In this document: piece by piece, positions 1 through 64,000 of the stretch
How positions within the stretch are numbered: position 1 is the first letter of the stretch
How the letters are laid out: the number at the start of each line of letters is the position of its first letter
NCBI GenBank assembly: GCA_947585115.1
Contig: CANPWW010000003.1
Location: 1-64,000 of the forward strand
Origin: an uncultured Monoglobus sp.
Lineage (GTDB): Bacteria > Bacillota > Clostridia > Monoglobales > Monoglobaceae
Direction of reading: 5' to 3'
DNA: 64,000 bases
Translations under genes and position numbers: made by a program
Notes under the pieces: model-generated
What the model was told of the DNA's origin: nothing
Seen by the model: the letters and a program-made list of their open reading frames with translations, nothing else
Databases searched by the model: none

Positions 1-141
1 TACATTCAGGCATAAATTATCATGCACCGAATGAATTTTTCACTATTTTATCTGTCCACTAATCTTGACAAGTTTCGCGATTACGCAGAGATGGTATGAA
101 TGAAATCATTCGCATATCTCCGCGATATATCGTTCCACCCT

Positions 142-165
142 GTAGGGGCGGATATTATCCGCCCG
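142..165 (+). repeat. REP-like element: GTAG + GGGCGGATA-T-TATCCGCCC hairpin
   Basis: gtaggggcggatattatccgcccg; perfect 9-bp stem with 1-nt centre preceded by GTAG. Confidence 0.8.
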
Positions 166-202
166 TCTCAAAACCACTTTTTTTGAAAACTCAAATTACA
201 AA

Positions 203-300
203 ACGAAAGGATGATTATTATGAAAAACAAATTAAAACAAACGATCGCGGCGGCGGCCGCGGCGGCGATGCTGGCGGCGATGCCCGCGGCTTACGCCGAC
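203..300 (+). repeat. direct repeat copy 1: RBS plus signal-peptide coding region
   Basis: about 98 bp nearly identical to 636..733 (about 4 mismatches by eye). Confidence 0.9.
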
Positions 301-636
301 GGCGCCGGAATTTCGGCAAACCGCCTGAGACCCGGCACAAACTGGGCTTATATGACAAACGCGCACCCCGAGGCGCAAACCGCCACATTGACAAACGGCG
401 AGACCTCGCTTGGCAAAACGGCCGATGAAAACGGCAATATTTCGCTGTATTTCACGTCGGATACCTCCGATATGATAAAGATAGAAATATGCCCCGCGTC
501 CACGCGCGAGAATATCGGAACGATATACGCCAAGCCCAGGACGTTCTCCGAATACTCGATCCACGGTCTGACCCCCGGCGAGAGCTATCTGATCACCCTC
601 ACATCGACATCAAACGGCAAAGCGCTTTGTTACTAA
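220..636 (+). CDS. small secreted protein of unknown function (signal peptide MKNKLKQTIAAAAAAAMLAAMPAAYA)
   Basis: ORF 211..636; the second ATG (220) is better placed relative to the AAAGGA Shine-Dalgarno; clear signal peptide; no recognised mature domain. Confidence 0.6.
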   Translation: MKNKLKQTIAAAAAAAMLAAMPAAYADGAGISANRLRPGTNWAYMTNAHPEAQTATLTNGETSLGKTADENGNISLYFTSDTSDMIKIEICPASTRENIGTIYAKPRTFSEYSIHGLTPGESYLITLTSTSNGKALCY

Positions 637-733
637 CGAAAGGATGATTATTATGAAAAACAAATTAAAACAAACGATCGCGGCGATTGCCGCGGCGGCG
701 ATGCTGGCGGCGATGCCTGCGGCTTACGCCGAA
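636..733 (+). repeat. direct repeat copy 2: RBS plus signal-peptide coding region
   Basis: same sequence as 203..300 (acgaaaggatgattattatgaaaaacaaattaaaacaaacgatcgcggcg...). Confidence 0.9.
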
Positions 734-2797
734 AATTCCGCCTTTGACGTATCGGCGCTGCCGAATCTGACCGATGTCGTTCGGCGCGACGATAACACCT
801 ATATCAATTACAAGCCCTATTTGGCGGAGGACGGCAAGTACGGCGTCAAATACGGAACCGATGTCGTGGTCGAGCCGATATGGGACGACGTGAACTTCGG
901 AAGAAACTACTTCGGGGGCCGAAGCGTAAACTCGTTTTCGGCAAGCGAGATCGAACTCACCCGAAAATATAACTCGGTCAGCTTCCGCGAGACCACGTCG
1001 TTTGACAGATTCATGTATATATTAGGCGAGGACGACGCCGAGAATGTCGAAGCCTTTGCGGAAAAGCCGATCGTCGCCGTCAAAAAGGACGGCAAATGGG
1101 GCTGCCTGGATATTTTAACCGGCAGTCTGATCATGCCCTGCGAGTACAAAGAGGTAGTGATCGACTATGACAAGATCCGCTTTATGACAGACGACGACAA
1201 GATAGGATTTACCGACATTTACGGAACCGAGATAGTTAAGCCCGTGTACGACTACGCTCAGAGCTGCACGGCGGGAGATTACATAGTTGTCGGCCGCGAC
1301 TACGGCTACACGTTGATCGACAAAACGGGCCGAGAGATCATGCCCCTCTCGGAGTACGAGCCATCAAGCATTGACGGAAAATACTTTTCCGTGACCCGCG
1401 ATGACGGATATATCGAGATATATTCCGATAGCGGCGAAAAGCTGTTCGAAAAAGAGGCGACCGATATTTCGGACTACGCCGACGGCTTGTTTGTTTTCAG
1501 CAGCGACACCGTCAAAGAAAACGGCGAGATCGAGCAGTCGTTCGAGATCTGCGACGACAGCGGACGCACGATACTGAGCGACGGCGATAAATACATGGAC
1601 CCTATCTTAATGAAGGCCTACGATACGTACTATTTTTACGGTTCGGATCTTCCGATGAGATATTCAAAGGACCTGCCCACGCTTATCCGCGTCATAGATC
1701 GGCAGCGCGATGAAAACGGCATTGCGTCCGCTTACTATTTCGACGCGGACGGAAACCTCGTTTTGAGCGGTTATGACGCGCAGGGCGGTTTCGGTCCCGG
1801 CGACAGCCTGATAAAGATCACCCAAAACGGCAAGATCGGTTTTGCCGACCGTCGAGGAAATATCGTGTATGAGCCTCAGTTTGATTACGCCGAGTACCCG
1901 ATAGGGCAAAAGGACTGCAAGACCTGCTTCCTGTTTGACGACGGATCCGTGAAGGAGATCGGCGGCTTTAAAGGGGATGTTTATCCGAACATTATTAAGG
2001 TCGGAGAAAACCTTTACTACACGGTAGGCGGCGTAAGCTGCAGCGATATGGATTATTGCGTCGGCCTGATGAATGAGAGCGGCGACTGGCTGCTGCCCCC
2101 GATCTTCGACGATATACGGCTTGAGTCCGACGGCGTTCTGAGGCTTATCACGGGCGGAAGCGAACCGCGGTACTATAGCGCGAAGCTCGCTGACGATCCG
2201 CGGCCGATAGATATTTCCCCGTACGTGGGCGAGCCGGAGCTCGATGATTTCGCGCAGTGGTTTGTTGATAATAATTATGTCACGGGCAAAACTCCCGAGG
2301 AACTGAGGACGGGCGAGCCCACCACCCGCGCCGAGTTTTTGGCGCTGCTTTCAAGGATCGACGGCTGGCAGATTGACGACGGCGCTCTCGCTGCCTTCCC
2401 CGATACCGAGGGGCATTGGGCCAACGGCGTCATATACGAGGCGAAAAACCGCGGTCTGATAAGCGGAAACGACAGCGGAAACTTTGATCCCGACGGGGTC
2501 ATAGACTTCACGGAGGAGTACGAGATCCTGCTTAAAGCGATCAATTTCCCCGGAACCGAAGACCGTTACAGATACGGCAACGACGCTTTCGGTGAGTATG
2601 TAAACGAAAGCCGCAGCGCATGCGAGCCGGTCCCGCGCCGCGCGACCTTCGCTGTTCTCAAATGCTACAACGACGAGGGCAGATATTATCAATATGACCC
2701 GGAAGCCTTTGACGACGCCAACGTTATTTCCTTCGGCGACGGCGACGGCGAAACAGTCTCCACCACATTCGCCTCCGAGGCCTACTTCTTCAATTGA
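653..2797 (+). CDS. secreted WG-repeat-like protein with C-terminal S-layer homology (SLH) domain(s)
   Basis: signal peptide; repeated 'DGKYGVKYG', 'KDGKWGCLD', 'NGKIGFADRRGNIVYEPQFDYAE' WG-type repeats; SLH-like 'TRAEFLALLSRI...FPDTEGHWANGVIYEAKNRGLISGNDSGNFDPDG'. Confidence 0.85.
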   Translation: MKNKLKQTIAAIAAAAMLAAMPAAYAENSAFDVSALPNLTDVVRRDDNTYINYKPYLAEDGKYGVKYGTDVVVEPIWDDVNFGRNYFGGRSVNSFSASEIELTRKYNSVSFRETTSFDRFMYILGEDDAENVEAFAEKPIVAVKKDGKWGCLDILTGSLIMPCEYKEVVIDYDKIRFMTDDDKIGFTDIYGTEIVKPVYDYAQSCTAGDYIVVGRDYGYTLIDKTGREIMPLSEYEPSSIDGKYFSVTRDDGYIEIYSDSGEKLFEKEATDISDYADGLFVFSSDTVKENGEIEQSFEICDDSGRTILSDGDKYMDPILMKAYDTYYFYGSDLPMRYSKDLPTLIRVIDRQRDENGIASAYYFDADGNLVLSGYDAQGGFGPGDSLIKITQNGKIGFADRRGNIVYEPQFDYAEYPIGQKDCKTCFLFDDGSVKEIGGFKGDVYPNIIKVGENLYYTVGGVSCSDMDYCVGLMNESGDWLLPPIFDDIRLESDGVLRLITGGSEPRYYSAKLADDPRPIDISPYVGEPELDDFAQWFVDNNYVTGKTPEELRTGEPTTRAEFLALLSRIDGWQIDDGALAAFPDTEGHWANGVIYEAKNRGLISGNDSGNFDPDGVIDFTEEYEILLKAINFPGTEDRYRYGNDAFGEYVNESRSACEPVPRRATFAVLKCYNDEGRYYQYDPEAFDDANVISFGDGDGETVSTTFASEAYFFN

Positions 2798-2814
2798 TGT
2801 TGTGAATATTCAAA

Positions 2815-2848
2815 ACAGGCATACCGCGCGATTGCGGTATGCCTTGTT
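2815..2848. terminator. bidirectional Rho-independent terminator between convergent genes
   Basis: caggcataccgcgcgattgcggtatgccttg stem-loop with flanking A/T runs. Confidence 0.75.
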
Positions 2849-2859
2849 TATTTTCAAAA

Positions 2860-3477
2860 CTATTTGCCGAGAAGTTCGGCTATTTTGAATTTGATTTTTA
2901 TTTCGGGCGTGCTGCCTGTTATCAGTTCATATTCCGAATCGGTCAGGCTTTCGCGCAGCTTTTGGTCGGCCTCGGCGGCGGTCACGCCGTCCACAAAGCA
3001 AAGCGGCGGATACATAACGCACCACCAGTTGGCGCCCGCCGCCTCGCCTATCCCGACGTTTAACGCCGAATACTCGCCCCGGGGCAGCGACACCGCGCCG
3101 AACGTCCGCTCGTAGCGTTTTGTCGGGAACGCGCGCCGCTCAACTCCGCAGCTCACGTCGTAGTCATAGCCCTCGCTCCGAATAACATCACGAGCCACAT
3201 ATTTTATAAAGCCGAGATTGTTGTTTGCCGCGCGTTCCGATTCCTCGAGGGTGCGGCAGTCGCGGAACAAAAATCCGCAGCGCTCGATTATCTCGTCCCT
3301 GACCTTGAGCTTCAGCGCCTGGTCCGCCCCCGAGTCGCTGTTCGCCACGATGTGCAGCCTCAGCACGCTTGATTGTATGTCCTCGGTCTCGCGGCCGACA
3401 AAGCTCAGATAGACCACCGCGGCGAGCGTCGCCGCGAGAATTACTCCTATGAGCCTCATGTAATTGATTTTCGGCAT
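2860..3477 (-). CDS. spoIIR: stage II sporulation protein R
   Basis: N-terminal TM then 'SSVLRLHIVANSDSGADQALKLKVRDEII' and 'GAVSLPRGEYSALNVGIGEAAGANWWCVMYPPLCFV' typical of SpoIIR. Confidence 0.93.
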   Translation of the reverse strand: MPKINYMRLIGVILAATLAAVVYLSFVGRETEDIQSSVLRLHIVANSDSGADQALKLKVRDEIIERCGFLFRDCRTLEESERAANNNLGFIKYVARDVIRSEGYDYDVSCGVERRAFPTKRYERTFGAVSLPRGEYSALNVGIGEAAGANWWCVMYPPLCFVDGVTAAEADQKLRESLTDSEYELITGSTPEIKIKFKIAELLGK

Positions 3478-3556
3478 ATTTTACCTCCGGAATATAAGTT
3501 TATAAGAAGTATTGACCGAAAATCCGAATTTATACACGCGAGGAAATGAGAGGGTT

Positions 3557-4318
3557 TTACTCGATAACAAGCTCCACCGGGCAGTGGTCGGAGCCGAATA
3601 TTTCCTGATGAATGGCGGCTGATCTCAGGCGGTCCCTCAATTTATCCGACGCGATAAAATAGTCGATGCGCCATCCGGCGTTCTTTTCTCTGGCGCGGAA
3701 GCGATACGACCACCAGGAATACTCGCCCGCGGCGTCGGGATAAAAGTGTCTGTAGGTGTCGATGTAGCCCATGCCGAGAAGCTTAGTCATCTCGGCGCGC
3801 TCTTCGTCGGTAAAGCCCGCGTTTCTGCGGTTGGTTTTCGGGTTTTTGAGGTCAATCTCATTATGCGCCACATTGAGGTCGCCGCAGATCATGACGGGCT
3901 TTTTCTGCTCAAGACCCGCGATGTATCCGCGGAGCGCCTTTTCCCACTCGATCCGATAGTCCAGCCGTCTGAGCTCGTTTTGCGAGTTGGGCGTGTAGCA
4001 GGTGATAAGGTAATAGTCCTCAAACTCGGCGGTGATCAGCCTACCCTCGGTGTCGTGCTCGGGGATGCCCATGCCGTACGTCACCGATATCGGCTCGTCT
4101 TTGGTGAACATGGCGACGCCCGAATATCCTTTTTTCTCGGCGCAGTTCCAAAAGTCATGATATCCGTCGAGCATTTCCGAAAGGTCGATCTGACCTTTTT
4201 GCAGCTTGGTTTCCTGGATGCAGAAAACGTCAGCATCGGCCTCTTTGAAATATTCGCAGAATCCTTTTTGAACGCAGGCGCGCAGGCCGTTCACGTTCCA
4301 TGATATAAATTTTTTCAT
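3557..4318 (-). CDS. xth: exodeoxyribonuclease III (AP endonuclease)
   Basis: MKKFISWNVNGLRACVQKGF...CIQETKLQ...GDLNVAHNEIDLKNPKTNRRNAGFTDEER...GSDHCPVELVI. Confidence 0.95.
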   Translation of the reverse strand: MKKFISWNVNGLRACVQKGFCEYFKEADADVFCIQETKLQKGQIDLSEMLDGYHDFWNCAEKKGYSGVAMFTKDEPISVTYGMGIPEHDTEGRLITAEFEDYYLITCYTPNSQNELRRLDYRIEWEKALRGYIAGLEQKKPVMICGDLNVAHNEIDLKNPKTNRRNAGFTDEERAEMTKLLGMGYIDTYRHFYPDAAGEYSWWSYRFRAREKNAGWRIDYFIASDKLRDRLRSAAIHQEIFGSDHCPVELVIE

Positions 4319-4334
4319 AATATTTTTTCCTTTC

Positions 4335-4376
4335 AACGTAGTGATTAGCGATTAGTGAATAGCGAATAGTGATTAG
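4335..4376 (+). repeat. dispersed repeat 'aacgtagtgattagcgattagtgaatagcgaatagtgattag', copy A
   Basis: similar to 4513..4550 and to the reverse complement of 35692..35726. Confidence 0.7.
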
Positions 4377-4394
4377 ATATCCTATTGCTCGGGC

Positions 4395-4417
4395 GGGCGG
4401 ATAATATCCGCCCCTAC
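4395..4417 (-). repeat. REP-like GTAG-hairpin element (reverse orientation)
   Basis: gggcggataatatccgcccctac = reverse complement of gtaggggcggatattatccgccc. Confidence 0.85.
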
Positions 4418-4432
4418 AATGTAACGAAACCT

Positions 4433-4456
4433 GTAGGGGCGGCAATCTGCCGCCCG
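4433..4456 (+). repeat. REP-like GTAG-hairpin element (variant stem GGGCGGCA/TGCCGCCC)
   Basis: gtaggggcggcaatctgccgcccg; 8-bp stem, 3-nt loop, 5' GTAG. Confidence 0.85.
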
Positions 4457-4460
4457 TTTG

Positions 4461-4500
4461 CCTCCTCCCGGGAGGAGGTGGATTTTCGCCTTGGCGAAAA
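4461..4500. repeat. two adjacent perfect palindromes (cctcctcccgggaggagg; ttttcgcc-tt-ggcgaaaa)
   Basis: read directly; 4461-4478 and 4483-4500. Confidence 0.8.
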
Positions 4501-4604
4501 GACGGAGGTGGGAACGTAGTAAATAGTTATTAGCGAATAGCGAATACGCGAAAATAATTCGGTGTAAAATTTTCACATATCTCTGCGAGATATCGTTCCA
4601 CCCT

Positions 4605-4628
4605 GTAGGGGCGGATATTATCCGCCCG
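4605..4628 (+). repeat. REP-like GTAG-hairpin element
   Basis: gtaggggcggatattatccgcccg, same as 142..165, with a shared ~30-bp upstream extension ending in atatcgttccaccct. Confidence 0.85.
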
Positions 4629-4704
4629 TCTGCCTCCCCTGCGATAGTGGGGGGAGGGGGACCGCGATAGCGGTGGAAGGGGCGTCCCGTAAATGCAATA
4701 AAGG

Positions 4705-5475
4705 CTAATCTATATTAAAAAATCTCATCGCGTTTTCGTAGGTTATATCGCAGAGCCTTTCAAAGCTCACGCCTTTGATCTCGGCCATTTTTTCGGCGAC
4801 GTGCCGCACATAAGAGCTGTCGTTTCGCCTGCCCCGGTGGGGCTCGGGAGCCATGTAGGGGCTGTCGGTCTCGATCATTAAGCGCTCAAGCGGTATCATC
4901 TTCAGAGCCTCAACGGCCTTTCTGGCGTTTTTAAACGTGATGACCCCGGTGAACGAGATCATCAGTCCCATTTTTACCAGCACCTTGGCGGTCTCGGCGC
5001 TGCCCGAAAAGCAGTGCATGACCGCGTTTGACACATTTTTTTCTTTTAATATTTTCAGCACGTCGCCCTTGGATTCCCTGTCGTGTATGATAGCGGGCAG
5101 ACCAAGCTCCGCCGCCAAGTCCAGCTGCCTTTCAAAGCAGGCGGTCTGCTTTTCCCTCGGCGCGCAGTCGTCATAGTGGTAGTCGATGCCGATCTCGCCT
5201 ATTGCCTTGACTTTGGGATTTTCGATAGCCAGCTCTTTTATTCTTTTAAAGTCCGCGTCCGAAACGTCGTCCGCCGCCTCGGGGTGTATGCCCGCGGCGC
5301 AGTATATAAAGTCATGGCCGTTCGCGATCCTGACCGCTGTCTCGGAGCTTTTCACGTCCGAGCCGACCTCGATCACGCGGGCCACGCCGCTGTTTTTGAT
5401 TTTTTCGATGACTGCCTCACGGTCGGCGTCGAACTGCCTGTCATCAAGATGAGCGTGAGTGTCAAACAGTTTCAT
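4705..5475 (-). CDS. tatD: TatD family deoxyribonuclease
   Basis: MKLFDTHAHLDDRQFD...GIHPEAADDV...IGEIGIDYHYD...IIHDRES...HCFSGS...IETDSPYMAPEPHRGRRN. Confidence 0.95.
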   Translation of the reverse strand: MKLFDTHAHLDDRQFDADREAVIEKIKNSGVARVIEVGSDVKSSETAVRIANGHDFIYCAAGIHPEAADDVSDADFKRIKELAIENPKVKAIGEIGIDYHYDDCAPREKQTACFERQLDLAAELGLPAIIHDRESKGDVLKILKEKNVSNAVMHCFSGSAETAKVLVKMGLMISFTGVITFKNARKAVEALKMIPLERLMIETDSPYMAPEPHRGRRNDSSYVRHVAEKMAEIKGVSFERLCDITYENAMRFFNID

Positions 5476-5593
5476 GGTATTTTCCTCGCTTTCGCCTTGA
5501 GTAATTGTTGATTACCGTAAATTTTTCTTGATTATACCATAAAACTGTGATATAATCAATAAGATATGAAAAAATTTGTATGAGGTGAGGATC

Positions 5594-6838
5594 ATGCGCG
5601 AATTAAACGAAAAAGGAAAGCTGGCAAAGGCCGCGGCGCGGAAGCTGGCCGTGCTTTCGACTTCCGTCAAGGACAAGGCGCTGCTCGGTATGGCGGACGC
5701 TCTTGAAAATTCGGCGGAATATATCATAGGCGAAAACAAAAAGGACATAGAGGCGGGACGCAGGAGCGGTCTCAGAGAAGGCCTTATAGACAGGCTTATG
5801 CTGAACACCGAACGGATATCCGGGATCGCCGAGGGGCTGCGCCAGATAGCCGCGCTGCCCGACCCTATAGGCGAGGCGGTCTCCCGCGTGAAGCGGCCCA
5901 ACGGCCTCAAAATAACCAAAGTGCGCGTGCCGCTGGGCGTTATCGGAATAATATACGAGGCGCGTCCCAATGTGACGGCAGACGCGGCGGGCCTGTGCGT
6001 AAAATCGGGCAATGCGGTTATACTCCGCGGCAGCAAGGAGGCCTTCAACTCCAACATGGCGATAGTCAAGGTTATGCAGGAGGCCGGATACGCGGCGGGT
6101 CTGCCCGAGGGCTCGATAAATCTGGTGGAGAACACGACCCGCGAAAGCTCGACCGCGCTGATGCGGCTCAACGAGTATCTGGACGTGATCATACCCAGAG
6201 GCGGAGCGGGACTTATAAAGGCGGTCGTGGAAAACGCCACGGTGCCCGCGATCGAGACCGGAACCGGAAACTGCCATGTGTACGTCGACGAGAGCGCCGA
6301 CCTTGACATGGCGAAAAATATAGTTATAAACGCCAAGACCCAGCGCCCGTCGGTATGCAACGCCGAGGAAAAGCTGCTGGTCCACGAGAAGATAGCGGCG
6401 GAGTTCCTGCCGAATATGCTTAAAGAGCTTTCCGACCGCGGCGTTGAGATAGTCGGCGACGAGCGGTGCCGCGCCCTTTGGCCCGAGACCGAGGCGGCGG
6501 CCGAGGAAGATTGGTACACCGAGTACCTCGAACTTAAGATCGGAGTAAAGGTTGTCGGAGGTGTAGACGAGGCGATAGCCCATATCAACAAGTACAACAG
6601 CGGCCATTCCGAGGCGATCGTCACAAGCAGCTACCAAAACGCGCAGAAGTTTCTCGACGAGGTCGACGCGGCGGCGGTCTATGTCAACGCCTCGACCAGA
6701 TTCACCGACGGATTTGAGTTCGGGTTCGGAGCCGAGATCGGAATCAGCACCCAAAAGACCCATGCCCGCGGCCCCATGGGGCTCAGGGAGCTCACCTCGA
6801 CCAAGTATATTATCGAGGGCAGCGGACAAATAAGATAA
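5594..6838 (+). CDS. proA: glutamate-5-semialdehyde dehydrogenase
   Basis: '[40 protein letters not shown]', '[24 protein letters not shown]'; GAGGTGAGG RBS before ATG 5594. Confidence 0.95.
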
Positions 6839-6867
6839 AAATTAATTTATATAATAGGAGAATTGTT

Positions 6868-8145
6868 ATGAGAATAGACACAAAATGCATCCAGTCGGGC
6901 TATACGCCCAAAAACGGCGAGGCGAGGATCCTGCCGATCTATCAAAGCACCACGTTCAAGTATGATTCGACCGAGCATATGGGACGCCTGTTCGACCTTG
7001 AGGAGGACGGATATTTCTACACGCGTCTCGCCAATCCCACCAATGACGCGGTGGCGGCCAAGATTGCCGATCTTGAGGGCGGCGTCGCCGGAATGCTCAC
7101 ATCATCGGGACAGTCGGCCTGCTTTTACTCGATATTCAATATATGCGAGGCGGGGGATCACTTCGTGTGCTCCACCAGCATATACGGCGGGACCTACAAT
7201 TTGTTTTCGGTCACGATGAAAAAGCTGGGTATCGATGTCACCTTCGTTGACCCCGACGCTTCCGCCGAGGAGATAGCCGCGGCATTCAGACCAAACACAA
7301 AGGCGCTGTTCGGCGAGACGATCGCGAATCCGGCGCTGGTTGTGCTCGATATAGAAAAATTCGCGAAGGTCGCCCACGACCACGGCGTACCGCTGATCGT
7401 TGACAACACCTTCGCCACGCCGATAAACTGCCGCCCGATAGAGTGGGGAGCCGATATAGTTGTCCATTCCACAACCAAGTATATGGACGGCCATGCCACT
7501 TCGGTAGGCGGCGCCATAGTTGACAGCGGAAACTTCGACTGGGAAGCACACAGCGACAAGTTCCCCGGTCTCACCACTCCCGATGAGTCGTATCACGGGG
7601 TAGTGTACACCGAGAGATTCGGCAAGGCGGCTTATATAACAAAGGCCACCGCCACGCTCATGCGCGACCTGGGCTCGATACCATCGCCCCACAACTCGTT
7701 CCTGCTCAATCTCGGTCTTGAGACGCTGGCGCTGCGCATGCACAAGCATTGCGAGAACGCGCAAAAGATCGCCGAGTATCTGAGCAAAAACGACAAGGTT
7801 TCGTGGGTGAGCTTTTCGGGCCTTGAGGCTGACAAGTATCACGAATTGGCGCAAAAATATATGCCGAACGGCTCATGCGGAGTTATCTCGTTCGGCGTCA
7901 AGGGCGGCAGAGAGAACGCCGTTAAGTTTATGGACAGCCTCAGACTGGCGGCTATAGTTACCCATGTGGCGGACGCGCGCACCTCGGTGCTACACCCTGC
8001 CAGCCATACCCACCGCCAGATGAACGACGAGGAGCTTAAAGCCGCGGGCGTTACGCCCGATCTGATCCGCTTCTCGGTAGGCATAGAGGACGCGGACGAC
8101 ATTATCGAGGATATCGAAAACGCGCTTAACGCGGCCGTAAAATAA
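6868..8145 (+). CDS. metY: O-acetylhomoserine aminocarboxypropyltransferase / cysteine synthase family PLP enzyme
   Basis: Cys/Met-metabolism PLP enzyme motifs 'DNTFATPINCRPIEWGADIVVHSTTKYMDGHATSVGG', 'HPASHTHRQMNDEELKAAGVTPDLIRFSVGIED'. Confidence 0.9.
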   Translation: MRIDTKCIQSGYTPKNGEARILPIYQSTTFKYDSTEHMGRLFDLEEDGYFYTRLANPTNDAVAAKIADLEGGVAGMLTSSGQSACFYSIFNICEAGDHFVCSTSIYGGTYNLFSVTMKKLGIDVTFVDPDASAEEIAAAFRPNTKALFGETIANPALVVLDIEKFAKVAHDHGVPLIVDNTFATPINCRPIEWGADIVVHSTTKYMDGHATSVGGAIVDSGNFDWEAHSDKFPGLTTPDESYHGVVYTERFGKAAYITKATATLMRDLGSIPSPHNSFLLNLGLETLALRMHKHCENAQKIAEYLSKNDKVSWVSFSGLEADKYHELAQKYMPNGSCGVISFGVKGGRENAVKFMDSLRLAAIVTHVADARTSVLHPASHTHRQMNDEELKAAGVTPDLIRFSVGIEDADDIIEDIENALNAAVK

Positions 8146-8169
8146 CAAATTCAAAAGGGAGTGAGAATA

Positions 8170-8649
8170 TTGGCGGAAAAATCCAGACCGGTGTCCCATT
8201 CGTACACCGAGCAGGTGCAGATGATAACGTCGCAGGACTTAAACGGCTACGGCAGACTGTTCGGCGGCCGTTTGATGGAGTGGATCGACGTTGTCGCGGG
8301 TATAGTGGCGCGCCGCCACAGCGGACACAACGTGACCACGGCGATGGTCGACACGCTCTGCTTCCGCGCGCCCGCCTATCCCAACGACACGCTTGTCCTC
8401 GCGGGACAGGTGACATGGGTGGGCAACACCTCGATGGAGGTTTGCGTGCGCACTATGGTCGAGGACTACGAGGGCGAGAAACGCACGATCAACAAGGCGT
8501 ATCTGGTACTTGTGGCGCTTGACGAAAACGAGAAGCCCGTGAGGGTCCCCAGACTTATCCTTGAGGACGAGGAACAGCGCATGGAATGGGAGCTGGGCGA
8601 GAGGCGCCAGCAGCTCAGAAACGAGAGGCGCAGGATCAACGCCGGATAA
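8170..8649 (+). CDS. acyl-CoA thioesterase (hotdog fold)
   Basis: 'NGYGRLFGGRLMEWIDVVAGIVARRHSGHNVTTAMVDTLCFRAPAYPNDTLVLAGQVTWVGNTSMEV'; start could also be GTG 8161. Confidence 0.85.
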   Translation: MAEKSRPVSHSYTEQVQMITSQDLNGYGRLFGGRLMEWIDVVAGIVARRHSGHNVTTAMVDTLCFRAPAYPNDTLVLAGQVTWVGNTSMEVCVRTMVEDYEGEKRTINKAYLVLVALDENEKPVRVPRLILEDEEQRMEWELGERRQQLRNERRRINAG

Positions 8650-8672
8650 ATAAACTTGTGGGATGAGATTAA

Positions 8673-9782
8673 ATGATAGCCAAACGAACGCCGAAAATTG
8701 AATTGTCATACATGAATATAATCTGCGCCCTGCTGGTTATATTTATTCATTGCGCTTCGGTGCTCATCGGCGGAACCACAAAAGCCGACGCGGCGTTTAA
8801 CATTGTGTTTGTGCCGTGGCGGTTCAGCACATTCGTGGTGCCCGCGTTCATATTCATGAGCGGCGTCAAGTTCTTTTTGACCGACAGGCGGATGAACTAT
8901 TTTAAGTTCTACAAGGGCCGCGTTATCCGCGTGGTCCTGCCGTACATGCTGTGGGTCGTTATATATATGATGTTCTTTGTGAACCATCACTATTTCGACT
9001 TTTCATGGGACAAGCTGATCCGCTATTGGATACACGGCGATTTGGTAGGGCATTTTTATTTCGTGATAATCATAGTGCAGTTCTACCTGCTGATGCCGAT
9101 CTGGATGTATGTGCTGCGCCGAACCGATACAGCCGCGGGCATTATTTGCTCGATACTTATTTCGGTCGTGTTCGGCTTTAATCTGAGCAACATGCTGGGC
9201 GCGGTTTTTCCGAACTATGTGTTCGAGTGGGACGATGTGATCTTCACAAAATATCTGTTCTACTGGGTCCTGGGCTGCTATGTCGGTATGAATTACGCCG
9301 CCTTCAAAAAGGCGGTCATGAGCAAAAAGCTGCTGATAACGATTTTGTTTTTGCTGTCGGCGGCTCTGGATATTTTTCTGGCGTATAAGACCTATAACGT
9401 CGTGGCCCCGTGGATGGAGGAAATACATATCGTGTACTGCACGGCGGCGATATTGTTCTTCTTTATGCTGACATCGCTGCTGGCGGGGAACCGCAAAAGG
9501 GTAACATGGCTCACGCGCGCCCTTGACGAGCAGTGCTACAACATATATCTGTCGCACTGTCTGGTCGTGCTGTGGCTCAATGATTATCTGATCACCGAGA
9601 TGGGCGTAACAAACGTCACGGAGCGTTTCGGCAAAATAACCGCCGCGGCGTATCTGGTCCCGATAATATTCTGGCTGCTTTGGCACCTGATAAAACTGCT
9701 GATAAAACAAATAATAAAACTAATCAAAAAATTATACGCTCGAATCAAAAACAAGAAAGGTTCTGATAACTATGAAATTTAA
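8673..9782 (+). CDS. acyltransferase 3 family membrane protein
   Basis: 'IELSYMNIICALLVIFIHCASVL' start and multiple TM segments; 'YNIYLSHCLVVLWLNDYL'. Confidence 0.8.
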   Translation: MIAKRTPKIELSYMNIICALLVIFIHCASVLIGGTTKADAAFNIVFVPWRFSTFVVPAFIFMSGVKFFLTDRRMNYFKFYKGRVIRVVLPYMLWVVIYMMFFVNHHYFDFSWDKLIRYWIHGDLVGHFYFVIIIVQFYLLMPIWMYVLRRTDTAAGIICSILISVVFGFNLSNMLGAVFPNYVFEWDDVIFTKYLFYWVLGCYVGMNYAAFKKAVMSKKLLITILFLLSAALDIFLAYKTYNVVAPWMEEIHIVYCTAAILFFFMLTSLLAGNRKRVTWLTRALDEQCYNIYLSHCLVVLWLNDYLITEMGVTNVTERFGKITAAAYLVPIIFWLLWHLIKLLIKQIIKLIKKLYARIKNKKGSDNYEI

Positions 9783-10332
9783 AAAAATCGTTGCTCTCGC
9801 GGCGTCGGCGGCGTTGATCTGCATGTCGCTCACGGCCTGCGGCGGCTCGGGTGACGGCGCGCAAAAGACGGCCGAGCAGTCTAAAGCGACGCAGGCTCCG
9901 GCTCAGAATAACTCGCTGCCGAACGAGCTGACCTCAAAATATTCAAACTACGCCGAGTCGTTCACAAAGGAGTTCGGAGAGTTCGTAAACGGCGATATGG
10001 ACACGGTGTTGAAGGGTGTGGGCGGCCTTAACGCCGACAACTTCGCGCAGTGGAAAGAGACCTACGACAAGTACAACGAGCGCTGCGGGCACTGGTTCAA
10101 CGAGCTGAGCGCCGCGGAAATGCTGTGCCCCGAGGACAAAGCCGAGGCGCACAAGGACCTTGAGGCGGTCGTCGCCACGATACAAAAGATCTTTGAGGGG
10201 CTCGAGCCGAGAGTTCAGGCGGCGGAAGGCGGAGACTTATCACAGCTTACCGGCATGGCCGAGCAGTATGAGCAGGCTTCCGGCATAGCCCACGAGATGT
10301 GGGACAGAGCGTCGGCCGAAGTAGTCGAATAA
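9772..10332 (+). CDS. putative lipoprotein of unknown function
   Basis: signal peptide with lipobox 'MSLTACGG'; overlaps the upstream gene by 11 nt. Confidence 0.7.
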   Translation: MKFKKIVALAASAALICMSLTACGGSGDGAQKTAEQSKATQAPAQNNSLPNELTSKYSNYAESFTKEFGEFVNGDMDTVLKGVGGLNADNFAQWKETYDKYNERCGHWFNELSAAEMLCPEDKAEAHKDLEAVVATIQKIFEGLEPRVQAAEGGDLSQLTGMAEQYEQASGIAHEMWDRASAEVVE

Positions 10333-10406
10333 TTTTTTCGAAACCCCTTGATTTTTCGGAAAAATAGGTTATAATATTATAGAGATAAAGTAAGGAGGAA
10401 TATATT

Positions 10407-10619
10407 ATGGCAAAACAGGTAACAAAAGATACGATAATCATGGAAGCGCTACAGCTTGATCCCGGCACCGCGGAATTTTTCTTCGAGATAGGCATGCACT
10501 GCCTCGGCTGCCCCTCGTCGAGCGGCGAGAGCATCGAGCAGGCGTGCGCGGTCCACGGAGTAAACTGCGACGAGCTTGTTGACAAGATCAACAGTTATCT
10601 CAAGTCAAAAGAGGCGTAA
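10407..10619 (+). CDS. DUF1858 domain protein (hybrid-cluster-associated redox disulfide type)
   Basis: 'TIIMEALQLDPGTAEFFFEIGMHCLGCPSSSGESIEQACAVHGVN'. Confidence 0.88.
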   Translation: MAKQVTKDTIIMEALQLDPGTAEFFFEIGMHCLGCPSSSGESIEQACAVHGVNCDELVDKINSYLKSKEA

Positions 10620-10652
10620 TTTAAAAAATTTAGAGAAATTTTCAAAAATATG

Positions 10653-10682
10653 TTGACAAACAGACCGCGATTGATGTATAAT
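10653..10682 (+). promoter_or_regulatory. sigma-A-like promoter upstream of yceD
   Basis: TTGACA-N18-TATAAT. Confidence 0.6.
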
Positions 10683-10740
10683 AATCGCTGTCTGTTTAGT
10701 TGCATGGATTCCGCGCATGCGGATTAAACGGGAGAATAAA

Positions 10741-11250
10741 ATGGACATTAACATAGCGTCGATCAAGAACTACGAGGGCAAAAGTATTCCCATTGACTGC
10801 GAGATCGATTTAAAAGGCCGCGAGGGAGATGATTTTGAGATCATCGCTCCGATAAAAGTGAAGGGCGCGATACGCAACTTCGGCGGCACGATTGAGCTTG
10901 ACACCAAGGGCACGGTGATGCTGCGCATGACATGCGACAGATGCGCCGAGGAATACGAGACCATTGCGGAGTTTGACATAATCGAGAGCTTCAAGGAGAC
11001 CGAGAGGTTTGAGAGAGGCGAGGAAAATGAGAATCCCGATATAATCGGATTCTCGGGCGACAGTATAGACCTTGACGAATATGTGTACAGCGGTCTTGTC
11101 GTCAGCCTGCCCGGCAAGCATTTGTGCCGAGAGGACTGCAAGGGTCTGTGCCCCGAGTGCGGAGCCAACCTCAACGACGGTCCGTGCAAATGCGACACGC
11201 GCCCGACCGACCCCAGGTTCGACATACTCGACAGTCTGGACATCGAGTAG
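10741..11250 (+). CDS. yceD: DUF177 / YceD family protein
   Basis: 'CDRCAEEYETIAEFDI...', 'CREDCKGLCPECGANLNDGPCKCDTRPTDPRFDILDSL'; followed by rpmF. Confidence 0.9.
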   Translation: MDINIASIKNYEGKSIPIDCEIDLKGREGDDFEIIAPIKVKGAIRNFGGTIELDTKGTVMLRMTCDRCAEEYETIAEFDIIESFKETERFERGEENENPDIIGFSGDSIDLDEYVYSGLVVSLPGKHLCREDCKGLCPECGANLNDGPCKCDTRPTDPRFDILDSLDIE

Positions 11251-11271
11251 GTAACGCGCCCTCGGCGTCCC
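11247..11271 (+). repeat. diverged REP-like element overlapping the yceD stop codon
   Basis: gtaggtaacgcgccctcggcgtccc resembles gtaggggacggcgccctcgacgtccc of 11776..11801. Confidence 0.6.
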
Positions 11272-11340
11272 GAAAAAACAAATACGTATAAAATAAAGCC
11301 TTAGGCTGTTCCATATAATTTGAAAAGAGGTGTAAAGTAA

Positions 11341-11520
11341 ATGGCAGTTCCGAAGAGAAAGACATCAAAAGCGAGAAGAGATAAGAGAAGAGCAAACTGG
11401 AAGCTGGCGGTTCCCGGTCTGGTGGCATGCCCCCAGTGCGGAGAGCTGAAGCTCCCTCACAGAGCCTGCAAAGCCTGCGGTTCATACAAGGGCAGAGAGG
11501 TTATCGCTGTGGAGGACTAA
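11341..11520 (+). CDS. rpmF: 50S ribosomal protein L32 (59 aa; absent from the ORF track)
   Basis: [59 protein letters not shown]. Confidence 0.97.
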
Positions 11521-11530
11521 CACTCGTGAA

Positions 11531-11560
11531 ACGGCGCCGCGAACTCCGCGGCGTTTTTTG
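11531..11560 (+). terminator. Rho-independent terminator after rpmF
   Basis: cgccgcgaactccgcggcgtttttt. Confidence 0.8.
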
Positions 11561-11569
11561 TTTTACGCC

Positions 11570-11598
11570 TTGAAATTGTGTTGATTATGTGATAGAAT
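11570..11598 (+). promoter_or_regulatory. sigma-A-like promoter upstream of the transposase/der unit
   Basis: TTGAAA-N17-TAGAAT. Confidence 0.5.
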
Positions 11599-11775
11599 TA
11601 AAATCAGTAGGGCGGTTTTGGCTTTATATAAATATGAATTTTGGCGGATAATATGGAATACAAATCAAGAAAACGAAACAGACTTGAATATTATAGTTAT
11701 TCTCAAAGCGGCGCGTATTTTATAACTATATGCACAAAAGACAAAAAGTGTATTTTAGGTAAGGTGGTTGTAGGG

Positions 11776-11801
11776 GTAGGGGACGGCGCCCTCGACGTCC
11801 C
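11776..11801 (+). repeat. in-frame GTAG-hairpin element, left arm of a 26-bp perfect inverted repeat inside the transposase gene
   Basis: gtaggggacggcgccctcgacgtccc; reverse complement of 11950..11975. Confidence 0.95.
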
Positions 11802-11949
11802 TAAAATGAATCCGTCTCCGCTCGGTAAAATTGTTGACGATGAAATAAAAAAGTCCGGAGAGATTTATGAAAGCGTGAAAATAGATAAATACATAGTTAT
11901 GCCGAATCATGTTCATATGATTTTGATTGTTGAAAATGATAATGAAAGT

Positions 11950-11975
11950 GGGACGTCGAGGGCGCCGTCCCCTAC
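11950..11975 (-). repeat. in-frame GTAG-hairpin element, right arm of the inverted repeat
   Basis: gggacgtcgagggcgccgtcccctac. Confidence 0.95.
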
Positions 11976-12170
11976 GAACGAGATAGTGCCGTCATTTGTG
12001 TCAATGCTTAAAAGGTTTACGAATAAAAAGACGGGAATATCATTATGGCAGCGTTCTTATCATGATCATGTGGTACGCGATGAGAAAGATTATGAGAGGA
12101 TATGGAATTATATAGATACTAATTTGTTTAAATGGGAACAGGATCGTTATTATATCAAGGAGGGAAGCTT

Positions 12171-13493
12171 ATGAAACCGACAGTCGCCGTTGTGGGGCGG
12201 CCCAATGTTGGCAAATCCACATTTTTCAACAAGGTCGCCGGAAAACGGATATCAATAATAGAGGACACTCCGGGCGTGACGCGTGACAGGATCTACGTTG
12301 ACGCCGAATGGTGCGGCCGCGAATTTACAATGATCGACACCGGCGGAATCGAGCCGGGTACCGATGATGTTATATTAAGTCAGATGCGCGCACAGGCGGA
12401 GCTCGCCATTGACATGGCGGACGTTATAGTGCTTATCGTCAATGTGCGCGACGGCGTGACGGCCGCCGACAGCGATGTTGCCGCCATGCTGCAAAAGAGC
12501 GGCAAACCCGTGGTTCTGGCCGCAAACAAGGTGGATAGCCCCGGCGAGCCGCCCATGGAGATATACGAGTTTTATAATCTCGGCTTGGGTGATCCGTGGC
12601 CCATATCCTCGGTCCACGGTTTGGGGCTCGGCGATCTGCTCGATGAGATAGTGAAGTATTTCCCCGAGGACGCGGAGCCGGAGGACGAGAGCGACATTAT
12701 TCACGTGGCGATCGTCGGCAAGCCCAACGCGGGCAAATCGTCGCTCGTGAATAAGATATTGGGCGAAGAGCGCGTGATAGTCAGCGACATAGCCGGAACC
12801 ACCCGCGACGCCATCGACACGCTGTATGAGCGAAACGGCAAAAAGTATATGCTGATCGACACCGCGGGCATGCGCAAGCGCGGCAAGATCAATGAGAATG
12901 TCGAACGCTACAGCGTGACGCGCGCCCTGAACGCGGTCGACCGCGCCGACGTGTGCCTGATAATGGTGGACGCCGCCGAGGGCATAACCGAGCAGGACAC
13001 CAAGATCGCCGGCTATGTCCACGAGGCCGGCAAGGCGTCGGTTATCGTGGTGAACAAATGGGACCTGATCGAAAAAGAGACCAACACCATGCGCAACTTT
13101 AAGAACAAAGTCAAAGAGGGCTTTAACTTCATGATGTACGCGCCGTCGGTGTTTATCTCCGCAAAGACCGGCCTCCGCGTGAACGATTTGTTTGAGGTCA
13201 TGGAAGCGGCGGTGGAGCAGAATTCAAAGCGCATCTCGACAGGCGTTCTAAACGACGTGCTGAATGAGGCTGTGGCGGCGGTGCAGCCGCCCAGCGACAA
13301 GGGCCGCAGGCTCAAGATATACTACGCCACTCAGGCGGGAACAAAGCCGCCCACGTTTGTGCTGTTTGTAAACAGCGGAAAGCTGGCGCACTACTCATAC
13401 GTCAGATATATCGAGAATCAGTTCAGAGCGCGCTTCGGCTTTGAGGGCACGCCGATAAAGTTTATAATTCGAGAAAAAGGGGAGAAGAAGTAA
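12171..13493 (+). CDS. der: ribosome biogenesis GTPase Der
   Basis: two GTPase domains: 'VGRPNVGKSTFFN...DTPGVTRDR' and 'VGKPNAGKSSLVNKI...DIAGTTRDAIDT'; KH-like C-terminus. Confidence 0.97.
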   Translation: MKPTVAVVGRPNVGKSTFFNKVAGKRISIIEDTPGVTRDRIYVDAEWCGREFTMIDTGGIEPGTDDVILSQMRAQAELAIDMADVIVLIVNVRDGVTAADSDVAAMLQKSGKPVVLAANKVDSPGEPPMEIYEFYNLGLGDPWPISSVHGLGLGDLLDEIVKYFPEDAEPEDESDIIHVAIVGKPNAGKSSLVNKILGEERVIVSDIAGTTRDAIDTLYERNGKKYMLIDTAGMRKRGKINENVERYSVTRALNAVDRADVCLIMVDAAEGITEQDTKIAGYVHEAGKASVIVVNKWDLIEKETNTMRNFKNKVKEGFNFMMYAPSVFISAKTGLRVNDLFEVMEAAVEQNSKRISTGVLNDVLNEAVAAVQPPSDKGRRLKIYYATQAGTKPPTFVLFVNSGKLAHYSYVRYIENQFRARFGFEGTPIKFIIREKGEKK

Positions 13494-14132
13494 ATGGCGG
13501 TTTTGACAGCGGTTATAGCCGGAGTTTTGTCGTATCTCATAGGCTCGATAAATTTTTCGATCATACTTTCAAGGCTGATCTCCGGCGAGGACATAAGAAA
13601 AAGCGGCTCGGGCAACGCAGGAGCCACAAATATGCTGCGCACTCTCGGCAAAGCGCCGGCGGCCGCCACCCTGATACTTGACGTTTTAAAGGGAGTGGCG
13701 TGCGTGGTCCTGGCAAAGGTTTTTGTGAGCCGCGCGGGCGGCGCCGAGCTTGAAAATATCTGCCTGCCGTATATCGCGGGCCTGTGCGCCGTGCTGGGTC
13801 ACAATTTCCCGATCTATTTCGGCTTTAAGGGCGGCAAGGGCGTCGCCACATCGCTGGGCGTTGTGATGACCCTCGACTGGAAGATCGGACTTATTGTCAT
13901 GATCGTGTCGCTTGTGATCATGGCGGCGACGAGGTATGTGTCCCTCGGCTCTGTCTTAGGCAGCGTGATGTTTGTGATGGTCGAGATAATAAAGGATTTT
14001 GTGACAGGCGACATAAAGCCGGTCGGTATGATCTGCATAATAATCATGGGTGCGCTGATAGTGGTGCGCCACCGCGCCAACATAAAGCGCCTGCTAAACG
14101 GCACCGAAAACAAACTGGGAAGCAAGAGATAA
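13494..14132 (+). CDS. plsY: glycerol-3-phosphate acyltransferase PlsY
   Basis: 'YLIGSINFSIILSRL...GSGNAGATNMLRTLGK', 'FKGGKGVATSLGV'. Confidence 0.95.
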   Translation: MAVLTAVIAGVLSYLIGSINFSIILSRLISGEDIRKSGSGNAGATNMLRTLGKAPAAATLILDVLKGVACVVLAKVFVSRAGGAELENICLPYIAGLCAVLGHNFPIYFGFKGGKGVATSLGVVMTLDWKIGLIVMIVSLVIMAATRYVSLGSVLGSVMFVMVEIIKDFVTGDIKPVGMICIIIMGALIVVRHRANIKRLLNGTENKLGSKR

Positions 14133-14160
14133 ATTTTATACCGAGTAGGAGTGAAATAAT

Positions 14161-15177
14161 ATGTCAAAAATAAGCGTTATAGGAAGCGGCGGCTGGGGAA
14201 GCGCGGTCGCCATAATGCTCGCCGAGAACGGGCATGACGTAACTGTCTGGTCGTATCTCAAACAGGAGTGCGGCGATCTTAAAAAATACCGCGAGAACAA
14301 GCCGTTTCTTCCGGGTGTCAGGTTCCCGGACAGCGTCGGCTTCACCAACGACATAAGCTGCGCGAAGGGCGCCGACATAGTCGTTATGGCGACCCCGTCC
14401 CACGGTGTTCGCTCCACCGCGAAAGCCATGGCACCGTATATAAGCGACGGCCAGCTTGTAGTCAATATCGCGAAAGGCATAGAGGAGGGAACCTACTGCA
14501 CCTTGTCACAGGTCATAAAGCAGGAGATACCCAACTGCGTGATCGCGGTCATGTCGGGCCCGAGCCATGCCGAGGAGGTCTCGCGCGGAATACCGACGAC
14601 CAACGTCGTGGCTTGCGCGGACGAAAAGATCGCCCGCTATGTGCAGGACGAGTTCATGAACCCTAATTTCAGAATATACACCAATCCCGACGTTTTGGGC
14701 GTGGAACTGGGCGGCTCTCTCAAAAACGTTATCGCGCTGTGCGCGGGAATTACCGACGGAATGGGTCTTGGCGACAACACCAAGGCCGCTCTGATGACGC
14801 GCGGACTTGTGGAGATGTCGCGTCTGGGCGCGGCGATGGGCGCCAAGGAAGAAACCTTTAACGGCCTTTCGGGTCTGGGCGACCTGATCGTCACCTGCAC
14901 CAGCATGCACTCCCGCAACCGCAGGGCGGGAATACTTATCGGTCAAGGCAAGACAGCCGAACAGGCGAAGGACGAGGTCAAGATGGTGGTGGAGGGCGTG
15001 CGAACTTGCCGCGCCGCCAAAGAGCTTTCGGAAAAATACGGGATCGAGATGCCTATCGTGAACGAGGCGTACAAAGTGCTGTTTGAAAACCTGCCCGCGG
15101 CAGAGGCGCTCAAAAATCTGATGGGCAGGGAAAAGAAACATGAGAGTGAAAAGGCCTTCTTGTACCCCGGTGAATAA
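14161..15177 (+). CDS. gpsA: NAD(P)H-dependent glycerol-3-phosphate dehydrogenase
   Basis: 'ISVIGSGGWGSAVAIMLAENGHDVTVW', 'GGSLKNVIALCAGITDGMGLGDNTKAALMTRGL'. Confidence 0.97.
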   Translation: MSKISVIGSGGWGSAVAIMLAENGHDVTVWSYLKQECGDLKKYRENKPFLPGVRFPDSVGFTNDISCAKGADIVVMATPSHGVRSTAKAMAPYISDGQLVVNIAKGIEEGTYCTLSQVIKQEIPNCVIAVMSGPSHAEEVSRGIPTTNVVACADEKIARYVQDEFMNPNFRIYTNPDVLGVELGGSLKNVIALCAGITDGMGLGDNTKAALMTRGLVEMSRLGAAMGAKEETFNGLSGLGDLIVTCTSMHSRNRRAGILIGQGKTAEQAKDEVKMVVEGVRTCRAAKELSEKYGIEMPIVNEAYKVLFENLPAAEALKNLMGREKKHESEKAFLYPGE

Positions 15178-15300
15178 ATTGTGATATTACTGTAACTTTT
15201 TTGTAAGGAAGAACAACTACAGTTTTATTGCTATTATATCGGAAATGTGATATAATATTATAAAATTTATAATTAAAATTTTTATAAGGGGTTGAAATCT

Positions 15301-16023
15301 ATGAAAAAGTACATTGCAGAATTTATCGGCACCGCGGTATTGGTTATCTTCGGCTGCGGAAGCGCGGTCGCGGCTAACACCTTGGTCGGCGAGCTTAAAT
15401 TAGGCCAGTTTGCGCTTTCGGGAAGCGCGCTGGCTCTGACCACGCTGCTCATTGCGTTCGCGTTCGGTTTGGTTATCGTCGCTATGGCGTATTCGATCGG
15501 CAACATATCGGGCTGCCACATCAATCCGGCGGTCTCGACCGGTATGCTGGTATCGGGCAAAATGACTGTCAACGATTATATCGGATATCTCGTGGCCCAG
15601 TTTTTGGGCGGCATCGTGGGAGCTTTGATCCTCATGGCGATGCTGGGCACCGCGGCGAACGGTCTCGGCCAGAACGGATACGGCGAGGCCAGCGCGATAG
15701 GCGCCAATATGGGACAGGCCTTTTTGGTTGAGGTAGTGCTGACGTTTGTGTTTGTTATCGCGATAATCGGCGTCACAAGCAAGACCGAGAATACCGCCGT
15801 GACAGGTTTGGTTATAGGCCTCACGCTGACTCTGGTCCACATACTCGGAATTCCTTTCACCGGAACATCGGTGAACCCGGCCCGAAGCTTCGGCCCCGCT
15901 TTGGTTATGCTGTTCGCGGGCGATTCGCAGCCGATGGCCCAGGTATGGCTGTTTATCGTCGCCCCGATCATAGGCGCGATCCTTGCCGCTGTTGTTTATA
16001 AGGCGCTTGCCTCCGAGAAATAA
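15301..16023 (+). CDS. MIP family aquaporin/glycerol facilitator
   Basis: two NPA-type motifs 'HINPAVS' and 'VNPARSFGPAL'. Confidence 0.93.
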   Translation: MKKYIAEFIGTAVLVIFGCGSAVAANTLVGELKLGQFALSGSALALTTLLIAFAFGLVIVAMAYSIGNISGCHINPAVSTGMLVSGKMTVNDYIGYLVAQFLGGIVGALILMAMLGTAANGLGQNGYGEASAIGANMGQAFLVEVVLTFVFVIAIIGVTSKTENTAVTGLVIGLTLTLVHILGIPFTGTSVNPARSFGPALVMLFAGDSQPMAQVWLFIVAPIIGAILAAVVYKALASEK

Positions 16024-16029
16024 TTTGTT

Positions 16030-16060
16030 TTTCAAAAAAGCCCTTCGGGGCTTTTTTGCT
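16030..16060 (+). terminator. Rho-independent terminator
   Basis: aaaaaagcccttcggggcttttttgc. Confidence 0.85.
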
Positions 16061-16135
16061 TTATAAGCTATTGTAATCCGCCGTGTTATGTGTTATAATT
16101 AAAAAAGTCGGTATATAATCGGCATTATCTTAGAT

Positions 16136-16447
16136 TTGGAAAGCGGGCCCGGAATAAGGCTGCTAACCGACGAAAACGGCAGCATATATGTTCCGCTGAG
16201 AGTCACAGCCGAACGCCTCGGCGAGAACGTGGTCTGGGATGAGAACGCGGGATGCGCGTTTATCGAGCGTAACGGAGAAATCATAAAGACAGATGGAACG
16301 CTGTTTAGGGCGAACCCCTTTTCCGAGGAGCTGTGGTACGTCAAGGCGCGTGATTTCGAAAAGCTCGGCTATAACGCGGCCTATTCCGAAACGCTTTACA
16401 GCGCTGATTCCGACCGCAAAGACTACAAACTCACCATTTCAAAATGA
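16136..16447 (+). pseudogene. copper-amine-oxidase-N-like (stalk) domain fragment; possibly truncated
   Basis: 'GSIYVPLRVTAERLGENVVWDENAGCAFIERNGEII'; no signal peptide, TTG start only. Confidence 0.45.
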
Positions 16448-16479
16448 TTGACAAATTTTAATAATACAGGAGAAATATT

Positions 16480-16899
16480 ATGTACACGATTTCATGCGAG
16501 GCGCATTTCGACGCGGCGCACTTTCTCAAGGGCCACGGCGGCAAGTGCGCCAATATCCACGGCCACCGCTGGAGGGTCCGCGCGTATATCGGCGCGGAGG
16601 AGCTAATTCCTGTTGGGGAGAGCCGCGGAATGGTAACGGATTTCGGCGACATAAAGCCGAGGCTCAAAAAAATAGCGGACAGCCTCGACCACAAGCTGAT
16701 CGCCGAGGACGGAACTTTGCTGCCCGAAACGGTGGCCGCTCTCAAGCGCGAGGGTTTTGCTGCCTCTGTCGTGCCGTTCAGACCGACCGCCGAAAACTTT
16801 GCCAAATACATATACGACGAGCTTAAAGCGGACGGCATCAATCCAAGCAAGGTCCGCGTATACGAATCGGAGGACGCCTATGCGGAATACAGCGAATAA
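16480..16899 (+). CDS. queD: 6-carboxytetrahydropterin synthase
   Basis: 'CEAHFDAAHFLKGHGGKCANIHGHRWRV', 'LDHKLI', '[13 protein letters not shown]'. Confidence 0.92.
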   Translation: MYTISCEAHFDAAHFLKGHGGKCANIHGHRWRVRAYIGAEELIPVGESRGMVTDFGDIKPRLKKIADSLDHKLIAEDGTLLPETVAALKREGFAASVVPFRPTAENFAKYIYDELKADGINPSKVRVYESEDAYAEYSE

Positions 16900-17566
16900 T
16901 ATCACGTTTCCGGTGTGCGAAAAGTTCGTCAGCATAAACGGCGAGGGCATGCGCGCCGGGCAGACCGCGGCGTTTATAAGGTTCCGCGGCTGCAATCTGC
17001 GCTGCTCCTACTGCGACACCGGGTGGGCAAATTCAGCCGGCGCGCCCGCGGAGGAACTGACGGCGGACGATATTCTGAAATATATCGAAAGCACGGGCAT
17101 AACAAACGTCACTCTGACCGGAGGCGAGCCGCTGCTGCAGAGCGGGATCGGCGGCCTCATGGCGAGGCTTAACTCAGTCGGAAAGAGCGTTGAGGTCGAG
17201 ACAAACGGCGCGGTGCCGCTTGACGGGTTTATCAAAGTAGGAACAAGACCCGACTGCTTCACCATGGACTACAAGCTGCCCACAAGCGGCATGGAGGATA
17301 AAATGGTTCTGGGCAATTTTGCTCTGCTCGGCAGCGGAGACTGCGTAAAGTTTGTGGCGGGCTCCGAGGAAGATCTGAGCCGCGCGCTTGAGATCATTAA
17401 AAAATATGATCTGACCGAGCGCTGCCGGGTGTATATAAGCCCGGTGTTTGGCGCCATCGAGCCGAAGGATATAGTTGATTTTATGATAAGGCATAAGCTT
17501 AACCGCGTTAATTTGCAGATACAGCTCCACAAAGTGATTTGGGAGCCCGACAGGAGAGGTGTGTAA
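16880..17566 (+). CDS. queE: 7-carboxy-7-deazaguanine synthase (radical SAM)
   Basis: '[35 protein letters not shown]', '[12 protein letters not shown]'. Confidence 0.93.
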
Positions 17567-18141
17567 TGATAGACGAAAAAGCGATAGAAAAGCATATACG
17601 TGGAATTTTGGAGGCTCTGGGCGATGATCCCGAGCGCGAGGGCCTGAAAGATACTCCCAAACGAGTGGCGAAGATGTACTCCGAGGTCTTTGAGGGCATG
17701 AACTACACAAACGACGAGATTGCCGAAATGTTTAACAAGACCTTTGAGGACGACCCCGATTCATATCAAAGTTCAAATGATATGGTGATCGTCAAGGATA
17801 TAGAGATTTTCAGCTATTGCGAGCATCACATGGCGCTGATGTACAACATGACCGCGTCGGTGGCGTATATACCGCGCGGCAAAGTCATAGGCCTCAGCAA
17901 GATCGCCAGAATCGCCGACATGGCGGCGAAACGCCTCCAGATACAGGAGCGCTTGGGAACCGACATAGCAGAGATAATCCAAAAGATAACCGAAAGCCCC
18001 GACGTGGCCGTTATAATAGAGGCGAGCCACAGCTGCATGACGGCGAGAGGAATATCAAAGCCGTCGGCCAAAACGCGCACAAGGACGCTGCGCGGCAGGT
18101 TTGAAAAAGACGAAAAACTGGCGGAAAGGGTAATGGGGTGA
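17566..18141 (+). CDS. folE: GTP cyclohydrolase I
   Basis: '[25 protein letters not shown]', '[34 protein letters not shown]'. Confidence 0.95.
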
Positions 18142-18833
18142 CAAAAATGAAAAACTCAAAAAAAGCATTGGTGCTGCTGAGCGGCGGAGTGGACAGCGCC
18201 ACCGCCTTGGCTATGGCCGCGGATGAGTTCGGCGCGGAAAACGTGACCGCTCTCTCGATATATTACGGCCAGAAGCACGCTAAAGAGATCGAGGCGGCGA
18301 AAAATATCGCCGCCCATTACGGCGTGAGACGGCTTGAGCTTGATCTGACCGATATGTTCAGGTTCAGCGATTGCTCGCTGCTGAGTAAAAATCCCGACGC
18401 CGAGATCCCCAAGGAGAGCTACGGCGAGCAGGTGAGCAAAACGGGCGGCGCTCCGGTCTCAACCTATGTGCCGTTCCGCAACGGGCTTTTTCTGTCGGCA
18501 GCCGCGGCATACGCGGTGAGCCTCGGCGCGGACGAGATATTCTACGGCGCCCACAGCGACGACGCGGCCGGAAACGCCTATCCGGACTGCGGCGAGGCTT
18601 TTAACAACGCTATGAACGCCGCCATATACGAGGGCACGGGGCATCAGGTCAGCATTCGCGCGCCGTTTGTGGGCATCACAAAGAGCGAGGTCGTGGCGAT
18701 AGGAGTAAGGCTCGGTGTGCCCTACGAGATGACATGGAGCTGCTACGAGGGCGGAGATAAGCCCTGCGGCGTGTGCGGCACCTGCCGCGACCGTAAAGCC
18801 GCGTTTGAGGCGAACGGCCTTTATATTGACTAA
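18138..18833 (+). CDS. queC: 7-cyano-7-deazaguanine synthase
   Basis: '[18 protein letters not shown]', '[18 protein letters not shown]', '[15 protein letters not shown]'. Confidence 0.95.
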
Positions 18834-18850
18834 AAGAAAGAGGAAATTTT

Positions 18851-19315
18851 ATGAACAGAAAAAACGAAAACCTGACCCTTTTGGGAAACAAAAACACCGA
18901 ATATAAATCAGACTACGCGCCCGAGGTGCTTGAGACATTCGAAAACAAGCACAAGGAAAACGACTATTGGGTGCGCTTCAACTGCCCCGAGTTCACGTCG
19001 CTTTGCCCGATAACCGGCCAGCCCGACTTCGCTGAGATAATCATATCCTACGTGCCCGACGTCAAAATGGTCGAGAGCAAGTCGCTCAAGCTGTATCTGT
19101 TCAGTTTCAGGAACCACGGCGATTTTCACGAGGACTGCGTGAACACGATAATGAAAGATCTGATAAAGCTGATGGAGCCCAAATACATTGAGGTGTTCGG
19201 GCGGTTCACGCCCCGCGGCGGCATTTCGATCCATCCCTACGCCAACTACGGCAGACCCGGAACAAAGTGGGAGCAGGTCGCCTTTGACCGCCTGACTTCC
19301 CGATCCGTTGATTAA
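18851..19315 (+). CDS. queF: NADPH-dependent 7-cyano-7-deazaguanine reductase
   Basis: '[28 protein letters not shown]', '[24 protein letters not shown]'. Confidence 0.95.
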
Positions 19316-19323
19316 TAAAAAAC

Positions 19324-19351
19324 AAAAGCACCGGATATCCGGTGCTTTTTT
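19324..19351 (+). terminator. terminator after queF
   Basis: aaaagcaccggatatccggtgctttttt. Confidence 0.8.
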
Positions 19352-19352
19352 C

Positions 19353-19427
19353 TGGAGCGGAAGACGAGATTCGAACTCGCGACGTTCACCTTGGCAAGGT
19401 GACGCTCTACCACTGAGCCACTCCCGC
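19353..19427 (-). tRNA. tRNA-Gly (anticodon GCC), CCA encoded
   Basis: reverse complement gcgggagtggctcagtggtagagcgtcaccttgccaaggtgaacgtcgcgagttcgaatctcgtcttccgctcca folds as a cloverleaf. Confidence 0.96.
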
Positions 19428-19479
19428 ATAAGCGTTATCTTCGAACGCTTAATAATTATAGCAAATAAAAATATATTTG

Positions 19480-20364
19480 TCAAGACTTTTTTGAAACTTT
19501 TTTATTTTTTCCGTTCTTTTTCTTTTTTGAATTGAGCATGAGCTGCGTTTCCATTATTTCCTCGCGGGTCTTGAGTTTGGGTATCAGGCTTGTCACCAGC
19601 CTGCCCTTGCCGCGGGTCTTTATGTAAAGAAATCCGAATATCGAGAACACGACAGCGCCGATGCAGTTGACGATCAAGTCCTTCATTGTGTCAATGAGCC
19701 CGACGTCGAGGTACGAGCCGTCGATCACCCAGTCGCGCGGAACGCCGTCGATGGTGCCCGAAATAACGGTGCGCGTCACGTCTTTTATGGTGATGGGATC
19801 ATTGAGGCCGCTGGGGTTGAGCAGCACCGAGGCGATATCGTGGACCATCCAGTCCTTCTGCATATCGGTCAGAAAGATACGGTCCATGCCGTATTCAAAG
19901 AACTCCCACAGCACGCCGATCGTCATTGAGAAACAGAAGGTCACAAACGCGACGAACCACGGCGACATGGTGATATGTATCCTTGGCGACTGATTGAGTA
20001 TGTCGATCATGGCAAAGCCTATCGCCGCCATAATGAATCCGTTTATCGTGTGCAGGATCGTGTCCCACAGCGGAATTATGGTGTAAAAGCTCTGTATCTC
20101 GCCCATTATTTCGGCGGCGAAAATAAAGAACAGAATTATCACCTCAAGCAAAATAGGCATTTTTATATTGAGCCGATGATCCACAAAAGTCGGGATAGTG
20201 AAAAGCAAAATCGTCAGAATACAGGTAAAAACATTTGAGTAGTTGCCCATGAAAAACTGCCTGATCATAACTAAAATAACAAGCACGCTCAGAACAACAT
20301 GGATGATTTTGCGCTTATCACTTTTCTTCTTTTTTTCGGCGTCATTCAAATGATTCGCGTTCAT
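19480..20364 (-). CDS. DUF2238/YjdF-like integral membrane protein
   Basis: 'PLWDTILHTINGFIMAAIGFAMIDILN', 'TFCFSMTIGVLWEFFEYGMDRIFLTDMQKDWM'. Confidence 0.75.
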   Translation of the reverse strand: MNANHLNDAEKKKKSDKRKIIHVVLSVLVILVMIRQFFMGNYSNVFTCILTILLFTIPTFVDHRLNIKMPILLEVIILFFIFAAEIMGEIQSFYTIIPLWDTILHTINGFIMAAIGFAMIDILNQSPRIHITMSPWFVAFVTFCFSMTIGVLWEFFEYGMDRIFLTDMQKDWMVHDIASVLLNPSGLNDPITIKDVTRTVISGTIDGVPRDWVIDGSYLDVGLIDTMKDLIVNCIGAVVFSIFGFLYIKTRGKGRLVTSLIPKLKTREEIMETQLMLNSKKKKNGKNKKVSKKS

Positions 20365-20526
20365 TTTAAAGCCTCCGTTAAATAATATTCCAATTAAATA
20401 TTATACCACGGTTTTGCGATATGTCAATATCAAAATTAACGCCGCGGCATGTTCTACTTTAGGACAAAGCCTCATACAATACTAAAAACAAGCCGATCAG
20501 AGCTTGAAAGCATAGCGGTGATAACA

Positions 20527-21441
20527 ATGGGAGAATATGACGGAATTTTAAAATTTATTCCGCAGGGAAACCTGCGTCGGGCGCTGGAGCGGGCCCTCGG
20601 AAGCGTTAAGGCCGAGGAAATACGGCTGCGCAGCGAGAGGCCGCTGTCGGTGTATGACGGGCATGCGCGTTTTGTGACGCCCGCGGGCGAGCTCAGCGCG
20701 GCTCCGTCCGACGGCTTGACCGTGAGCAAAGCGGCTGTGACCGCGGTTTTCCGCGCCTTGTGCGAAAATTCGCCCTACGCCTACGCCGATGAGATACGCC
20801 GGGGATTCGTGACCATCAGGGGAGGCCACCGCGCGGGCTTTACGGGGCGCGCAGTGCGCGGACGGGACGGAAGCGCGGAAAGCTTCAGGGACATAAACTC
20901 GATAAATATCAGGGTAGCCCGCGAGATAATCGGCTGCGCCGCGCCTTATATCGGCGGCATTGTGCAGGGAAGAAGAGTAAAAAGCGCGCTTGTTATCGCG
21001 CCGCCCGGTCTGGGAAAGACCACATTCCTGCGTGACGCGGCGCGGATCATATCAAACACGGGTTTCAAAGTCGGCATATCCGACGACCGCGGCGAGATCG
21101 CCGCCATGTTCCGCGGCGCGCCGTCCAATGATATAGGCGTGAATACCGATGTGGTGGAGTACGCGCCCAAAGGCTGCGGCGTTGAAATTCTTATCCGCAC
21201 CATGTCGCCGCAGGTCATAATCACAGACGAGCTTGTGACCGAGAGCGAGGTCCGCGCCGTCTGCCTGGCAAAGGGCAGCGGCGCCGCGGTGATCGCCTCT
21301 GTCCACGGCGGCTCGTTTGACGAGCTGAGCCGAATGTCCGTTTTCAGGCCGCTGTTTGAAAATCGCGTATTCGACCTGCTGATCCTGATCAAAGGCAGGA
21401 CCGGAGGCAGGCTCGACGCTGAAATCAGGCGAGCGGTATGA
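20527..21441 (+). CDS. spoIIIAA: stage III sporulation protein AA
   Basis: Walker A 'VIAPPGLGKTTFLRDAAR', 'SDDRGEIAA', 'VIITDELVTESE'; first gene of a spoIIIA operon. Confidence 0.95.
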   Translation: MGEYDGILKFIPQGNLRRALERALGSVKAEEIRLRSERPLSVYDGHARFVTPAGELSAAPSDGLTVSKAAVTAVFRALCENSPYAYADEIRRGFVTIRGGHRAGFTGRAVRGRDGSAESFRDINSINIRVAREIIGCAAPYIGGIVQGRRVKSALVIAPPGLGKTTFLRDAARIISNTGFKVGISDDRGEIAAMFRGAPSNDIGVNTDVVEYAPKGCGVEILIRTMSPQVIITDELVTESEVRAVCLAKGSGAAVIASVHGGSFDELSRMSVFRPLFENRVFDLLILIKGRTGGRLDAEIRRAV

Positions 21442-21959
21442 CGCTCAAACTGATATGCGCCGCGGTAATCATATTGGGCTGCGGATTCGCCGGCATGTCG
21501 GCCGCCTCCGTGCTGGACGCGAGGATAAGGCAGACGCGCGGATTTTCGGACGCGCTCGGACTTTTGGAAATCGAGATGACGGTCAACAACTCGGTTCTCA
21601 GCGAGGCGTTGTATTTTGCCTCAAAGCCGCAGAGCGGAGTTGTTAAAGATATTTTCTTGGGTGCCGCGCGGGGTGTTGAAGCTCTCGGCGGCGGCGATAT
21701 GAGCGAGGTGTGGCGCATGGCGATCGAAAACAACAAAAAGCGGCTCTGCGTGAGCGCGGACGCGATTGATATAATATCGGCCTTCGCCTCGAACCTCGGC
21801 CGCGGCGACCGAGAGAGGGAGAGGGACAATATCAGGGCGGCCAGAGAAAAGCTGCGCATCGAGGAGGAAAAGGCGCGGCTCAAAAAGGCCGAAAGCGGCA
21901 GGCTGTACCGCGGTCTGGGCTTCGCCTGCGGCATACTGATAACGGTGCTTTTGCTTTGA
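21438..21959 (+). CDS. spoIIIAB: stage III sporulation protein AB
   Basis: position and two-TM coiled-coil architecture. Confidence 0.88.
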   Translation: MTLKLICAAVIILGCGFAGMSAASVLDARIRQTRGFSDALGLLEIEMTVNNSVLSEALYFASKPQSGVVKDIFLGAARGVEALGGGDMSEVWRMAIENNKKRLCVSADAIDIISAFASNLGRGDRERERDNIRAAREKLRIEEEKARLKKAESGRLYRGLGFACGILITVLLL

Positions 21960-21980
21960 CATAAAAACGGAGGGGATAAA

Positions 21981-22178
21981 ATGACGGGCGTTGACTTGAT
22001 TTTCAGGGTGGCGGCGATCGGCATACTTGTGGCTGTGCTCAACATGCTGCTGTGCCGCGCCGGACGCGACGATCAGGCTATGATGACGACGATCGCGGGG
22101 CTTATCGTGGTGCTGCTCATGGTGATACGCGAGATAAGCAATCTGTTCACCATGATACAGGACATATTCGGGCTGTAG
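21981..22178 (+). CDS. spoIIIAC: stage III sporulation protein AC
   Basis: 'LIFRVAAIGILVAVLNMLLCRAGRDDQAMMTTIAGLIVVLLMVIREISNLF'. Confidence 0.95.
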   Translation: MTGVDLIFRVAAIGILVAVLNMLLCRAGRDDQAMMTTIAGLIVVLLMVIREISNLFTMIQDIFGL

Positions 22179-22180
22179 TC

Positions 22181-22573
22181 ATGGAGATAGCGAAGATCGT
22201 TGGCATCGGACTGGCGGGAGGCGTGATCTCGATTTTGATAAGGCGGTCAAAGCCCGAGCTTTCGATGATGATACCTATCGCGGTGTCGATCATCGTGCTG
22301 CTCGGGGTGATGCCCTATCTCGGCGGCATAGTCGGGGAACTGAGCGACCTTTCATCCGCGGCGGGAATAAACGGCGCGTATATGACGGTCATAATAAAAA
22401 TTATCGGCGTGTCATATCTGGCGTCGTTTTCGGCGGAACTGTGCAAGGACGCGGGCGAAAACGCGATAGCGACAAAGATCGAGCTGGGCGGCAAGTTGAT
22501 AATCCTCGCCATGTCGGTGCCGATAATAAAACGTCTGCTCGATCTTGTGAGGGAGATAATAATGTACAAGTGA
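22181..22573 (+). CDS. spoIIIAD: stage III sporulation protein AD
   Basis: operon position; in-frame M at 22181 of ORF 22052..22573. Confidence 0.93.
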   Translation: MEIAKIVGIGLAGGVISILIRRSKPELSMMIPIAVSIIVLLGVMPYLGGIVGELSDLSSAAGINGAYMTVIIKIIGVSYLASFSAELCKDAGENAIATKIELGGKLIILAMSVPIIKRLLDLVREIIMYK

Positions 22574-23742
22574 GAAAAATGCTGAGTCATAAAATCAAAA
22601 CAGCGATAATACTCGCGGCGGCGGTCATGATCTTCTGCGGCGCGGCGAGCGCCGAGGAACCGTCCCCGCCTCAAGACCTCGTCGACGAGTATCTCGGGAT
22701 ATACGGAGAGCAACTTGATGAAGGCGCGGGCGGAGTGATTTTCGACGCGGTGACGCCGTACGCGGACGGTTTCTCGATAGGCGAGCTGCTGTCAAGGATA
22801 GCGGCCGGAGATGTTCCGTTTGAATTGAGATCTCTGGCGCGCGAGCTTTTTCGGGCCCTGACCGGAAAAATTTTGTCCGCGGCAAAAAACATGGCAGGAG
22901 TTCTGGCCGCGGCCGTTCTCAGCGCTTTTCTGGCAAACTCGGTCAGCGGTTTCGAGCGCGGCGCGGCGTTTAAGGCGGCGTCGTACGTCTGCTTTATCGC
23001 GGTGGCGTCAATGGCCGCGTCGGTGTTTTACGGCTGTCTTGTGAGCGCGTCGTCCGCGATAGAAAATCTGGCCGTTTTCATGCGCTGCGCCGTGCCTGTT
23101 ATGATGACAGCCCTACTGTCAAGCGGAGCCGCGGTCAGCGCCGCGGCCCTTGAGCCGACGCTGCTGGCGATCATAGAGATCGCGGTGAGCCTTATCCGCT
23201 CGGTCTTTGTTCCGCTCGTCATGATAGGGGCGGGGCTGGGCACCGTGAACGCCATGTCCGAGGGGCTCAAGACCGCGCGTCTGGCCGAGTTTATAAACGG
23301 AGCCGTGAAATACGGTCTCAGCGTGATTTTGATGATATTCACGGCGTTTTCCGGGCTCCGCGGCATTGCCGCCTCTGGCGCCGACGCGCTGACGCTCAAG
23401 CTAACCAAGTTCGCCTCGTCGAATCTGATACCGCTTGTGGGCGGAATTTTGTCCGACTCGGTCGAGACCGTCATGAGGTGCGGCGCGGTGATAAAAAACG
23501 CTCTGGGCGTTTTGGGAATAATCGTAGTGTTTTTCATCGCGCTGACGCCGGTGCTTGAGATCGTTTCGGCTTTGATCGTCTTTCGCCTGACTGCCGCTCT
23601 GTGCGAGCCGATCAGCGAAAAAAGCGTCACCGAATGTCTGAGCGTGATGGCGGACGGGATCGCCGCTGTGTTTTCGATGCTGGCGGCCGTGTTGATCATG
23701 TTTATCATAATGCTGACCGTTATGATAAATATTTCGGTTTAG
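22570..23742 (+). CDS. spoIIIAE: stage III sporulation protein AE
   Basis: multi-TM protein in operon position; GTG 22570 or ATG 22579 start. Confidence 0.93.
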   Translation: MRKMLSHKIKTAIILAAAVMIFCGAASAEEPSPPQDLVDEYLGIYGEQLDEGAGGVIFDAVTPYADGFSIGELLSRIAAGDVPFELRSLARELFRALTGKILSAAKNMAGVLAAAVLSAFLANSVSGFERGAAFKAASYVCFIAVASMAASVFYGCLVSASSAIENLAVFMRCAVPVMMTALLSSGAAVSAAALEPTLLAIIEIAVSLIRSVFVPLVMIGAGLGTVNAMSEGLKTARLAEFINGAVKYGLSVILMIFTAFSGLRGIAASGADALTLKLTKFASSNLIPLVGGILSDSVETVMRCGAVIKNALGVLGIIVVFFIALTPVLEIVSALIVFRLTAALCEPISEKSVTECLSVMADGIAAVFSMLAAVLIMFIIMLTVMINISV

Positions 23743-23759
23743 CTTTAGGAGAAAAGCTT

Positions 23760-24296
23760 ATGGAGAGTTTAAGACAGTGGGCGTACTCGGTGGCGGCGAC
23801 GGTGGTGTTCGGCACTCTTGCGGAGACCGTGCTGCCGTTCGACTCATACAGAAAGTATATCCGCCTTATACTGGGCATGGTGCTTTTGCTCACGCTGACA
23901 AAGCCCGCGGCCGCGCTGATAAGCGGCGGTCTCGGCGAGAGCGCGGAGGAGTACGCCGCCTCGTTTTCCGCGGCGGAGGAGCGGACCGAGCGCGAGGCGG
24001 ATGAAATAGAGGAAAAGCAGAAAAACGATATTATAAAGATTTATAAGGACAGCCTGGAGAGCAGCGTCGCGTCGGGCATTGAGCGCGGGTGCGGAGCGGC
24101 GCCGACGAGCGTCGAGGCCGAGATATCCGACTCGGTGTTCGGCAGCCTTGAGGGAATGACGATCGAAATAGACGCCGCGGACGCATCAAAGAGCGCGGCG
24201 ATAAAAGCGGCGGCGTCGGAAATGACCGGACTGACGAGCGGCAAAATAACGGTTAAGGAGCGCGGCGCGGGAGCACAAAATGGAGAAACAGAATAA
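23760..24296 (+). CDS. spoIIIAF: stage III sporulation protein AF
   Basis: 'MESLRQWAYSVAATVVFGTLAETVLPFDSYRKYIRLILGMVLLLTL'. Confidence 0.92.
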   Translation: MESLRQWAYSVAATVVFGTLAETVLPFDSYRKYIRLILGMVLLLTLTKPAAALISGGLGESAEEYAASFSAAEERTEREADEIEEKQKNDIIKIYKDSLESSVASGIERGCGAAPTSVEAEISDSVFGSLEGMTIEIDAADASKSAAIKAAASEMTGLTSGKITVKERGAGAQNGETE

Positions 24297-24879
24297 CAAA
24301 CAAACGCTTGCGCGGAGAATAGCGGATTTTTTTCAAAAATTCGGGAGCCGCGGCGGCGACGACAAAAATCGGGTAAACCCGCTTGTGATACTGGCGATCG
24401 CCGCGGCTGCGTTCACGCTTGTTTTTATAAAGCCCGGCGCGGGCGGGGACGGCGGCAAAAAGGCGGAAACGAATACCGCTACGGATTTTGTGTCCGAGGA
24501 CGAGTACGTGATAAAAACAGAGAGGGAGCTTCGGGATATACTGAGCAAGATCAGCGGCGCGGGAGAGGTCAGCGTGCGGATATATATCGACAGCACCAAC
24601 GAGAAGGTGCTGGCAAAGGACAGCAAAACCAGCAGCGAGATCAGCGAGAGCGAAAGCGGCAAAAAGGAAAGCAGCACAGGGGAGTCAAAGCCCGCCGGCG
24701 CCTCGGGAGGTATCGGCAGCGGCAGCGAGCCTTATGTGGTGCGCGAAAAGCTGCCCTATCCGATAGGCGTGGTCGTCGTTGCCGAGGGCGCATCGGACGA
24801 AAGGGTCAGGAACGAGATATACGAGGCTGTGAAGGCGCTGTACGGCCTGTCGGCCAACAGGATCAAAGTCACATATTAA
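24280..24879 (+). CDS. spoIIIAG: stage III sporulation protein AG
   Basis: 'ERELRDILSKISGAGEVSVRIYIDSTNEKVLAKD', 'PIGVVVVAEGASDERVRNEIYEAVKALYGLSANRIKVTY'. Confidence 0.93.
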   Translation: MEKQNNKQTLARRIADFFQKFGSRGGDDKNRVNPLVILAIAAAAFTLVFIKPGAGGDGGKKAETNTATDFVSEDEYVIKTERELRDILSKISGAGEVSVRIYIDSTNEKVLAKDSKTSSEISESESGKKESSTGESKPAGASGGIGSGSEPYVVREKLPYPIGVVVVAEGASDERVRNEIYEAVKALYGLSANRIKVTY

Positions 24880-24908
24880 AAAATACATAAATAAAGGAGA
24901 TTGAATCT

Positions 24909-25613
24909 ATGAATTCCAAAAAAAGCAAAAAAACAAACAAGAGCGGCGGCGAGGGCAAAGCCCGTCTGCGGGGCGGCAGACAGCTGCTTGTGGTGGGTCT
25001 GGTGGCGTTGGTCCTGGCGGCGGGATACTATCGCTGGACGCTGGGCAACATCGAAAACGAGGCGGTCAGCGTGTCAAGCACCGCGGGGCCCGAATCTCCG
25101 TCTCCTACAGAGGCGGCAAAAACCGAGGACGCCGAAACATTTTGGTCAAAAGACAAAGACGATGGCGACAAAGAAAAGAGCGATGACAATAATAACAATA
25201 ACGACGAGAACAACGACGACAGCGGAGCCGTGCAGAGCGGCGAAAACGACAGCAATAAGAGCGATTCGGGAAGCGTGATAATAAAAGCCAGACAGGACAG
25301 AGACAGGCTCAGGGGCGAGACCATGGACCGCTGGAAGGAGATCGCCGCCAACTCTGACGCGTCGGAGAGCGCGAAAAAAGAGGCGGAGGACAGCGTGCTC
25401 AGACTGACTGAGTACTCCGAGCAGGAAAATGCCATCGAGACCAACGTGAAATCCAAGGGCTTTGACGACTGTTTCGCCCAGGTCACCGACAGCGGAGTAT
25501 CGGTGATAGTGAAGGGCGGCAAAACGGACAGCGCGGCGGTGGCGCAGATCAAGGATATCATAATCGCCGAGACGGGAGCCGCCGCGTCGAAAATAAAAAT
25601 AAGCGCCGAGTAA
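24909..25613 (+). CDS. spoIIIAH: SpoIIIAH-like protein with Asp/Asn-rich linker
   Basis: single N-terminal TM; 'KARQDRDRLRGETMDRWKEIAANSDASESAKKEAEDSVLRLTEYSEQENAIETNVKSKGFDDCFAQVTDSGVSVIVKGG'. Confidence 0.92.
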   Translation: MNSKKSKKTNKSGGEGKARLRGGRQLLVVGLVALVLAAGYYRWTLGNIENEAVSVSSTAGPESPSPTEAAKTEDAETFWSKDKDDGDKEKSDDNNNNNDENNDDSGAVQSGENDSNKSDSGSVIIKARQDRDRLRGETMDRWKEIAANSDASESAKKEAEDSVLRLTEYSEQENAIETNVKSKGFDDCFAQVTDSGVSVIVKGGKTDSAAVAQIKDIIIAETGAAASKIKISAE

Positions 25614-25746
25614 TGCGTGGAGGATCTGCGGAGTAATAAAAATAATAATTAAATTCAAAATATTTATTGTAATCTTAAATTTGTTATGATATAATTTAAG
25701 AAAATAACGGCAATAAATTGAATTTGATTGCACAGGAGGTTTTATT

Positions 25747-26415
25747 ATGGCAGATGAAAACAAGACCGTAAAAGAGCAGGAGGCCCAGAAGAGCGGCAGC
25801 GTCAACATCTCAAACGATGTTGTCTCGATTGTGGCTTCTCTCGCGGCGGGCAGCGTCAAGGGCGTGTCGGGCATGGTGAGTTCCATGTCGGGCGGCATAG
25901 CCGAGCTGCTTGGCAAAAAGAATATGTCAAAGGGCGTCAAGGTGAGCGTCAGCGACAAAGACGTGACCCTCAATCTCTCGATCATCGTCGAGTACGGCGC
26001 GAAGATCCCCGACGTCGCGTGGGAGATCCAGGAAAAGGTAAAGAGCGAGGTCGAGGCAATGACCGGTCTTAACGTTGTCGCGGTCAACGTCAGCGTCGAG
26101 GGCGTTAACGTGCCCAAAAACGACGCGGGCAAAATCCCCGCGAAGCCCGTAAAGAGCGAAACGGACAGCGATCCCGCGGCTCAGATCAAGGAAACGGCGG
26201 AAGACGCGGTGGAGATAATCGCCGAAAAGGCGGAGGAGATCGCCGAGAAAGCCGAGGAAAAGGTCGAGGAGCTGATAAGCAAGGCCAAGGACGCGGCGGA
26301 CAAAGCCGAGGATATCGCCGAAAATATTGTCGATGAGGCGGCCGAGGAAGCCCGGGACGTTGTTATGGAGATCACCGAGCCCGAGGAACCCGCTGATGAG
26401 CCGGAGGCCGAATAG
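25747..26415 (+). CDS. Asp23/Gls24 family envelope stress protein with long Glu/Ala/Lys helical C-terminal tail
   Basis: 'NDVVSIVASLAAGSVKGVSGM...KGVKVSVSDKDVTLNLSIIVEYGAKIPDVAWEIQEKVKSEVEAMTGLNVVAVNVSVEGV'. Confidence 0.93.
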   Translation: MADENKTVKEQEAQKSGSVNISNDVVSIVASLAAGSVKGVSGMVSSMSGGIAELLGKKNMSKGVKVSVSDKDVTLNLSIIVEYGAKIPDVAWEIQEKVKSEVEAMTGLNVVAVNVSVEGVNVPKNDAGKIPAKPVKSETDSDPAAQIKETAEDAVEIIAEKAEEIAEKAEEKVEELISKAKDAADKAEDIAENIVDEAAEEARDVVMEITEPEEPADEPEAE

Positions 26416-26427
26416 AGCGGGGTTGAT

Positions 26428-26826
26428 TTGACAAAAAATATGGACAGAAGAAAAGCGAGAGAACACGCGTTCACAATGATTTTTCAGTATAAATTCCGCC
26501 CGGATGACATAGGGGAGATCCTCGCGGATTTCCTTGAGGAAAACGATCCCGCGAATCAGAGAGAATATATCGAGGGCGCCGTGCGCGGAACTGTTGAAAA
26601 CATTGAGGCGATCGACAAAAAAATATCGGAATATTCCAAAGGCTGGAGCGTTGACCGTATAAACGCCGTCAGCCTGGCGGCGCTGCGCCTTGGCGCTTAT
26701 GAGCTGCTGTTCTGCGATGATATTCCGAATCCGGTGGCGGCAAACGAGGCGGTCAATCTGACCCGAAAGTTCGCGGGTCCCGAGACGGTGGACTTCGTCA
26801 ACGGAATACTCGGCAATATGAAATAG
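26428..26826 (+). CDS. nusB: transcription antitermination factor NusB
   Basis: 'RRKAREHAFTMIFQYKF', 'AALRLGAYELLFCDDIPNPVAANEAVNLTRKFAGPETVDFVNGILGN'. Confidence 0.95.
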   Translation: MTKNMDRRKAREHAFTMIFQYKFRPDDIGEILADFLEENDPANQREYIEGAVRGTVENIEAIDKKISEYSKGWSVDRINAVSLAALRLGAYELLFCDDIPNPVAANEAVNLTRKFAGPETVDFVNGILGNMK

Positions 26827-26853
26827 ACGGCGGAAAACAGGGGAAAGTCATAA

Positions 26854-28077
26854 ATGAATTATAAGCGCGAACCTATGACCGTGACCCAGGTCAATCTGTA
26901 TATTAAGCAGGTGCTGGGACGGGACGATATTTTAAAAAACATACTTGTAAAGGGTGAGATCTCAAACTTCAAGGCTCACTCTTCGGGTCATTTGTATTTG
27001 TCGCTGAAAGACGAGAGCGGAGTTATGCGCGCCGTTATGTTCAGAAGCGCGGCTACAAGGCTCGATTTCAGGCCCGCCAACGGTATGAAGGTGATAGCCC
27101 GCGGCAGGATCGGAGTGTACGAGCGAGACGGCCAGTATCAGTTATACATAGAGCATATGGAGCAGGATGGAATAGGCGCCCTACACATCGCTTTTGAGAA
27201 ACTCAAGAAAAAGCTGGACGAGGAAGGCCTGTTTTCGCCGAGCCATAAAAAGCCGCTGCCAAAGTATCCCAAGCGGATAGGCGTTGTGACCGCGCCCACC
27301 GGAGCGGCGATAAAGGATATAATGAACGTTCTGACCCGCCGTTTTTCGTATTCAGACGTGGTGCTCTACCCGGTGCTGGTGCAGGGTAAAGATTCGGCGC
27401 GCAGCATAGTCGAGGCGATAGAGTATTTTAACGCGTCCGACTCGGTCGACGTGCTGATAGTCGGCAGAGGCGGAGGCTCGATAGAGGACCTGTGGTCGTT
27501 CAACGAGGAGATCGTGGCGCGCGCCGTGTATAACAGTCATATTCCCATTGTTTCGGCGGTGGGGCACGAGATAGATTTCACGATAGCGGATTTTGTCGCC
27601 GATCTCAGGGCGCCCACACCGAGCGCCGCGGCTGAGCTTGTCGTTCCGTCGCAGGCCGAGCTCCGCGAAAAGTTCAACAACGTTTACGCGCGCCTTTATT
27701 CCTGCGCTAACCGAATAGTGGAGCGGGGCAGGCTGCAGCTCAAAGTAAGCGCCGAAAGCGCGGCGCTCAAAAATCCTATGGCTATGATAGACAACAGCCG
27801 CATATATCTGGACTCTTTGAGCAGGACCATGGACGGCGCGTACAAAAACATCATGGGCGACAAGCGGCGCAGCTTAGCGGTCACGGCCTCAAAGCTCGAC
27901 GCGCTGAGCCCTCTGGGAGCACTGAGCCGCGGATTTTCTCTGACAAGAGACGAGAGCGGAGCGGTTGTGAAAAGCGCGAAGAGGTTAAACAAAGGCGATA
28001 AGATCAGCGTGACGCTCAGTGACGGAACCGCCCGCGCCACGGTTGATAACATAGAATTTGAGGAGAATCATGGATAA
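26854..28077 (+). CDS. xseA: exodeoxyribonuclease VII large subunit
   Basis: 'VTQVNLYIKQVLGRDDILKNILVKGEISNFKAHSSGHLYLSLKDE'. Confidence 0.96.
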   Translation: MNYKREPMTVTQVNLYIKQVLGRDDILKNILVKGEISNFKAHSSGHLYLSLKDESGVMRAVMFRSAATRLDFRPANGMKVIARGRIGVYERDGQYQLYIEHMEQDGIGALHIAFEKLKKKLDEEGLFSPSHKKPLPKYPKRIGVVTAPTGAAIKDIMNVLTRRFSYSDVVLYPVLVQGKDSARSIVEAIEYFNASDSVDVLIVGRGGGSIEDLWSFNEEIVARAVYNSHIPIVSAVGHEIDFTIADFVADLRAPTPSAAAELVVPSQAELREKFNNVYARLYSCANRIVERGRLQLKVSAESAALKNPMAMIDNSRIYLDSLSRTMDGAYKNIMGDKRRSLAVTASKLDALSPLGALSRGFSLTRDESGAVVKSAKRLNKGDKISVTLSDGTARATVDNIEFEENHG

Positions 28078-28309
28078 CACAAAAGATCTATTTGAAAAAA
28101 ATTTAAAAGAGCTGGAGGGCGTCGTAAAGACGCTTGACGGCGGAGATGTGACTCTCGACCAAATGCTGGAGTTGTTCGAGCGCGGCATTGAGCTTACCAA
28201 GCAGTGCACAAACGCGCTTGACTCGGCCGAGCAGAAAATAAACATACTTATGAAAAACAGAGAGACGGGCGAGATAGTCGAGCGGCCCTTTGTCGTCACC
28301 GGTGAGTAG
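28070..28309 (+). CDS. xseB: exodeoxyribonuclease VII small subunit
   Basis: 'FEKNLKELEGVVKTLDGGDVTLDQMLELFERGIELTKQC'. Confidence 0.95.
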   Translation: MDNTKDLFEKNLKELEGVVKTLDGGDVTLDQMLELFERGIELTKQCTNALDSAEQKINILMKNRETGEIVERPFVVTGE

Positions 28310-28310
28310 T

Positions 28311-29234
28311 ATGCTGCGCGTTTCAAACAATTTAAAAGATTTTGATAGTACTTTAAAAAGCATTGTCGGCGCGGTGAACGAAAAGCTTAAAAGCATCGCG
28401 GACGTGCCCGACGCGCCCGAGGCGGCGGTGTACGAGGCGATGAGATACAGTCTGTTGGCGGGAGGCAAGCGCCTTCGGCCGGTTTTGACCGTCGCGGCGG
28501 CGGCGATGCTCGGCGGAGACACCGGCGACGCGCTGACGGCGGGCTGCGCTCTTGAGTGCGTTCACACATACTCGCTGATACACGACGACCTGCCCTGCAT
28601 GGACAACGACGATCTAAGGCGCGGCAAGCCCACCTGCCACAAGGTTTTCCCTGAGAACATCGCGCTTTTGGCGGGCGACGGGCTTTTAAACCGCGCCTTT
28701 GAAATTCTGTCCGACATGTCTGAATTTAAGTCGATAAGCGAAAAGACCGCGCTGCGGCTCATTAAGCTGCTGTCCGCGGCGTCGGGCGCAAACGGAATGA
28801 TAGGCGGCCAGGTTATCGACCTTATGAGTGAAAACAAGCCCGGCGTGCCCGAGAAGCTGCTGCTCAGAATGCACGAAAAAAAGACCGGAGCCATGATCGA
28901 GGCTGCCGCGCTTATGGGTGCCGCCGTGTCGGGCGCACCGGAGGATTCCGCCGAATACTCGGCGGTCGGCCGTTTCGCGGGAAACTTAGGTCTGGCGTTT
29001 CAGATACAGGACGATATTCTGGACGTTACGGGAAACGAGGCCGTTCTGGGCAAGCCGATAGGGAGCGACGAGCAGGAGGGCAAAACCACGTTTGTCACGC
29101 TGCTGGGCATAGACGGCGCGGAAAAGCGGCAAAACGAGTATACCCGCGCGGCGGTTAAGGCGCTCGATATTTTCGGCGAAAAGGCCGCGTTCCTAAAAGA
29201 ATTGGCGCGGCGGCTGGTTTCCAGAGACAATTAG
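28311..29234 (+). CDS. ispA: polyprenyl synthetase (farnesyl/geranyl diphosphate synthase)
   Basis: 'GGKRLRPVL', 'DDLPCMDNDDLRRGKPTCHK', 'FQIQDDILD'. Confidence 0.95.
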   Translation: MLRVSNNLKDFDSTLKSIVGAVNEKLKSIADVPDAPEAAVYEAMRYSLLAGGKRLRPVLTVAAAAMLGGDTGDALTAGCALECVHTYSLIHDDLPCMDNDDLRRGKPTCHKVFPENIALLAGDGLLNRAFEILSDMSEFKSISEKTALRLIKLLSAASGANGMIGGQVIDLMSENKPGVPEKLLLRMHEKKTGAMIEAAALMGAAVSGAPEDSAEYSAVGRFAGNLGLAFQIQDDILDVTGNEAVLGKPIGSDEQEGKTTFVTLLGIDGAEKRQNEYTRAAVKALDIFGEKAAFLKELARRLVSRDN

Positions 29235-29252
29235 CTGACGAGGCGTAAATAT

Positions 29253-29726
29253 ATGAGAGTAATTCACGAATTTCTTGACAACCAAATATTTTTTATCGTG
29301 CTTTTCGCGTGGCTGACGTCGTGCGTCCTGAAAGGCCTGATCGAGATATGCAGAACGCGGCGCATAGATTGGGGCAGATTTTTCGGCCCCGGCGGAATGC
29401 CCTCGTCCCACTCGACGATCGTTTCCAGCCTCGCCGCCTGCGTCGGCATCTATGAGGGATTCGACTCGCCGCTGTTTGTGGTCTGCTGCGCGTTGGCGCT
29501 TATCGTTATGTATGACGCGTCGGGAGTGCGCCGCGCCGCGGGCGAGCACGCCAAGATAATAAATATAATAGTTGAGGCCTGGGAGGAGGCTTGGGAGAGT
29601 AAAAATCCGTTCCTGAGCGACGAAAAGCTCAAAGAAATTTTGGGCCACACTCCCCTTCAGGTAGCCGCCGGCGCTGTCTTAGGCGTAGTTTTCTCAATAA
29701 TCGCCTGCGCGATTGCGGGAGCATAA
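29253..29726 (+). CDS. divergent PAP2 family (YuiD-like) membrane protein
   Basis: 'GGMPSSHSTIVSSLAACVGIYEGFDSPLF', 'YDASGVRRAAGEHAKIIN', 'LKEILGHTPLQVAAGAVLG'. Confidence 0.92.
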   Translation: MRVIHEFLDNQIFFIVLFAWLTSCVLKGLIEICRTRRIDWGRFFGPGGMPSSHSTIVSSLAACVGIYEGFDSPLFVVCCALALIVMYDASGVRRAAGEHAKIINIIVEAWEEAWESKNPFLSDEKLKEILGHTPLQVAAGAVLGVVFSIIACAIAGA

Positions 29727-29739
29727 TTTAATTTTTGTA

Positions 29740-29768
29740 TTGACAACGTAAACCGTATGTAGTATAAT
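29740..29768 (+). promoter_or_regulatory. consensus sigma-A promoter for the toxin-antitoxin pair
   Basis: TTGACA-N17-TATAAT. Confidence 0.8.
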
Positions 29769-29797
29769 ATTATCAAAACAATGAAAGGGGTTTTATT

Positions 29798-30079
29798 ATG
29801 GCTACAACACCGACTCAGATACGCGTTGAGGAAAACACAAAAAAGATCGCCGTTGAGCTGCTAGAGGGCCTCGGGCTGAATCTGTCCGACGCGGTGAATA
29901 TGTTCCTGCGTCAGGTGGTTTTGCAGAGGGGCCTCCCGTTTGAGGTAAAGTATCCCGAGTATAAAGACGAAGTGCTGGAGGCAATGGCCGAGGCCCAAAA
30001 AATCAGCCGCGACCCGAGCGTTAAGGCATACAGCGATGTTAATCAGATGTTCAGGGAGATATTAGAGGATGAAGCTTAA
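29798..30079 (+). CDS. RelB/DinJ family antitoxin
   Basis: 'TQIRVEENTKKIAVELLEGLGLNLSDAVNMFLRQVVLQRGLPFEVK'. Confidence 0.95.
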   Translation: MATTPTQIRVEENTKKIAVELLEGLGLNLSDAVNMFLRQVVLQRGLPFEVKYPEYKDEVLEAMAEAQKISRDPSVKAYSDVNQMFREILEDEA

Positions 30080-30350
30080 CGTAAAATACACAAGCCGATT
30101 TAAAAAAGGCCTAAAGCTGGCGGTTAAAAGAGGCCTTGACATATCGCTGCTCGAGAATGTTGTCGTTAAGATACAAAACCGTGTTCCTTTGGACGAAAAA
30201 TGCAGGGACCACGCCTTGAGCGGAGATTATGCGGGCTACAGAGAGTGTCATATTCAGCCGGATTGGCTTTTGATTTATTTGATCGAAGATGATATTTTGA
30301 CGCTTACTCTGGTTGAAACAGGCACGCACGCGGATTTATTCAAGAAATAA
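30069..30350 (+). CDS. YafQ family mRNA interferase toxin
   Basis: 'DHALSGDYAGYRECHIQPDWLLIYLIEDDILTLTLVETGTHADLF'; overlaps the antitoxin gene. Confidence 0.95.
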   Translation: MKLNVKYTSRFKKGLKLAVKRGLDISLLENVVVKIQNRVPLDEKCRDHALSGDYAGYRECHIQPDWLLIYLIEDDILTLTLVETGTHADLFKK

Positions 30351-30358
30351 AAAATATA

Positions 30359-30387
30359 TTGACAAAACCAAAAAACCGTGTTATTAT
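30359..30387 (+). promoter_or_regulatory. sigma-A-like promoter of the thrS T-box leader
   Basis: TTGACA-N17-TATTAT. Confidence 0.7.
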
Positions 30388-30393
30388 TCTAAA

Positions 30394-30651
30394 AGAGCGA
30401 TGAACGAGACAGTAGCACACCGTAAAAGCTCAAAGAGAGGAAGCGCCGCGGGCTGAGAGCGCTTCCGTGCGGACGGCGTGTGAACACCACTCGGGAGCTG
30501 CGCGCTGAAAGATCATTCGACTAAGCGCTGCCGTCCGTCCGCGACAAGGACATAATAAGAGACAGCGAAAGCTGTAATTAGGGTGGAACCGTGCGTAAAA
30601 TTATGCACCCCTAAGGCTCGGATATTTCCGCGCTTTAGGGTGTTTTTGCTT
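30394..30651 (+). ncRNA. T-box leader upstream of thrS
   Basis: conserved T-box 'AGGGTGGAACCGTG' at ~30580, long structured leader, terminator gcacccctaaggc...gctttagggtgttttt directly upstream of thrS. Confidence 0.93.
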
Positions 30652-30683
30652 TTTAAATAAATTAAACGAAAGGATCTTTAAAA

Positions 30684-32429
30684 ATGGATGAACAACTGCA
30701 AACATTAAGACACTCGGCGTCGCACGTGATGGCGCAGGCGATAAAGCGCCTGTGGCCGGACGTCAAGCTGGCGATCGGCCCCGCTATCGACAACGGATTT
30801 TACTATGACTTCGACACCGAGCACACATTCACAAATGACGATCTTGAGAAGATCGAGGCCGAGATGAAAAAGATCGCCAAGGAAAACCTCAAGATCGAGC
30901 GTTTCGAGTTGCCCCGCGACGAGGCTCTCGAGCTGATGAAGGATGAGCCCTACAAGATCGAGCTTATCAACGACCTGCCCGAGGGCGAGACGATCTCGTT
31001 CTACAAGCAGGGCGAGTTCACCGACCTGTGTGCGGGTCCGCACGTGAACTACACCGGAAAGGTGAAGGCCGTGAAGCTGCTCAGCGCCACGGGCGCGTAC
31101 TGGCGCGGCGACGAGAAGAACAAGATGCTGCAGCGCATCTACGGCACGGCGTTTAAAAACAAGACCGAGCTCAACGAGTACCTTGAGCAGATGGAGGAAG
31201 CCAGAAAGCGCGACCACAACAAGTTGGGCCGCGAGCTTGAGCTGTTCACTACCGTCGATTATATCGGCCAGGGACTGCCGATCATGCTGCCCAAGGGCGC
31301 GAGAGTTATCCAGCTTCTGCAAAGGTTCGTGGAGGACGAGGAGCAGAAGCGCGGATGGCAGCTGACAAAAACTCCGCTCATGGCAAAGAGCGACCTCTAC
31401 AAGATATCCGGACATTGGGATCATTACAAAGAGGGCATGTTTGTTCTGGGCGACGAGGAAAAGGACAAGGAGGTTTACGCGCTGCGTCCCATGACTTGTC
31501 CGTTCCAGTATCAGGCGTTTTTGAACCGCGGCCGCTCGTACCGCGACCTGCCTATGCGCCTCAACGAGACGTCAACATTGTTCAGAAACGAGTCGTCGGG
31601 CGAGATGCACGGCCTTATCAGAGTGCGCCAGTTCACGATCTCCGAGGGACACCTGATGTGCACCCCCGAACAGCTTGAGGACGAGTTCAAGGGCTGTCTG
31701 GAGCTGTGCAACTTCATGCTTGAGACCCTGGGACTTGATGAGGACGTTTCATACAGATTCTCGCAATGGGACCCGAACGACCGCGAAAAGTACATCGGCA
31801 CTCCCGAGCAGTGGGACGAGGCGCAGGGCGTCATGAAGAACATTCTGGACGATCTCAAGATTCCCTATGTTATCGGGATAGGCGAGGCGGCGTTCTACGG
31901 TCCGAAGCTGGACATTCAGATAAAGAACGTGTTCGGCAAGGAAGACACGCTTATCACGATCCAGATAGACCAGATGCTGGCCGAGAAGTTCGGCATGGAG
32001 TATGTGGACAAGGACGGCACCAAGAAGAACCCCTATATAATCCACAGGACATCGATCGGCTGCTACGAGAGAACGCTGGCGCTGCTTATCGAGAAGTACG
32101 CGGGCGCGTTCCCCACATGGCTGGCTCCGGTACAGGTAAAGGTCCTGCCCATTTCCGACAAGTATATGGAGTACGCCGAGAGCGTAAAGGCGGAGCTTGA
32201 CAAGTACGGTATCAGAAACGAGCTCGACACCAGAAAAGAGAAGATAGGCTACAAGATCAGAGAGGCGCGTCTGGAGCGCGTGCCGTATATTCTGGTCGTG
32301 GGCGAGAAAGAGCAGGAAGAAAAGGCTGTTTCGGTCCGCGACAGAAAGAACGGCGACATCGGCTCAATGCCAATGAGCGATTTCATGGCGCTTATTCTGG
32401 ATAAAATAGCCTCAAAAGCCAAAGACTAA
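30684..32429 (+). CDS. thrS: threonyl-tRNA synthetase lacking the N-terminal TGS domain
   Basis: 'HSASHVMAQAIKRLWPDVKLAIGPAIDNGFYYDF', 'FRNESSGEMHGLIRVRQFTISEGHLM', 'IGCYERTLALLIEKY'; begins at the editing domain. Confidence 0.95.
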   Translation: MDEQLQTLRHSASHVMAQAIKRLWPDVKLAIGPAIDNGFYYDFDTEHTFTNDDLEKIEAEMKKIAKENLKIERFELPRDEALELMKDEPYKIELINDLPEGETISFYKQGEFTDLCAGPHVNYTGKVKAVKLLSATGAYWRGDEKNKMLQRIYGTAFKNKTELNEYLEQMEEARKRDHNKLGRELELFTTVDYIGQGLPIMLPKGARVIQLLQRFVEDEEQKRGWQLTKTPLMAKSDLYKISGHWDHYKEGMFVLGDEEKDKEVYALRPMTCPFQYQAFLNRGRSYRDLPMRLNETSTLFRNESSGEMHGLIRVRQFTISEGHLMCTPEQLEDEFKGCLELCNFMLETLGLDEDVSYRFSQWDPNDREKYIGTPEQWDEAQGVMKNILDDLKIPYVIGIGEAAFYGPKLDIQIKNVFGKEDTLITIQIDQMLAEKFGMEYVDKDGTKKNPYIIHRTSIGCYERTLALLIEKYAGAFPTWLAPVQVKVLPISDKYMEYAESVKAELDKYGIRNELDTRKEKIGYKIREARLERVPYILVVGEKEQEEKAVSVRDRKNGDIGSMPMSDFMALILDKIASKAKD

Positions 32430-32478
32430 TTTTGCCTCGCAGACAATAGTTTGCGGTGACGCGTGAATCGCCGCGCTT

Positions 32479-32502
32479 GTAGGGGCGGATATTATCCGCC
32501 CG
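32479..32502 (+). repeat. REP-like GTAG-hairpin element between thrS and the DUF362 gene
   Basis: gtaggggcggatattatccgcccg. Confidence 0.85.
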
Positions 32503-32536
32503 CTCAATTTTAAAAATATAATATTGAGGTGATAAT

Positions 32537-33418
32537 ATGCAAAAATCAAAAGTTTATTTCACAGACAAAATAACTCCCGAGGCCGTGATCGAGATGTACA
32601 AGGTCTTAAACCGTGAGCTGCCCGGAAAAGTTGCGGTCAAGCTCCACTCGGGCGAGAAGGGCAATCAGAATTATCTGCGCCCCGAGTTCCTGCGCCCGAT
32701 GATAGAGTTTGTAGGCGGCACGGTAGTTGAGTGCAACACCGCCTACGACGGCGAGCGCAACTACACCGACAAGCATATAAAGCTCATCGAGGAGCACGGC
32801 TGGTCAAAGTATTTCAATGTCGACCTGATGGACGCCGAGGGCCCCGACCTCAGTCTAAAGGTTCAAAACGGCAAGGTCCTCAAAGAAAATCTTGTTGGCA
32901 AGAACATCACAAACTACGACTCGATGCTGGTGCTGTCCCACTTCAAGGGCCATCCGGCGGGCGGCTACGGCGGAGCGCTGAAACAGCTCTCGATCGGCTG
33001 CGCCTCAACCGTGGGCAAGTGTCTTATCCATTCGGGCGGCACGATAACCGACCAGAACATAGTCTGGGACCACATGGCCGAGCAGGACATATTCTGCGAG
33101 TCCATGGCGGACGCCGCTATGACCGTCCATGAGATGTTCGGCGATAAGATCGCGTATGTCAACATGATGTGCAATCTTTCTGTTGACTGCGACTGCTGCG
33201 CGGTGGCCGAGGATCCGTGCATGGCGGACATCGGAATCCTGTCGTCCCTCGATCCCGTTGCTCTCGACAAGGCGTGCATGGATCTGATCTACTCATCAAA
33301 TGACCCCGGCCGCGACCACTTTATTGAGCGCGTCGAGTCGCTCCACGGCTCCCACACGATAGACGCCGCCGCCGACCTCGGCTTCGGCACAAAAGAATAT
33401 GAGCTTATAAAAATGTAA
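32537..33418 (+). CDS. DUF362 domain-containing protein
   Basis: 'KVAVKLHSGEKGNQNYLRPEFLRPMIE', 'VLSHFKGHPAGGYGGALKQLSIGCAS'. Confidence 0.88.
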   Translation: MQKSKVYFTDKITPEAVIEMYKVLNRELPGKVAVKLHSGEKGNQNYLRPEFLRPMIEFVGGTVVECNTAYDGERNYTDKHIKLIEEHGWSKYFNVDLMDAEGPDLSLKVQNGKVLKENLVGKNITNYDSMLVLSHFKGHPAGGYGGALKQLSIGCASTVGKCLIHSGGTITDQNIVWDHMAEQDIFCESMADAAMTVHEMFGDKIAYVNMMCNLSVDCDCCAVAEDPCMADIGILSSLDPVALDKACMDLIYSSNDPGRDHFIERVESLHGSHTIDAAADLGFGTKEYELIKM

Positions 33419-33423
33419 ATCCA

Positions 33424-33451
33424 AACATCCCCCAAAATCGGGGGATGTCTT
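33424..33451. terminator. bidirectional terminator
   Basis: acatcccccaaaatcgggggatgt with flanking T/A. Confidence 0.7.
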
Positions 33452-33454
33452 TTC

Positions 33455-33991
33455 TTATTCAAGGGCTTTGCTCAAAAATCCGGCGGCGGTCTCGGCCAGC
33501 TTTTGCTCTACCTCGTTCATGCTCTTTTCGGGCTCGGCGATAAATATTACCGTTCCCACGGGGTCTCCGTCATGTACGATCGGGGCCACAACTCCGGCCT
33601 TGTACTTGTCGTTGTCGTCGATTATCTTGATGCTGCCGCCCTCGTCGGTCGAGCAGAACAGTGATTTTTTCTCCATTATGCGCTCGACCTCGCCCGATAC
33701 GCGCTTTTCCTTAAGCTCGCGCTTGCCCGTGCCGCTGGCGGCTATAACGCTGTCCTTATCTGTTATGCAGGTCAAAAGTCCGGTCGACTTGTTGAGCGTG
33801 TCGGCGTACTGAAGCGCGAACTCGCCCAGTTCGCCGATCGGCGAGTATTTTTTAAATATCACCGCGCCGTCACTTTCGGTAAATATTTCCAGCGGATCGC
33901 CTTCATGGATCCGTAAAGTCCTTCTTATCTCTTTCGGTATTACTATTCTGCCCAGGTCATCTATTCTTCTGACAATTCCTGTTGCTTTCAT
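33455..33991 (-). CDS. spoVT: stage V sporulation protein T (AbrB-type regulator)
   Basis: 'MKATGIVRRIDDLGRIVIPKEIRRTLRIHEGDPLEIFTESDGAVIFKKYSPIGEL'. Confidence 0.96.
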   Translation of the reverse strand: MKATGIVRRIDDLGRIVIPKEIRRTLRIHEGDPLEIFTESDGAVIFKKYSPIGELGEFALQYADTLNKSTGLLTCITDKDSVIAASGTGKRELKEKRVSGEVERIMEKKSLFCSTDEGGSIKIIDDNDKYKAGVVAPIVHDGDPVGTVIFIAEPEKSMNEVEQKLAETAAGFLSKALE

Positions 33992-34284
33992 ATATATTAT
34001 CGCTCCTTTATTCTGAATTTAATAAACAAATTTGGCTTTAAAACAAAATCTGTAACAATATTATCTGTAAACCGCGGTATTAATATACTCCGATGATCGG
34101 TGGAATAATTTTGAAATATTTAAATTGTCTTTACAAATTTTTTGTAAAAAATCGGAAGGTTATGTAATTTTTGAAAATAACATATTGATATTTTATTATT
34201 GATATGGTAAAATAAAAATGTTAGGCAATTAATGCTGTGATATTATTGAATTTTTTGGATATATCGCTATATGGAGGAGTGTTT

Positions 34285-35688
34285 ATGTCTATACTCAAAA
34301 AATTTAGGCCCAACAAGGGAAAGACCTTGAAGATCATAATCGTCGGCACCGGAAAGGTGGGCTCGACTCTTGCCGGAAAGCTGGCGGAGGAAGGCTGCGA
34401 TGTTACGATCGTGGACAAAAACCGCGAGGTTGTGGATAAGCTCGCCGAGGCCTATGACATTATGGGGGTGGTGGGCAACGGTTCAAGCTACGGCACGCTG
34501 ATCGAGGCGGGCGTTGAGAGCGCCGATCTGACCATCGCGGTCACCGACAGCGACGAGCTGAATCTGCTGTGCTGCACTCTCGCGAAAAAGGTGGGCGACT
34601 GCACCGCGGTCGCCAGAGTGCGCGACCCTGACTACAGCGACGAGCTGGACTACCTCAGAGACAAGCTGGGAATTTCTATCATAATCAATCCCGAGCTTGA
34701 GGCAGCCAAGGAGATCGCGAGAATACTGCATTTCCCGCTGGCTATTTCGGTCAACTCGTTCGCCAAGGGAGCCGCGGAGCTTATAAAGTTCAAGATTCCG
34801 CCGAACAATTTTCTCGACGGCATGAGGCTTTCGAGCTTTCAGAACAACAGCTCGTTCAATGTTCTGATCTGCATCGTGGAAAGGGGCGACCTGGTATATA
34901 TCCCCAACGGAACCTTTGAGCTGCGCTCGGGCGATATAATATCGTTTATCGCCACGCCGCACGATTCGTTTGAGTTTTTCAAGCGCATAAATATCGAGAC
35001 CAGAAGCGTCGGCTCGGCTATGATAATCGGCGGCGGAAAGACCTCATTCTATCTGGCGCGGCAGCTTGTGCGCACAGGTATGGACGTCAAGATCATTGAG
35101 ATAAATCCCGCGCGCTGCGAGGAGCTCAGCAACCTTCTGCCCGACGATGTTGTTATCGTGAACGGCAACGGAACCGACGAGACGCTGCTCAATCAGGAGG
35201 ATATCACCCACGTCGGCGCGCTTATCCCGCTCACGGGAATTGACGAGGAAAACGTGCTGCTCTCGCTCTACGGAATGAAAGTGGCGCCGGGGATCAAGGC
35301 GATCACCAAGGTCAATCACATAAACTTTTCCAGCGTTATCAACGAGCTGGAGCTTGGCAGCGTGGTATACCCGAGGCGGATGACCGCCGAGACGATCATA
35401 AAATACGTCCGTGCCAGACGGAACACGATCGGCAGCGATATAGTGACGCTTTATCACTTGTCAAACGACAGGGTAGAGGCGATCGAGTTCAACGTCCACG
35501 GCGAGCTCAAGCATACCGACAAGCCGCTCAAGGAATTAAAGCTCAAGGACAATCTGCTGATCGCGTGCATTTACAGAGACGGCAGGGCGTTTATTCCCGG
35601 CGGCGACGACATGCTCATGGCGGGCGACTCGGTGACGATCGTCACGACCCACAAGGGACTCAGCAGCATAGAAGAGATCTTTGATTGA
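34285..35688 (+). CDS. trkA: Trk potassium transporter regulatory subunit TrkA
   Basis: two Rossmann RCK-N motifs plus RCK-C. Confidence 0.95.
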   Translation: MSILKKFRPNKGKTLKIIIVGTGKVGSTLAGKLAEEGCDVTIVDKNREVVDKLAEAYDIMGVVGNGSSYGTLIEAGVESADLTIAVTDSDELNLLCCTLAKKVGDCTAVARVRDPDYSDELDYLRDKLGISIIINPELEAAKEIARILHFPLAISVNSFAKGAAELIKFKIPPNNFLDGMRLSSFQNNSSFNVLICIVERGDLVYIPNGTFELRSGDIISFIATPHDSFEFFKRINIETRSVGSAMIIGGGKTSFYLARQLVRTGMDVKIIEINPARCEELSNLLPDDVVIVNGNGTDETLLNQEDITHVGALIPLTGIDEENVLLSLYGMKVAPGIKAITKVNHINFSSVINELELGSVVYPRRMTAETIIKYVRARRNTIGSDIVTLYHLSNDRVEAIEFNVHGELKHTDKPLKELKLKDNLLIACIYRDGRAFIPGGDDMLMAGDSVTIVTTHKGLSSIEEIFD

Positions 35689-35691
35689 TTT

Positions 35692-35726
35692 CTAATCACT
35701 ATTCACTAATCCCTAATCACTACGTT
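35692..35726 (-). repeat. dispersed 'gattag/gaatag' repeat, copy C (reverse orientation)
   Basis: ctaatcactattcactaatccctaatcactacgtt = reverse complement of aacgtagtgattagggattagtgaatagtgattag. Confidence 0.7.
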
Positions 35727-35740
35727 GGGAGGTCATAGCT

Positions 35741-37216
35741 TTGAATTTTAAGGCTGTTAGTTATATACTCGGCTGGATACTGAACATCGAGGGCGCGCTG
35801 CTGCTCCTGCCGTTTCTGGTGGGAATAATATACGGCGAGCCGCAGGCCTATTCGTTTTTGATAATGGCGGCCGTGTGCCTCGCCTGCGGCGGTATTTCGA
35901 TATTCAAAAAGCCCAAGAATTTGACATTTTATACCCGCGAAGGTTTTGCCGTAACGGCTCTCACATGGATCGTGATGAGTCTTTTCGGCTGCATGCCGTT
36001 TGTGATAAACGGCGATATACCCAATTTCACCGACGCGTTTTTTGAGACTGTGTCGGGCTTTACCACCACGGGAGCCAGCATACTTAACGACGTTGAGGCG
36101 CTGTCCCACGCGTCGCTCTTCTGGCGCAGCTTCACCCATTGGATAGGCGGCATGGGCGTTCTGGTGTTCCTGCTGGCGCTGATCCCGATGACGGGCGGCT
36201 CGCCCATGAACATCATGAAGGCCGAAAGCCCGGGCCCCACCGTCAGCAAGCTGCTGCCCAAGGTGCGAGAGACCGCGGTGGTGCTTTACGCGATATACAT
36301 AACGCTGACCGTGGCGGAGTTTTTGTTTTTGATATTGGGCCGCATGCCCGTGTTTGACGCGGTCACAACCGCCGTGGGCACCGCGGGAACCGGAGGCTTC
36401 GGCATAAAGGGAGACAGCATGGCGAGCTATTCGCCCTATATCCAATGGGTAGTCGGCGTGTTCATGATGCTGTTCGGCGTCAACTTCGCGGTGTACTTTT
36501 TGCTGTACAGAAGGAAGTTCCGCGCCGCCGCCTCCCACGAGGAAGCCAGATATTACATAATCATAATCCTGCTGGCGGTGGCCCTGATCACGGGCTCGCT
36601 TTATATCACGGGCTCGATGCCCGAGATGGGCTTCGCCGACAAGGTGCGTCACGTGTTCTTCCAGGTGGCGTCTATCATAACCACCACCGGATTTTCAACG
36701 ATCGACTACGAGGCGTTATGGCCGCAGTTCGCGGTGATGATACTGCTTGGCCTGATGTTTATGGGCGCCTGCGCGGGCAGCACGGGCGGCGGAATCAAAG
36801 TATCAAGGATCGTGACCCTGCACCGCACCGTCAAAAAAGAGATAACCCTGTTTTTCCATCCCAAGCGCGTCATGAATGTCAGGAGCGAGGGCAAGACCGT
36901 CCCGAACGAGACAATACGCTCGATAAACGTGTTTATCTGCGCGTATATCTTTGTGTATGTGGCATCGGTGCTGTTGATATCGTTTGACGGCTACGACTTT
37001 ACGACGAACTTTTCGGCGATAGCGGCCACCATAAACAACATCGGCCCCGGTCTGGGAAAGGCCGGCCCGTCCGAGTGCTTCTCGCTGTTCTCGGGTTTTT
37101 CGAAATACGTCATGGCGTTTGATATGCTGGCGGGCAGGCTTGAGCTTTATCCCATGCTGGTGCTGCTGGCGCCCGAGTTCTGGAAAAGCGTGGTTCCGAT
37201 CCGCAAAAACAGATAA
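35741..37216 (+). CDS. trkH: TrkH family potassium uptake protein
   Basis: 'FFETVSGFTTTGASIL', 'GTAGTGGFG', 'TTTGFSTIDYE', 'GACAGSTGGGIKVSRI'; TTG start. Confidence 0.95.
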   Translation: MNFKAVSYILGWILNIEGALLLLPFLVGIIYGEPQAYSFLIMAAVCLACGGISIFKKPKNLTFYTREGFAVTALTWIVMSLFGCMPFVINGDIPNFTDAFFETVSGFTTTGASILNDVEALSHASLFWRSFTHWIGGMGVLVFLLALIPMTGGSPMNIMKAESPGPTVSKLLPKVRETAVVLYAIYITLTVAEFLFLILGRMPVFDAVTTAVGTAGTGGFGIKGDSMASYSPYIQWVVGVFMMLFGVNFAVYFLLYRRKFRAAASHEEARYYIIIILLAVALITGSLYITGSMPEMGFADKVRHVFFQVASIITTTGFSTIDYEALWPQFAVMILLGLMFMGACAGSTGGGIKVSRIVTLHRTVKKEITLFFHPKRVMNVRSEGKTVPNETIRSINVFICAYIFVYVASVLLISFDGYDFTTNFSAIAATINNIGPGLGKAGPSECFSLFSGFSKYVMAFDMLAGRLELYPMLVLLAPEFWKSVVPIRKNR

Positions 37217-37256
37217 TAATAAATAATTATATATACAAAGAAAGGAGACATGAACA

Positions 37257-38624
37257 ATGTCTGAAATTCCCTACAAAATATATCTGAGCGAGAGCGAGAT
37301 GCCCAAGCAGTGGTACAACCTCCGCGCGGATATGAAAAACAAACCCGCCCCGCTGCTCAATCCCGGCACGCTTCAGCCGATGAAGGCAGAGGAGCTGGAA
37401 GGCGTTTTCTGCGCCGATCTGGTTGCTCAGGAGCTTGACAACGACACAGCGTATTTTGACATTCCCGAGGAGATCCTGAACTTTTACAAGATGTACCGTC
37501 CGTCGCCTTTGGTTCGCGCGTACTGCCTTGAGAAAAAGCTCGGCACCCCCGCGAAGATATATTATAAATTCGAGGGCAACAACACCAGCGGCAGCCACAA
37601 GCTGAACTCGGCGATCGCTCAGGCCTACTATGCCAAAAAGCAGGGTCTCAAGGGGGTTACCACCGAGACGGGCGCGGGCCAATGGGGCACGGCTCTCTCT
37701 ATGGCGTGCGCGTACTTTGACCTCGACTGCAAGGTTTATATGGTAAAGGTTTCGTACGAGCAAAAGCCGTTCCGCCGCGAGGTCATGAGGACATACGGCG
37801 CGTCGGTTACACCCTCGCCCTCAACAGAGACCGAGGTCGGCAGAAAGATACTCGCCGAGCATCCCGGAACCACGGGCAGCCTGGGCTGCGCAATTTCCGA
37901 GGCGGTGGAAAAGGCAGTTTCGACCGACGGTTACAGATATGTTTTGGGCAGCGTTCTGAATCAGGTATTGCTGCACCAGTCGATCATCGGCCTTGAGACC
38001 AAGATAGCGCTTGACAAGGTCGGCGAAAAGGCCGACATCATTATCGGCTGCGCGGGCGGCGGCTCGAATCTGGGCGGCCTTATCTCGCCGTTTATGGGCG
38101 AAAAGCTGCGTGGTGAGAACGACTACAGAGTTATCGCTATCGAACCCTCGTCCTGCCCCAGCTTCACGAGAGGCAAGTTCGCTTATGACTTCTGCGACAC
38201 CGGAATGGTTTGCCCCCTGGCGAAGATGTACACTCTGGGCAGCGGCTTTATTCCCGCGCCAAACCACGCCGGCGGACTGCGCTACCACGGCATGAGCTCG
38301 ATCCTGTCGCAGCTCTATCACGACGGCCTGATGGAAGCCAGATCGTACAAGCAGACCGAGGTATTCGAGGCGGCCGAGATGTTCGCGCGCTGCGAGGGCA
38401 TACTGCCCGCTCCCGAGAGCAGCCACGCCATCAAGGGCGCTATAGACGAGGCCATGAAGTGCAAGGAAAGCGGCGAGGAAAAGACGATCGTGTTCGGCCT
38501 CACCGGTACCGGATATTTCGATATGGTAGCCTACGAGAAGTTCCACGACGGCGAAATGACCGACTATGTTCCCACAGACGAGGAGATCGAGGAATATCTC
38601 AAAAAGCTTCCCAAAACCGAGTAA
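37257..38624 (+). CDS. TrpB-like PLP-dependent enzyme (TrpB2 type)
   Basis: 'RPSPLVRAYCLEKKLGTPAKIYYKFEGNNTSGSHKLNSAIAQAYYAK', 'TETGAGQWG', 'GCAGGGSN'. Confidence 0.93.
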   Translation: MSEIPYKIYLSESEMPKQWYNLRADMKNKPAPLLNPGTLQPMKAEELEGVFCADLVAQELDNDTAYFDIPEEILNFYKMYRPSPLVRAYCLEKKLGTPAKIYYKFEGNNTSGSHKLNSAIAQAYYAKKQGLKGVTTETGAGQWGTALSMACAYFDLDCKVYMVKVSYEQKPFRREVMRTYGASVTPSPSTETEVGRKILAEHPGTTGSLGCAISEAVEKAVSTDGYRYVLGSVLNQVLLHQSIIGLETKIALDKVGEKADIIIGCAGGGSNLGGLISPFMGEKLRGENDYRVIAIEPSSCPSFTRGKFAYDFCDTGMVCPLAKMYTLGSGFIPAPNHAGGLRYHGMSSILSQLYHDGLMEARSYKQTEVFEAAEMFARCEGILPAPESSHAIKGAIDEAMKCKESGEEKTIVFGLTGTGYFDMVAYEKFHDGEMTDYVPTDEEIEEYLKKLPKTE

Positions 38625-38635
38625 TCTATAAAAAT

Positions 38636-38678
38636 AAAAAAGCCGCCGTCGGCATAGCAGCCGACGGCGGCTTTTTAT
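38636..38678. terminator. strong bidirectional terminator
   Basis: aaaaagccgccgtcggcatagcagccgacggcggctttttat. Confidence 0.9.
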
Positions 38679-38688
38679 ATTATTTGAT

Positions 38689-39954
38689 CTATTCGGCGGC
38701 TTGCGCTTCGGCCTCTTTTAGGCGGTACTCGTCCATGAGCCGCACGCAGCCGTCAAAATCCGTTTTTTTGTCAAACATCATATTGAAAAGACTTGCCACA
38801 TCGTCGGCGCTGTATCCGTTGATGCGGGTCGCCGCGGTGGAGACGCGCTCTTTTTCGGCGATCGAGGCCGCCGCGTCGGTGACAATTTTTGACTGTATGT
38901 TTGTTGTCTGGCCCTTAAAGCAGTTGACGGTGGATATCCCGTCAAAGGCCTTGTTGTAGTTTTCGGGCGCCGCGCAGAATTCCAGAAATTCAAGGGCGCT
39001 TTTGAGGTTCTCGCTGTTTTTGTTCAACATCATCATATTGAGGTTCCCGCCTTCGTACGTGCCGCCGTCCGTCGTGTTCATAAAAACGGGCATCAGCGCG
39101 AAGTCGTCGGCCGAGTATTTATTGCCCGGCTCAAAGTCGGTGTCGAACCAGGTGTCCCAGATAAAGGTCATGACCGCGTCGCCTGAGCCGATCGAGGGGC
39201 TTATGCCGTCCCAGCCGATCTTGGTGAAGTCGTTTCCGAACCAGCCCTTGTCGGCGGCGTCGGATATCCATTTTACCATATCGCGCACCTCGGATATGTC
39301 CGAGTAGGAGATCTCGTTGTTGTTGAGCTTTTCAAGCAGTTCGGGATTATCGGCAAATATCGGATCAAGTCCGAACTGCGGCATCCACGAGCAGCCGTTC
39401 GCGGGCCAGCAGATCGGCGTGTATCCTATGTCGGCGAGAGCCTGGCACAAAACGTCAAACTCGGCCTGCGTTGAGGCGGGCTTCAGTCCGAGGCTGTCAA
39501 GCAGCGTCTTGTTGTAGTAGCAGCCCGATACCGAGTTTTCCCAAAACGGCAGTCCCAGCAGATTTCCGTCCGCGTCCGTGCAGTATGCCCGCGCGCCGTC
39601 GGTCAGGTCGGACACCCATTTCTCGTCGCTCAGATAATAAAAATTGTCTTTTACGTCAAAGCGGTTCAGGTCGGCGTTGTGGAAGTGCATAAATATATCG
39701 GGAGCCTTTCCGCTCTTGAAATCTTTGGCTGCGGAGGTTTCGTATTCCTCATCCTCATAGGCTATGACTTCGATCTTGTTCCCGGTTTTTTCCTCGTACT
39801 GCCGAAAAATGCTTGTCATATAGCTTTTGTTAAGGTCGCTTTGCTTGCCCATTATCGACAGGGTGACTTTTTCCGAGCCGCCGCCCGCCGCGCATGAGCC
39901 GAGCGTCAGAGCCGCCGCGAGCGCCAATATCAGACTTATTATTTTTTTGCCCAT
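38689..39954 (-). CDS. extracellular solute-binding lipoprotein (family 1 type)
   Basis: lipobox 'TLGSCAAGG'; 'APDIFMHFHNADLNRF', 'GLPFWENSVSGCYYNKTLLDSLGLK'. Confidence 0.9.
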   Translation of the reverse strand: MGKKIISLILALAAALTLGSCAAGGGSEKVTLSIMGKQSDLNKSYMTSIFRQYEEKTGNKIEVIAYEDEEYETSAAKDFKSGKAPDIFMHFHNADLNRFDVKDNFYYLSDEKWVSDLTDGARAYCTDADGNLLGLPFWENSVSGCYYNKTLLDSLGLKPASTQAEFDVLCQALADIGYTPICWPANGCSWMPQFGLDPIFADNPELLEKLNNNEISYSDISEVRDMVKWISDAADKGWFGNDFTKIGWDGISPSIGSGDAVMTFIWDTWFDTDFEPGNKYSADDFALMPVFMNTTDGGTYEGGNLNMMMLNKNSENLKSALEFLEFCAAPENYNKAFDGISTVNCFKGQTTNIQSKIVTDAAASIAEKERVSTAATRINGYSADDVASLFNMMFDKKTDFDGCVRLMDEYRLKEAEAQAAE

Positions 39955-39955
39955 A

Positions 39956-42907
39956 TTATTTGTCTCCTTTTTCGTCCGATTGGTTCGGCGCGCTGTTCTT
40001 GTTTGTGAATCTGCCTATCATTTCCCGCGCTGTCGTCATGTTGAGCGGCTTTGAAAGGTGGCCGTTCATGCCCGAGTCAAGCGCGTTTTTCACGTCCTCG
40101 GCAAAGGTGTTGGCGGTCATCGCCACAATGGGAATGTCCGCCGCCTCGGGGTGGCTTGAGGCGCGTATCGCTCTCGTCGCGTCATAGCCGTTCATGTTCG
40201 GCATCTGCACGTCCATCAGGATCATATCAAAATGCCCCGGCTCGGACTTTTCGAACATATCCACAGCCTCGCGTCCGTCGGCCGCGCGCTCGCTTGTGGC
40301 GCCCTCCATACCCAGCATTTCGGTGAGTATCTCGGCGTTGAGGTCGTTGTCCTCGGCGATGAGGAAATGCAGTCCTTCCATAACGTTCGCGTCCGCGACG
40401 TCGGGTTCGGGCTGTTCCGCGTGTTTGATAAACAGCGGCTTGATCGTCTGCCAGAATGTCGAGGCGAAAAACGGTTTCGGCATAAACGCGTTTATGCCCG
40501 CTTCCCGCGCCTCGATCTCTATATCGCTCCAGTCGTACGATGTCAGCACCAGGATCGGGATCTCGTCCCCGACCTGTTCGCGTATCCTGCGCGCGGTCTC
40601 GACGCCGTCCAGACCCGGCATTTTCCAGTCGAGCAGAATAACGTCAAAGTCCTCGCCCTTTCGGTGCGCCTCCAGCGCGGTCTTTACGGCGGACACGCCG
40701 TCCGTTTCATACTCGACCTTCATGCCAGCGTCAAGCATGAGCTCGCGTATATTGAGGCAGACTTCCTCCTCGTCGTCGGTGACGAGTATGCGCGAGACCT
40801 CCTGTTTGATCCAGCTTTCCGTTTCATCTTTTTCGGGATAGGCGAACGACAACTCAACCGTAAATGTGCTGCCCTTGCCGGGTTCGCTCTCGACGTGGAT
40901 AATTCCGCCCATCAGGTCAACGAGATTTTTGGTTATCGCCATTCCCAGGCCGGTGCCCTGTATCTTGTTTGTGACCGAGCTGATCTCTCTGCTGAACGGA
41001 TTGAATATCTGCTCCCTGAACTCCTTGCTCATGCCTATTCCGTTGTCCTTAACGACGAATCTAAGCTTGGCGTATTGCTTGAGCGGGTCGGGTATGTCGC
41101 ACACGAAGAACTCGATTTTCCCGTTATCGGGAGTGTATTTTATCGCGTTTGACAGCAGATTTATCAAAATCTGATTGAGACGCAGCTTGTCGCCGATAAG
41201 CTGTTCGGGCGGCGTGCCCTGCACGTGCATTTTAAAGTCCTGATGCTTCGCTTTCGCCTGGGGCATCAGTATGATATTAAGCTCCTCCAGCAGCTCGGGC
41301 AGGCTGAAACAGTCCACGTTCAAAGAGGTCTTGCCGCTTTCGATCTTGCTCATGTCCAGAACATCGTTGATAAGGCTGAGCAGATGATGGCCCGACGCTG
41401 TGATCTTTCGGGTATATTCCCGAACTTTTTCGGGCTTATCCGCGTCCTTTTCAAGCAGCACCGAAAATCCCACGATCGCGTTCATCGGCGTGCGTATGTC
41501 GTGCGACATGTTGGACAAAAAGTTGCTCTTGGCCTCGTTGGCGCTTCTGGCAGCGGTAAGCGCCTCCTGAAGCTTTTGGTTCATCTGGCGCTCAAGGGTC
41601 CTGTCCGAGAGCACGACTATATATTTCTTTATATTCTGAATGTCCATGTGGTATATGGTCATTCTGTACCAGCGGCGCTCGCCTGTGCCCTGGTGGGTGT
41701 ACTCATACTCGCGGTCACGGCTTTCGTGGAGCGGGATCGCTTCAAACTCGTCGCGCGGGATGACCACCTCGACTCCCGGCGCGCATCTTTCAAGCACCTT
41801 TATGTTTTCTCTCGCCTCTTTCACGGGGATACCCAAAAGCCGCTCGATGTTCGGGCTTATGTAATCCACGCCGAAGTTTTCGGAATCGAGCATTATAAAG
41901 ATATCGTCAACGTTGTTGGAGAGAACGTCAAACATGCGTTCTCTGTATTTTAGCTCGGTCTTGTCCTTGCGCGACTGCTTGCGCGCCCGCAGAATAAGCA
42001 GCACGATAACAGCCGCGAACACGAGCAGGAAGATTATGATAAAGACGTTTATCGTGGTTTTCTGGACCGAGAGGAACCCCGCGCTGATAACGCTCTGGGG
42101 CACCGTGCTGAGCATGATGTAGTTTTGGTAACCGACGGGCTGATACGAAATGCAGTACCGCGTGCCGCCTATTTTGCAGTTGAGCAGGCCCGAAGTTCCG
42201 CTCTGCCAATCGTTTTGTATTTTCTCAAACTCGCTGTCGTCCAGATCGGACGCGGCCTTTAGATATACCAGATAGTTGCCGAACACGTTGCCTCCGGTCT
42301 GAGTGGATAAAAGCACGTTTCCGTCGCTTTGAACAACAAAGCACCTCGCCTTGCCCGAAAACGCGTCGACTTTCAGAGAGCTTGCCATGTCCGCGTTGGT
42401 GTAGCTTATCGCCACCGCGTCATATCCGAAACCGTTGTATTCGCCGTGGGGCGCGGGCACCGCGAAAACGATGACCTCGCGTCCGTCCGCGAGCGTCTCG
42501 CTCGACATGACCGGCTCGCTCAGCGGAGCGGCGCCGCCGAGAGTCATGGCGCTTTTCGCTCCGTCCAAATTTATGCACGACGAGTCCCAGGCGATAAAAT
42601 AAAAGTCCGAAAATCCCCAGTATGTCTGTTCCTTTTTGATAAAATCGGGAACCGCGCCGTTTGACGCGGCGCTGTTTTCGGAGATATAGTCCTCCCAGCT
42701 TTCAAGCAGTCCCCAGTTTTGATCGACAAAAGCGCCGAATGAGCGGTTGACTTGGCTGTATATCTCGGTCAGATGGTCCGTGCTGTCCTCGTATATCCGC
42801 TTGGAAATATAATTAAAATAAAACGCGCCGATGGCGATGACCGCGATGGCGACCAGGCACATCAGCAGCGGCAGCAGTATTTTCCCGAACCGTTTTTTAT
42901 TGTACAT
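39956..42907 (-). CDS. hybrid sensor histidine kinase with two C-terminal receiver domains
   Basis: TM-extracellular-TM, PAS-like, 'SNMSHDIRTPMNAIVGFS' H-box, 'VKDNGIGM...GTGLGMAITKNLV', receivers 'VILLDWKMPGLDG' and 'MILMDVQMPNMNG'. Confidence 0.95.
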   Translation of the reverse strand: MYNKKRFGKILLPLLMCLVAIAVIAIGAFYFNYISKRIYEDSTDHLTEIYSQVNRSFGAFVDQNWGLLESWEDYISENSAASNGAVPDFIKKEQTYWGFSDFYFIAWDSSCINLDGAKSAMTLGGAAPLSEPVMSSETLADGREVIVFAVPAPHGEYNGFGYDAVAISYTNADMASSLKVDAFSGKARCFVVQSDGNVLLSTQTGGNVFGNYLVYLKAASDLDDSEFEKIQNDWQSGTSGLLNCKIGGTRYCISYQPVGYQNYIMLSTVPQSVISAGFLSVQKTTINVFIIIFLLVFAAVIVLLILRARKQSRKDKTELKYRERMFDVLSNNVDDIFIMLDSENFGVDYISPNIERLLGIPVKEARENIKVLERCAPGVEVVIPRDEFEAIPLHESRDREYEYTHQGTGERRWYRMTIYHMDIQNIKKYIVVLSDRTLERQMNQKLQEALTAARSANEAKSNFLSNMSHDIRTPMNAIVGFSVLLEKDADKPEKVREYTRKITASGHHLLSLINDVLDMSKIESGKTSLNVDCFSLPELLEELNIILMPQAKAKHQDFKMHVQGTPPEQLIGDKLRLNQILINLLSNAIKYTPDNGKIEFFVCDIPDPLKQYAKLRFVVKDNGIGMSKEFREQIFNPFSREISSVTNKIQGTGLGMAITKNLVDLMGGIIHVESEPGKGSTFTVELSFAYPEKDETESWIKQEVSRILVTDDEEEVCLNIRELMLDAGMKVEYETDGVSAVKTALEAHRKGEDFDVILLDWKMPGLDGVETARRIREQVGDEIPILVLTSYDWSDIEIEAREAGINAFMPKPFFASTFWQTIKPLFIKHAEQPEPDVADANVMEGLHFLIAEDNDLNAEILTEMLGMEGATSERAADGREAVDMFEKSEPGHFDMILMDVQMPNMNGYDATRAIRASSHPEAADIPIVAMTANTFAEDVKNALDSGMNGHLSKPLNMTTAREMIGRFTNKNSAPNQSDEKGDK

Positions 42908-43004
42908 TTTTACTCTCCTTAAAACAGGGATGTGTTCTTAATAATTACCCATTATAGTATTCTATCATGAGCGTGCGAAAAAGTCAATTAAAATTAAGCG
43001 AAAG

Positions 43005-43031
43005 GCTCCCCGTTTATTCGGGGAGCCCGAT
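43005..43031 (-). terminator. terminator downstream of xylB
   Basis: ggctccccgtttattcggggagcc. Confidence 0.8.
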
Positions 43032-43037
43032 ATTTGA

Positions 43038-44567
43038 TTATCTCAAAATTTCAGCTACTTTCGCGAACTGCGGCTTGAGCGCCCGGTAGATGCCGCGGTA
43101 TACGGGGAAGTATTTTTTGTAAGTTTCAACGTTTTCGGGTATCGGCTTGATCGTGTCCTTAACGCTGATGACTGCCTCGCATGCCTCGGGAACGCTCTTG
43201 TATATTCCCGCTCCCACCGCAGCCAGCAGCGCCACGCCCAGCGCGGGGCCTTCGGAAACGTTTATCGTGTTGATGTCGCAGTCAAACATGTCGGCCTGCA
43301 TCTGGCGCCACAGCTTGCTCTTGCCGCCGCCGCCCGACGCGCGCACCTCCGAGGTGTCAACGCCCATGCTTCTGATTATGTCAAGGCAGTCGTTCAGGCT
43401 GTACGCAACGCCCTCCATAACGGCGCGCAGCATATCGTATTTGTTGTGGCGAGCCGAGAGACCGAAGAACACGCCCTTCGCCGCGGGGTCGTTTATCGGG
43501 CTTCTCTCGCCCATCATGTAGGGCAGATAGATCAGACCCTCGCAGCCCGGAGCAACTCTCTCCGCCTGCTTATCCATCAGGTAGTACGGGTCGGCGCCCA
43601 TGCCCTCCGCCGCGTCCATCTCGGCGTGGCAGAAGTTGTCGCGGTACCATTTGAGCGACAGTCCGGCGCCCTGGGTGCAGCCCATAACGTGCCACTTTCC
43701 GGGAACGGCGTGGCACAGAATGTGCATTCTGCCGCCCTTGTCGATTTCAAGATTGTCCATGTGAGCAAAAACGACGCCCGACGTTCCGATAGTTGACGAG
43801 ATGATGCCGGGTTTCACTATGCCGTTGCCCACGGCGCCCGCGGCCTGGTCACCCGCGCCGCCCACAACGATCGTGCCCTCGCTGAGCCCCGTCAGCTCCG
43901 CGGCCTCGGCGTGGACCGTTCCGGTCACCTCGCATGACTCATACATCTTACCCAGCAGGCTTTTGTCTATGTTTAATTTCTCAAGTATCTCATCCGACCA
44001 GCAGCGGTTTCTGATGTCCATCAGCTGCATTCCGCTAGCGTCCGAAACCTCGGTGGCGAACTCGCCGGTCAGCTTGTATCTTATGTAGTCCTTGGGAAGC
44101 AGTATCTTGGCGGCCTTCGCGTAAAGCTCGGGCTCGTTTTTCTGCACCCACAGTATTTTCGCCGCCGTGAAGCCCGTGATCGCGGGGCTGCCGGTTATCT
44201 CGATCAACTTGTCTCTGCCGATCTTCTCGGTCAGCTCGTCGGCTTCGGCGGTGGTTCTCTGGTCGCACCAGATGATCGACTTGCGCAGCACGTTTCCGTC
44301 TTTGTCCAGCATAACCAGACCGTGCATCTGTCCCGAAAGTCCGACGCCCTTGATGTCCTTGGGGTCAACGCCCGACATTTCGATAACCGCCTTAACGCTT
44401 GAATAGGTGGCGTGCCACCAGTCCTCGGGGTCCTGCTCGGCCCAGCCGATCTTCGGCTGATAGAGCGGGTATTCCACCAAATAGTCGGCCATAACGGTAC
44501 CCTTTTCGTCAAACAGCACGGTTTTTGTGCCGCTGGTGCCGATATCAACGCCTACAACATATCTCAT
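43038..44567 (-). CDS. xylB: xylulokinase
   Basis: FGGY kinase: 'VGVDIGTSGTKTVLFD', 'GLSGQMHGLVMLD', 'ASGGGGKSKLWRQMQADM'. Confidence 0.94.
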   Translation of the reverse strand: MRYVVGVDIGTSGTKTVLFDEKGTVMADYLVEYPLYQPKIGWAEQDPEDWWHATYSSVKAVIEMSGVDPKDIKGVGLSGQMHGLVMLDKDGNVLRKSIIWCDQRTTAEADELTEKIGRDKLIEITGSPAITGFTAAKILWVQKNEPELYAKAAKILLPKDYIRYKLTGEFATEVSDASGMQLMDIRNRCWSDEILEKLNIDKSLLGKMYESCEVTGTVHAEAAELTGLSEGTIVVGGAGDQAAGAVGNGIVKPGIISSTIGTSGVVFAHMDNLEIDKGGRMHILCHAVPGKWHVMGCTQGAGLSLKWYRDNFCHAEMDAAEGMGADPYYLMDKQAERVAPGCEGLIYLPYMMGERSPINDPAAKGVFFGLSARHNKYDMLRAVMEGVAYSLNDCLDIIRSMGVDTSEVRASGGGGKSKLWRQMQADMFDCDINTINVSEGPALGVALLAAVGAGIYKSVPEACEAVISVKDTIKPIPENVETYKKYFPVYRGIYRALKPQFAKVAEILR

Positions 44568-44648
44568 TTTCCAACACTCCTTTTTCGGTTAAATAAATTT
44601 ATTAATATAAATATAACATATCATGCTTAATATTGCAATGATTATTTG

Positions 44649-45389
44649 TTATTTCGCAAGACTTATATAAAGATCAAGCTGCTTTTCCTCAAGCTCTGCC
44701 AACAAGTCTGAGAACGGCTCAAGTCTGCCCTCCGCGGCATAATCCTCAAGCGCGTTATAATAATCCAGTCTGTTTTCTTTGGCGATCGACACGGGGAGGA
44801 GACCAGCGGACATAAGCTGATAATTCATAAGCAGCCTTGCCGTTCTGCCGTTTCCGTCAATAAACGGGTGTATCCGCACAAATTCAGCGTGCGTCCAAGC
44901 CGCGTATTCGATCGGACCGAGCGAGTCTTTTTTTACGTCAAGCTCGGCGTAAAATGCTTTTATTTGGTTATACATGTCCATGCCCGACGGCGGCGTGTGG
45001 GAGGCTCCGGTAATGCGAACCTCCTGATTTCTGTATATTCCGCCCGGCATGATATTCTCGGTCAGGATCTCGTGCAGGTCTTTCACGATGTTTTCATCAA
45101 GAGGCTTTTTTTCACTAATACATTTTTTTACGTATTTATACGCTTTGCTGTGGTTAACCACCTCGTATACCTCGCGCAGTTCTTTTCCGCCGACCGATAT
45201 GCCGTCGTCAAGAAGCAGCTTGGTTTCGATCAGCGTAAGCGTGTTGCCCTCAATGGCGGTCGAGTTATGCGTGAATGTCAGTTCAAAATCTTTTTCGTAG
45301 GACGACAAAGTAATCCTGTTAATTTTCTCCTTAACAGAATTATATTTTTTTGCTTTTTCAATAATTCTTTCATAACTCATACGAAGCAC
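44649..45389 (-). CDS. Fic family protein (class II-like, N-terminal inhibitory motif)
   Basis: 'HPFIDGNGRTARLLMNYQL' Fic motif; 'STAIEGNT' inhibitory motif. Confidence 0.93.
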   Translation of the reverse strand: MLRMSYERIIEKAKKYNSVKEKINRITLSSYEKDFELTFTHNSTAIEGNTLTLIETKLLLDDGISVGGKELREVYEVVNHSKAYKYVKKCISEKKPLDENIVKDLHEILTENIMPGGIYRNQEVRITGASHTPPSGMDMYNQIKAFYAELDVKKDSLGPIEYAAWTHAEFVRIHPFIDGNGRTARLLMNYQLMSAGLLPVSIAKENRLDYYNALEDYAAEGRLEPFSDLLAELEEKQLDLYISLAK

Positions 45390-45489
45390 CGCCGAATAAC
45401 ATTTTATACATTATACCACAAAAATATATCCAAATCAATATCCGAATTAAATTTAATGCGAAAGCATAAATTTAACCGGAGGTGGTTTT

Positions 45490-46599
45490 ATGAGATGGCT
45501 CAGAGGCGCGGTCATGCTGTGCCTTTGCTGCATGATCCTGTGTCTGGGGCTTTGGCCCGAGCGCTGCATGAGCGCGGCGGCGGACGCTCTGGCGCTGTGC
45601 GCGTCGTCGGTTATACCGTCGCTGTTCCCGTTTTTTGTCGCCAGCAATCTGCTTGTGGCGCTGGGCGGCGCCGAAATATGCGGCAGAGCGCTGAGCGGCG
45701 TCATGCGGCCCGCGTTCAGAGTAGACGGCAGCGGCGCGCTGGCGGTGGTCCTCGGGATAGTCAGCGGCTATCCTGTCGGCGCGGGCTGCGCCGCGGAGCT
45801 TTACAACTCGGGCAGAATATCCAAAACCGAGGCGGAGCGGCTGCTGTGTTTCTGCAACAATTCGGGCCCGCTGTTTATAATCGGCACGGTGGGCGCCGCC
45901 ATGAGCGGCAGCGCCCGCATCGGCGGAATATTATATATGATCCACATAGCCGCGGCGCTGCTGGCGGGCTTTGTGACCGCGCGCCTCATCCGCGGAGAGG
46001 AGGAAGTGATAAACCCGAGGCTTGTAAAAAAACATCACGCGGCCGCGTTTATGGCGGACGCGCTCGGCGGCTCGGTGGCAAAGAGCGTCACGACGATCCT
46101 GAACGTGTGCGGCTTTGTGGTGTTTTTTGCGGTGGCGGAGAGCGTCATTCCGCGGTTTTGCGGACACGAGTTTTTGAACTGCCTGCTCGAGATAACGGGC
46201 GGTATCGCCGAGGTCTCAAAAATGAGCATGGCGCCGGGCATAAAATTCCCGCTTATCTCGATGTTTCTGGCGCTGTCGGGTTTGTCGGTGTTTTTCCAGA
46301 CCGCCTCGATCATCTCGGGCAGCGGCCTTTCGATGAAGTACTACGCGCTGGGCAAGGTGGTCCAGGCGGCATTCGCCCTCGGCCTGACCTTCGCCGCCGC
46401 GCCGCTTTTGGGCGGAGGCTTCGCGGCCGCGTTTATGACGGACAGCGGACAGCTTTCGGAATATTCTATGTATCTTTACACTCTGCCGCCGCTTGACATA
46501 AAGCGTTATCTTATACTGGTAGGCGGCGAGGTCCTTTGGTGCGCGCTTATCATCGGCGGACTGTGGCTCGCGACAAAAATTCTGCCCGATAAGGATTGA
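45490..46599 (+). CDS. ylbJ: sporulation integral membrane protein YlbJ-like
   Basis: 'SVIPSLFPFFVASNLLV', 'GIVSGYPVGAGCAAELYNSGRISKTEAERLLCFCNNSGPLFIIGTVG'. Confidence 0.93.
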   Translation: MRWLRGAVMLCLCCMILCLGLWPERCMSAAADALALCASSVIPSLFPFFVASNLLVALGGAEICGRALSGVMRPAFRVDGSGALAVVLGIVSGYPVGAGCAAELYNSGRISKTEAERLLCFCNNSGPLFIIGTVGAAMSGSARIGGILYMIHIAAALLAGFVTARLIRGEEEVINPRLVKKHHAAAFMADALGGSVAKSVTTILNVCGFVVFFAVAESVIPRFCGHEFLNCLLEITGGIAEVSKMSMAPGIKFPLISMFLALSGLSVFFQTASIISGSGLSMKYYALGKVVQAAFALGLTFAAAPLLGGGFAAAFMTDSGQLSEYSMYLYTLPPLDIKRYLILVGGEVLWCALIIGGLWLATKILPDKD

Positions 46600-46656
46600 C
46601 ACTTTTCGGCGCGTGTGATAAAATCGAGTCATGAACCAATGCGGAGGAGCAAGCGA

Positions 46657-46833
46657 ATGAACAGCAAGTGCGAGGAATGTATATATTATGATTACGATGA
46701 GGACTACGAGGAATATGTCTGCCTCGCCAACATGGACGAGGACGACATGGCGAGGATAATGCTCGGGCGGCACAAGGAATGTCCGTTCTACCGCCCCGGT
46801 GACGATTACACCATCGTCCGCAAACAAAACTGA
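46657..46833 (+). CDS. small Cys-containing DUF6472-like protein
   Basis: 'CEECIYYDYDEDYEEYVCLANMDEDDMARIMLGRHKECPFYRPGDDYTIVRKQ'. Confidence 0.7.
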   Translation: MNSKCEECIYYDYDEDYEEYVCLANMDEDDMARIMLGRHKECPFYRPGDDYTIVRKQN

Positions 46834-46933
46834 AATCCCGTGCGGAGATCACGCGGCCGCACGCAAACAAAACCTATAAAAGCCGAACGCTCCGCGGCTT
46901 TTTTTATTTTTATAAAATTTTTGAAAAAATATC

Positions 46934-46962
46934 TTGACAAATAATTCTATATAGTGTAGAAT
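46934..46962 (+). promoter_or_regulatory. sigma-A-like promoter upstream of the SLH protein gene
   Basis: TTGACA-N17-TAGAAT. Confidence 0.7.
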
Positions 46963-47139
46963 ATAAATATGCTACAAATCGTAGAACATAAATTCGATAC
47001 GAATAAGCGATTTAAATCGTCAAATTATATTACAAAAATAAACAATATAATAAAAATATGGGACAAGCGTGAACAAAACCGGTTATTTTGTCGTCATATT
47101 ATATAGAACTATATTTACAAAAAAGAAAGGATGAATTTT

Positions 47140-48510
47140 ATGAAAAAGTTTAGTTGTATTATTATCGCGCTGGCGCTTATGCTCGGCTCGCTGAACGCGT
47201 TCGCCGCGGGCAGGTACATGACCCACGAATGGAAAATGACCGCGGGACCGTCCGAGATCAGTTCCGAGGATATTTGGTATCAATGTTCGTTTGACGCCGA
47301 GCTTGACGCGTCATTTGAGAAAACATGGGTGTATGACATGTCGGAAAACGGACGTCTCAGACTTACCGTCACTCGCACTCACGCGGTGCGGGCGGATATG
47401 GGATACGGCCCGACAAGTCCCGGTCAGTTTTTGGTGACGTTTAGAAAAGACGGCAAAGACTACAGCTTCATCGACACGACAGGCGCGATGAGCGGAGCAT
47501 TCGGCAGCAACAGCTCGTTTGAGGTGTATAACAACTATAACGTTATCGACGAGGAAGAGGGTTATATCAGATGTTATGAAAACCCCGATGAGGATATGTG
47601 GCTGCTGCATGTCAACATGAACGTCGAGACAATCGGCAAAAGGTCGATCAGCCTGTTTGCCTATAACGCGAACGCGGGCATTGAAAACAACAGGTACCTT
47701 GAAAAGACAAACACGATAAAGGTGCCCGATTCGGATATCAGAGAAAACGAGGCGTCAAAGGACGGCGGCAAGTATGTCTACGCCGAGGCAACGCCCGAAC
47801 CGACAAGGCCCTCCGAGGATCCTTCGGCTGCAAGGAGCCCCAAATCGACCGCGGCGCCTTTGCCGACGAGAACTCCCGCAAGCGCGGCTGCCCCGGCCGC
47901 GGAACCAAAAAACAGCGCCGACCTGATCGCCGACCTGACCGCTTTGGGGATAGTGACCGGCGATCCGAGCGGAGATATGCGCCTCGGCGAGCCAATAACC
48001 CGCGCCGAAATGGCGGCGATAATATGCCGTCTGCGCGCGATGACCGAAGTTCCCGAGCCCGTCGACACGATTTTCAGCGATGTCAAAGGCGGCTTCTGGG
48101 CGTCGGGATACATAAACGAGGCCTATAACAGCAAGGCAATCAACGGTTATGACGACGGAACTTTCCGCCCGAATAACAATGTCACGTATCAAGAGGCGGT
48201 AAAAATGATAATGGCGCTTCTGGGATACGCGCCCAAGGCCGACGAGTTCGGAGGCTATCCCGAAGGGTACCTGACCGCCGCCGAGCAGAGCGGCATCACG
48301 GTCGGATCGGAGTTTGAGCCCGAAGCTCCATGCGTGCGCGGCGATGTGTTTATATTCGCAGAAAGGGCGCTTGACACTCCGCTGATGACGCAAACGAGTT
48401 ACGGCTCGGATGGAGCGGGAAGCTATGTGATCTGCGACGGCAGCCGCAGTGAAAAAGGCGAGGTTCTCGTGCCGCTCCATACCCTGAGGACCGACATGTT
48501 CGGAAAATAA
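47140..48510 (+). CDS. secreted protein with C-terminal SLH domains
   Basis: signal peptide; SLH 'ALGIVTGDPSGDMRLGEPITRAEMAAIICRL', 'FSDVKGGFWASGYINEAYNSKAINGYDDGTFRPNNNVTYQEAVKMIMALLGY'. Confidence 0.9.
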   Translation: MKKFSCIIIALALMLGSLNAFAAGRYMTHEWKMTAGPSEISSEDIWYQCSFDAELDASFEKTWVYDMSENGRLRLTVTRTHAVRADMGYGPTSPGQFLVTFRKDGKDYSFIDTTGAMSGAFGSNSSFEVYNNYNVIDEEEGYIRCYENPDEDMWLLHVNMNVETIGKRSISLFAYNANAGIENNRYLEKTNTIKVPDSDIRENEASKDGGKYVYAEATPEPTRPSEDPSAARSPKSTAAPLPTRTPASAAAPAAEPKNSADLIADLTALGIVTGDPSGDMRLGEPITRAEMAAIICRLRAMTEVPEPVDTIFSDVKGGFWASGYINEAYNSKAINGYDDGTFRPNNNVTYQEAVKMIMALLGYAPKADEFGGYPEGYLTAAEQSGITVGSEFEPEAPCVRGDVFIFAERALDTPLMTQTSYGSDGAGSYVICDGSRSEKGEVLVPLHTLRTDMFGK

Positions 48511-48527
48511 TCAAACATATGAAATTT

Positions 48528-48558
48528 ACGGCTCCCGCATTAAATGCGGGAGTTTTTG
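48528..48558 (+). terminator. Rho-independent terminator
   Basis: ggctcccgcattaaatgcgggagttttt. Confidence 0.75.
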
Positions 48559-48690
48559 AATAAACAGATCAGATCCGAGCAGATCGACAAAAACTTTTTT
48601 ACGCAAATCTCTGTACAAATTTTTGCTTATATAGTATGATATAATCAAGACAAACTAAAGAGTCTATAAAATTCACGGAGGAGATATAAA

Positions 48691-50976
48691 ATGAAAAGAA
48701 AAACCGAAAGGGTGGAGCTTCACGCGCACACGAAGATGAGCGAAACGGACGGTATAATTTCGGCCGAAGAACTGATCGAGCACGCGGTTGTCGCGGGGCA
48801 TACGGCTGTCGCCGTTACGGATCACGGCGTTGTGCAGGCTTTCCCGAGAGCGCAGCGGGCGTTTGATGAACTGAAACAATACGTAAAAAATTTTAAGGTG
48901 ATTTACGGAATGGAAGGCTTGGTCGCGGATAATATATCGGGCGGAACCGACGTCGAAGATCTTGAAAAAGCCGCCTCATCTTGTTTTCCCGTGATGCTGC
49001 TCGCGAAAAATGCCGAGGGTCTCAAAAACCTTTACGAATTGGTTTCCAAATCCCATACCGAATATATGTACAAAAACACGCCCTATATCCCCAAAAGTCT
49101 GCTGCAAAGCCTGCGAGAGGGCTTATTGGTCGGAGCGGCGGCCGACGGAGAACTGTACAGAGCCGCGTCGAGTCAAAAAAGCGGCGCGAAAATCGAAGAG
49201 ATCGCGGCTTTTTATGATTACTTCGAGGTTCAGCCTCCCGCCGTATACCAAGCGGCCGACAGCGCGCCGGACGAAACGGAAATTAAGGAGGATCTGCGGA
49301 AAATTGCGGAGCTTGGGGAAAGACTTGATAAACCCGTTGTCGCCGTAGGCAATGTTCACTTTATTCATCCCGAGGATGAAATTTCAAGGCGGGTGCTCAA
49401 AAATCAAGACCCGAAATACCAAAGCGGATTGTATTTCCGCGCCACGGATGAAATGTTAAACGAGTTCCGCTTTATGGGCGAGGAAAAAGCTTATGAGATT
49501 GTGGTCGCAAACACGAACAAAATCGCCGATATGACAGATGAGCCAAGGCCGATCAAGGACGGATTTTTTCCGCCTGTTTTTGAAAACAGCGATCGGGAGT
49601 TGACCGAGATGTGCCGAGCGAGAGCGCGGGAGATATACGGCGATGCTTTGCCCGACATCGTGAGCGGCCGCTTGGAGCGAGAGCTTGAACTCATTTTAAA
49701 GACAGGCTGTTCCGCGCAGTACGTTATAGCAAGCAGATTGGCGAAAAAGTCAGCCGAGGCAGGCTATCTTGTGGGATCCCGCGGCTCGGTCGGCGCGTCC
49801 TTCACGGCATTTTTGGCCGGCATCACGGAAATTAATCCGCTGTCTCCCCACTATATCTGCCCGAATTGCGCGCACAGCGAGTTTCTTGAGGCAGGCGGGT
49901 ACCGTACGGGCGTTGATCTGCCCGACAAGGTTTGCCCGATATGCGGCGCGCCGATGAAAAAAGACGGCTTTGATGTTCCGCTTGAAATTTTTTTCGGCAT
50001 TAACGGAGAAAAACGGCCTGACATTGACCTGAATTTTTCGGGCGAATATCAAGCGGAGGCGCAAAAACACGCGAGCCGCATCCTTGGCAAAGATCATGTG
50101 TTCAGAGTCGGGGTCATAGGCACAATATCCGACACGCAGGCCGCCGATATGACAAAAAAATATTTTGAGCAATGGGGTCTGGATAAAGAACAGGCTTTGG
50201 CGGCCGAGAGGATTATCGGAGTAAAACGCCTCGACCAGGTTCACCCGGGCGGCCTTATCCTCTGTCCGCAAACACCGGAGCAGAACGAGCTTTTCCCAAT
50301 ATGGCACAAGTCCGATGATCCCGATATAGCGGTCACGCATTTTGACATATACGCGCTCTTTGATCACTTGGCTATACTTGATGTTCTAAAACACAGCGAT
50401 CCGACCGTTCTGCATCATCTGGAAAAAAAGACCGGTGTTCGCGCAAAGGATGTGCCGCTTCGCGACCCAAAGGTTATTGAGTGCATAGCGAAAGGCAGAA
50501 CCGACGGTATAACCGAATTTGGCAGAGAGTTTGTCTTGAGAATGCTGGAAATTGCCAAGCCGACAACATTTTACGAACTTATTAAAATTTCCGCGCTGCA
50601 GCACGGGACGTACACATGGACCGACAACGCGAGAGATCTGATCGAAAGCGGCACCGCGGGTCTTTCGGAAGTGATCGCCACGCGGGAGGATATAATGCTG
50701 TACTTAACAAATAAGGGGATCGACACGGAGACCGCTTATCAAATTGCGGAGTATGTGCGCAAAGGCATGGCGTGGCGCTATGGACTGCCTGAGGAATACG
50801 AGAGCCTCATGAGGTCCCGCGGCGTTCCCGAATGGTATATGGATTCCTGCGAAAAAATCGGCTATCTCTTCCCGAAAGCTCACACGATATCCTATGTGAT
50901 CTTCGCGGCGCGCATAGCTTATTATAAAGTATATTATCCGAAGCAGTTTGACGAGGTTATAAAAAATCTCGCGTAA
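48691..50976 (+). CDS. PolC-type DNA polymerase III alpha-subunit paralogue, 761 aa, lacking the OB and 3'-5' exonuclease regions and the PolC C-terminus
   Basis: PolC-like PHP 'LHAHTKMSETDGI...TDHGVVQAFP', 'LVGSRGSVGASFTAFLAGITEINPLSPHYICPNC', palm 'RPDIDLNFSGEYQ', 'FPKAHTISYVIFAARIAYYKVYYP'. Confidence 0.92.
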   Translation: MKRKTERVELHAHTKMSETDGIISAEELIEHAVVAGHTAVAVTDHGVVQAFPRAQRAFDELKQYVKNFKVIYGMEGLVADNISGGTDVEDLEKAASSCFPVMLLAKNAEGLKNLYELVSKSHTEYMYKNTPYIPKSLLQSLREGLLVGAAADGELYRAASSQKSGAKIEEIAAFYDYFEVQPPAVYQAADSAPDETEIKEDLRKIAELGERLDKPVVAVGNVHFIHPEDEISRRVLKNQDPKYQSGLYFRATDEMLNEFRFMGEEKAYEIVVANTNKIADMTDEPRPIKDGFFPPVFENSDRELTEMCRARAREIYGDALPDIVSGRLERELELILKTGCSAQYVIASRLAKKSAEAGYLVGSRGSVGASFTAFLAGITEINPLSPHYICPNCAHSEFLEAGGYRTGVDLPDKVCPICGAPMKKDGFDVPLEIFFGINGEKRPDIDLNFSGEYQAEAQKHASRILGKDHVFRVGVIGTISDTQAADMTKKYFEQWGLDKEQALAAERIIGVKRLDQVHPGGLILCPQTPEQNELFPIWHKSDDPDIAVTHFDIYALFDHLAILDVLKHSDPTVLHHLEKKTGVRAKDVPLRDPKVIECIAKGRTDGITEFGREFVLRMLEIAKPTTFYELIKISALQHGTYTWTDNARDLIESGTAGLSEVIATREDIMLYLTNKGIDTETAYQIAEYVRKGMAWRYGLPEEYESLMRSRGVPEWYMDSCEKIGYLFPKAHTISYVIFAARIAYYKVYYPKQFDEVIKNLA

Positions 50977-50979
50977 ACA

Positions 50980-51020
50980 AACGGCCCGCGGCAGATGATA
51001 AACGCGTCTGCCGCGGGTCG
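50980..51020. terminator. terminator-like hairpin between convergent genes
   Basis: cccgcggcagatgataaacgcgtctgccgcggg. Confidence 0.7.
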
Positions 51021-51037
51021 AAATGATAGAATTGTTT

Positions 51038-51922
51038 TTATTGCCACTCTTTAAAATCAAACGCCAAATTAGGCAATTCGGGAACGAATAATTGTATGAT
51101 CTCTTGTATCATAATATAATCCTCGTGATCGTCGTAATCCATTGTGCTCCACGTTATATCCTTTTTGAGAAAATTCTTGTATTTGATAGGCAGATCAATG
51201 CTGTTCTTTTTCTTTTTTAATTTTTTTGCTATAATACTGTCAACGGGACAATTCGCGTGGTCCAGAGAGAATATTTTTAATCCCCCAAGGCCCAATCGGT
51301 CTTTAAATCCACAAACGCAAACATAATATTTCACAGCCATATTAAACAGCTTTTGAAATCTTCCAAAGGTAAACTCCTTTTTGATTTCACATATTTTCTT
51401 TTTTATTTTTATTATTTCCGTGTCTTCCGAAGAATACAGCTCCCAGAGAAAATCAAATTTTTCTTCCTTGGAATATTCATCAAGCACTCTTTCCAATACC
51501 GGGCTGCAGTCTTTTATTATGTCGTCTGTTTTGCTTTCGTCGATATTGCCCGAATGTTTATTTTTGGCGCGGAGCATCGCGTCCGGCCACGCTTTTCTCA
51601 AGCAGGCATACTGCACGTTTTTTTGCATCACTTTTGGATCGGCTCCCGCTTTCATCGCCCTTTCCAAATAACCAAAGCTCTTATTTCCGAACATCTCTCT
51701 GAAACAGAATTTTATAACATCATCCGTCCAATCTTTTATTAAACCGTCCCATTGTATATTTTCTTGAGATTTTTCCGTGCCTGTTTTCGGTTTCAGCGCC
51801 TTTTCCAAATATTCAAAATCACTTCCAAAGATTTCTCTGAACATGAATTTTGCGGCATCATTCCTGTCAATGCCGCAAATTTTCTCCGAGCCGCTTTTTT
51901 GGGCGCAACGATTTTTGTCCAT
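51038..51922 (-). CDS. protein of unknown function with tandem internal duplication; AT-rich
   Basis: 294-aa ORF; two similar ~46-aa units (KFMFREIFG...FEYLEKALK / KFCFREMFG...FGYLERAMK). Confidence 0.75.
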   Translation of the reverse strand: MDKNRCAQKSGSEKICGIDRNDAAKFMFREIFGSDFEYLEKALKPKTGTEKSQENIQWDGLIKDWTDDVIKFCFREMFGNKSFGYLERAMKAGADPKVMQKNVQYACLRKAWPDAMLRAKNKHSGNIDESKTDDIIKDCSPVLERVLDEYSKEEKFDFLWELYSSEDTEIIKIKKKICEIKKEFTFGRFQKLFNMAVKYYVCVCGFKDRLGLGGLKIFSLDHANCPVDSIIAKKLKKKKNSIDLPIKYKNFLKKDITWSTMDYDDHEDYIMIQEIIQLFVPELPNLAFDFKEWQ

Positions 51923-52078
51923 TTGGGATCACACTCCATATTATATTAATTTTCTTATAAAAAATATGTAAATTTATTATAATCCAAACATAATATTTTG
52001 TCAATTGTACAAATTTTTGAGTGTATCTAAAAGGCTGCGGAACTTATAAATAAATTTTAAAAAATCACAAATATAGTA

Positions 52079-52107
52079 TTGACAAGCAATTACTGATGTA
52101 GTATAAT
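52079..52107 (+). promoter_or_regulatory. consensus sigma-A promoter of the LRR surface-protein gene
   Basis: TTGACA-N17-TATAAT. Confidence 0.8.
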
Positions 52108-52121
52108 GTGAGCATAATAAT

Positions 52122-52214
52122 ACGCTTGTAATCTCAAAAACAGACAAGCGTTTTTTCCCAAACATAATTAGCGCTCCAACCGCGCTGCACGGCGTCGGGC
52201 GGCGGCCGTTTTTT
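52122..52214 (+). promoter_or_regulatory. putative structured 5' leader with two terminator-like hairpins
   Basis: acgcttgt...acaagcgt-TTTTTT (52122-52156) and acggc...gccgt-TTTTTT (52189-52214) between promoter and start codon. Confidence 0.45.
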
Positions 52215-52255
52215 GAGGATGATCCAAACACTATTATGTCAGGAGGATATATTTT

Positions 52256-53578
52256 ATGAAAAAATTTATTTCTGTTATTGCTGTATGCGCTATGCTAATT
52301 TGCTCGTTGAACTTGAGCTTTGCATATGGTGATACGGCAGACAACAAAGAATCTGTATCTCGTCGGCTTGTGAGCGCCGCAGAAACAATCGGCAGCGCGC
52401 CTGTCGCGGATGCTCCGTCGGTCACCTCGGGTGCTTTTGAGTATATACTCAATGAAGATCACAGCACGGTGACTGTCACAAAATATACCGATGAGACTGC
52501 CGCGGCAGTCAATTTTCCCGAGCAGCTTGACGGTTACACTGTAATGGGCATATCCGATTCGGTTTTTGAAAGCATGACAACAAAGAACAATATAACAAAT
52601 ATAACAATACCTTCAACCATATCCGAAATAGCGGAGGGCGCGTTCAGGGGATGCAATATGCTGTCGGACATAACCGTTGCCGCGGAGAACTTATATTACA
52701 AATCAGAGAACGGAATTTTATTCAGCAAAGATATGTCACTACTGGTGTTTGCTCCTTCGCAAAAGCTGAATATGATGTACACTATCCCGAACGGAGTTGA
52801 AATACTGTGTCGGTATTCGCTGTGCGGATCAAACCTGATGCGTGTCACGTTCCCGAGAAGCGTAAAGTATATCAAAGCGTACGCGTTTTATGGCGTTGAT
52901 TTATTTTACGGCGGCGAATATCTGGGATATTCAAGCGAATGGGGGCAGGTGCAAATTGAAAAGGAAGGCAACAGCGGTTTATTAAGACCCTCTATTAGCA
53001 GCCTGCCCGATCCGACGCCGATTCCATCCGGCGTTACGCCCGCGCCTGCGATGATCCCCACACCATCGCCAACGCCGACGCCGACGCTAACGCCGTCTGC
53101 GACTCCGACAGCAACGCCGACAATTGCGCCGACACCGACAAATGCGCCGACGGCAACGCCTGCAATTACGCCAACAAACGCGCCGACAGCAACGCCGACA
53201 ATTGTGCCTACAAACGCGCCGACGGCAACGCCGTCAAGCGAGCCGTCGCAGGTTCCAACCGAACAGCCGGTTGAGACTTCATGGAAAATATTAAGCGTAG
53301 ATAAAGATTCGGGCGAAGCGAAAATATTTATTCCCGACGGAACGCCTGAGGGAACGGCCTTCACGCTTATTATGGCGAAGTACAAAAACGATGTTATGCT
53401 CGACTGCGCGATCGAAAGCTTCAAAACGGAGACCGAGGGCGGAAGCGAATATACGGCAAAGCTCGGCCGATTTATCACCTCGGACGTTTTCGACGAAGAT
53501 GTGAAGCTAATGCTGTGGGACGGGACCGACGGAATTAAACCCCTCGCGGAGCCGTTTTATATAAACAAAACCCGATGA
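52256..53578 (+). CDS. secreted BspA-like leucine-rich-repeat protein with Pro/Thr-rich repeat linker
   Basis: signal peptide; 'MGISDSVFESMTTKNNITNITIPSTISEIAEGAFRGCNMLSDITV'; PTATPTIAPTPTNAPTATP linker. Confidence 0.88.
   Translation: MKKFISVIAVCAMLICSLNLSFAYGDTADNKESVSRRLVSAAETIGSAPVADAPSVTSGAFEYILNEDHSTVTVTKYTDETAAAVNFPEQLDGYTVMGISDSVFESMTTKNNITNITIPSTISEIAEGAFRGCNMLSDITVAAENLYYKSENGILFSKDMSLLVFAPSQKLNMMYTIPNGVEILCRYSLCGSNLMRVTFPRSVKYIKAYAFYGVDLFYGGEYLGYSSEWGQVQIEKEGNSGLLRPSISSLPDPTPIPSGVTPAPAMIPTPSPTPTPTLTPSATPTATPTIAPTPTNAPTATPAITPTNAPTATPTIVPTNAPTATPSSEPSQVPTEQPVETSWKILSVDKDSGEAKIFIPDGTPEGTAFTLIMAKYKNDVMLDCAIESFKTETEGGSEYTAKLGRFITSDVFDEDVKLMLWDGTDGIKPLAEPFYINKTR
53138..53245 (+). repeat. 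in-frame 36-bp tandem repeat (3 copies, degenerate extra copy upstream)
   Basis: acaaaygcgccgacrgcaacgcc... encoding TNAPTATP(A/T/S)xxP. Confidence 0.9.
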
Positions 53579-53590
53579 TCTGACGCTGTG

Positions 53591-53619
53591 TTGACAATCC
53601 GTTTGTTTTTGGGTATAAT
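53591..53619 (+). promoter_or_regulatory. consensus sigma-A promoter upstream of the flavodoxin gene
   Basis: TTGACA-N17-TATAAT. Confidence 0.75.
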
Positions 53620-53670
53620 TATATTCGTGGCGCATATATTAGTTTGAAACAATGATCGGAGCGTGATACT

Positions 53671-54195
53671 ATGAATGCAATAGTTATATACAAAAGCAAA
53701 TACGGCTCCACAAAGCGGTACGCGGAGTGGATAGCGGAGGAGCTGGGATGCATAGCGGCAAACGCGAAGGATATTAAGGCGGCCGAGCTTGAAAAATATG
53801 ACAATATAATTTTCGGCGGCGGCATGTATTCCGAGAGCATTGACGGCGTGTCGCTTATAACGAAGAACTTTGATAGGCTCAAAGACAAAAAAGTCGTTAT
53901 TTTCACCGTCGGTCTGACCGATCCGGGGCACAAAAAATATTATAAGTCGGTGGCGGACAGGAACCTGAGCCGGGAGATACAGAGCCGCGTAAAGGTCTTT
54001 AACCTGCCCGGAAAGATGATAATGGAAGATCTGAGCTTTGTTCACCGCAAGGAGCTGGGCGTCTTGAAGGCTATCCTTTCAAAAAAGACCGATCTCAGCG
54101 AGGATGGCAAGCTGCTGCTTGAGCTGTGCGACAAGAGCAACGACTTCATGGATAAAGGCGCGATTGCGCCTATAGTGGCCGAGTTTAAAGAATAA
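53671..54195 (+). CDS. flavodoxin-domain protein
   Basis: 'AIVIYKSKYGSTKRYAEWIAEELG', 'DNIIFGGGMYSESIDGV'. Confidence 0.9.
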   Translation: MNAIVIYKSKYGSTKRYAEWIAEELGCIAANAKDIKAAELEKYDNIIFGGGMYSESIDGVSLITKNFDRLKDKKVVIFTVGLTDPGHKKYYKSVADRNLSREIQSRVKVFNLPGKMIMEDLSFVHRKELGVLKAILSKKTDLSEDGKLLLELCDKSNDFMDKGAIAPIVAEFKE

Positions 54196-54212
54196 CACAG
54201 AATGGTGATAAA

Positions 54213-54761
54213 ATGAAATTGATGATAGCGAGTGACATACACGGCTCAAAATATTACTGTGAAAAAATGATCGAGGCGTACCGCCGCGAGGGAGCGGAAA
54301 GGCTTGTTCTGCTGGGCGATATTCTGTATCATGGTCCGAGAAACGACCTGCCGCGGGACTATGACCCAAAGGCGGTGATCGCGGCGCTGAACGGGCTTTC
54401 GGATGAGATACTTTGCGTGCGCGGCAACTGCGATACCGAGGTCGATCAGATGGTGCTTGACTTTCCGATTATGGCGGACTACGCCGTGATTTTCGACGGC
54501 GCCGCCATGTATCTGAGTCACGGCCATATATACGGCGAGGATACTCCGCCCAAGGGTTTAAGCGGTGGCGTTTTAATATGCGGCCACACCCATGTCCCCA
54601 AGTGCGAGGAAAAGGACGGGTATGTTTACATAAATCCCGGCTCGGTCTCGATCCCGAAAGAAAACAGCCGACATTCCTACATCATATACGAAAACGGCGA
54701 ATACATCTGGAAAGACCTTGAAAAAAACGGCGCCGAATACAAGCGCCGCGGATTTGATTGA
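54213..54761 (+). CDS. yfcE: YfcE-type metallophosphoesterase
   Basis: 'MKLMIASDIHGSKYYCEKM', 'LLGDILYHGPRNDLP', 'VRGNCD', 'LICGHTHVPKCE', 'YINPGSVSIPKE'. Confidence 0.94.
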   Translation: MKLMIASDIHGSKYYCEKMIEAYRREGAERLVLLGDILYHGPRNDLPRDYDPKAVIAALNGLSDEILCVRGNCDTEVDQMVLDFPIMADYAVIFDGAAMYLSHGHIYGEDTPPKGLSGGVLICGHTHVPKCEEKDGYVYINPGSVSIPKENSRHSYIIYENGEYIWKDLEKNGAEYKRRGFD

Positions 54762-54770
54762 TTTTAGGTT

Positions 54771-55622
54771 CTACAAGGTTCCGAGGACCGCGCGGTCGAT
54801 GCCCGCCAGGTCGGGGATTATTTCGATTCCCGTATATCCTCTGGCGTACATCATGTCCGCCACGTCGTCCGCTTGGTTTATACCGACTTCAAAGGCCATG
54901 ATCCCGCCTCTTTTAGGGGCGGTTTTTTCGATTATAACTCTGTAAAAGTCGAGGCCGTCGTCGCCGCCGTCAAGGGCGCCGAGGGGCTCGTGATCCACGA
55001 TCTCGGTCTGAAGATCAAATATATCGTCGGTCGGGATATACGGCGGATTTGAAACGATGCAGTCGTATTCCGCTTTTCTTATCTCGGCGCAAACCGCCTC
55101 GTCTTTGATGTCTCTGAGTATAAAATTCATCCGTCCGCTCAGGCGGTGCCGCTCTCCGTTCCGCTCCGCGACGCGCAGAGCTTTTTCGGACACGTCAAGG
55201 CAGGCCACCGACGCGCGCGGCAGATAGTACGCCAGGCTGACGCCGATGCAGCCGCAGCCGCAGCCGATATCCAGAATATTTACCGCGCCGCGGCTTTTCA
55301 GCTTTTCGATCACCGCCTCGACCAATATTTCGGTATCGCCGCGCGGGATCAGCACATTTTTGTTTACCTCAAAATCAAGCGACATGAACTCGGTTTTGCC
55401 GATGATATACTGAACGGGCATGCCGCTCAGCCGCCTGTTTACCGCCGCGTTGACCTCGATAGCGGCCGCGTCCGACACGGCTGGGTCGCGGGTCAGAAGC
55501 TCGGTTTTGTCAATGCCGAGAATGTTCATAATAATAAGGTCGGCGTCGAGCTCCGGAGAGCCGATGCCGCCGTGGTTTATGAGTTTTTCGTGAGCGCTCC
55601 TGCGCAGTTGTTTCAAGGTCAA
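54771..55622 (-). CDS. prmC: peptide chain release factor N5-glutamine methyltransferase
   Basis: 'ILDIGCGCGCIGVSLA', 'CIVSNPPYIPTDDI'. Confidence 0.95.
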   Translation of the reverse strand: MTLKQLRRSAHEKLINHGGIGSPELDADLIIMNILGIDKTELLTRDPAVSDAAAIEVNAAVNRRLSGMPVQYIIGKTEFMSLDFEVNKNVLIPRGDTEILVEAVIEKLKSRGAVNILDIGCGCGCIGVSLAYYLPRASVACLDVSEKALRVAERNGERHRLSGRMNFILRDIKDEAVCAEIRKAEYDCIVSNPPYIPTDDIFDLQTEIVDHEPLGALDGGDDGLDFYRVIIEKTAPKRGGIMAFEVGINQADDVADMMYARGYTGIEIIPDLAGIDRAVLGTL

Positions 55623-55625
55623 TTA

Positions 55626-55775
55626 TTATTCCTCCATATAAAGTTCCAACGCCTCGGTGAGGTTCTTTATTGCCTCGTCTATTGTTTTGCCTTGTGACGA
55701 AACGCCCGATTCGAGCGCGGTTGAAACATACCAATTATCCTCTTTCTGAATTATAATTGTGGATTTAATTGACAT
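55626..55775 (-). CDS. HicB-like small protein (49 aa; below ORF-track cutoff)
   Basis: MSIKSTIIIQKEDNWYVSTALESGVSSQGKTIDEAIKNLTEALELYMEE*; RBS ggaggc upstream. Confidence 0.75.
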   Translation of the reverse strand: MSIKSTIIIQKEDNWYVSTALESGVSSQGKTIDEAIKNLTEALELYMEE

Positions 55776-55822
55776 TTAGATTGCCTCCTTTTATTTCGGA
55801 ATACTGATCCTCTGTTTTAATA

Positions 55823-56854
55823 CTACCAAATATCGGCCGTTTCGTCTTCGGGGATAACGGCGGTCAGGGACTTTATCGCCACCTCTATCATGCTGTCGTC
55901 GGGCTCGTTGGTCGTTATGTGCTGGAACCACATTCCGGGCGCGCTGATCGCGCGGGTGAACGGATTGTCGTGCCTTCCGGCGAACTTGATAATCTCATAG
56001 GATATTCCGGCAACGATCGGCAAAAGCAGCAGACGCAGTATAACGCGCCAGATCGCCCAGGGCATCGCCGAGAAGATCACGCCTATTCCGGGTATTGCGG
56101 CGAAGGTCTCCTGCTGCCACGGAATTATCGAGAAAACCAGAATACTGATAACCATAACTATCAGCAGAAAGCTGGTTCCGCATCTGGGGTGCAGCCGCGA
56201 CTGGACGCGCACGTTCTCGACCGTCAGCGGCAGACCTTTCTCATAGCAGAAGATCGACTTATGCTCGGCGCCGTGGTACATAAACACGCGCTTGATATCC
56301 TTCATCTGCGCCACCAGCGACAGATACAGAACGAAAATCGCGATTCGCACAACGCCCTCGATCAGGGTCAGCATCGTGTTGCTTTCAACATGCAGAAAGT
56401 CGGTCATAAAGCCCGCGATAAGAGTGGGCAGCAGTATAAACAGACCGACCGACAAAAACAGCGACAGTATGACCGAGCAGTAGATAACCACGTTCATGGC
56501 GGTCTCCGAGTCCAGCTTTTCGTCAAGCCACTTTTCGAACCTGCCGGGTTCCTGCTCTATCTCGTTGCCGTCCTCGTCAACGTCAAAGAATTTGGCCGAG
56601 AACATCAGCGCCTTGACGCCGATTATCATCGAGCCGAAAAAGTTGACGCAGCCGCGGATTATCGGCAGCCCCGCGATCCTGCCGGCTTTTTTCTTTTTTA
56701 TTTCCTGCTCGTCCACAATGATCTCGCCGTCGGGCTTGCGCACCGCGGTGGCGATCTTGAACGGGCCGCGCATCATAACGCCTTCTATAACCGCCTGCCC
56801 GCCGATCGACGTTTTTTTTGCCTTTTGGCAGGCGCTTTCGTTTTTATTTGGCAT
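55823..56854 (-). CDS. DUF1385 membrane protein (YqhQ-like)
   Basis: 'SIGGQAVIEGVMMRGPFKIATAVRKPDGEIIV', 'YHGAEHKSIFCYEKGLPLTVENVRVQSRLHPRCGTSFLL'. Confidence 0.95.
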   Translation of the reverse strand: MPNKNESACQKAKKTSIGGQAVIEGVMMRGPFKIATAVRKPDGEIIVDEQEIKKKKAGRIAGLPIIRGCVNFFGSMIIGVKALMFSAKFFDVDEDGNEIEQEPGRFEKWLDEKLDSETAMNVVIYCSVILSLFLSVGLFILLPTLIAGFMTDFLHVESNTMLTLIEGVVRIAIFVLYLSLVAQMKDIKRVFMYHGAEHKSIFCYEKGLPLTVENVRVQSRLHPRCGTSFLLIVMVISILVFSIIPWQQETFAAIPGIGVIFSAMPWAIWRVILRLLLLPIVAGISYEIIKFAGRHDNPFTRAISAPGMWFQHITTNEPDDSMIEVAIKSLTAVIPEDETADIW

Positions 56855-56933
56855 GTATTTTCTCCTTTTTATAAAGCCTGTTCTTTTATTATACCACAGG
56901 ACTTCTTATATTTCAATGAATATAATGTGAATT

Positions 56934-58037
56934 TTATTGGTCTTTGTATATTCGCCTCGGGCTCGGTTTGGCCGAGTTGCTCATCGGGTTGCGTCTCACC
57001 GGGCGCGGTTCCGAAAAACCGCTTGATACGCTTGCCGCCGGAGGAGGAGCGGACGGCGGCTCTTCCGCGCTTTCTGTCTGTCTCGCGGCCGCCATTCGGC
57101 TCAGCGCCTTTATCTGAACACTCTGCTTTTTGAGCGCCTCGATAGCCTTGTTAAGGTTCCTCTCCGACGCTTTGACTTTTTCTTTCTGCGACAGCATGGC
57201 GAGCATCAGGATAAAGCACAGCACTGCTATAACGATAACGCCGCCCAGCAAAATTTTGTTTTCATTTTGTATCGTCTTTAATATGTCGTTATACTGGTTC
57301 CTCAGGCTGTTGGAATACTGCTCGTAGGATTCCTGCGTTCCGCCCTCGATCGACGAGCTTTGGATGATAACGCCGCTCATGCCCTCAAGATCGGTGTCCG
57401 AAATATCGGCGTAGTTCACCTCGATATTGAGTTCTCTCAGAAAGTCCACGACCGAGGTCATGGGTATCGCGAGGGATATTCTGTCCGCGTCCTGCACTTT
57501 CATGTTGTTGACGCCTATGACCTGCCCGAGCTCATTGAGCAGAGGGCCGCCGCTGTTGCCGGGGTTGATAGCCGCGTCGGTCTGGATATACGTCACTCCG
57601 TCGACCTCGCGCTCGGCTGTGGACAGTATACCGCCGCTCACCGTGAAGCCCAGCCCCTGAGGCGAGCCCACGGCGAAAACCTGCGCGCCCAGAGGCGGAA
57701 TATCGGTCGTCATCGGTATGGTCGGCAGATTGCCGCCGATCACTTCAACAAGGCTCAGATCGCGCGCCTCGTCCGAGCCTATCAGCCGCCCCTCGAGCAG
57801 GGTGCCCGAGCGCGTCTCGATGGTGTATCTGGTGGTCGCGTCGACCACATGGTGATTGGTGACTATCATGTTCCCCGATATCGCGAAGCCCGTGCCGACC
57901 GAGTTGGACGAGTGCACGACCACGACCGAGTCGCAGATCTCGTCCATGTTAAATCCGATAGCGCAGCATATCGGGCTTGCGCACAGGATCATGAACGCGA
58001 ATATTAACGCTATAATTTTTTTTAGGTTCTTTTTCAT
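56934..58037 (-). CDS. membrane-anchored trypsin-like (S1C) serine protease without a PDZ domain
   Basis: 'TNHHVVD', 'DLSLVEV', 'INPGNSGGPLLNELGQVIGVN'; C-terminal TM and basic Pro-rich tail. Confidence 0.9.
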   Translation of the reverse strand: MKKNLKKIIALIFAFMILCASPICCAIGFNMDEICDSVVVVHSSNSVGTGFAISGNMIVTNHHVVDATTRYTIETRSGTLLEGRLIGSDEARDLSLVEVIGGNLPTIPMTTDIPPLGAQVFAVGSPQGLGFTVSGGILSTAEREVDGVTYIQTDAAINPGNSGGPLLNELGQVIGVNNMKVQDADRISLAIPMTSVVDFLRELNIEVNYADISDTDLEGMSGVIIQSSSIEGGTQESYEQYSNSLRNQYNDILKTIQNENKILLGGVIVIAVLCFILMLAMLSQKEKVKASERNLNKAIEALKKQSVQIKALSRMAAARQTESAEEPPSAPPPAASVSSGFSEPRPVRRNPMSNSAKPSPRRIYKDQ

Positions 58038-58068
58038 GGTTTCTCCTTTATATATGATCGGTATATAA

Positions 58069-59049
58069 TTATTTGAGGCGAATGCTTATTTCTCCGCTTT
58101 GCAGAGTTTTCACTCCGTCCGGGGTCTTAACGATCAGACCGCCGTCTTTGTTTATGTCTACCGCCTCGGCCGTCTCGCCTGTGTTCAGTATCTTTATCGT
58201 CTTGCCCAAGACCCGCGAGCGCTTCTTGTACTCGTCTATGTAGTCCTTGATCAGGATCTTTTTGTCATCTGTGATCTCGATCAGGTCGGTCATGCAGTTT
58301 ATTATCTCCGCGATCAGGCGGTTGCGGTCAAACTTTTTCTCGTCGGTTCCCAGCGAGCCGGCCACTCCGCGAAGCTCTTCCGGGAATTTGCCTGTGAACA
58401 TATTGACGCCGATCCCGATAACCACGCTTTCGACGCCTCCGGTCTCAAAGTCGGTGACCGCCTCGGTCAGAATTCCGCAGATTTTTTTGTTGTTCAAAAA
58501 AACGTCGTTCACCCACTTGATGTCGGGCTTGAGACCGAACGCTTTCTCGATGGCCGCGCACACCGCCACAGATGCCGCGGTGGTGAATCTGGCCGCCTCG
58601 TACGCGCCGACTCTCGGACATAGCAGGAAGCTCATGTAAACGCCGCTGCCCGGGGGAGAGTAGAAGCTGCGCCCCTGTCTGCCGCGCCCCGCGGTTTGTT
58701 TGTCCGCGATAAACACGCGCTCGATCGGATTCGAGCATCCGCGCTCCGCCGCGTATTTTTTTGCGACGTTGTTGGTCGATGTGACATCGGGATAGATCGA
58801 GATCCGATCTTCAAGATCTTTGTCGTTTAAATATTTTCCGATGATGGTGGCCGAAAGCACGTTGCTGGGCGACAGAACATATCCCGAGTTTTGCTTGGCG
58901 CCGATGTTGTAGCCCTCGTCCCGCAGGGCTTTGACCGATTTCCATATCGATGCTCGGGACACGCCGATCGACCGCGCCAGCTCCTCGCCCGATACGGTCT
59001 CGCCCATTTTTTGATTTAATATTTGAAGAACAGTTTCTTTTGTAGTCAT
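58069..59049 (-). CDS. birA: biotin-[acetyl-CoA-carboxylase] ligase / BirA with HTH
   Basis: 'ADKQTAGRGRQGRSFYSPPGSGVYMSFLLCP', 'KWVNDVFLNNKKICGILTE'. Confidence 0.95.
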   Translation of the reverse strand: MTTKETVLQILNQKMGETVSGEELARSIGVSRASIWKSVKALRDEGYNIGAKQNSGYVLSPSNVLSATIIGKYLNDKDLEDRISIYPDVTSTNNVAKKYAAERGCSNPIERVFIADKQTAGRGRQGRSFYSPPGSGVYMSFLLCPRVGAYEAARFTTAASVAVCAAIEKAFGLKPDIKWVNDVFLNNKKICGILTEAVTDFETGGVESVVIGIGVNMFTGKFPEELRGVAGSLGTDEKKFDRNRLIAEIINCMTDLIEITDDKKILIKDYIDEYKKRSRVLGKTIKILNTGETAEAVDINKDGGLIVKTPDGVKTLQSGEISIRLK

Positions 59050-59072
59050 GATCTTGTGTCCTTTCTGTTCGC

Positions 59073-62000
59073 TCATTTTCTTACCATTTTGACATTTTCT
59101 TTTCCCAGCATGCTTTCAAGCAGCCCGATGCGCCTGTCTCCGGGATCAATCGTGGCGCGCGCCTTGGAGGTTTTCTTTTCGTCCGCGAAATACACGTATA
59201 TTTCCGCGCCGCCGCTCGCGCCGCTCAGCGTCTGTTTTATGGCGTTCAGCTGTTCGCCGTCGCGGGTGCCGAGGCGGATATAAAGCTTTGACCGCGGAGC
59301 CCTTTGGAGGGGCTCTATTGTCCTGACGCGGACTTTGGGCGCCTGATTTTCGATTATGTCCAGATCGCCGCGTATCTGTATAAGTTTGTCTTTTTCTATA
59401 AGGCTGTCATACGCCGCGACGCCCGCGGGAAACACCAGACATTCGATCGAGCCGGTCAGATCCTCCAGCGTGATATACTTCATTATCTCGTTTCGCTTGG
59501 TGCGGCGGGTGTGAAGTTCCGATATTATGCCTATCATGGTGACCGGCGCGTCGGGATCGAAGGCGCCGTCCTCATTTTCAAGCACGCTGAGTATCGTTGT
59601 TATGCCGGGCGAGAATTGTATATCACGGCAGTCGTCCAGCGGGTGGCCCGAAACGTACATGCCTATGCTCTCTTTTTCCATGGCCAGCCTGTAGGATTTC
59701 GGCAGCTCGGGTCTGTCCTTAAAGTTATCGGTATCGGGCTTTTGTTCCGCCTCACCGGCTCCCATGTCAAAAAGACTGATTTGACCGGGGATCTCGTTTT
59801 TGGCCGATTGAGCGAATCTGTCGATAACCGTTTCGTATTCGTACAGCAGGACGCTGCGCTTCAGCCCGAGACTGTCAAACGCGCCGCAGCGTATCAGGTT
59901 TTCAACAACGCGCTTGTTCGTCTTTTTGCCCGTCATTCTGCGGCAGAAATCCGTGAACGTGGAAAATCTTCCGCCGCGCCTGCGTTCGGTTTCGATCTCG
60001 CGCACAACTCCCTCGCCCACGTTTTTGACCGCGCCCAGACCGAACACGATACCGCCGTCTTTGGCGGTGAATTTGCTGCCGCTTACGTTTATGTCGGGAG
60101 GAGTCACCTTGACGCCCTCGGTTTTCGCTATCAAGATATATTTGCTGATCTTTTCTGTGTGGTCGATAAACGAGTTTAAAAGCGCCGCGAAAAACTCGGC
60201 GGGATAGTGCCGCTTTAAATAGGCGGTCTGATAGCCCACAACGGCGTACGCCGCCGCGTGGGATTTGTTGAAGGCGTATGACGCGAAGTCCATCATCTCG
60301 TCAAATATGGAGCCCGCGGTTTTTTCGTCTATACCGCGCTCGGCCGCGCCGCTCAAAAACACGTCTCTCTCTTTCATCATTACGTCGACCTTCTTTTTGC
60401 TCATGGCGCGGCGCACCAGATCGGCTCTGCCCAGAGAATAGCCGCCCAGCTCGCGCACTATCTGCATGACCTGCTCCTGATAGATTATGCAGCCGTATGT
60501 CACCTTGAGTATCGGCTCCAGCAGCGGATGCTTGTACTTTATGATCTTCGGGTTGTTCTTGTACGCGAGGTATGTGGGTATCGACTCCATCGGTCCCGGG
60601 CGGTAGAGGGAGATGCCCGCTATGATATCCTCTAAGGACGAGGGCTTGAGCTCGGTCATAAACCGTTTCATACCCTCGCTTTCAAGCTGGAACACCCCGT
60701 CGCTTTTTCCCTTTGAGATCATGTCGTAGACGTCCTTGTCGTCAAAGGTTATATGGTCTATGTCTATTTTCACGCCGTAATTTTCGTGTATCATTTGCAC
60801 CGCGTCGCGAATTACGGTCAGGGTGCGGAGCCCCAGAAAGTCCATTTTGAGCAGTCCGAGCCGCTCTATTGTCGTCATGGGGAACTGTGTGGTTATAACG
60901 TCGTCGTTTTTCTGGAGCGGCACGTAATTGACGACCGGCTCCTTTGTGATAACAACGCCCGCCGCGTGGGTCGAGGCGTGCCTCGGCAGCCCCTCAAGCT
61001 CTTTCGCCACGTCAATGAGCCGCTGGACAGCGGGATCTCCGTCGTACATCTGCTTGAGCCGCGGACTTATAACGAGCGCTTTGTCAAGGGTCATATGCAG
61101 CACGAAGGGTATTTGCTTCGCCACCGCGTCGACCGAGGCGTAGGACATATTGAGAGCCCTGCCCACGTCGCGCACAGCCTGGCGCGCCGCCATTGTGCCG
61201 AAGGTGATTATCTGGCACACGCGGTCGCTGCCGTATTTTTGGTTAACGTAATCAATGACCTCCTGCCGCCGCTCGTAGCAGAAGTCCACGTCGATATCGG
61301 GCATGCTGACCCTTTCGGGGTTTAAGAACCTTTCAAAGATCAGATCGTATTTTATCGGGTCAACGTTCGTGATGTGCAGACAGTATGCCACAACGCTTCC
61401 GGCGGCGCTGCCTCTGCCCGGGCCCACCGGTATCCCGTGGTCGCGGGCGTATTTTATAAAGTCGCGGACTATCAAAAAATAGTCCACATAGCCCATGCTC
61501 TTTATTGTGTCGAGCTCGTACATCATTCTGCGGTAAACCGCGCCGCTCTCATCCTCGGGCTCACCCGGATAGCGGAACCGATAGCCGTCCATGCAAAGCT
61601 CAAATAAATATTCCTCCGCGGTTTTGCCGCCTGGTATGTCAAACTCGGGCAGGTGCAGCGTTCCGAACTCGATATCCACATTGCACCTTTCGGCGATCCT
61701 GACCGTGTTCTCGATCGCCTCGGGAATATGACCAAACAGCGCCTCCATCTCGTCCGCGGATTTGACGTAAAGCTCGGAGCTTTCCATTTTCATGCGGTCG
61801 GGATCGTCGACCGTTTTGCCGGTCTGGACGCACATCAGTATGTCCTGAAATTCCGCGTCGCTCTTGCTCACGTAGTGTATGTCGTTTGTGGCGGCGAGGC
61901 CCAAGCCCAGCTCCCGAGCCAGCTTGATGAGGCCCGAGTTCAGCTTTTTTTGCTCATAAAGGCCGTGGTCCTGTATCTCCACAAAGAAATTGTCTTTTCC

Positions 62001-62519
62001 GAATATGTCGATAAACTCTTTGGCGCACTCAACGGCCTTGCCGTAATTCCCGGCCATGATCCTGCGCGAGAGCGGGCCGAACATACAGCCGCTCAGAGCG
62101 ATTATGCCGCCGCTGTATTTTCTCAAAAGCTCCATGTCGACGCGGGGCTTGAAATAGAAGCCGTCGATAAAGCCACTCGACACGATTTTTATAAGGTTTT
62201 GGTAGCCGTCGTTGTTTTCCGCCAGCAGTATCAGGTGGTACCTTTCCTTGTCGAATTCGTACACCTTGTCAAACCTGCTCCGCGCCGCCAGGTACACCTC
62301 GCAGCCGAGAACGGGCTTGATCCCGATTTTTTTCGCGTACTCATAAAACTCGATCACGCCGTACATGTTGCCGTGGTCGGTGATCGCCATCGCGGTCTGG
62401 CCCAGTTCTTTGGCGCGGTCGAGTATCTTCGGTATTGTGCCCTGCCCGTCGAGCAGGCTGTATGCCGTGTGGGTATGCAGATGCGCGAAATCCAAAGCCC
62501 TGACCTCCTGTTTTTTCAT
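59073..62519 (-). CDS. dnaE: DNA polymerase III alpha subunit DnaE
   Basis: 'FAHLHTHTAYSLLDGQGTI', 'GPGRGSAAGSVVAYCL', 'PDIDVDFCYERRQEVIDYV'. Confidence 0.97.
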   Translation of the reverse strand: MKKQEVRALDFAHLHTHTAYSLLDGQGTIPKILDRAKELGQTAMAITDHGNMYGVIEFYEYAKKIGIKPVLGCEVYLAARSRFDKVYEFDKERYHLILLAENNDGYQNLIKIVSSGFIDGFYFKPRVDMELLRKYSGGIIALSGCMFGPLSRRIMAGNYGKAVECAKEFIDIFGKDNFFVEIQDHGLYEQKKLNSGLIKLARELGLGLAATNDIHYVSKSDAEFQDILMCVQTGKTVDDPDRMKMESSELYVKSADEMEALFGHIPEAIENTVRIAERCNVDIEFGTLHLPEFDIPGGKTAEEYLFELCMDGYRFRYPGEPEDESGAVYRRMMYELDTIKSMGYVDYFLIVRDFIKYARDHGIPVGPGRGSAAGSVVAYCLHITNVDPIKYDLIFERFLNPERVSMPDIDVDFCYERRQEVIDYVNQKYGSDRVCQIITFGTMAARQAVRDVGRALNMSYASVDAVAKQIPFVLHMTLDKALVISPRLKQMYDGDPAVQRLIDVAKELEGLPRHASTHAAGVVITKEPVVNYVPLQKNDDVITTQFPMTTIERLGLLKMDFLGLRTLTVIRDAVQMIHENYGVKIDIDHITFDDKDVYDMISKGKSDGVFQLESEGMKRFMTELKPSSLEDIIAGISLYRPGPMESIPTYLAYKNNPKIIKYKHPLLEPILKVTYGCIIYQEQVMQIVRELGGYSLGRADLVRRAMSKKKVDVMMKERDVFLSGAAERGIDEKTAGSIFDEMMDFASYAFNKSHAAAYAVVGYQTAYLKRHYPAEFFAALLNSFIDHTEKISKYILIAKTEGVKVTPPDINVSGSKFTAKDGGIVFGLGAVKNVGEGVVREIETERRRGGRFSTFTDFCRRMTGKKTNKRVVENLIRCGAFDSLGLKRSVLLYEYETVIDRFAQSAKNEIPGQISLFDMGAGEAEQKPDTDNFKDRPELPKSYRLAMEKESIGMYVSGHPLDDCRDIQFSPGITTILSVLENEDGAFDPDAPVTMIGIISELHTRRTKRNEIMKYITLEDLTGSIECLVFPAGVAAYDSLIEKDKLIQIRGDLDIIENQAPKVRVRTIEPLQRAPRSKLYIRLGTRDGEQLNAIKQTLSGASGGAEIYVYFADEKKTSKARATIDPGDRRIGLLESMLGKENVKMVRK

Positions 62520-62603
62520 TATATTTTACAACAAAAACCGTAATCCGTCAATATAAAATCCGAATATCCGAGCGGTATTAACTTAAAATTAACAATTTTT
62601 AAA

Positions 62604-62632
62604 AAGGCTCCGCCGAGCGGAGCCTTCGTTTT
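62604..62632 (-). terminator. terminator downstream of mgsA
   Basis: aaggctccgccgagcggagcctt. Confidence 0.75.
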
Positions 62633-63042
62633 TACACAATACGTTTGGAATTGACATATTCGCGCCAGTCAAGGTCGCCGTGCTCAATACCCATTATCAA
62701 AAGCTCGGCGGTCGCGATATTTGTGGCGAGCGGAACGTTATGAACATCGCACAGTCTGTACAGCGAGTCGATATTGGGCTCGTACTTTTGCTGCGTCAGC
62801 GGGTCGCGGAAAAACAATACCGCGTCGATCTCATTATATGCGATTCTGGCGCCAATTTGTTGGTCGCCGCCGTCCACCCCCGGCAAAAAACACTTGATGG
62901 GAAGACCGGTGGCATCGGATACCACAGCTCCCGTAGTTCCCGTAGCGCAAATGTTATGCTTTTTCAAAATTGCGCTGTATGATATGCAGAAATCGATCAT
63001 CAAATCTTTCTTTTTATCATGCGCAATAAGCGCTATGTTCAT
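62632..63042 (-). CDS. mgsA: methylglyoxal synthase
   Basis: '[38 protein letters not shown]', '[29 protein letters not shown]'. Confidence 0.95.
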
Positions 63043-63312
63043 TTCCTTTCGCCTCCTTTGAACTTCATAGTTTTGATAAAAATGTCCGTAATTGTGCAGT
63101 TTGCTATGAATACGCATATTAAGTTTTAATATGGTCACCACAACCAATTGTCTGAAAATAATCAATCTTCAAGCAATTAGACTATATCACAAGTTTCACA
63201 AATTGTAAAGCCTTTTTTTAAAATAATTATATAAATTATCAAAAAATATTCAAAAAACGTCAAAAAAATCAAAATTGGTTAATATATTAGTGTATTATAC
63301 AGAAATATTGAG

Positions 63313-64000
63313 CTAATCCTCGTCGTCCGTATTGGCGGTATTGTTGATCCCGCCGTGGTAAAGCTCCATGTATTTTTCGAATATATCCCTGCCGATCTGC
63401 GCCGCGAACGAGCTTGTGGCGCCGTGCTCGATCACTACGGCGACCACTATTTCGGGATTGTCGTAAGGCGCGAAGCCTGTGAACAGAACGTTGTCGGCTC
63501 CGTCCGAAACCTCCGCCGTTCCCGTTTTGCCGCCGACCCTCAGCGGAAAATCGTTAAAAACCTTTGCCGCGGTTCCGTCGGCCACAACCTGGCGCATTCC
63601 CTCTTTGACCGCGTCAAACGTGGAGTCGCTGATGGGATTTTCGGAAAGGACCTCGGGCTCGTTTTTCATGGTGGCCTCGCCGGTCTCGTAGTCAACGGTG
63701 CGCTTCACAAGGTGAAGGCGGTACCTTTTGCCTTTGTTCAGCATTGTGCTGATATAGCTTGCCAGCTGCGCGGGCGTGAAAAGATTGTCCGACTGGCCTA
63801 TCGCTGTCTGCAGCACGTCGCCCGGGTGCCATTCGCCTCCGGCGGCCTCGCGCTCTTTGGGGCTTGAGACGATTCCGCTGCTCTCCGAAAGCTCTATCCC
63901 GGTCGGCTCGCCCAGACCGAATTTTTCGCAGTATTCGTCTATTGTGTCGATGCCCATCTGTCTGCCTATGTCATAGAAGAAGTAGTTGCAGGAAACGCCG
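63313..64000 (-). CDS. penicillin-binding protein 2-type transpeptidase, C-terminal part (truncated by window edge)
   Basis: 'SCNYFFYDIGRQMGIDTIDEYCEKFGLGEPTGIEL', 'AIGQSDNLFTPAQLASYISTMLNKG', 'GGKTGTAEVSDG' (KTG). Confidence 0.92.
   Translation of the reverse strand, partial: GVSCNYFFYDIGRQMGIDTIDEYCEKFGLGEPTGIELSESSGIVSSPKEREAAGGEWHPGDVLQTAIGQSDNLFTPAQLASYISTMLNKGKRYRLHLVKRTVDYETGEATMKNEPEVLSENPISDSTFDAVKEGMRQVVADGTAAKVFNDFPLRVGGKTGTAEVSDGADNVLFTGFAPYDNPEIVVAVVIEHGATSSFAAQIGRDIFEKYMELYHGGINNTANTDDED

Follow-up and report, generated by a model that had tools for sequence, protein, structure and literature searches.

In E. coli, TnpA_REP binds and cleaves single-stranded DNA that carries a GTAG-foot hairpin (PMC8266576, PMC3733652), and in such REPtrons an enzyme is matched to a cognate family of REPs with a GTAG foot and a bulged hairpin on the flanks of its gene. 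Two inverted REPs around a spacer make up a REPIN (Bertels and Rainey 2011, PMC3116915). Palindromic repeats can also be read in frame in protein genes, as in the Rickettsia palindromic elements and the intragenic REPs known in many genes (PMC3733652). The closest described case is subclass 2.4, equated with Bertels group 4, for which the main text of Quentin et al. (2018, PMC6006769) gives in-frame REPs inside tnpA_REP, generally between HuH and Y, as a unique feature, and in which the genes also have flanking REPs.

Here we describe a RAYT gene in a 64,000-nt stretch of gut-bacterial Monoglobus DNA (the window) that resembles each of these systems and matches none of them fully. Like subclass 2.4, it combines in-frame REPs with NHVH, WQ and Y-x-x-x-N motifs and an insert of variable length that separates the HUH strand from helix C; unlike subclass 2.4 as its main text presents it, the window gene has one REP on each side of HUH, and like REPs are usually absent within 1 kb. 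Of the subclass motifs as published, on which this comparison is made, NH[IFV]H reads NHVH and YIxNNP reads YIDTNL in the window protein. As in a REPtron, an enzyme is found with its probable cognate REP family of GTAG-foot, bulged hairpins, but the flanking REPs by which a REPtron is recognized are replaced by REPs inside the ORF. The inverted pair around a spacer recalls a REPIN, except that the spacer is coding sequence ending in the catalytic HUH motif, and the in-frame reading of palindromes recalls the Rickettsia elements, whose host genes, however, are not the repeat's own transposase. Because the Clostridial relatives of the window gene have one REP per side of HUH and not the HuH-Y layout, we treat the arrangement as a variant of known in-gene REPs; REPs between HuH and Y, as in subclass 2.4, do occur in three distant relatives (L149, L153 and L155). 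A literature search that covered the main text of Quentin et al. returned no text on paired REPs flanking HUH. What is added to the text on subclass 2.4 is the split HUH-flanking pair, its concerted evolution, and a single genome in which two enzymes are matched to two REP families.

The RAYT (TnpA_REP) gene occupies 11653..12174 on the plus strand, starts with ATG and encodes 173 amino acids. An earlier note made from the letters of the window had called it a RAYT/Y1-like ORF at 11641..12174; its end and frame hold, and the TTG that opens the listed ORF at 11641 gives way to the ATG at 11653, which is favoured by relatives. Upstream lies an rpmF-like gene for ribosomal protein L32 (11341..11520, plus strand), and on the 3′ side a der-like GTPase gene (12171..13493, plus strand) overlaps the RAYT stop codon with its ATG (ATGA). 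With this stop/start overlap and a GGAGGG just 5′ of it, both within 12158-12174, the RAYT may be translationally coupled to the der-like gene.

The codons of the HUH histidines (11908-11910 and 11914-11916), of the catalytic tyrosine (12109-12111) and of the metal-ligand asparagine (12121-12123), all on the plus strand, specify H86, H88, Y153 and N157, which are invariant or nearly so in an alignment of 62 relatives, where the HxH, WQ, DH..R and Y...N motifs are likewise conserved. The class 2 signature Y---NP reads YIDTNL in the window protein, with L for P, and YIDTNP in the family consensus. The window protein matches the NCBIfam profile REP_Tyr_transpos at 60 bits (E 2e-16; curated cut-off 80) and the Pfam profile Y1_Tnp at 15.6 bits (cut-off 23); at E 0.001, these profiles are matched by 62/62 and 55/62 of the aligned relatives, respectively. 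A Pfam search alone recovered neither RAYT of the source genome, and both were recovered by the NCBIfam profile and with the window protein as query. The AlphaFold model (pLDDT 85.8) has E. coli TnpA_REP (4er8) as its best fold match in the PDB, followed by ISDra2 and IS608, and the residues assigned to GTAG contact in 4er8 by the main text of Quentin et al. (PMC6006769) are conserved in the family as W, Q, D (replacing E), H and R. On the strength of its HUH and tyrosine motifs, its fold and the profile matches of its relatives, the window gene is a RAYT of the Y1 HUH type, as the note had proposed.

The 26-nt REP 1 (GTAGGGGACGGCGCCCTCGACGTCCC; 11776..11801, plus strand) consists of GTAG and a hairpin and encodes VGDGALDVP, in a loop that joins two beta strands ahead of the HUH motif. 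REP 2 (11950..11975, minus strand) is its exact reverse complement, read as GTSRAPSPT in the loop that leads from the HUH strand to the following helix. Between them, a 148-nt segment (11802..11949, plus strand) encodes the part of the protein that leads up to the HUH motif and the motif itself. Both REPs are in frame with the ORF, and the pair has the REPIN-like orientation, with GTAG ends outward. Abutting REP 1 is an extra GTAGGG (11770..11775, plus strand), a 6-nt tandem duplication that was not seen in the aligned relatives of the same genus. As single-stranded DNA, each arm is predicted to fold (−9.7 kcal/mol) into a hairpin with a 6-bp stem and, beyond a bulge, a 2-bp upper stem with its loop; GTAG stays unpaired at the foot. 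In the AlphaFold model the REP-coded residues 42-50 and 100-108 form lower-confidence loops on either side of the HUH-bearing strands, and relatives without REPs have shorter loops at both sites (e.g. L134). The sequence, coordinates, frame and exact complementarity given by the earlier note all stand, and the homologue alignment that it suggested bears out its placement of the arms in loops flanking the HUH core. In Rfam, the sole match was a sub-threshold microRNA, which we discarded as a chance effect of a long inverted repeat.

Chance or faulty assembly might in principle produce such a pair, since the source is a metagenome-assembled genome (MAG) in 125 contigs and repeats may cause misjoins. 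Shuffled windows, however, give 0 expected chance matches for an inverted 26-mer pair, and two independent MAGs of the genus (L076, L077) have the same gene with the same REP pair, which rules out chance or misassembly and makes the probability of this reading negligible.

The REP to which the pair belongs (REP-A) is dispersed through the source genome. Its 22-nt core has 42 copies genome-wide with at most two mismatches, 32 of them exact, and a reversed-pattern control found 0 matches in the same genome; the core of the 26-mer therefore occurs well beyond its own gene, the question for which the note had suggested a genome search. Nearly all copies have the GTAG foot. Apart from the in-gene pair they are mostly singlets, and none lies elsewhere in the 64-kb window. 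Most of the 42 fall outside long plausible ORFs, as scored by spanning ORFs and not by gene prediction, the exceptions being the RAYT pair and the loci L020 and L027. By its GTAG-foot hairpin, its dispersal and its mostly extragenic distribution, the window 26-mer is a genuine GTAG REP, as the note had suggested from its foot and hairpin.

Both exceptional loci are of some interest in themselves. In L027 (G000:C36:12900-16900), an ORF at 1491-3983 on the minus strand reads from a P-type ATPase through an array of one REP-A and four REP-B copies. It then enters a CopZ-like metal-binding domain with a Met of its own, so that two genes seem to have been joined in frame through the REPs. In L020 (G000:C16:9600-14100), three REP-A copies lie close together at about 2018-2541, two of them inside a long ORF that is low in complexity, rich in Ser, Gly and Ala, and has a signal-like start, so that its product looks secreted.

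The source genome has a second RAYT, on contig C60, and no further one was found there. This gene contains three exact in-frame copies of a different repeat, REP-B (GTAGGGGCGGATATYATCCGCCC), two in forward orientation ahead of HUH and the third reversed behind it, and REP-B has 117 copies in the genome. There is no cross-carriage: the window RAYT is free of REP-B and the C60 RAYT is free of REP-A. Under random placement over the genome, a Poisson estimate puts the probability of at least two REP-A copies in the window RAYT at ~5e-5 and that of at least three REP-B copies in the C60 RAYT at ~5e-6. The window itself contains a perfect inverted REP-B pair (4394-4418 and 4604-4628), whose arms are 185 nt apart and whose GTAG ends point inward, and further REP-B copies at 142 and 32479.

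We gathered relatives of the window RAYT by protein similarity, with the peptide patterns of the large scan placed outside the REP-coded loops, and counted pairs from the best-matching arm pair in each gene. A matched inverted REP pair flanking HUH, with one REP per surface loop, was found in 71 of 90 full-length relatives; the other 19 divide into 8 with a single REP-like copy and 11 with none. Across clades, 75/77 forward copies share one codon phase, a figure taken from an arm set in which arm 2 was misplaced (on a wrong GTAGG) in three genes. The REP itself differs between clades, the 71 paired genes falling into 16 coarse REP groups, and these groups follow the protein tree, which was built with REP-coded residues masked (17 label changes, vs a shuffled mean of 34.9 and minimum of 32). 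When five REP types were searched in 22 genomes, genomes generally held the type of their own RAYT; some types were limited to their own clade, and others were more widely shared. One genome (G063) has many doublets of its own REP. Among the 61 genes with enough flanking sequence, 52 are free of like REPs for 1 kb beyond the ORF. Judged by these alignments, the in-gene REP pair is an old, position-conserved arrangement. The note's proposal that the enzyme had inserted its own substrate into its gene fails here as a single event: pairs recur at the same two sites with clade-specific REPs, which rules out a one-off insertion into the window gene.

These observations also bear on a reading in which the copies are selfish REP insertions, tolerated and without a role. 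The loops would accept eight or nine extra residues, the copies would be refreshed from the genomic pool, and the RAYT gene would be struck more often than others since the protein would act close to where it is encoded. Such tolerance has precedent, in that REPs have been described inside many genes (PMC3733652) and in-frame REPs occur in other genes of the source genome, in the linker between the ATPase and the CopZ-like domain of L027 and in L020. It fits poorly with the recurrence of the same two loops and the same orientation, with the first copy in a shared frame, across clades, or with the few changes of REP label on the tree, and the pair is kept in a small MAG (G069) where the pattern finds no other copies. 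We therefore consider tolerated insertion unlikely, though serious enough to keep in view. The G069 case further indicates that an in-gene pair need not accompany an expanded REP family.

The two arms of a gene resemble each other closely. Within a gene, arm 1 and arm 2 are identical at 15.7 of 18 positions on average in that same arm set, with its three misplaced second arms, vs 8.4 after shuffling (maximum 9.8 in 2000 shuffles). Between genes, same-arm identity equals cross-arm identity, which points to concerted change of the arms. In a GACGGCG-type subset, selected by REP type, identity is 94.5% for the arms, compared with 55.8% for the rest of the gene and 48.8% for third positions of conserved residues. 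Homogenization is not tight, as shown by G011, where each in-gene copy has one mutation and most dispersed copies are exact.

This pattern decides against selection at the protein level, by which VGDGALDVP and GTSRAPSPT would be functional loops and their likeness to REP DNA secondary. The VG that opens loop 1 and the PT that closes loop 2 are indeed widespread, but the peptides switch wholly with REP group (to VGADIIRP, VGAIHESP or VGQGLAPA), the loops are absent from REP-less relatives, and the arms differ far less in DNA sequence than do the third positions of conserved residues elsewhere. The turnover of peptides with REP group, together with the arm identity at the DNA level, rules out functional peptide loops as the explanation, and we give it next to no weight.

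Where the arms differ, they tend to remain hairpins. Among the 30 stem pairs at which a gene's two arms differ, 21 are compensated within the arm, 5 are still paired (G-T, one-sided change) and 4 are broken, so each arm is preserved as its own hairpin, whether by selection or through replacement by other intact REPs. Wholesale replacement of this kind is also expected if the insertions are merely tolerated. The same differences bear on the note's idea of an autoregulatory hairpin. On this reading, a 26-bp stem formed by the arms in the mRNA would enclose the HUH-coding segment and control translation or message stability. The stem does appear in the predicted fold of the ORF (−149 vs −118 kcal/mol for shuffles, z = −5.1), but the same fold would be expected of any inverted REP pair, and the segment does not lie near the start codon. 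In 16 genes, moreover, changes compensated within an arm break arm-arm pairing, which argues against a selected mRNA duplex. The predicted stem thus stands and the regulatory role assigned to it becomes highly doubtful.

Across the genus, REP-A copy number goes with the state of RAYT-A, at 16-55 copies with an intact or recently broken gene vs 0-13 without. Genomes with intact RAYT-A (G000, G009, G003, G011) have 42, 16, 55 and 38 copies; those in which an insertion into the hairpin loop of REP 2 has disrupted it (G006, G010) have 41 and 45; and those with no RAYT-A match or only a remnant (G002, G004, G001, G007, G008, G005) have 13, 8, 0, 0, 0 and 0. In the RAYT genes of two genus members (L079, L091), a ~94-nt insertion within the REP 2 hairpin loop (in the region of about 3300-3410) breaks the frame, and L091 also carries a TAG codon in frame ahead of HUH. 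At the rpmF-der locus, G003 retains only the 5′ part of a RAYT, ending just past REP 1, and G005 only the 3′ part. A RAYT remnant in G029 (L072, 1428-1698, minus strand) has lost the central segment, with REP 1 and REP 2 fused to a double-foot REP (GTAG...CTAC), the product that the main text of Quentin et al. (2018, PMC6006769) predicts when the centre between inverted REPs is deleted.

Two further observations concern repeats and RAYTs outside this series. G032 has 131 copies of a REP-A-like repeat, although the RAYTs identified in it contain other REPs; this incomplete MAG may lack the matching RAYT. On two contigs of one MAG (L136 and L143, about 2900-3480), near-identical N-terminally truncated RAYT copies have the same terminator-like hairpin just before REP 1, with shared flanks and possible inverted ends (gtactctaaaggacagtaa), and the unit is perhaps a mobile RAYT element.

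From comparison of the sequences, the arms belong to a REP family, are old, change in concert, keep their own hairpins and mostly lack like REPs on their flanks. Our preferred reading, to which we assign a probability of about 60%, is that the window RAYT has its cognate REPs built into its own frame, as a compact REPtron in which enzyme and substrate are linked and co-evolve. One REP sits in each of two surface loops flanking HUH, in REPIN orientation, and the enzyme would recognize the GTAG-hairpin single strands of its own gene, by analogy to E. coli TnpA_REP acting on external REPs. Against this reading stand the 19 relatives that lack a matched pair, the loose homogenization in G011, the unexpanded family in G069 and the many REP copies of G032. 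Such recognition would make the gene a compact REPtron, in which enzyme and substrate would stay linked and evolve as one gene, and a moving gene would carry along the seed of a new REP population. The REP would then be dual-use DNA, a substrate at the DNA level and a harmless spacer at the protein level, because the loops tolerate the insert. That one REP-carrying arrangement is found with lineage-specific REPs in most relatives suggests that the enzyme and its probable substrate evolve together. More speculatively, the split pair might be a selected cis element, where binding or excision by the gene's own enzyme limits that enzyme and where the shared frame drives new REP specificities. We hold this to be clearly improbable at present; if true, the HUH-coding segment would be lost on excision, with a double-foot REP left behind like that of L072.

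Under the compact REPtron reading, a single stretch of DNA is both a probable transposase substrate and a protein loop, and recoding could separate the DNA-level from the protein-level roles of in-gene REPs. The REP family of such a RAYT would be predictable from its gene alone, and the 16 coarse REP groups in 71 genes would provide natural enzyme-substrate pairs for mapping specificity, which bears on how RAYTs are matched to REPs and on the origin of new REP families.
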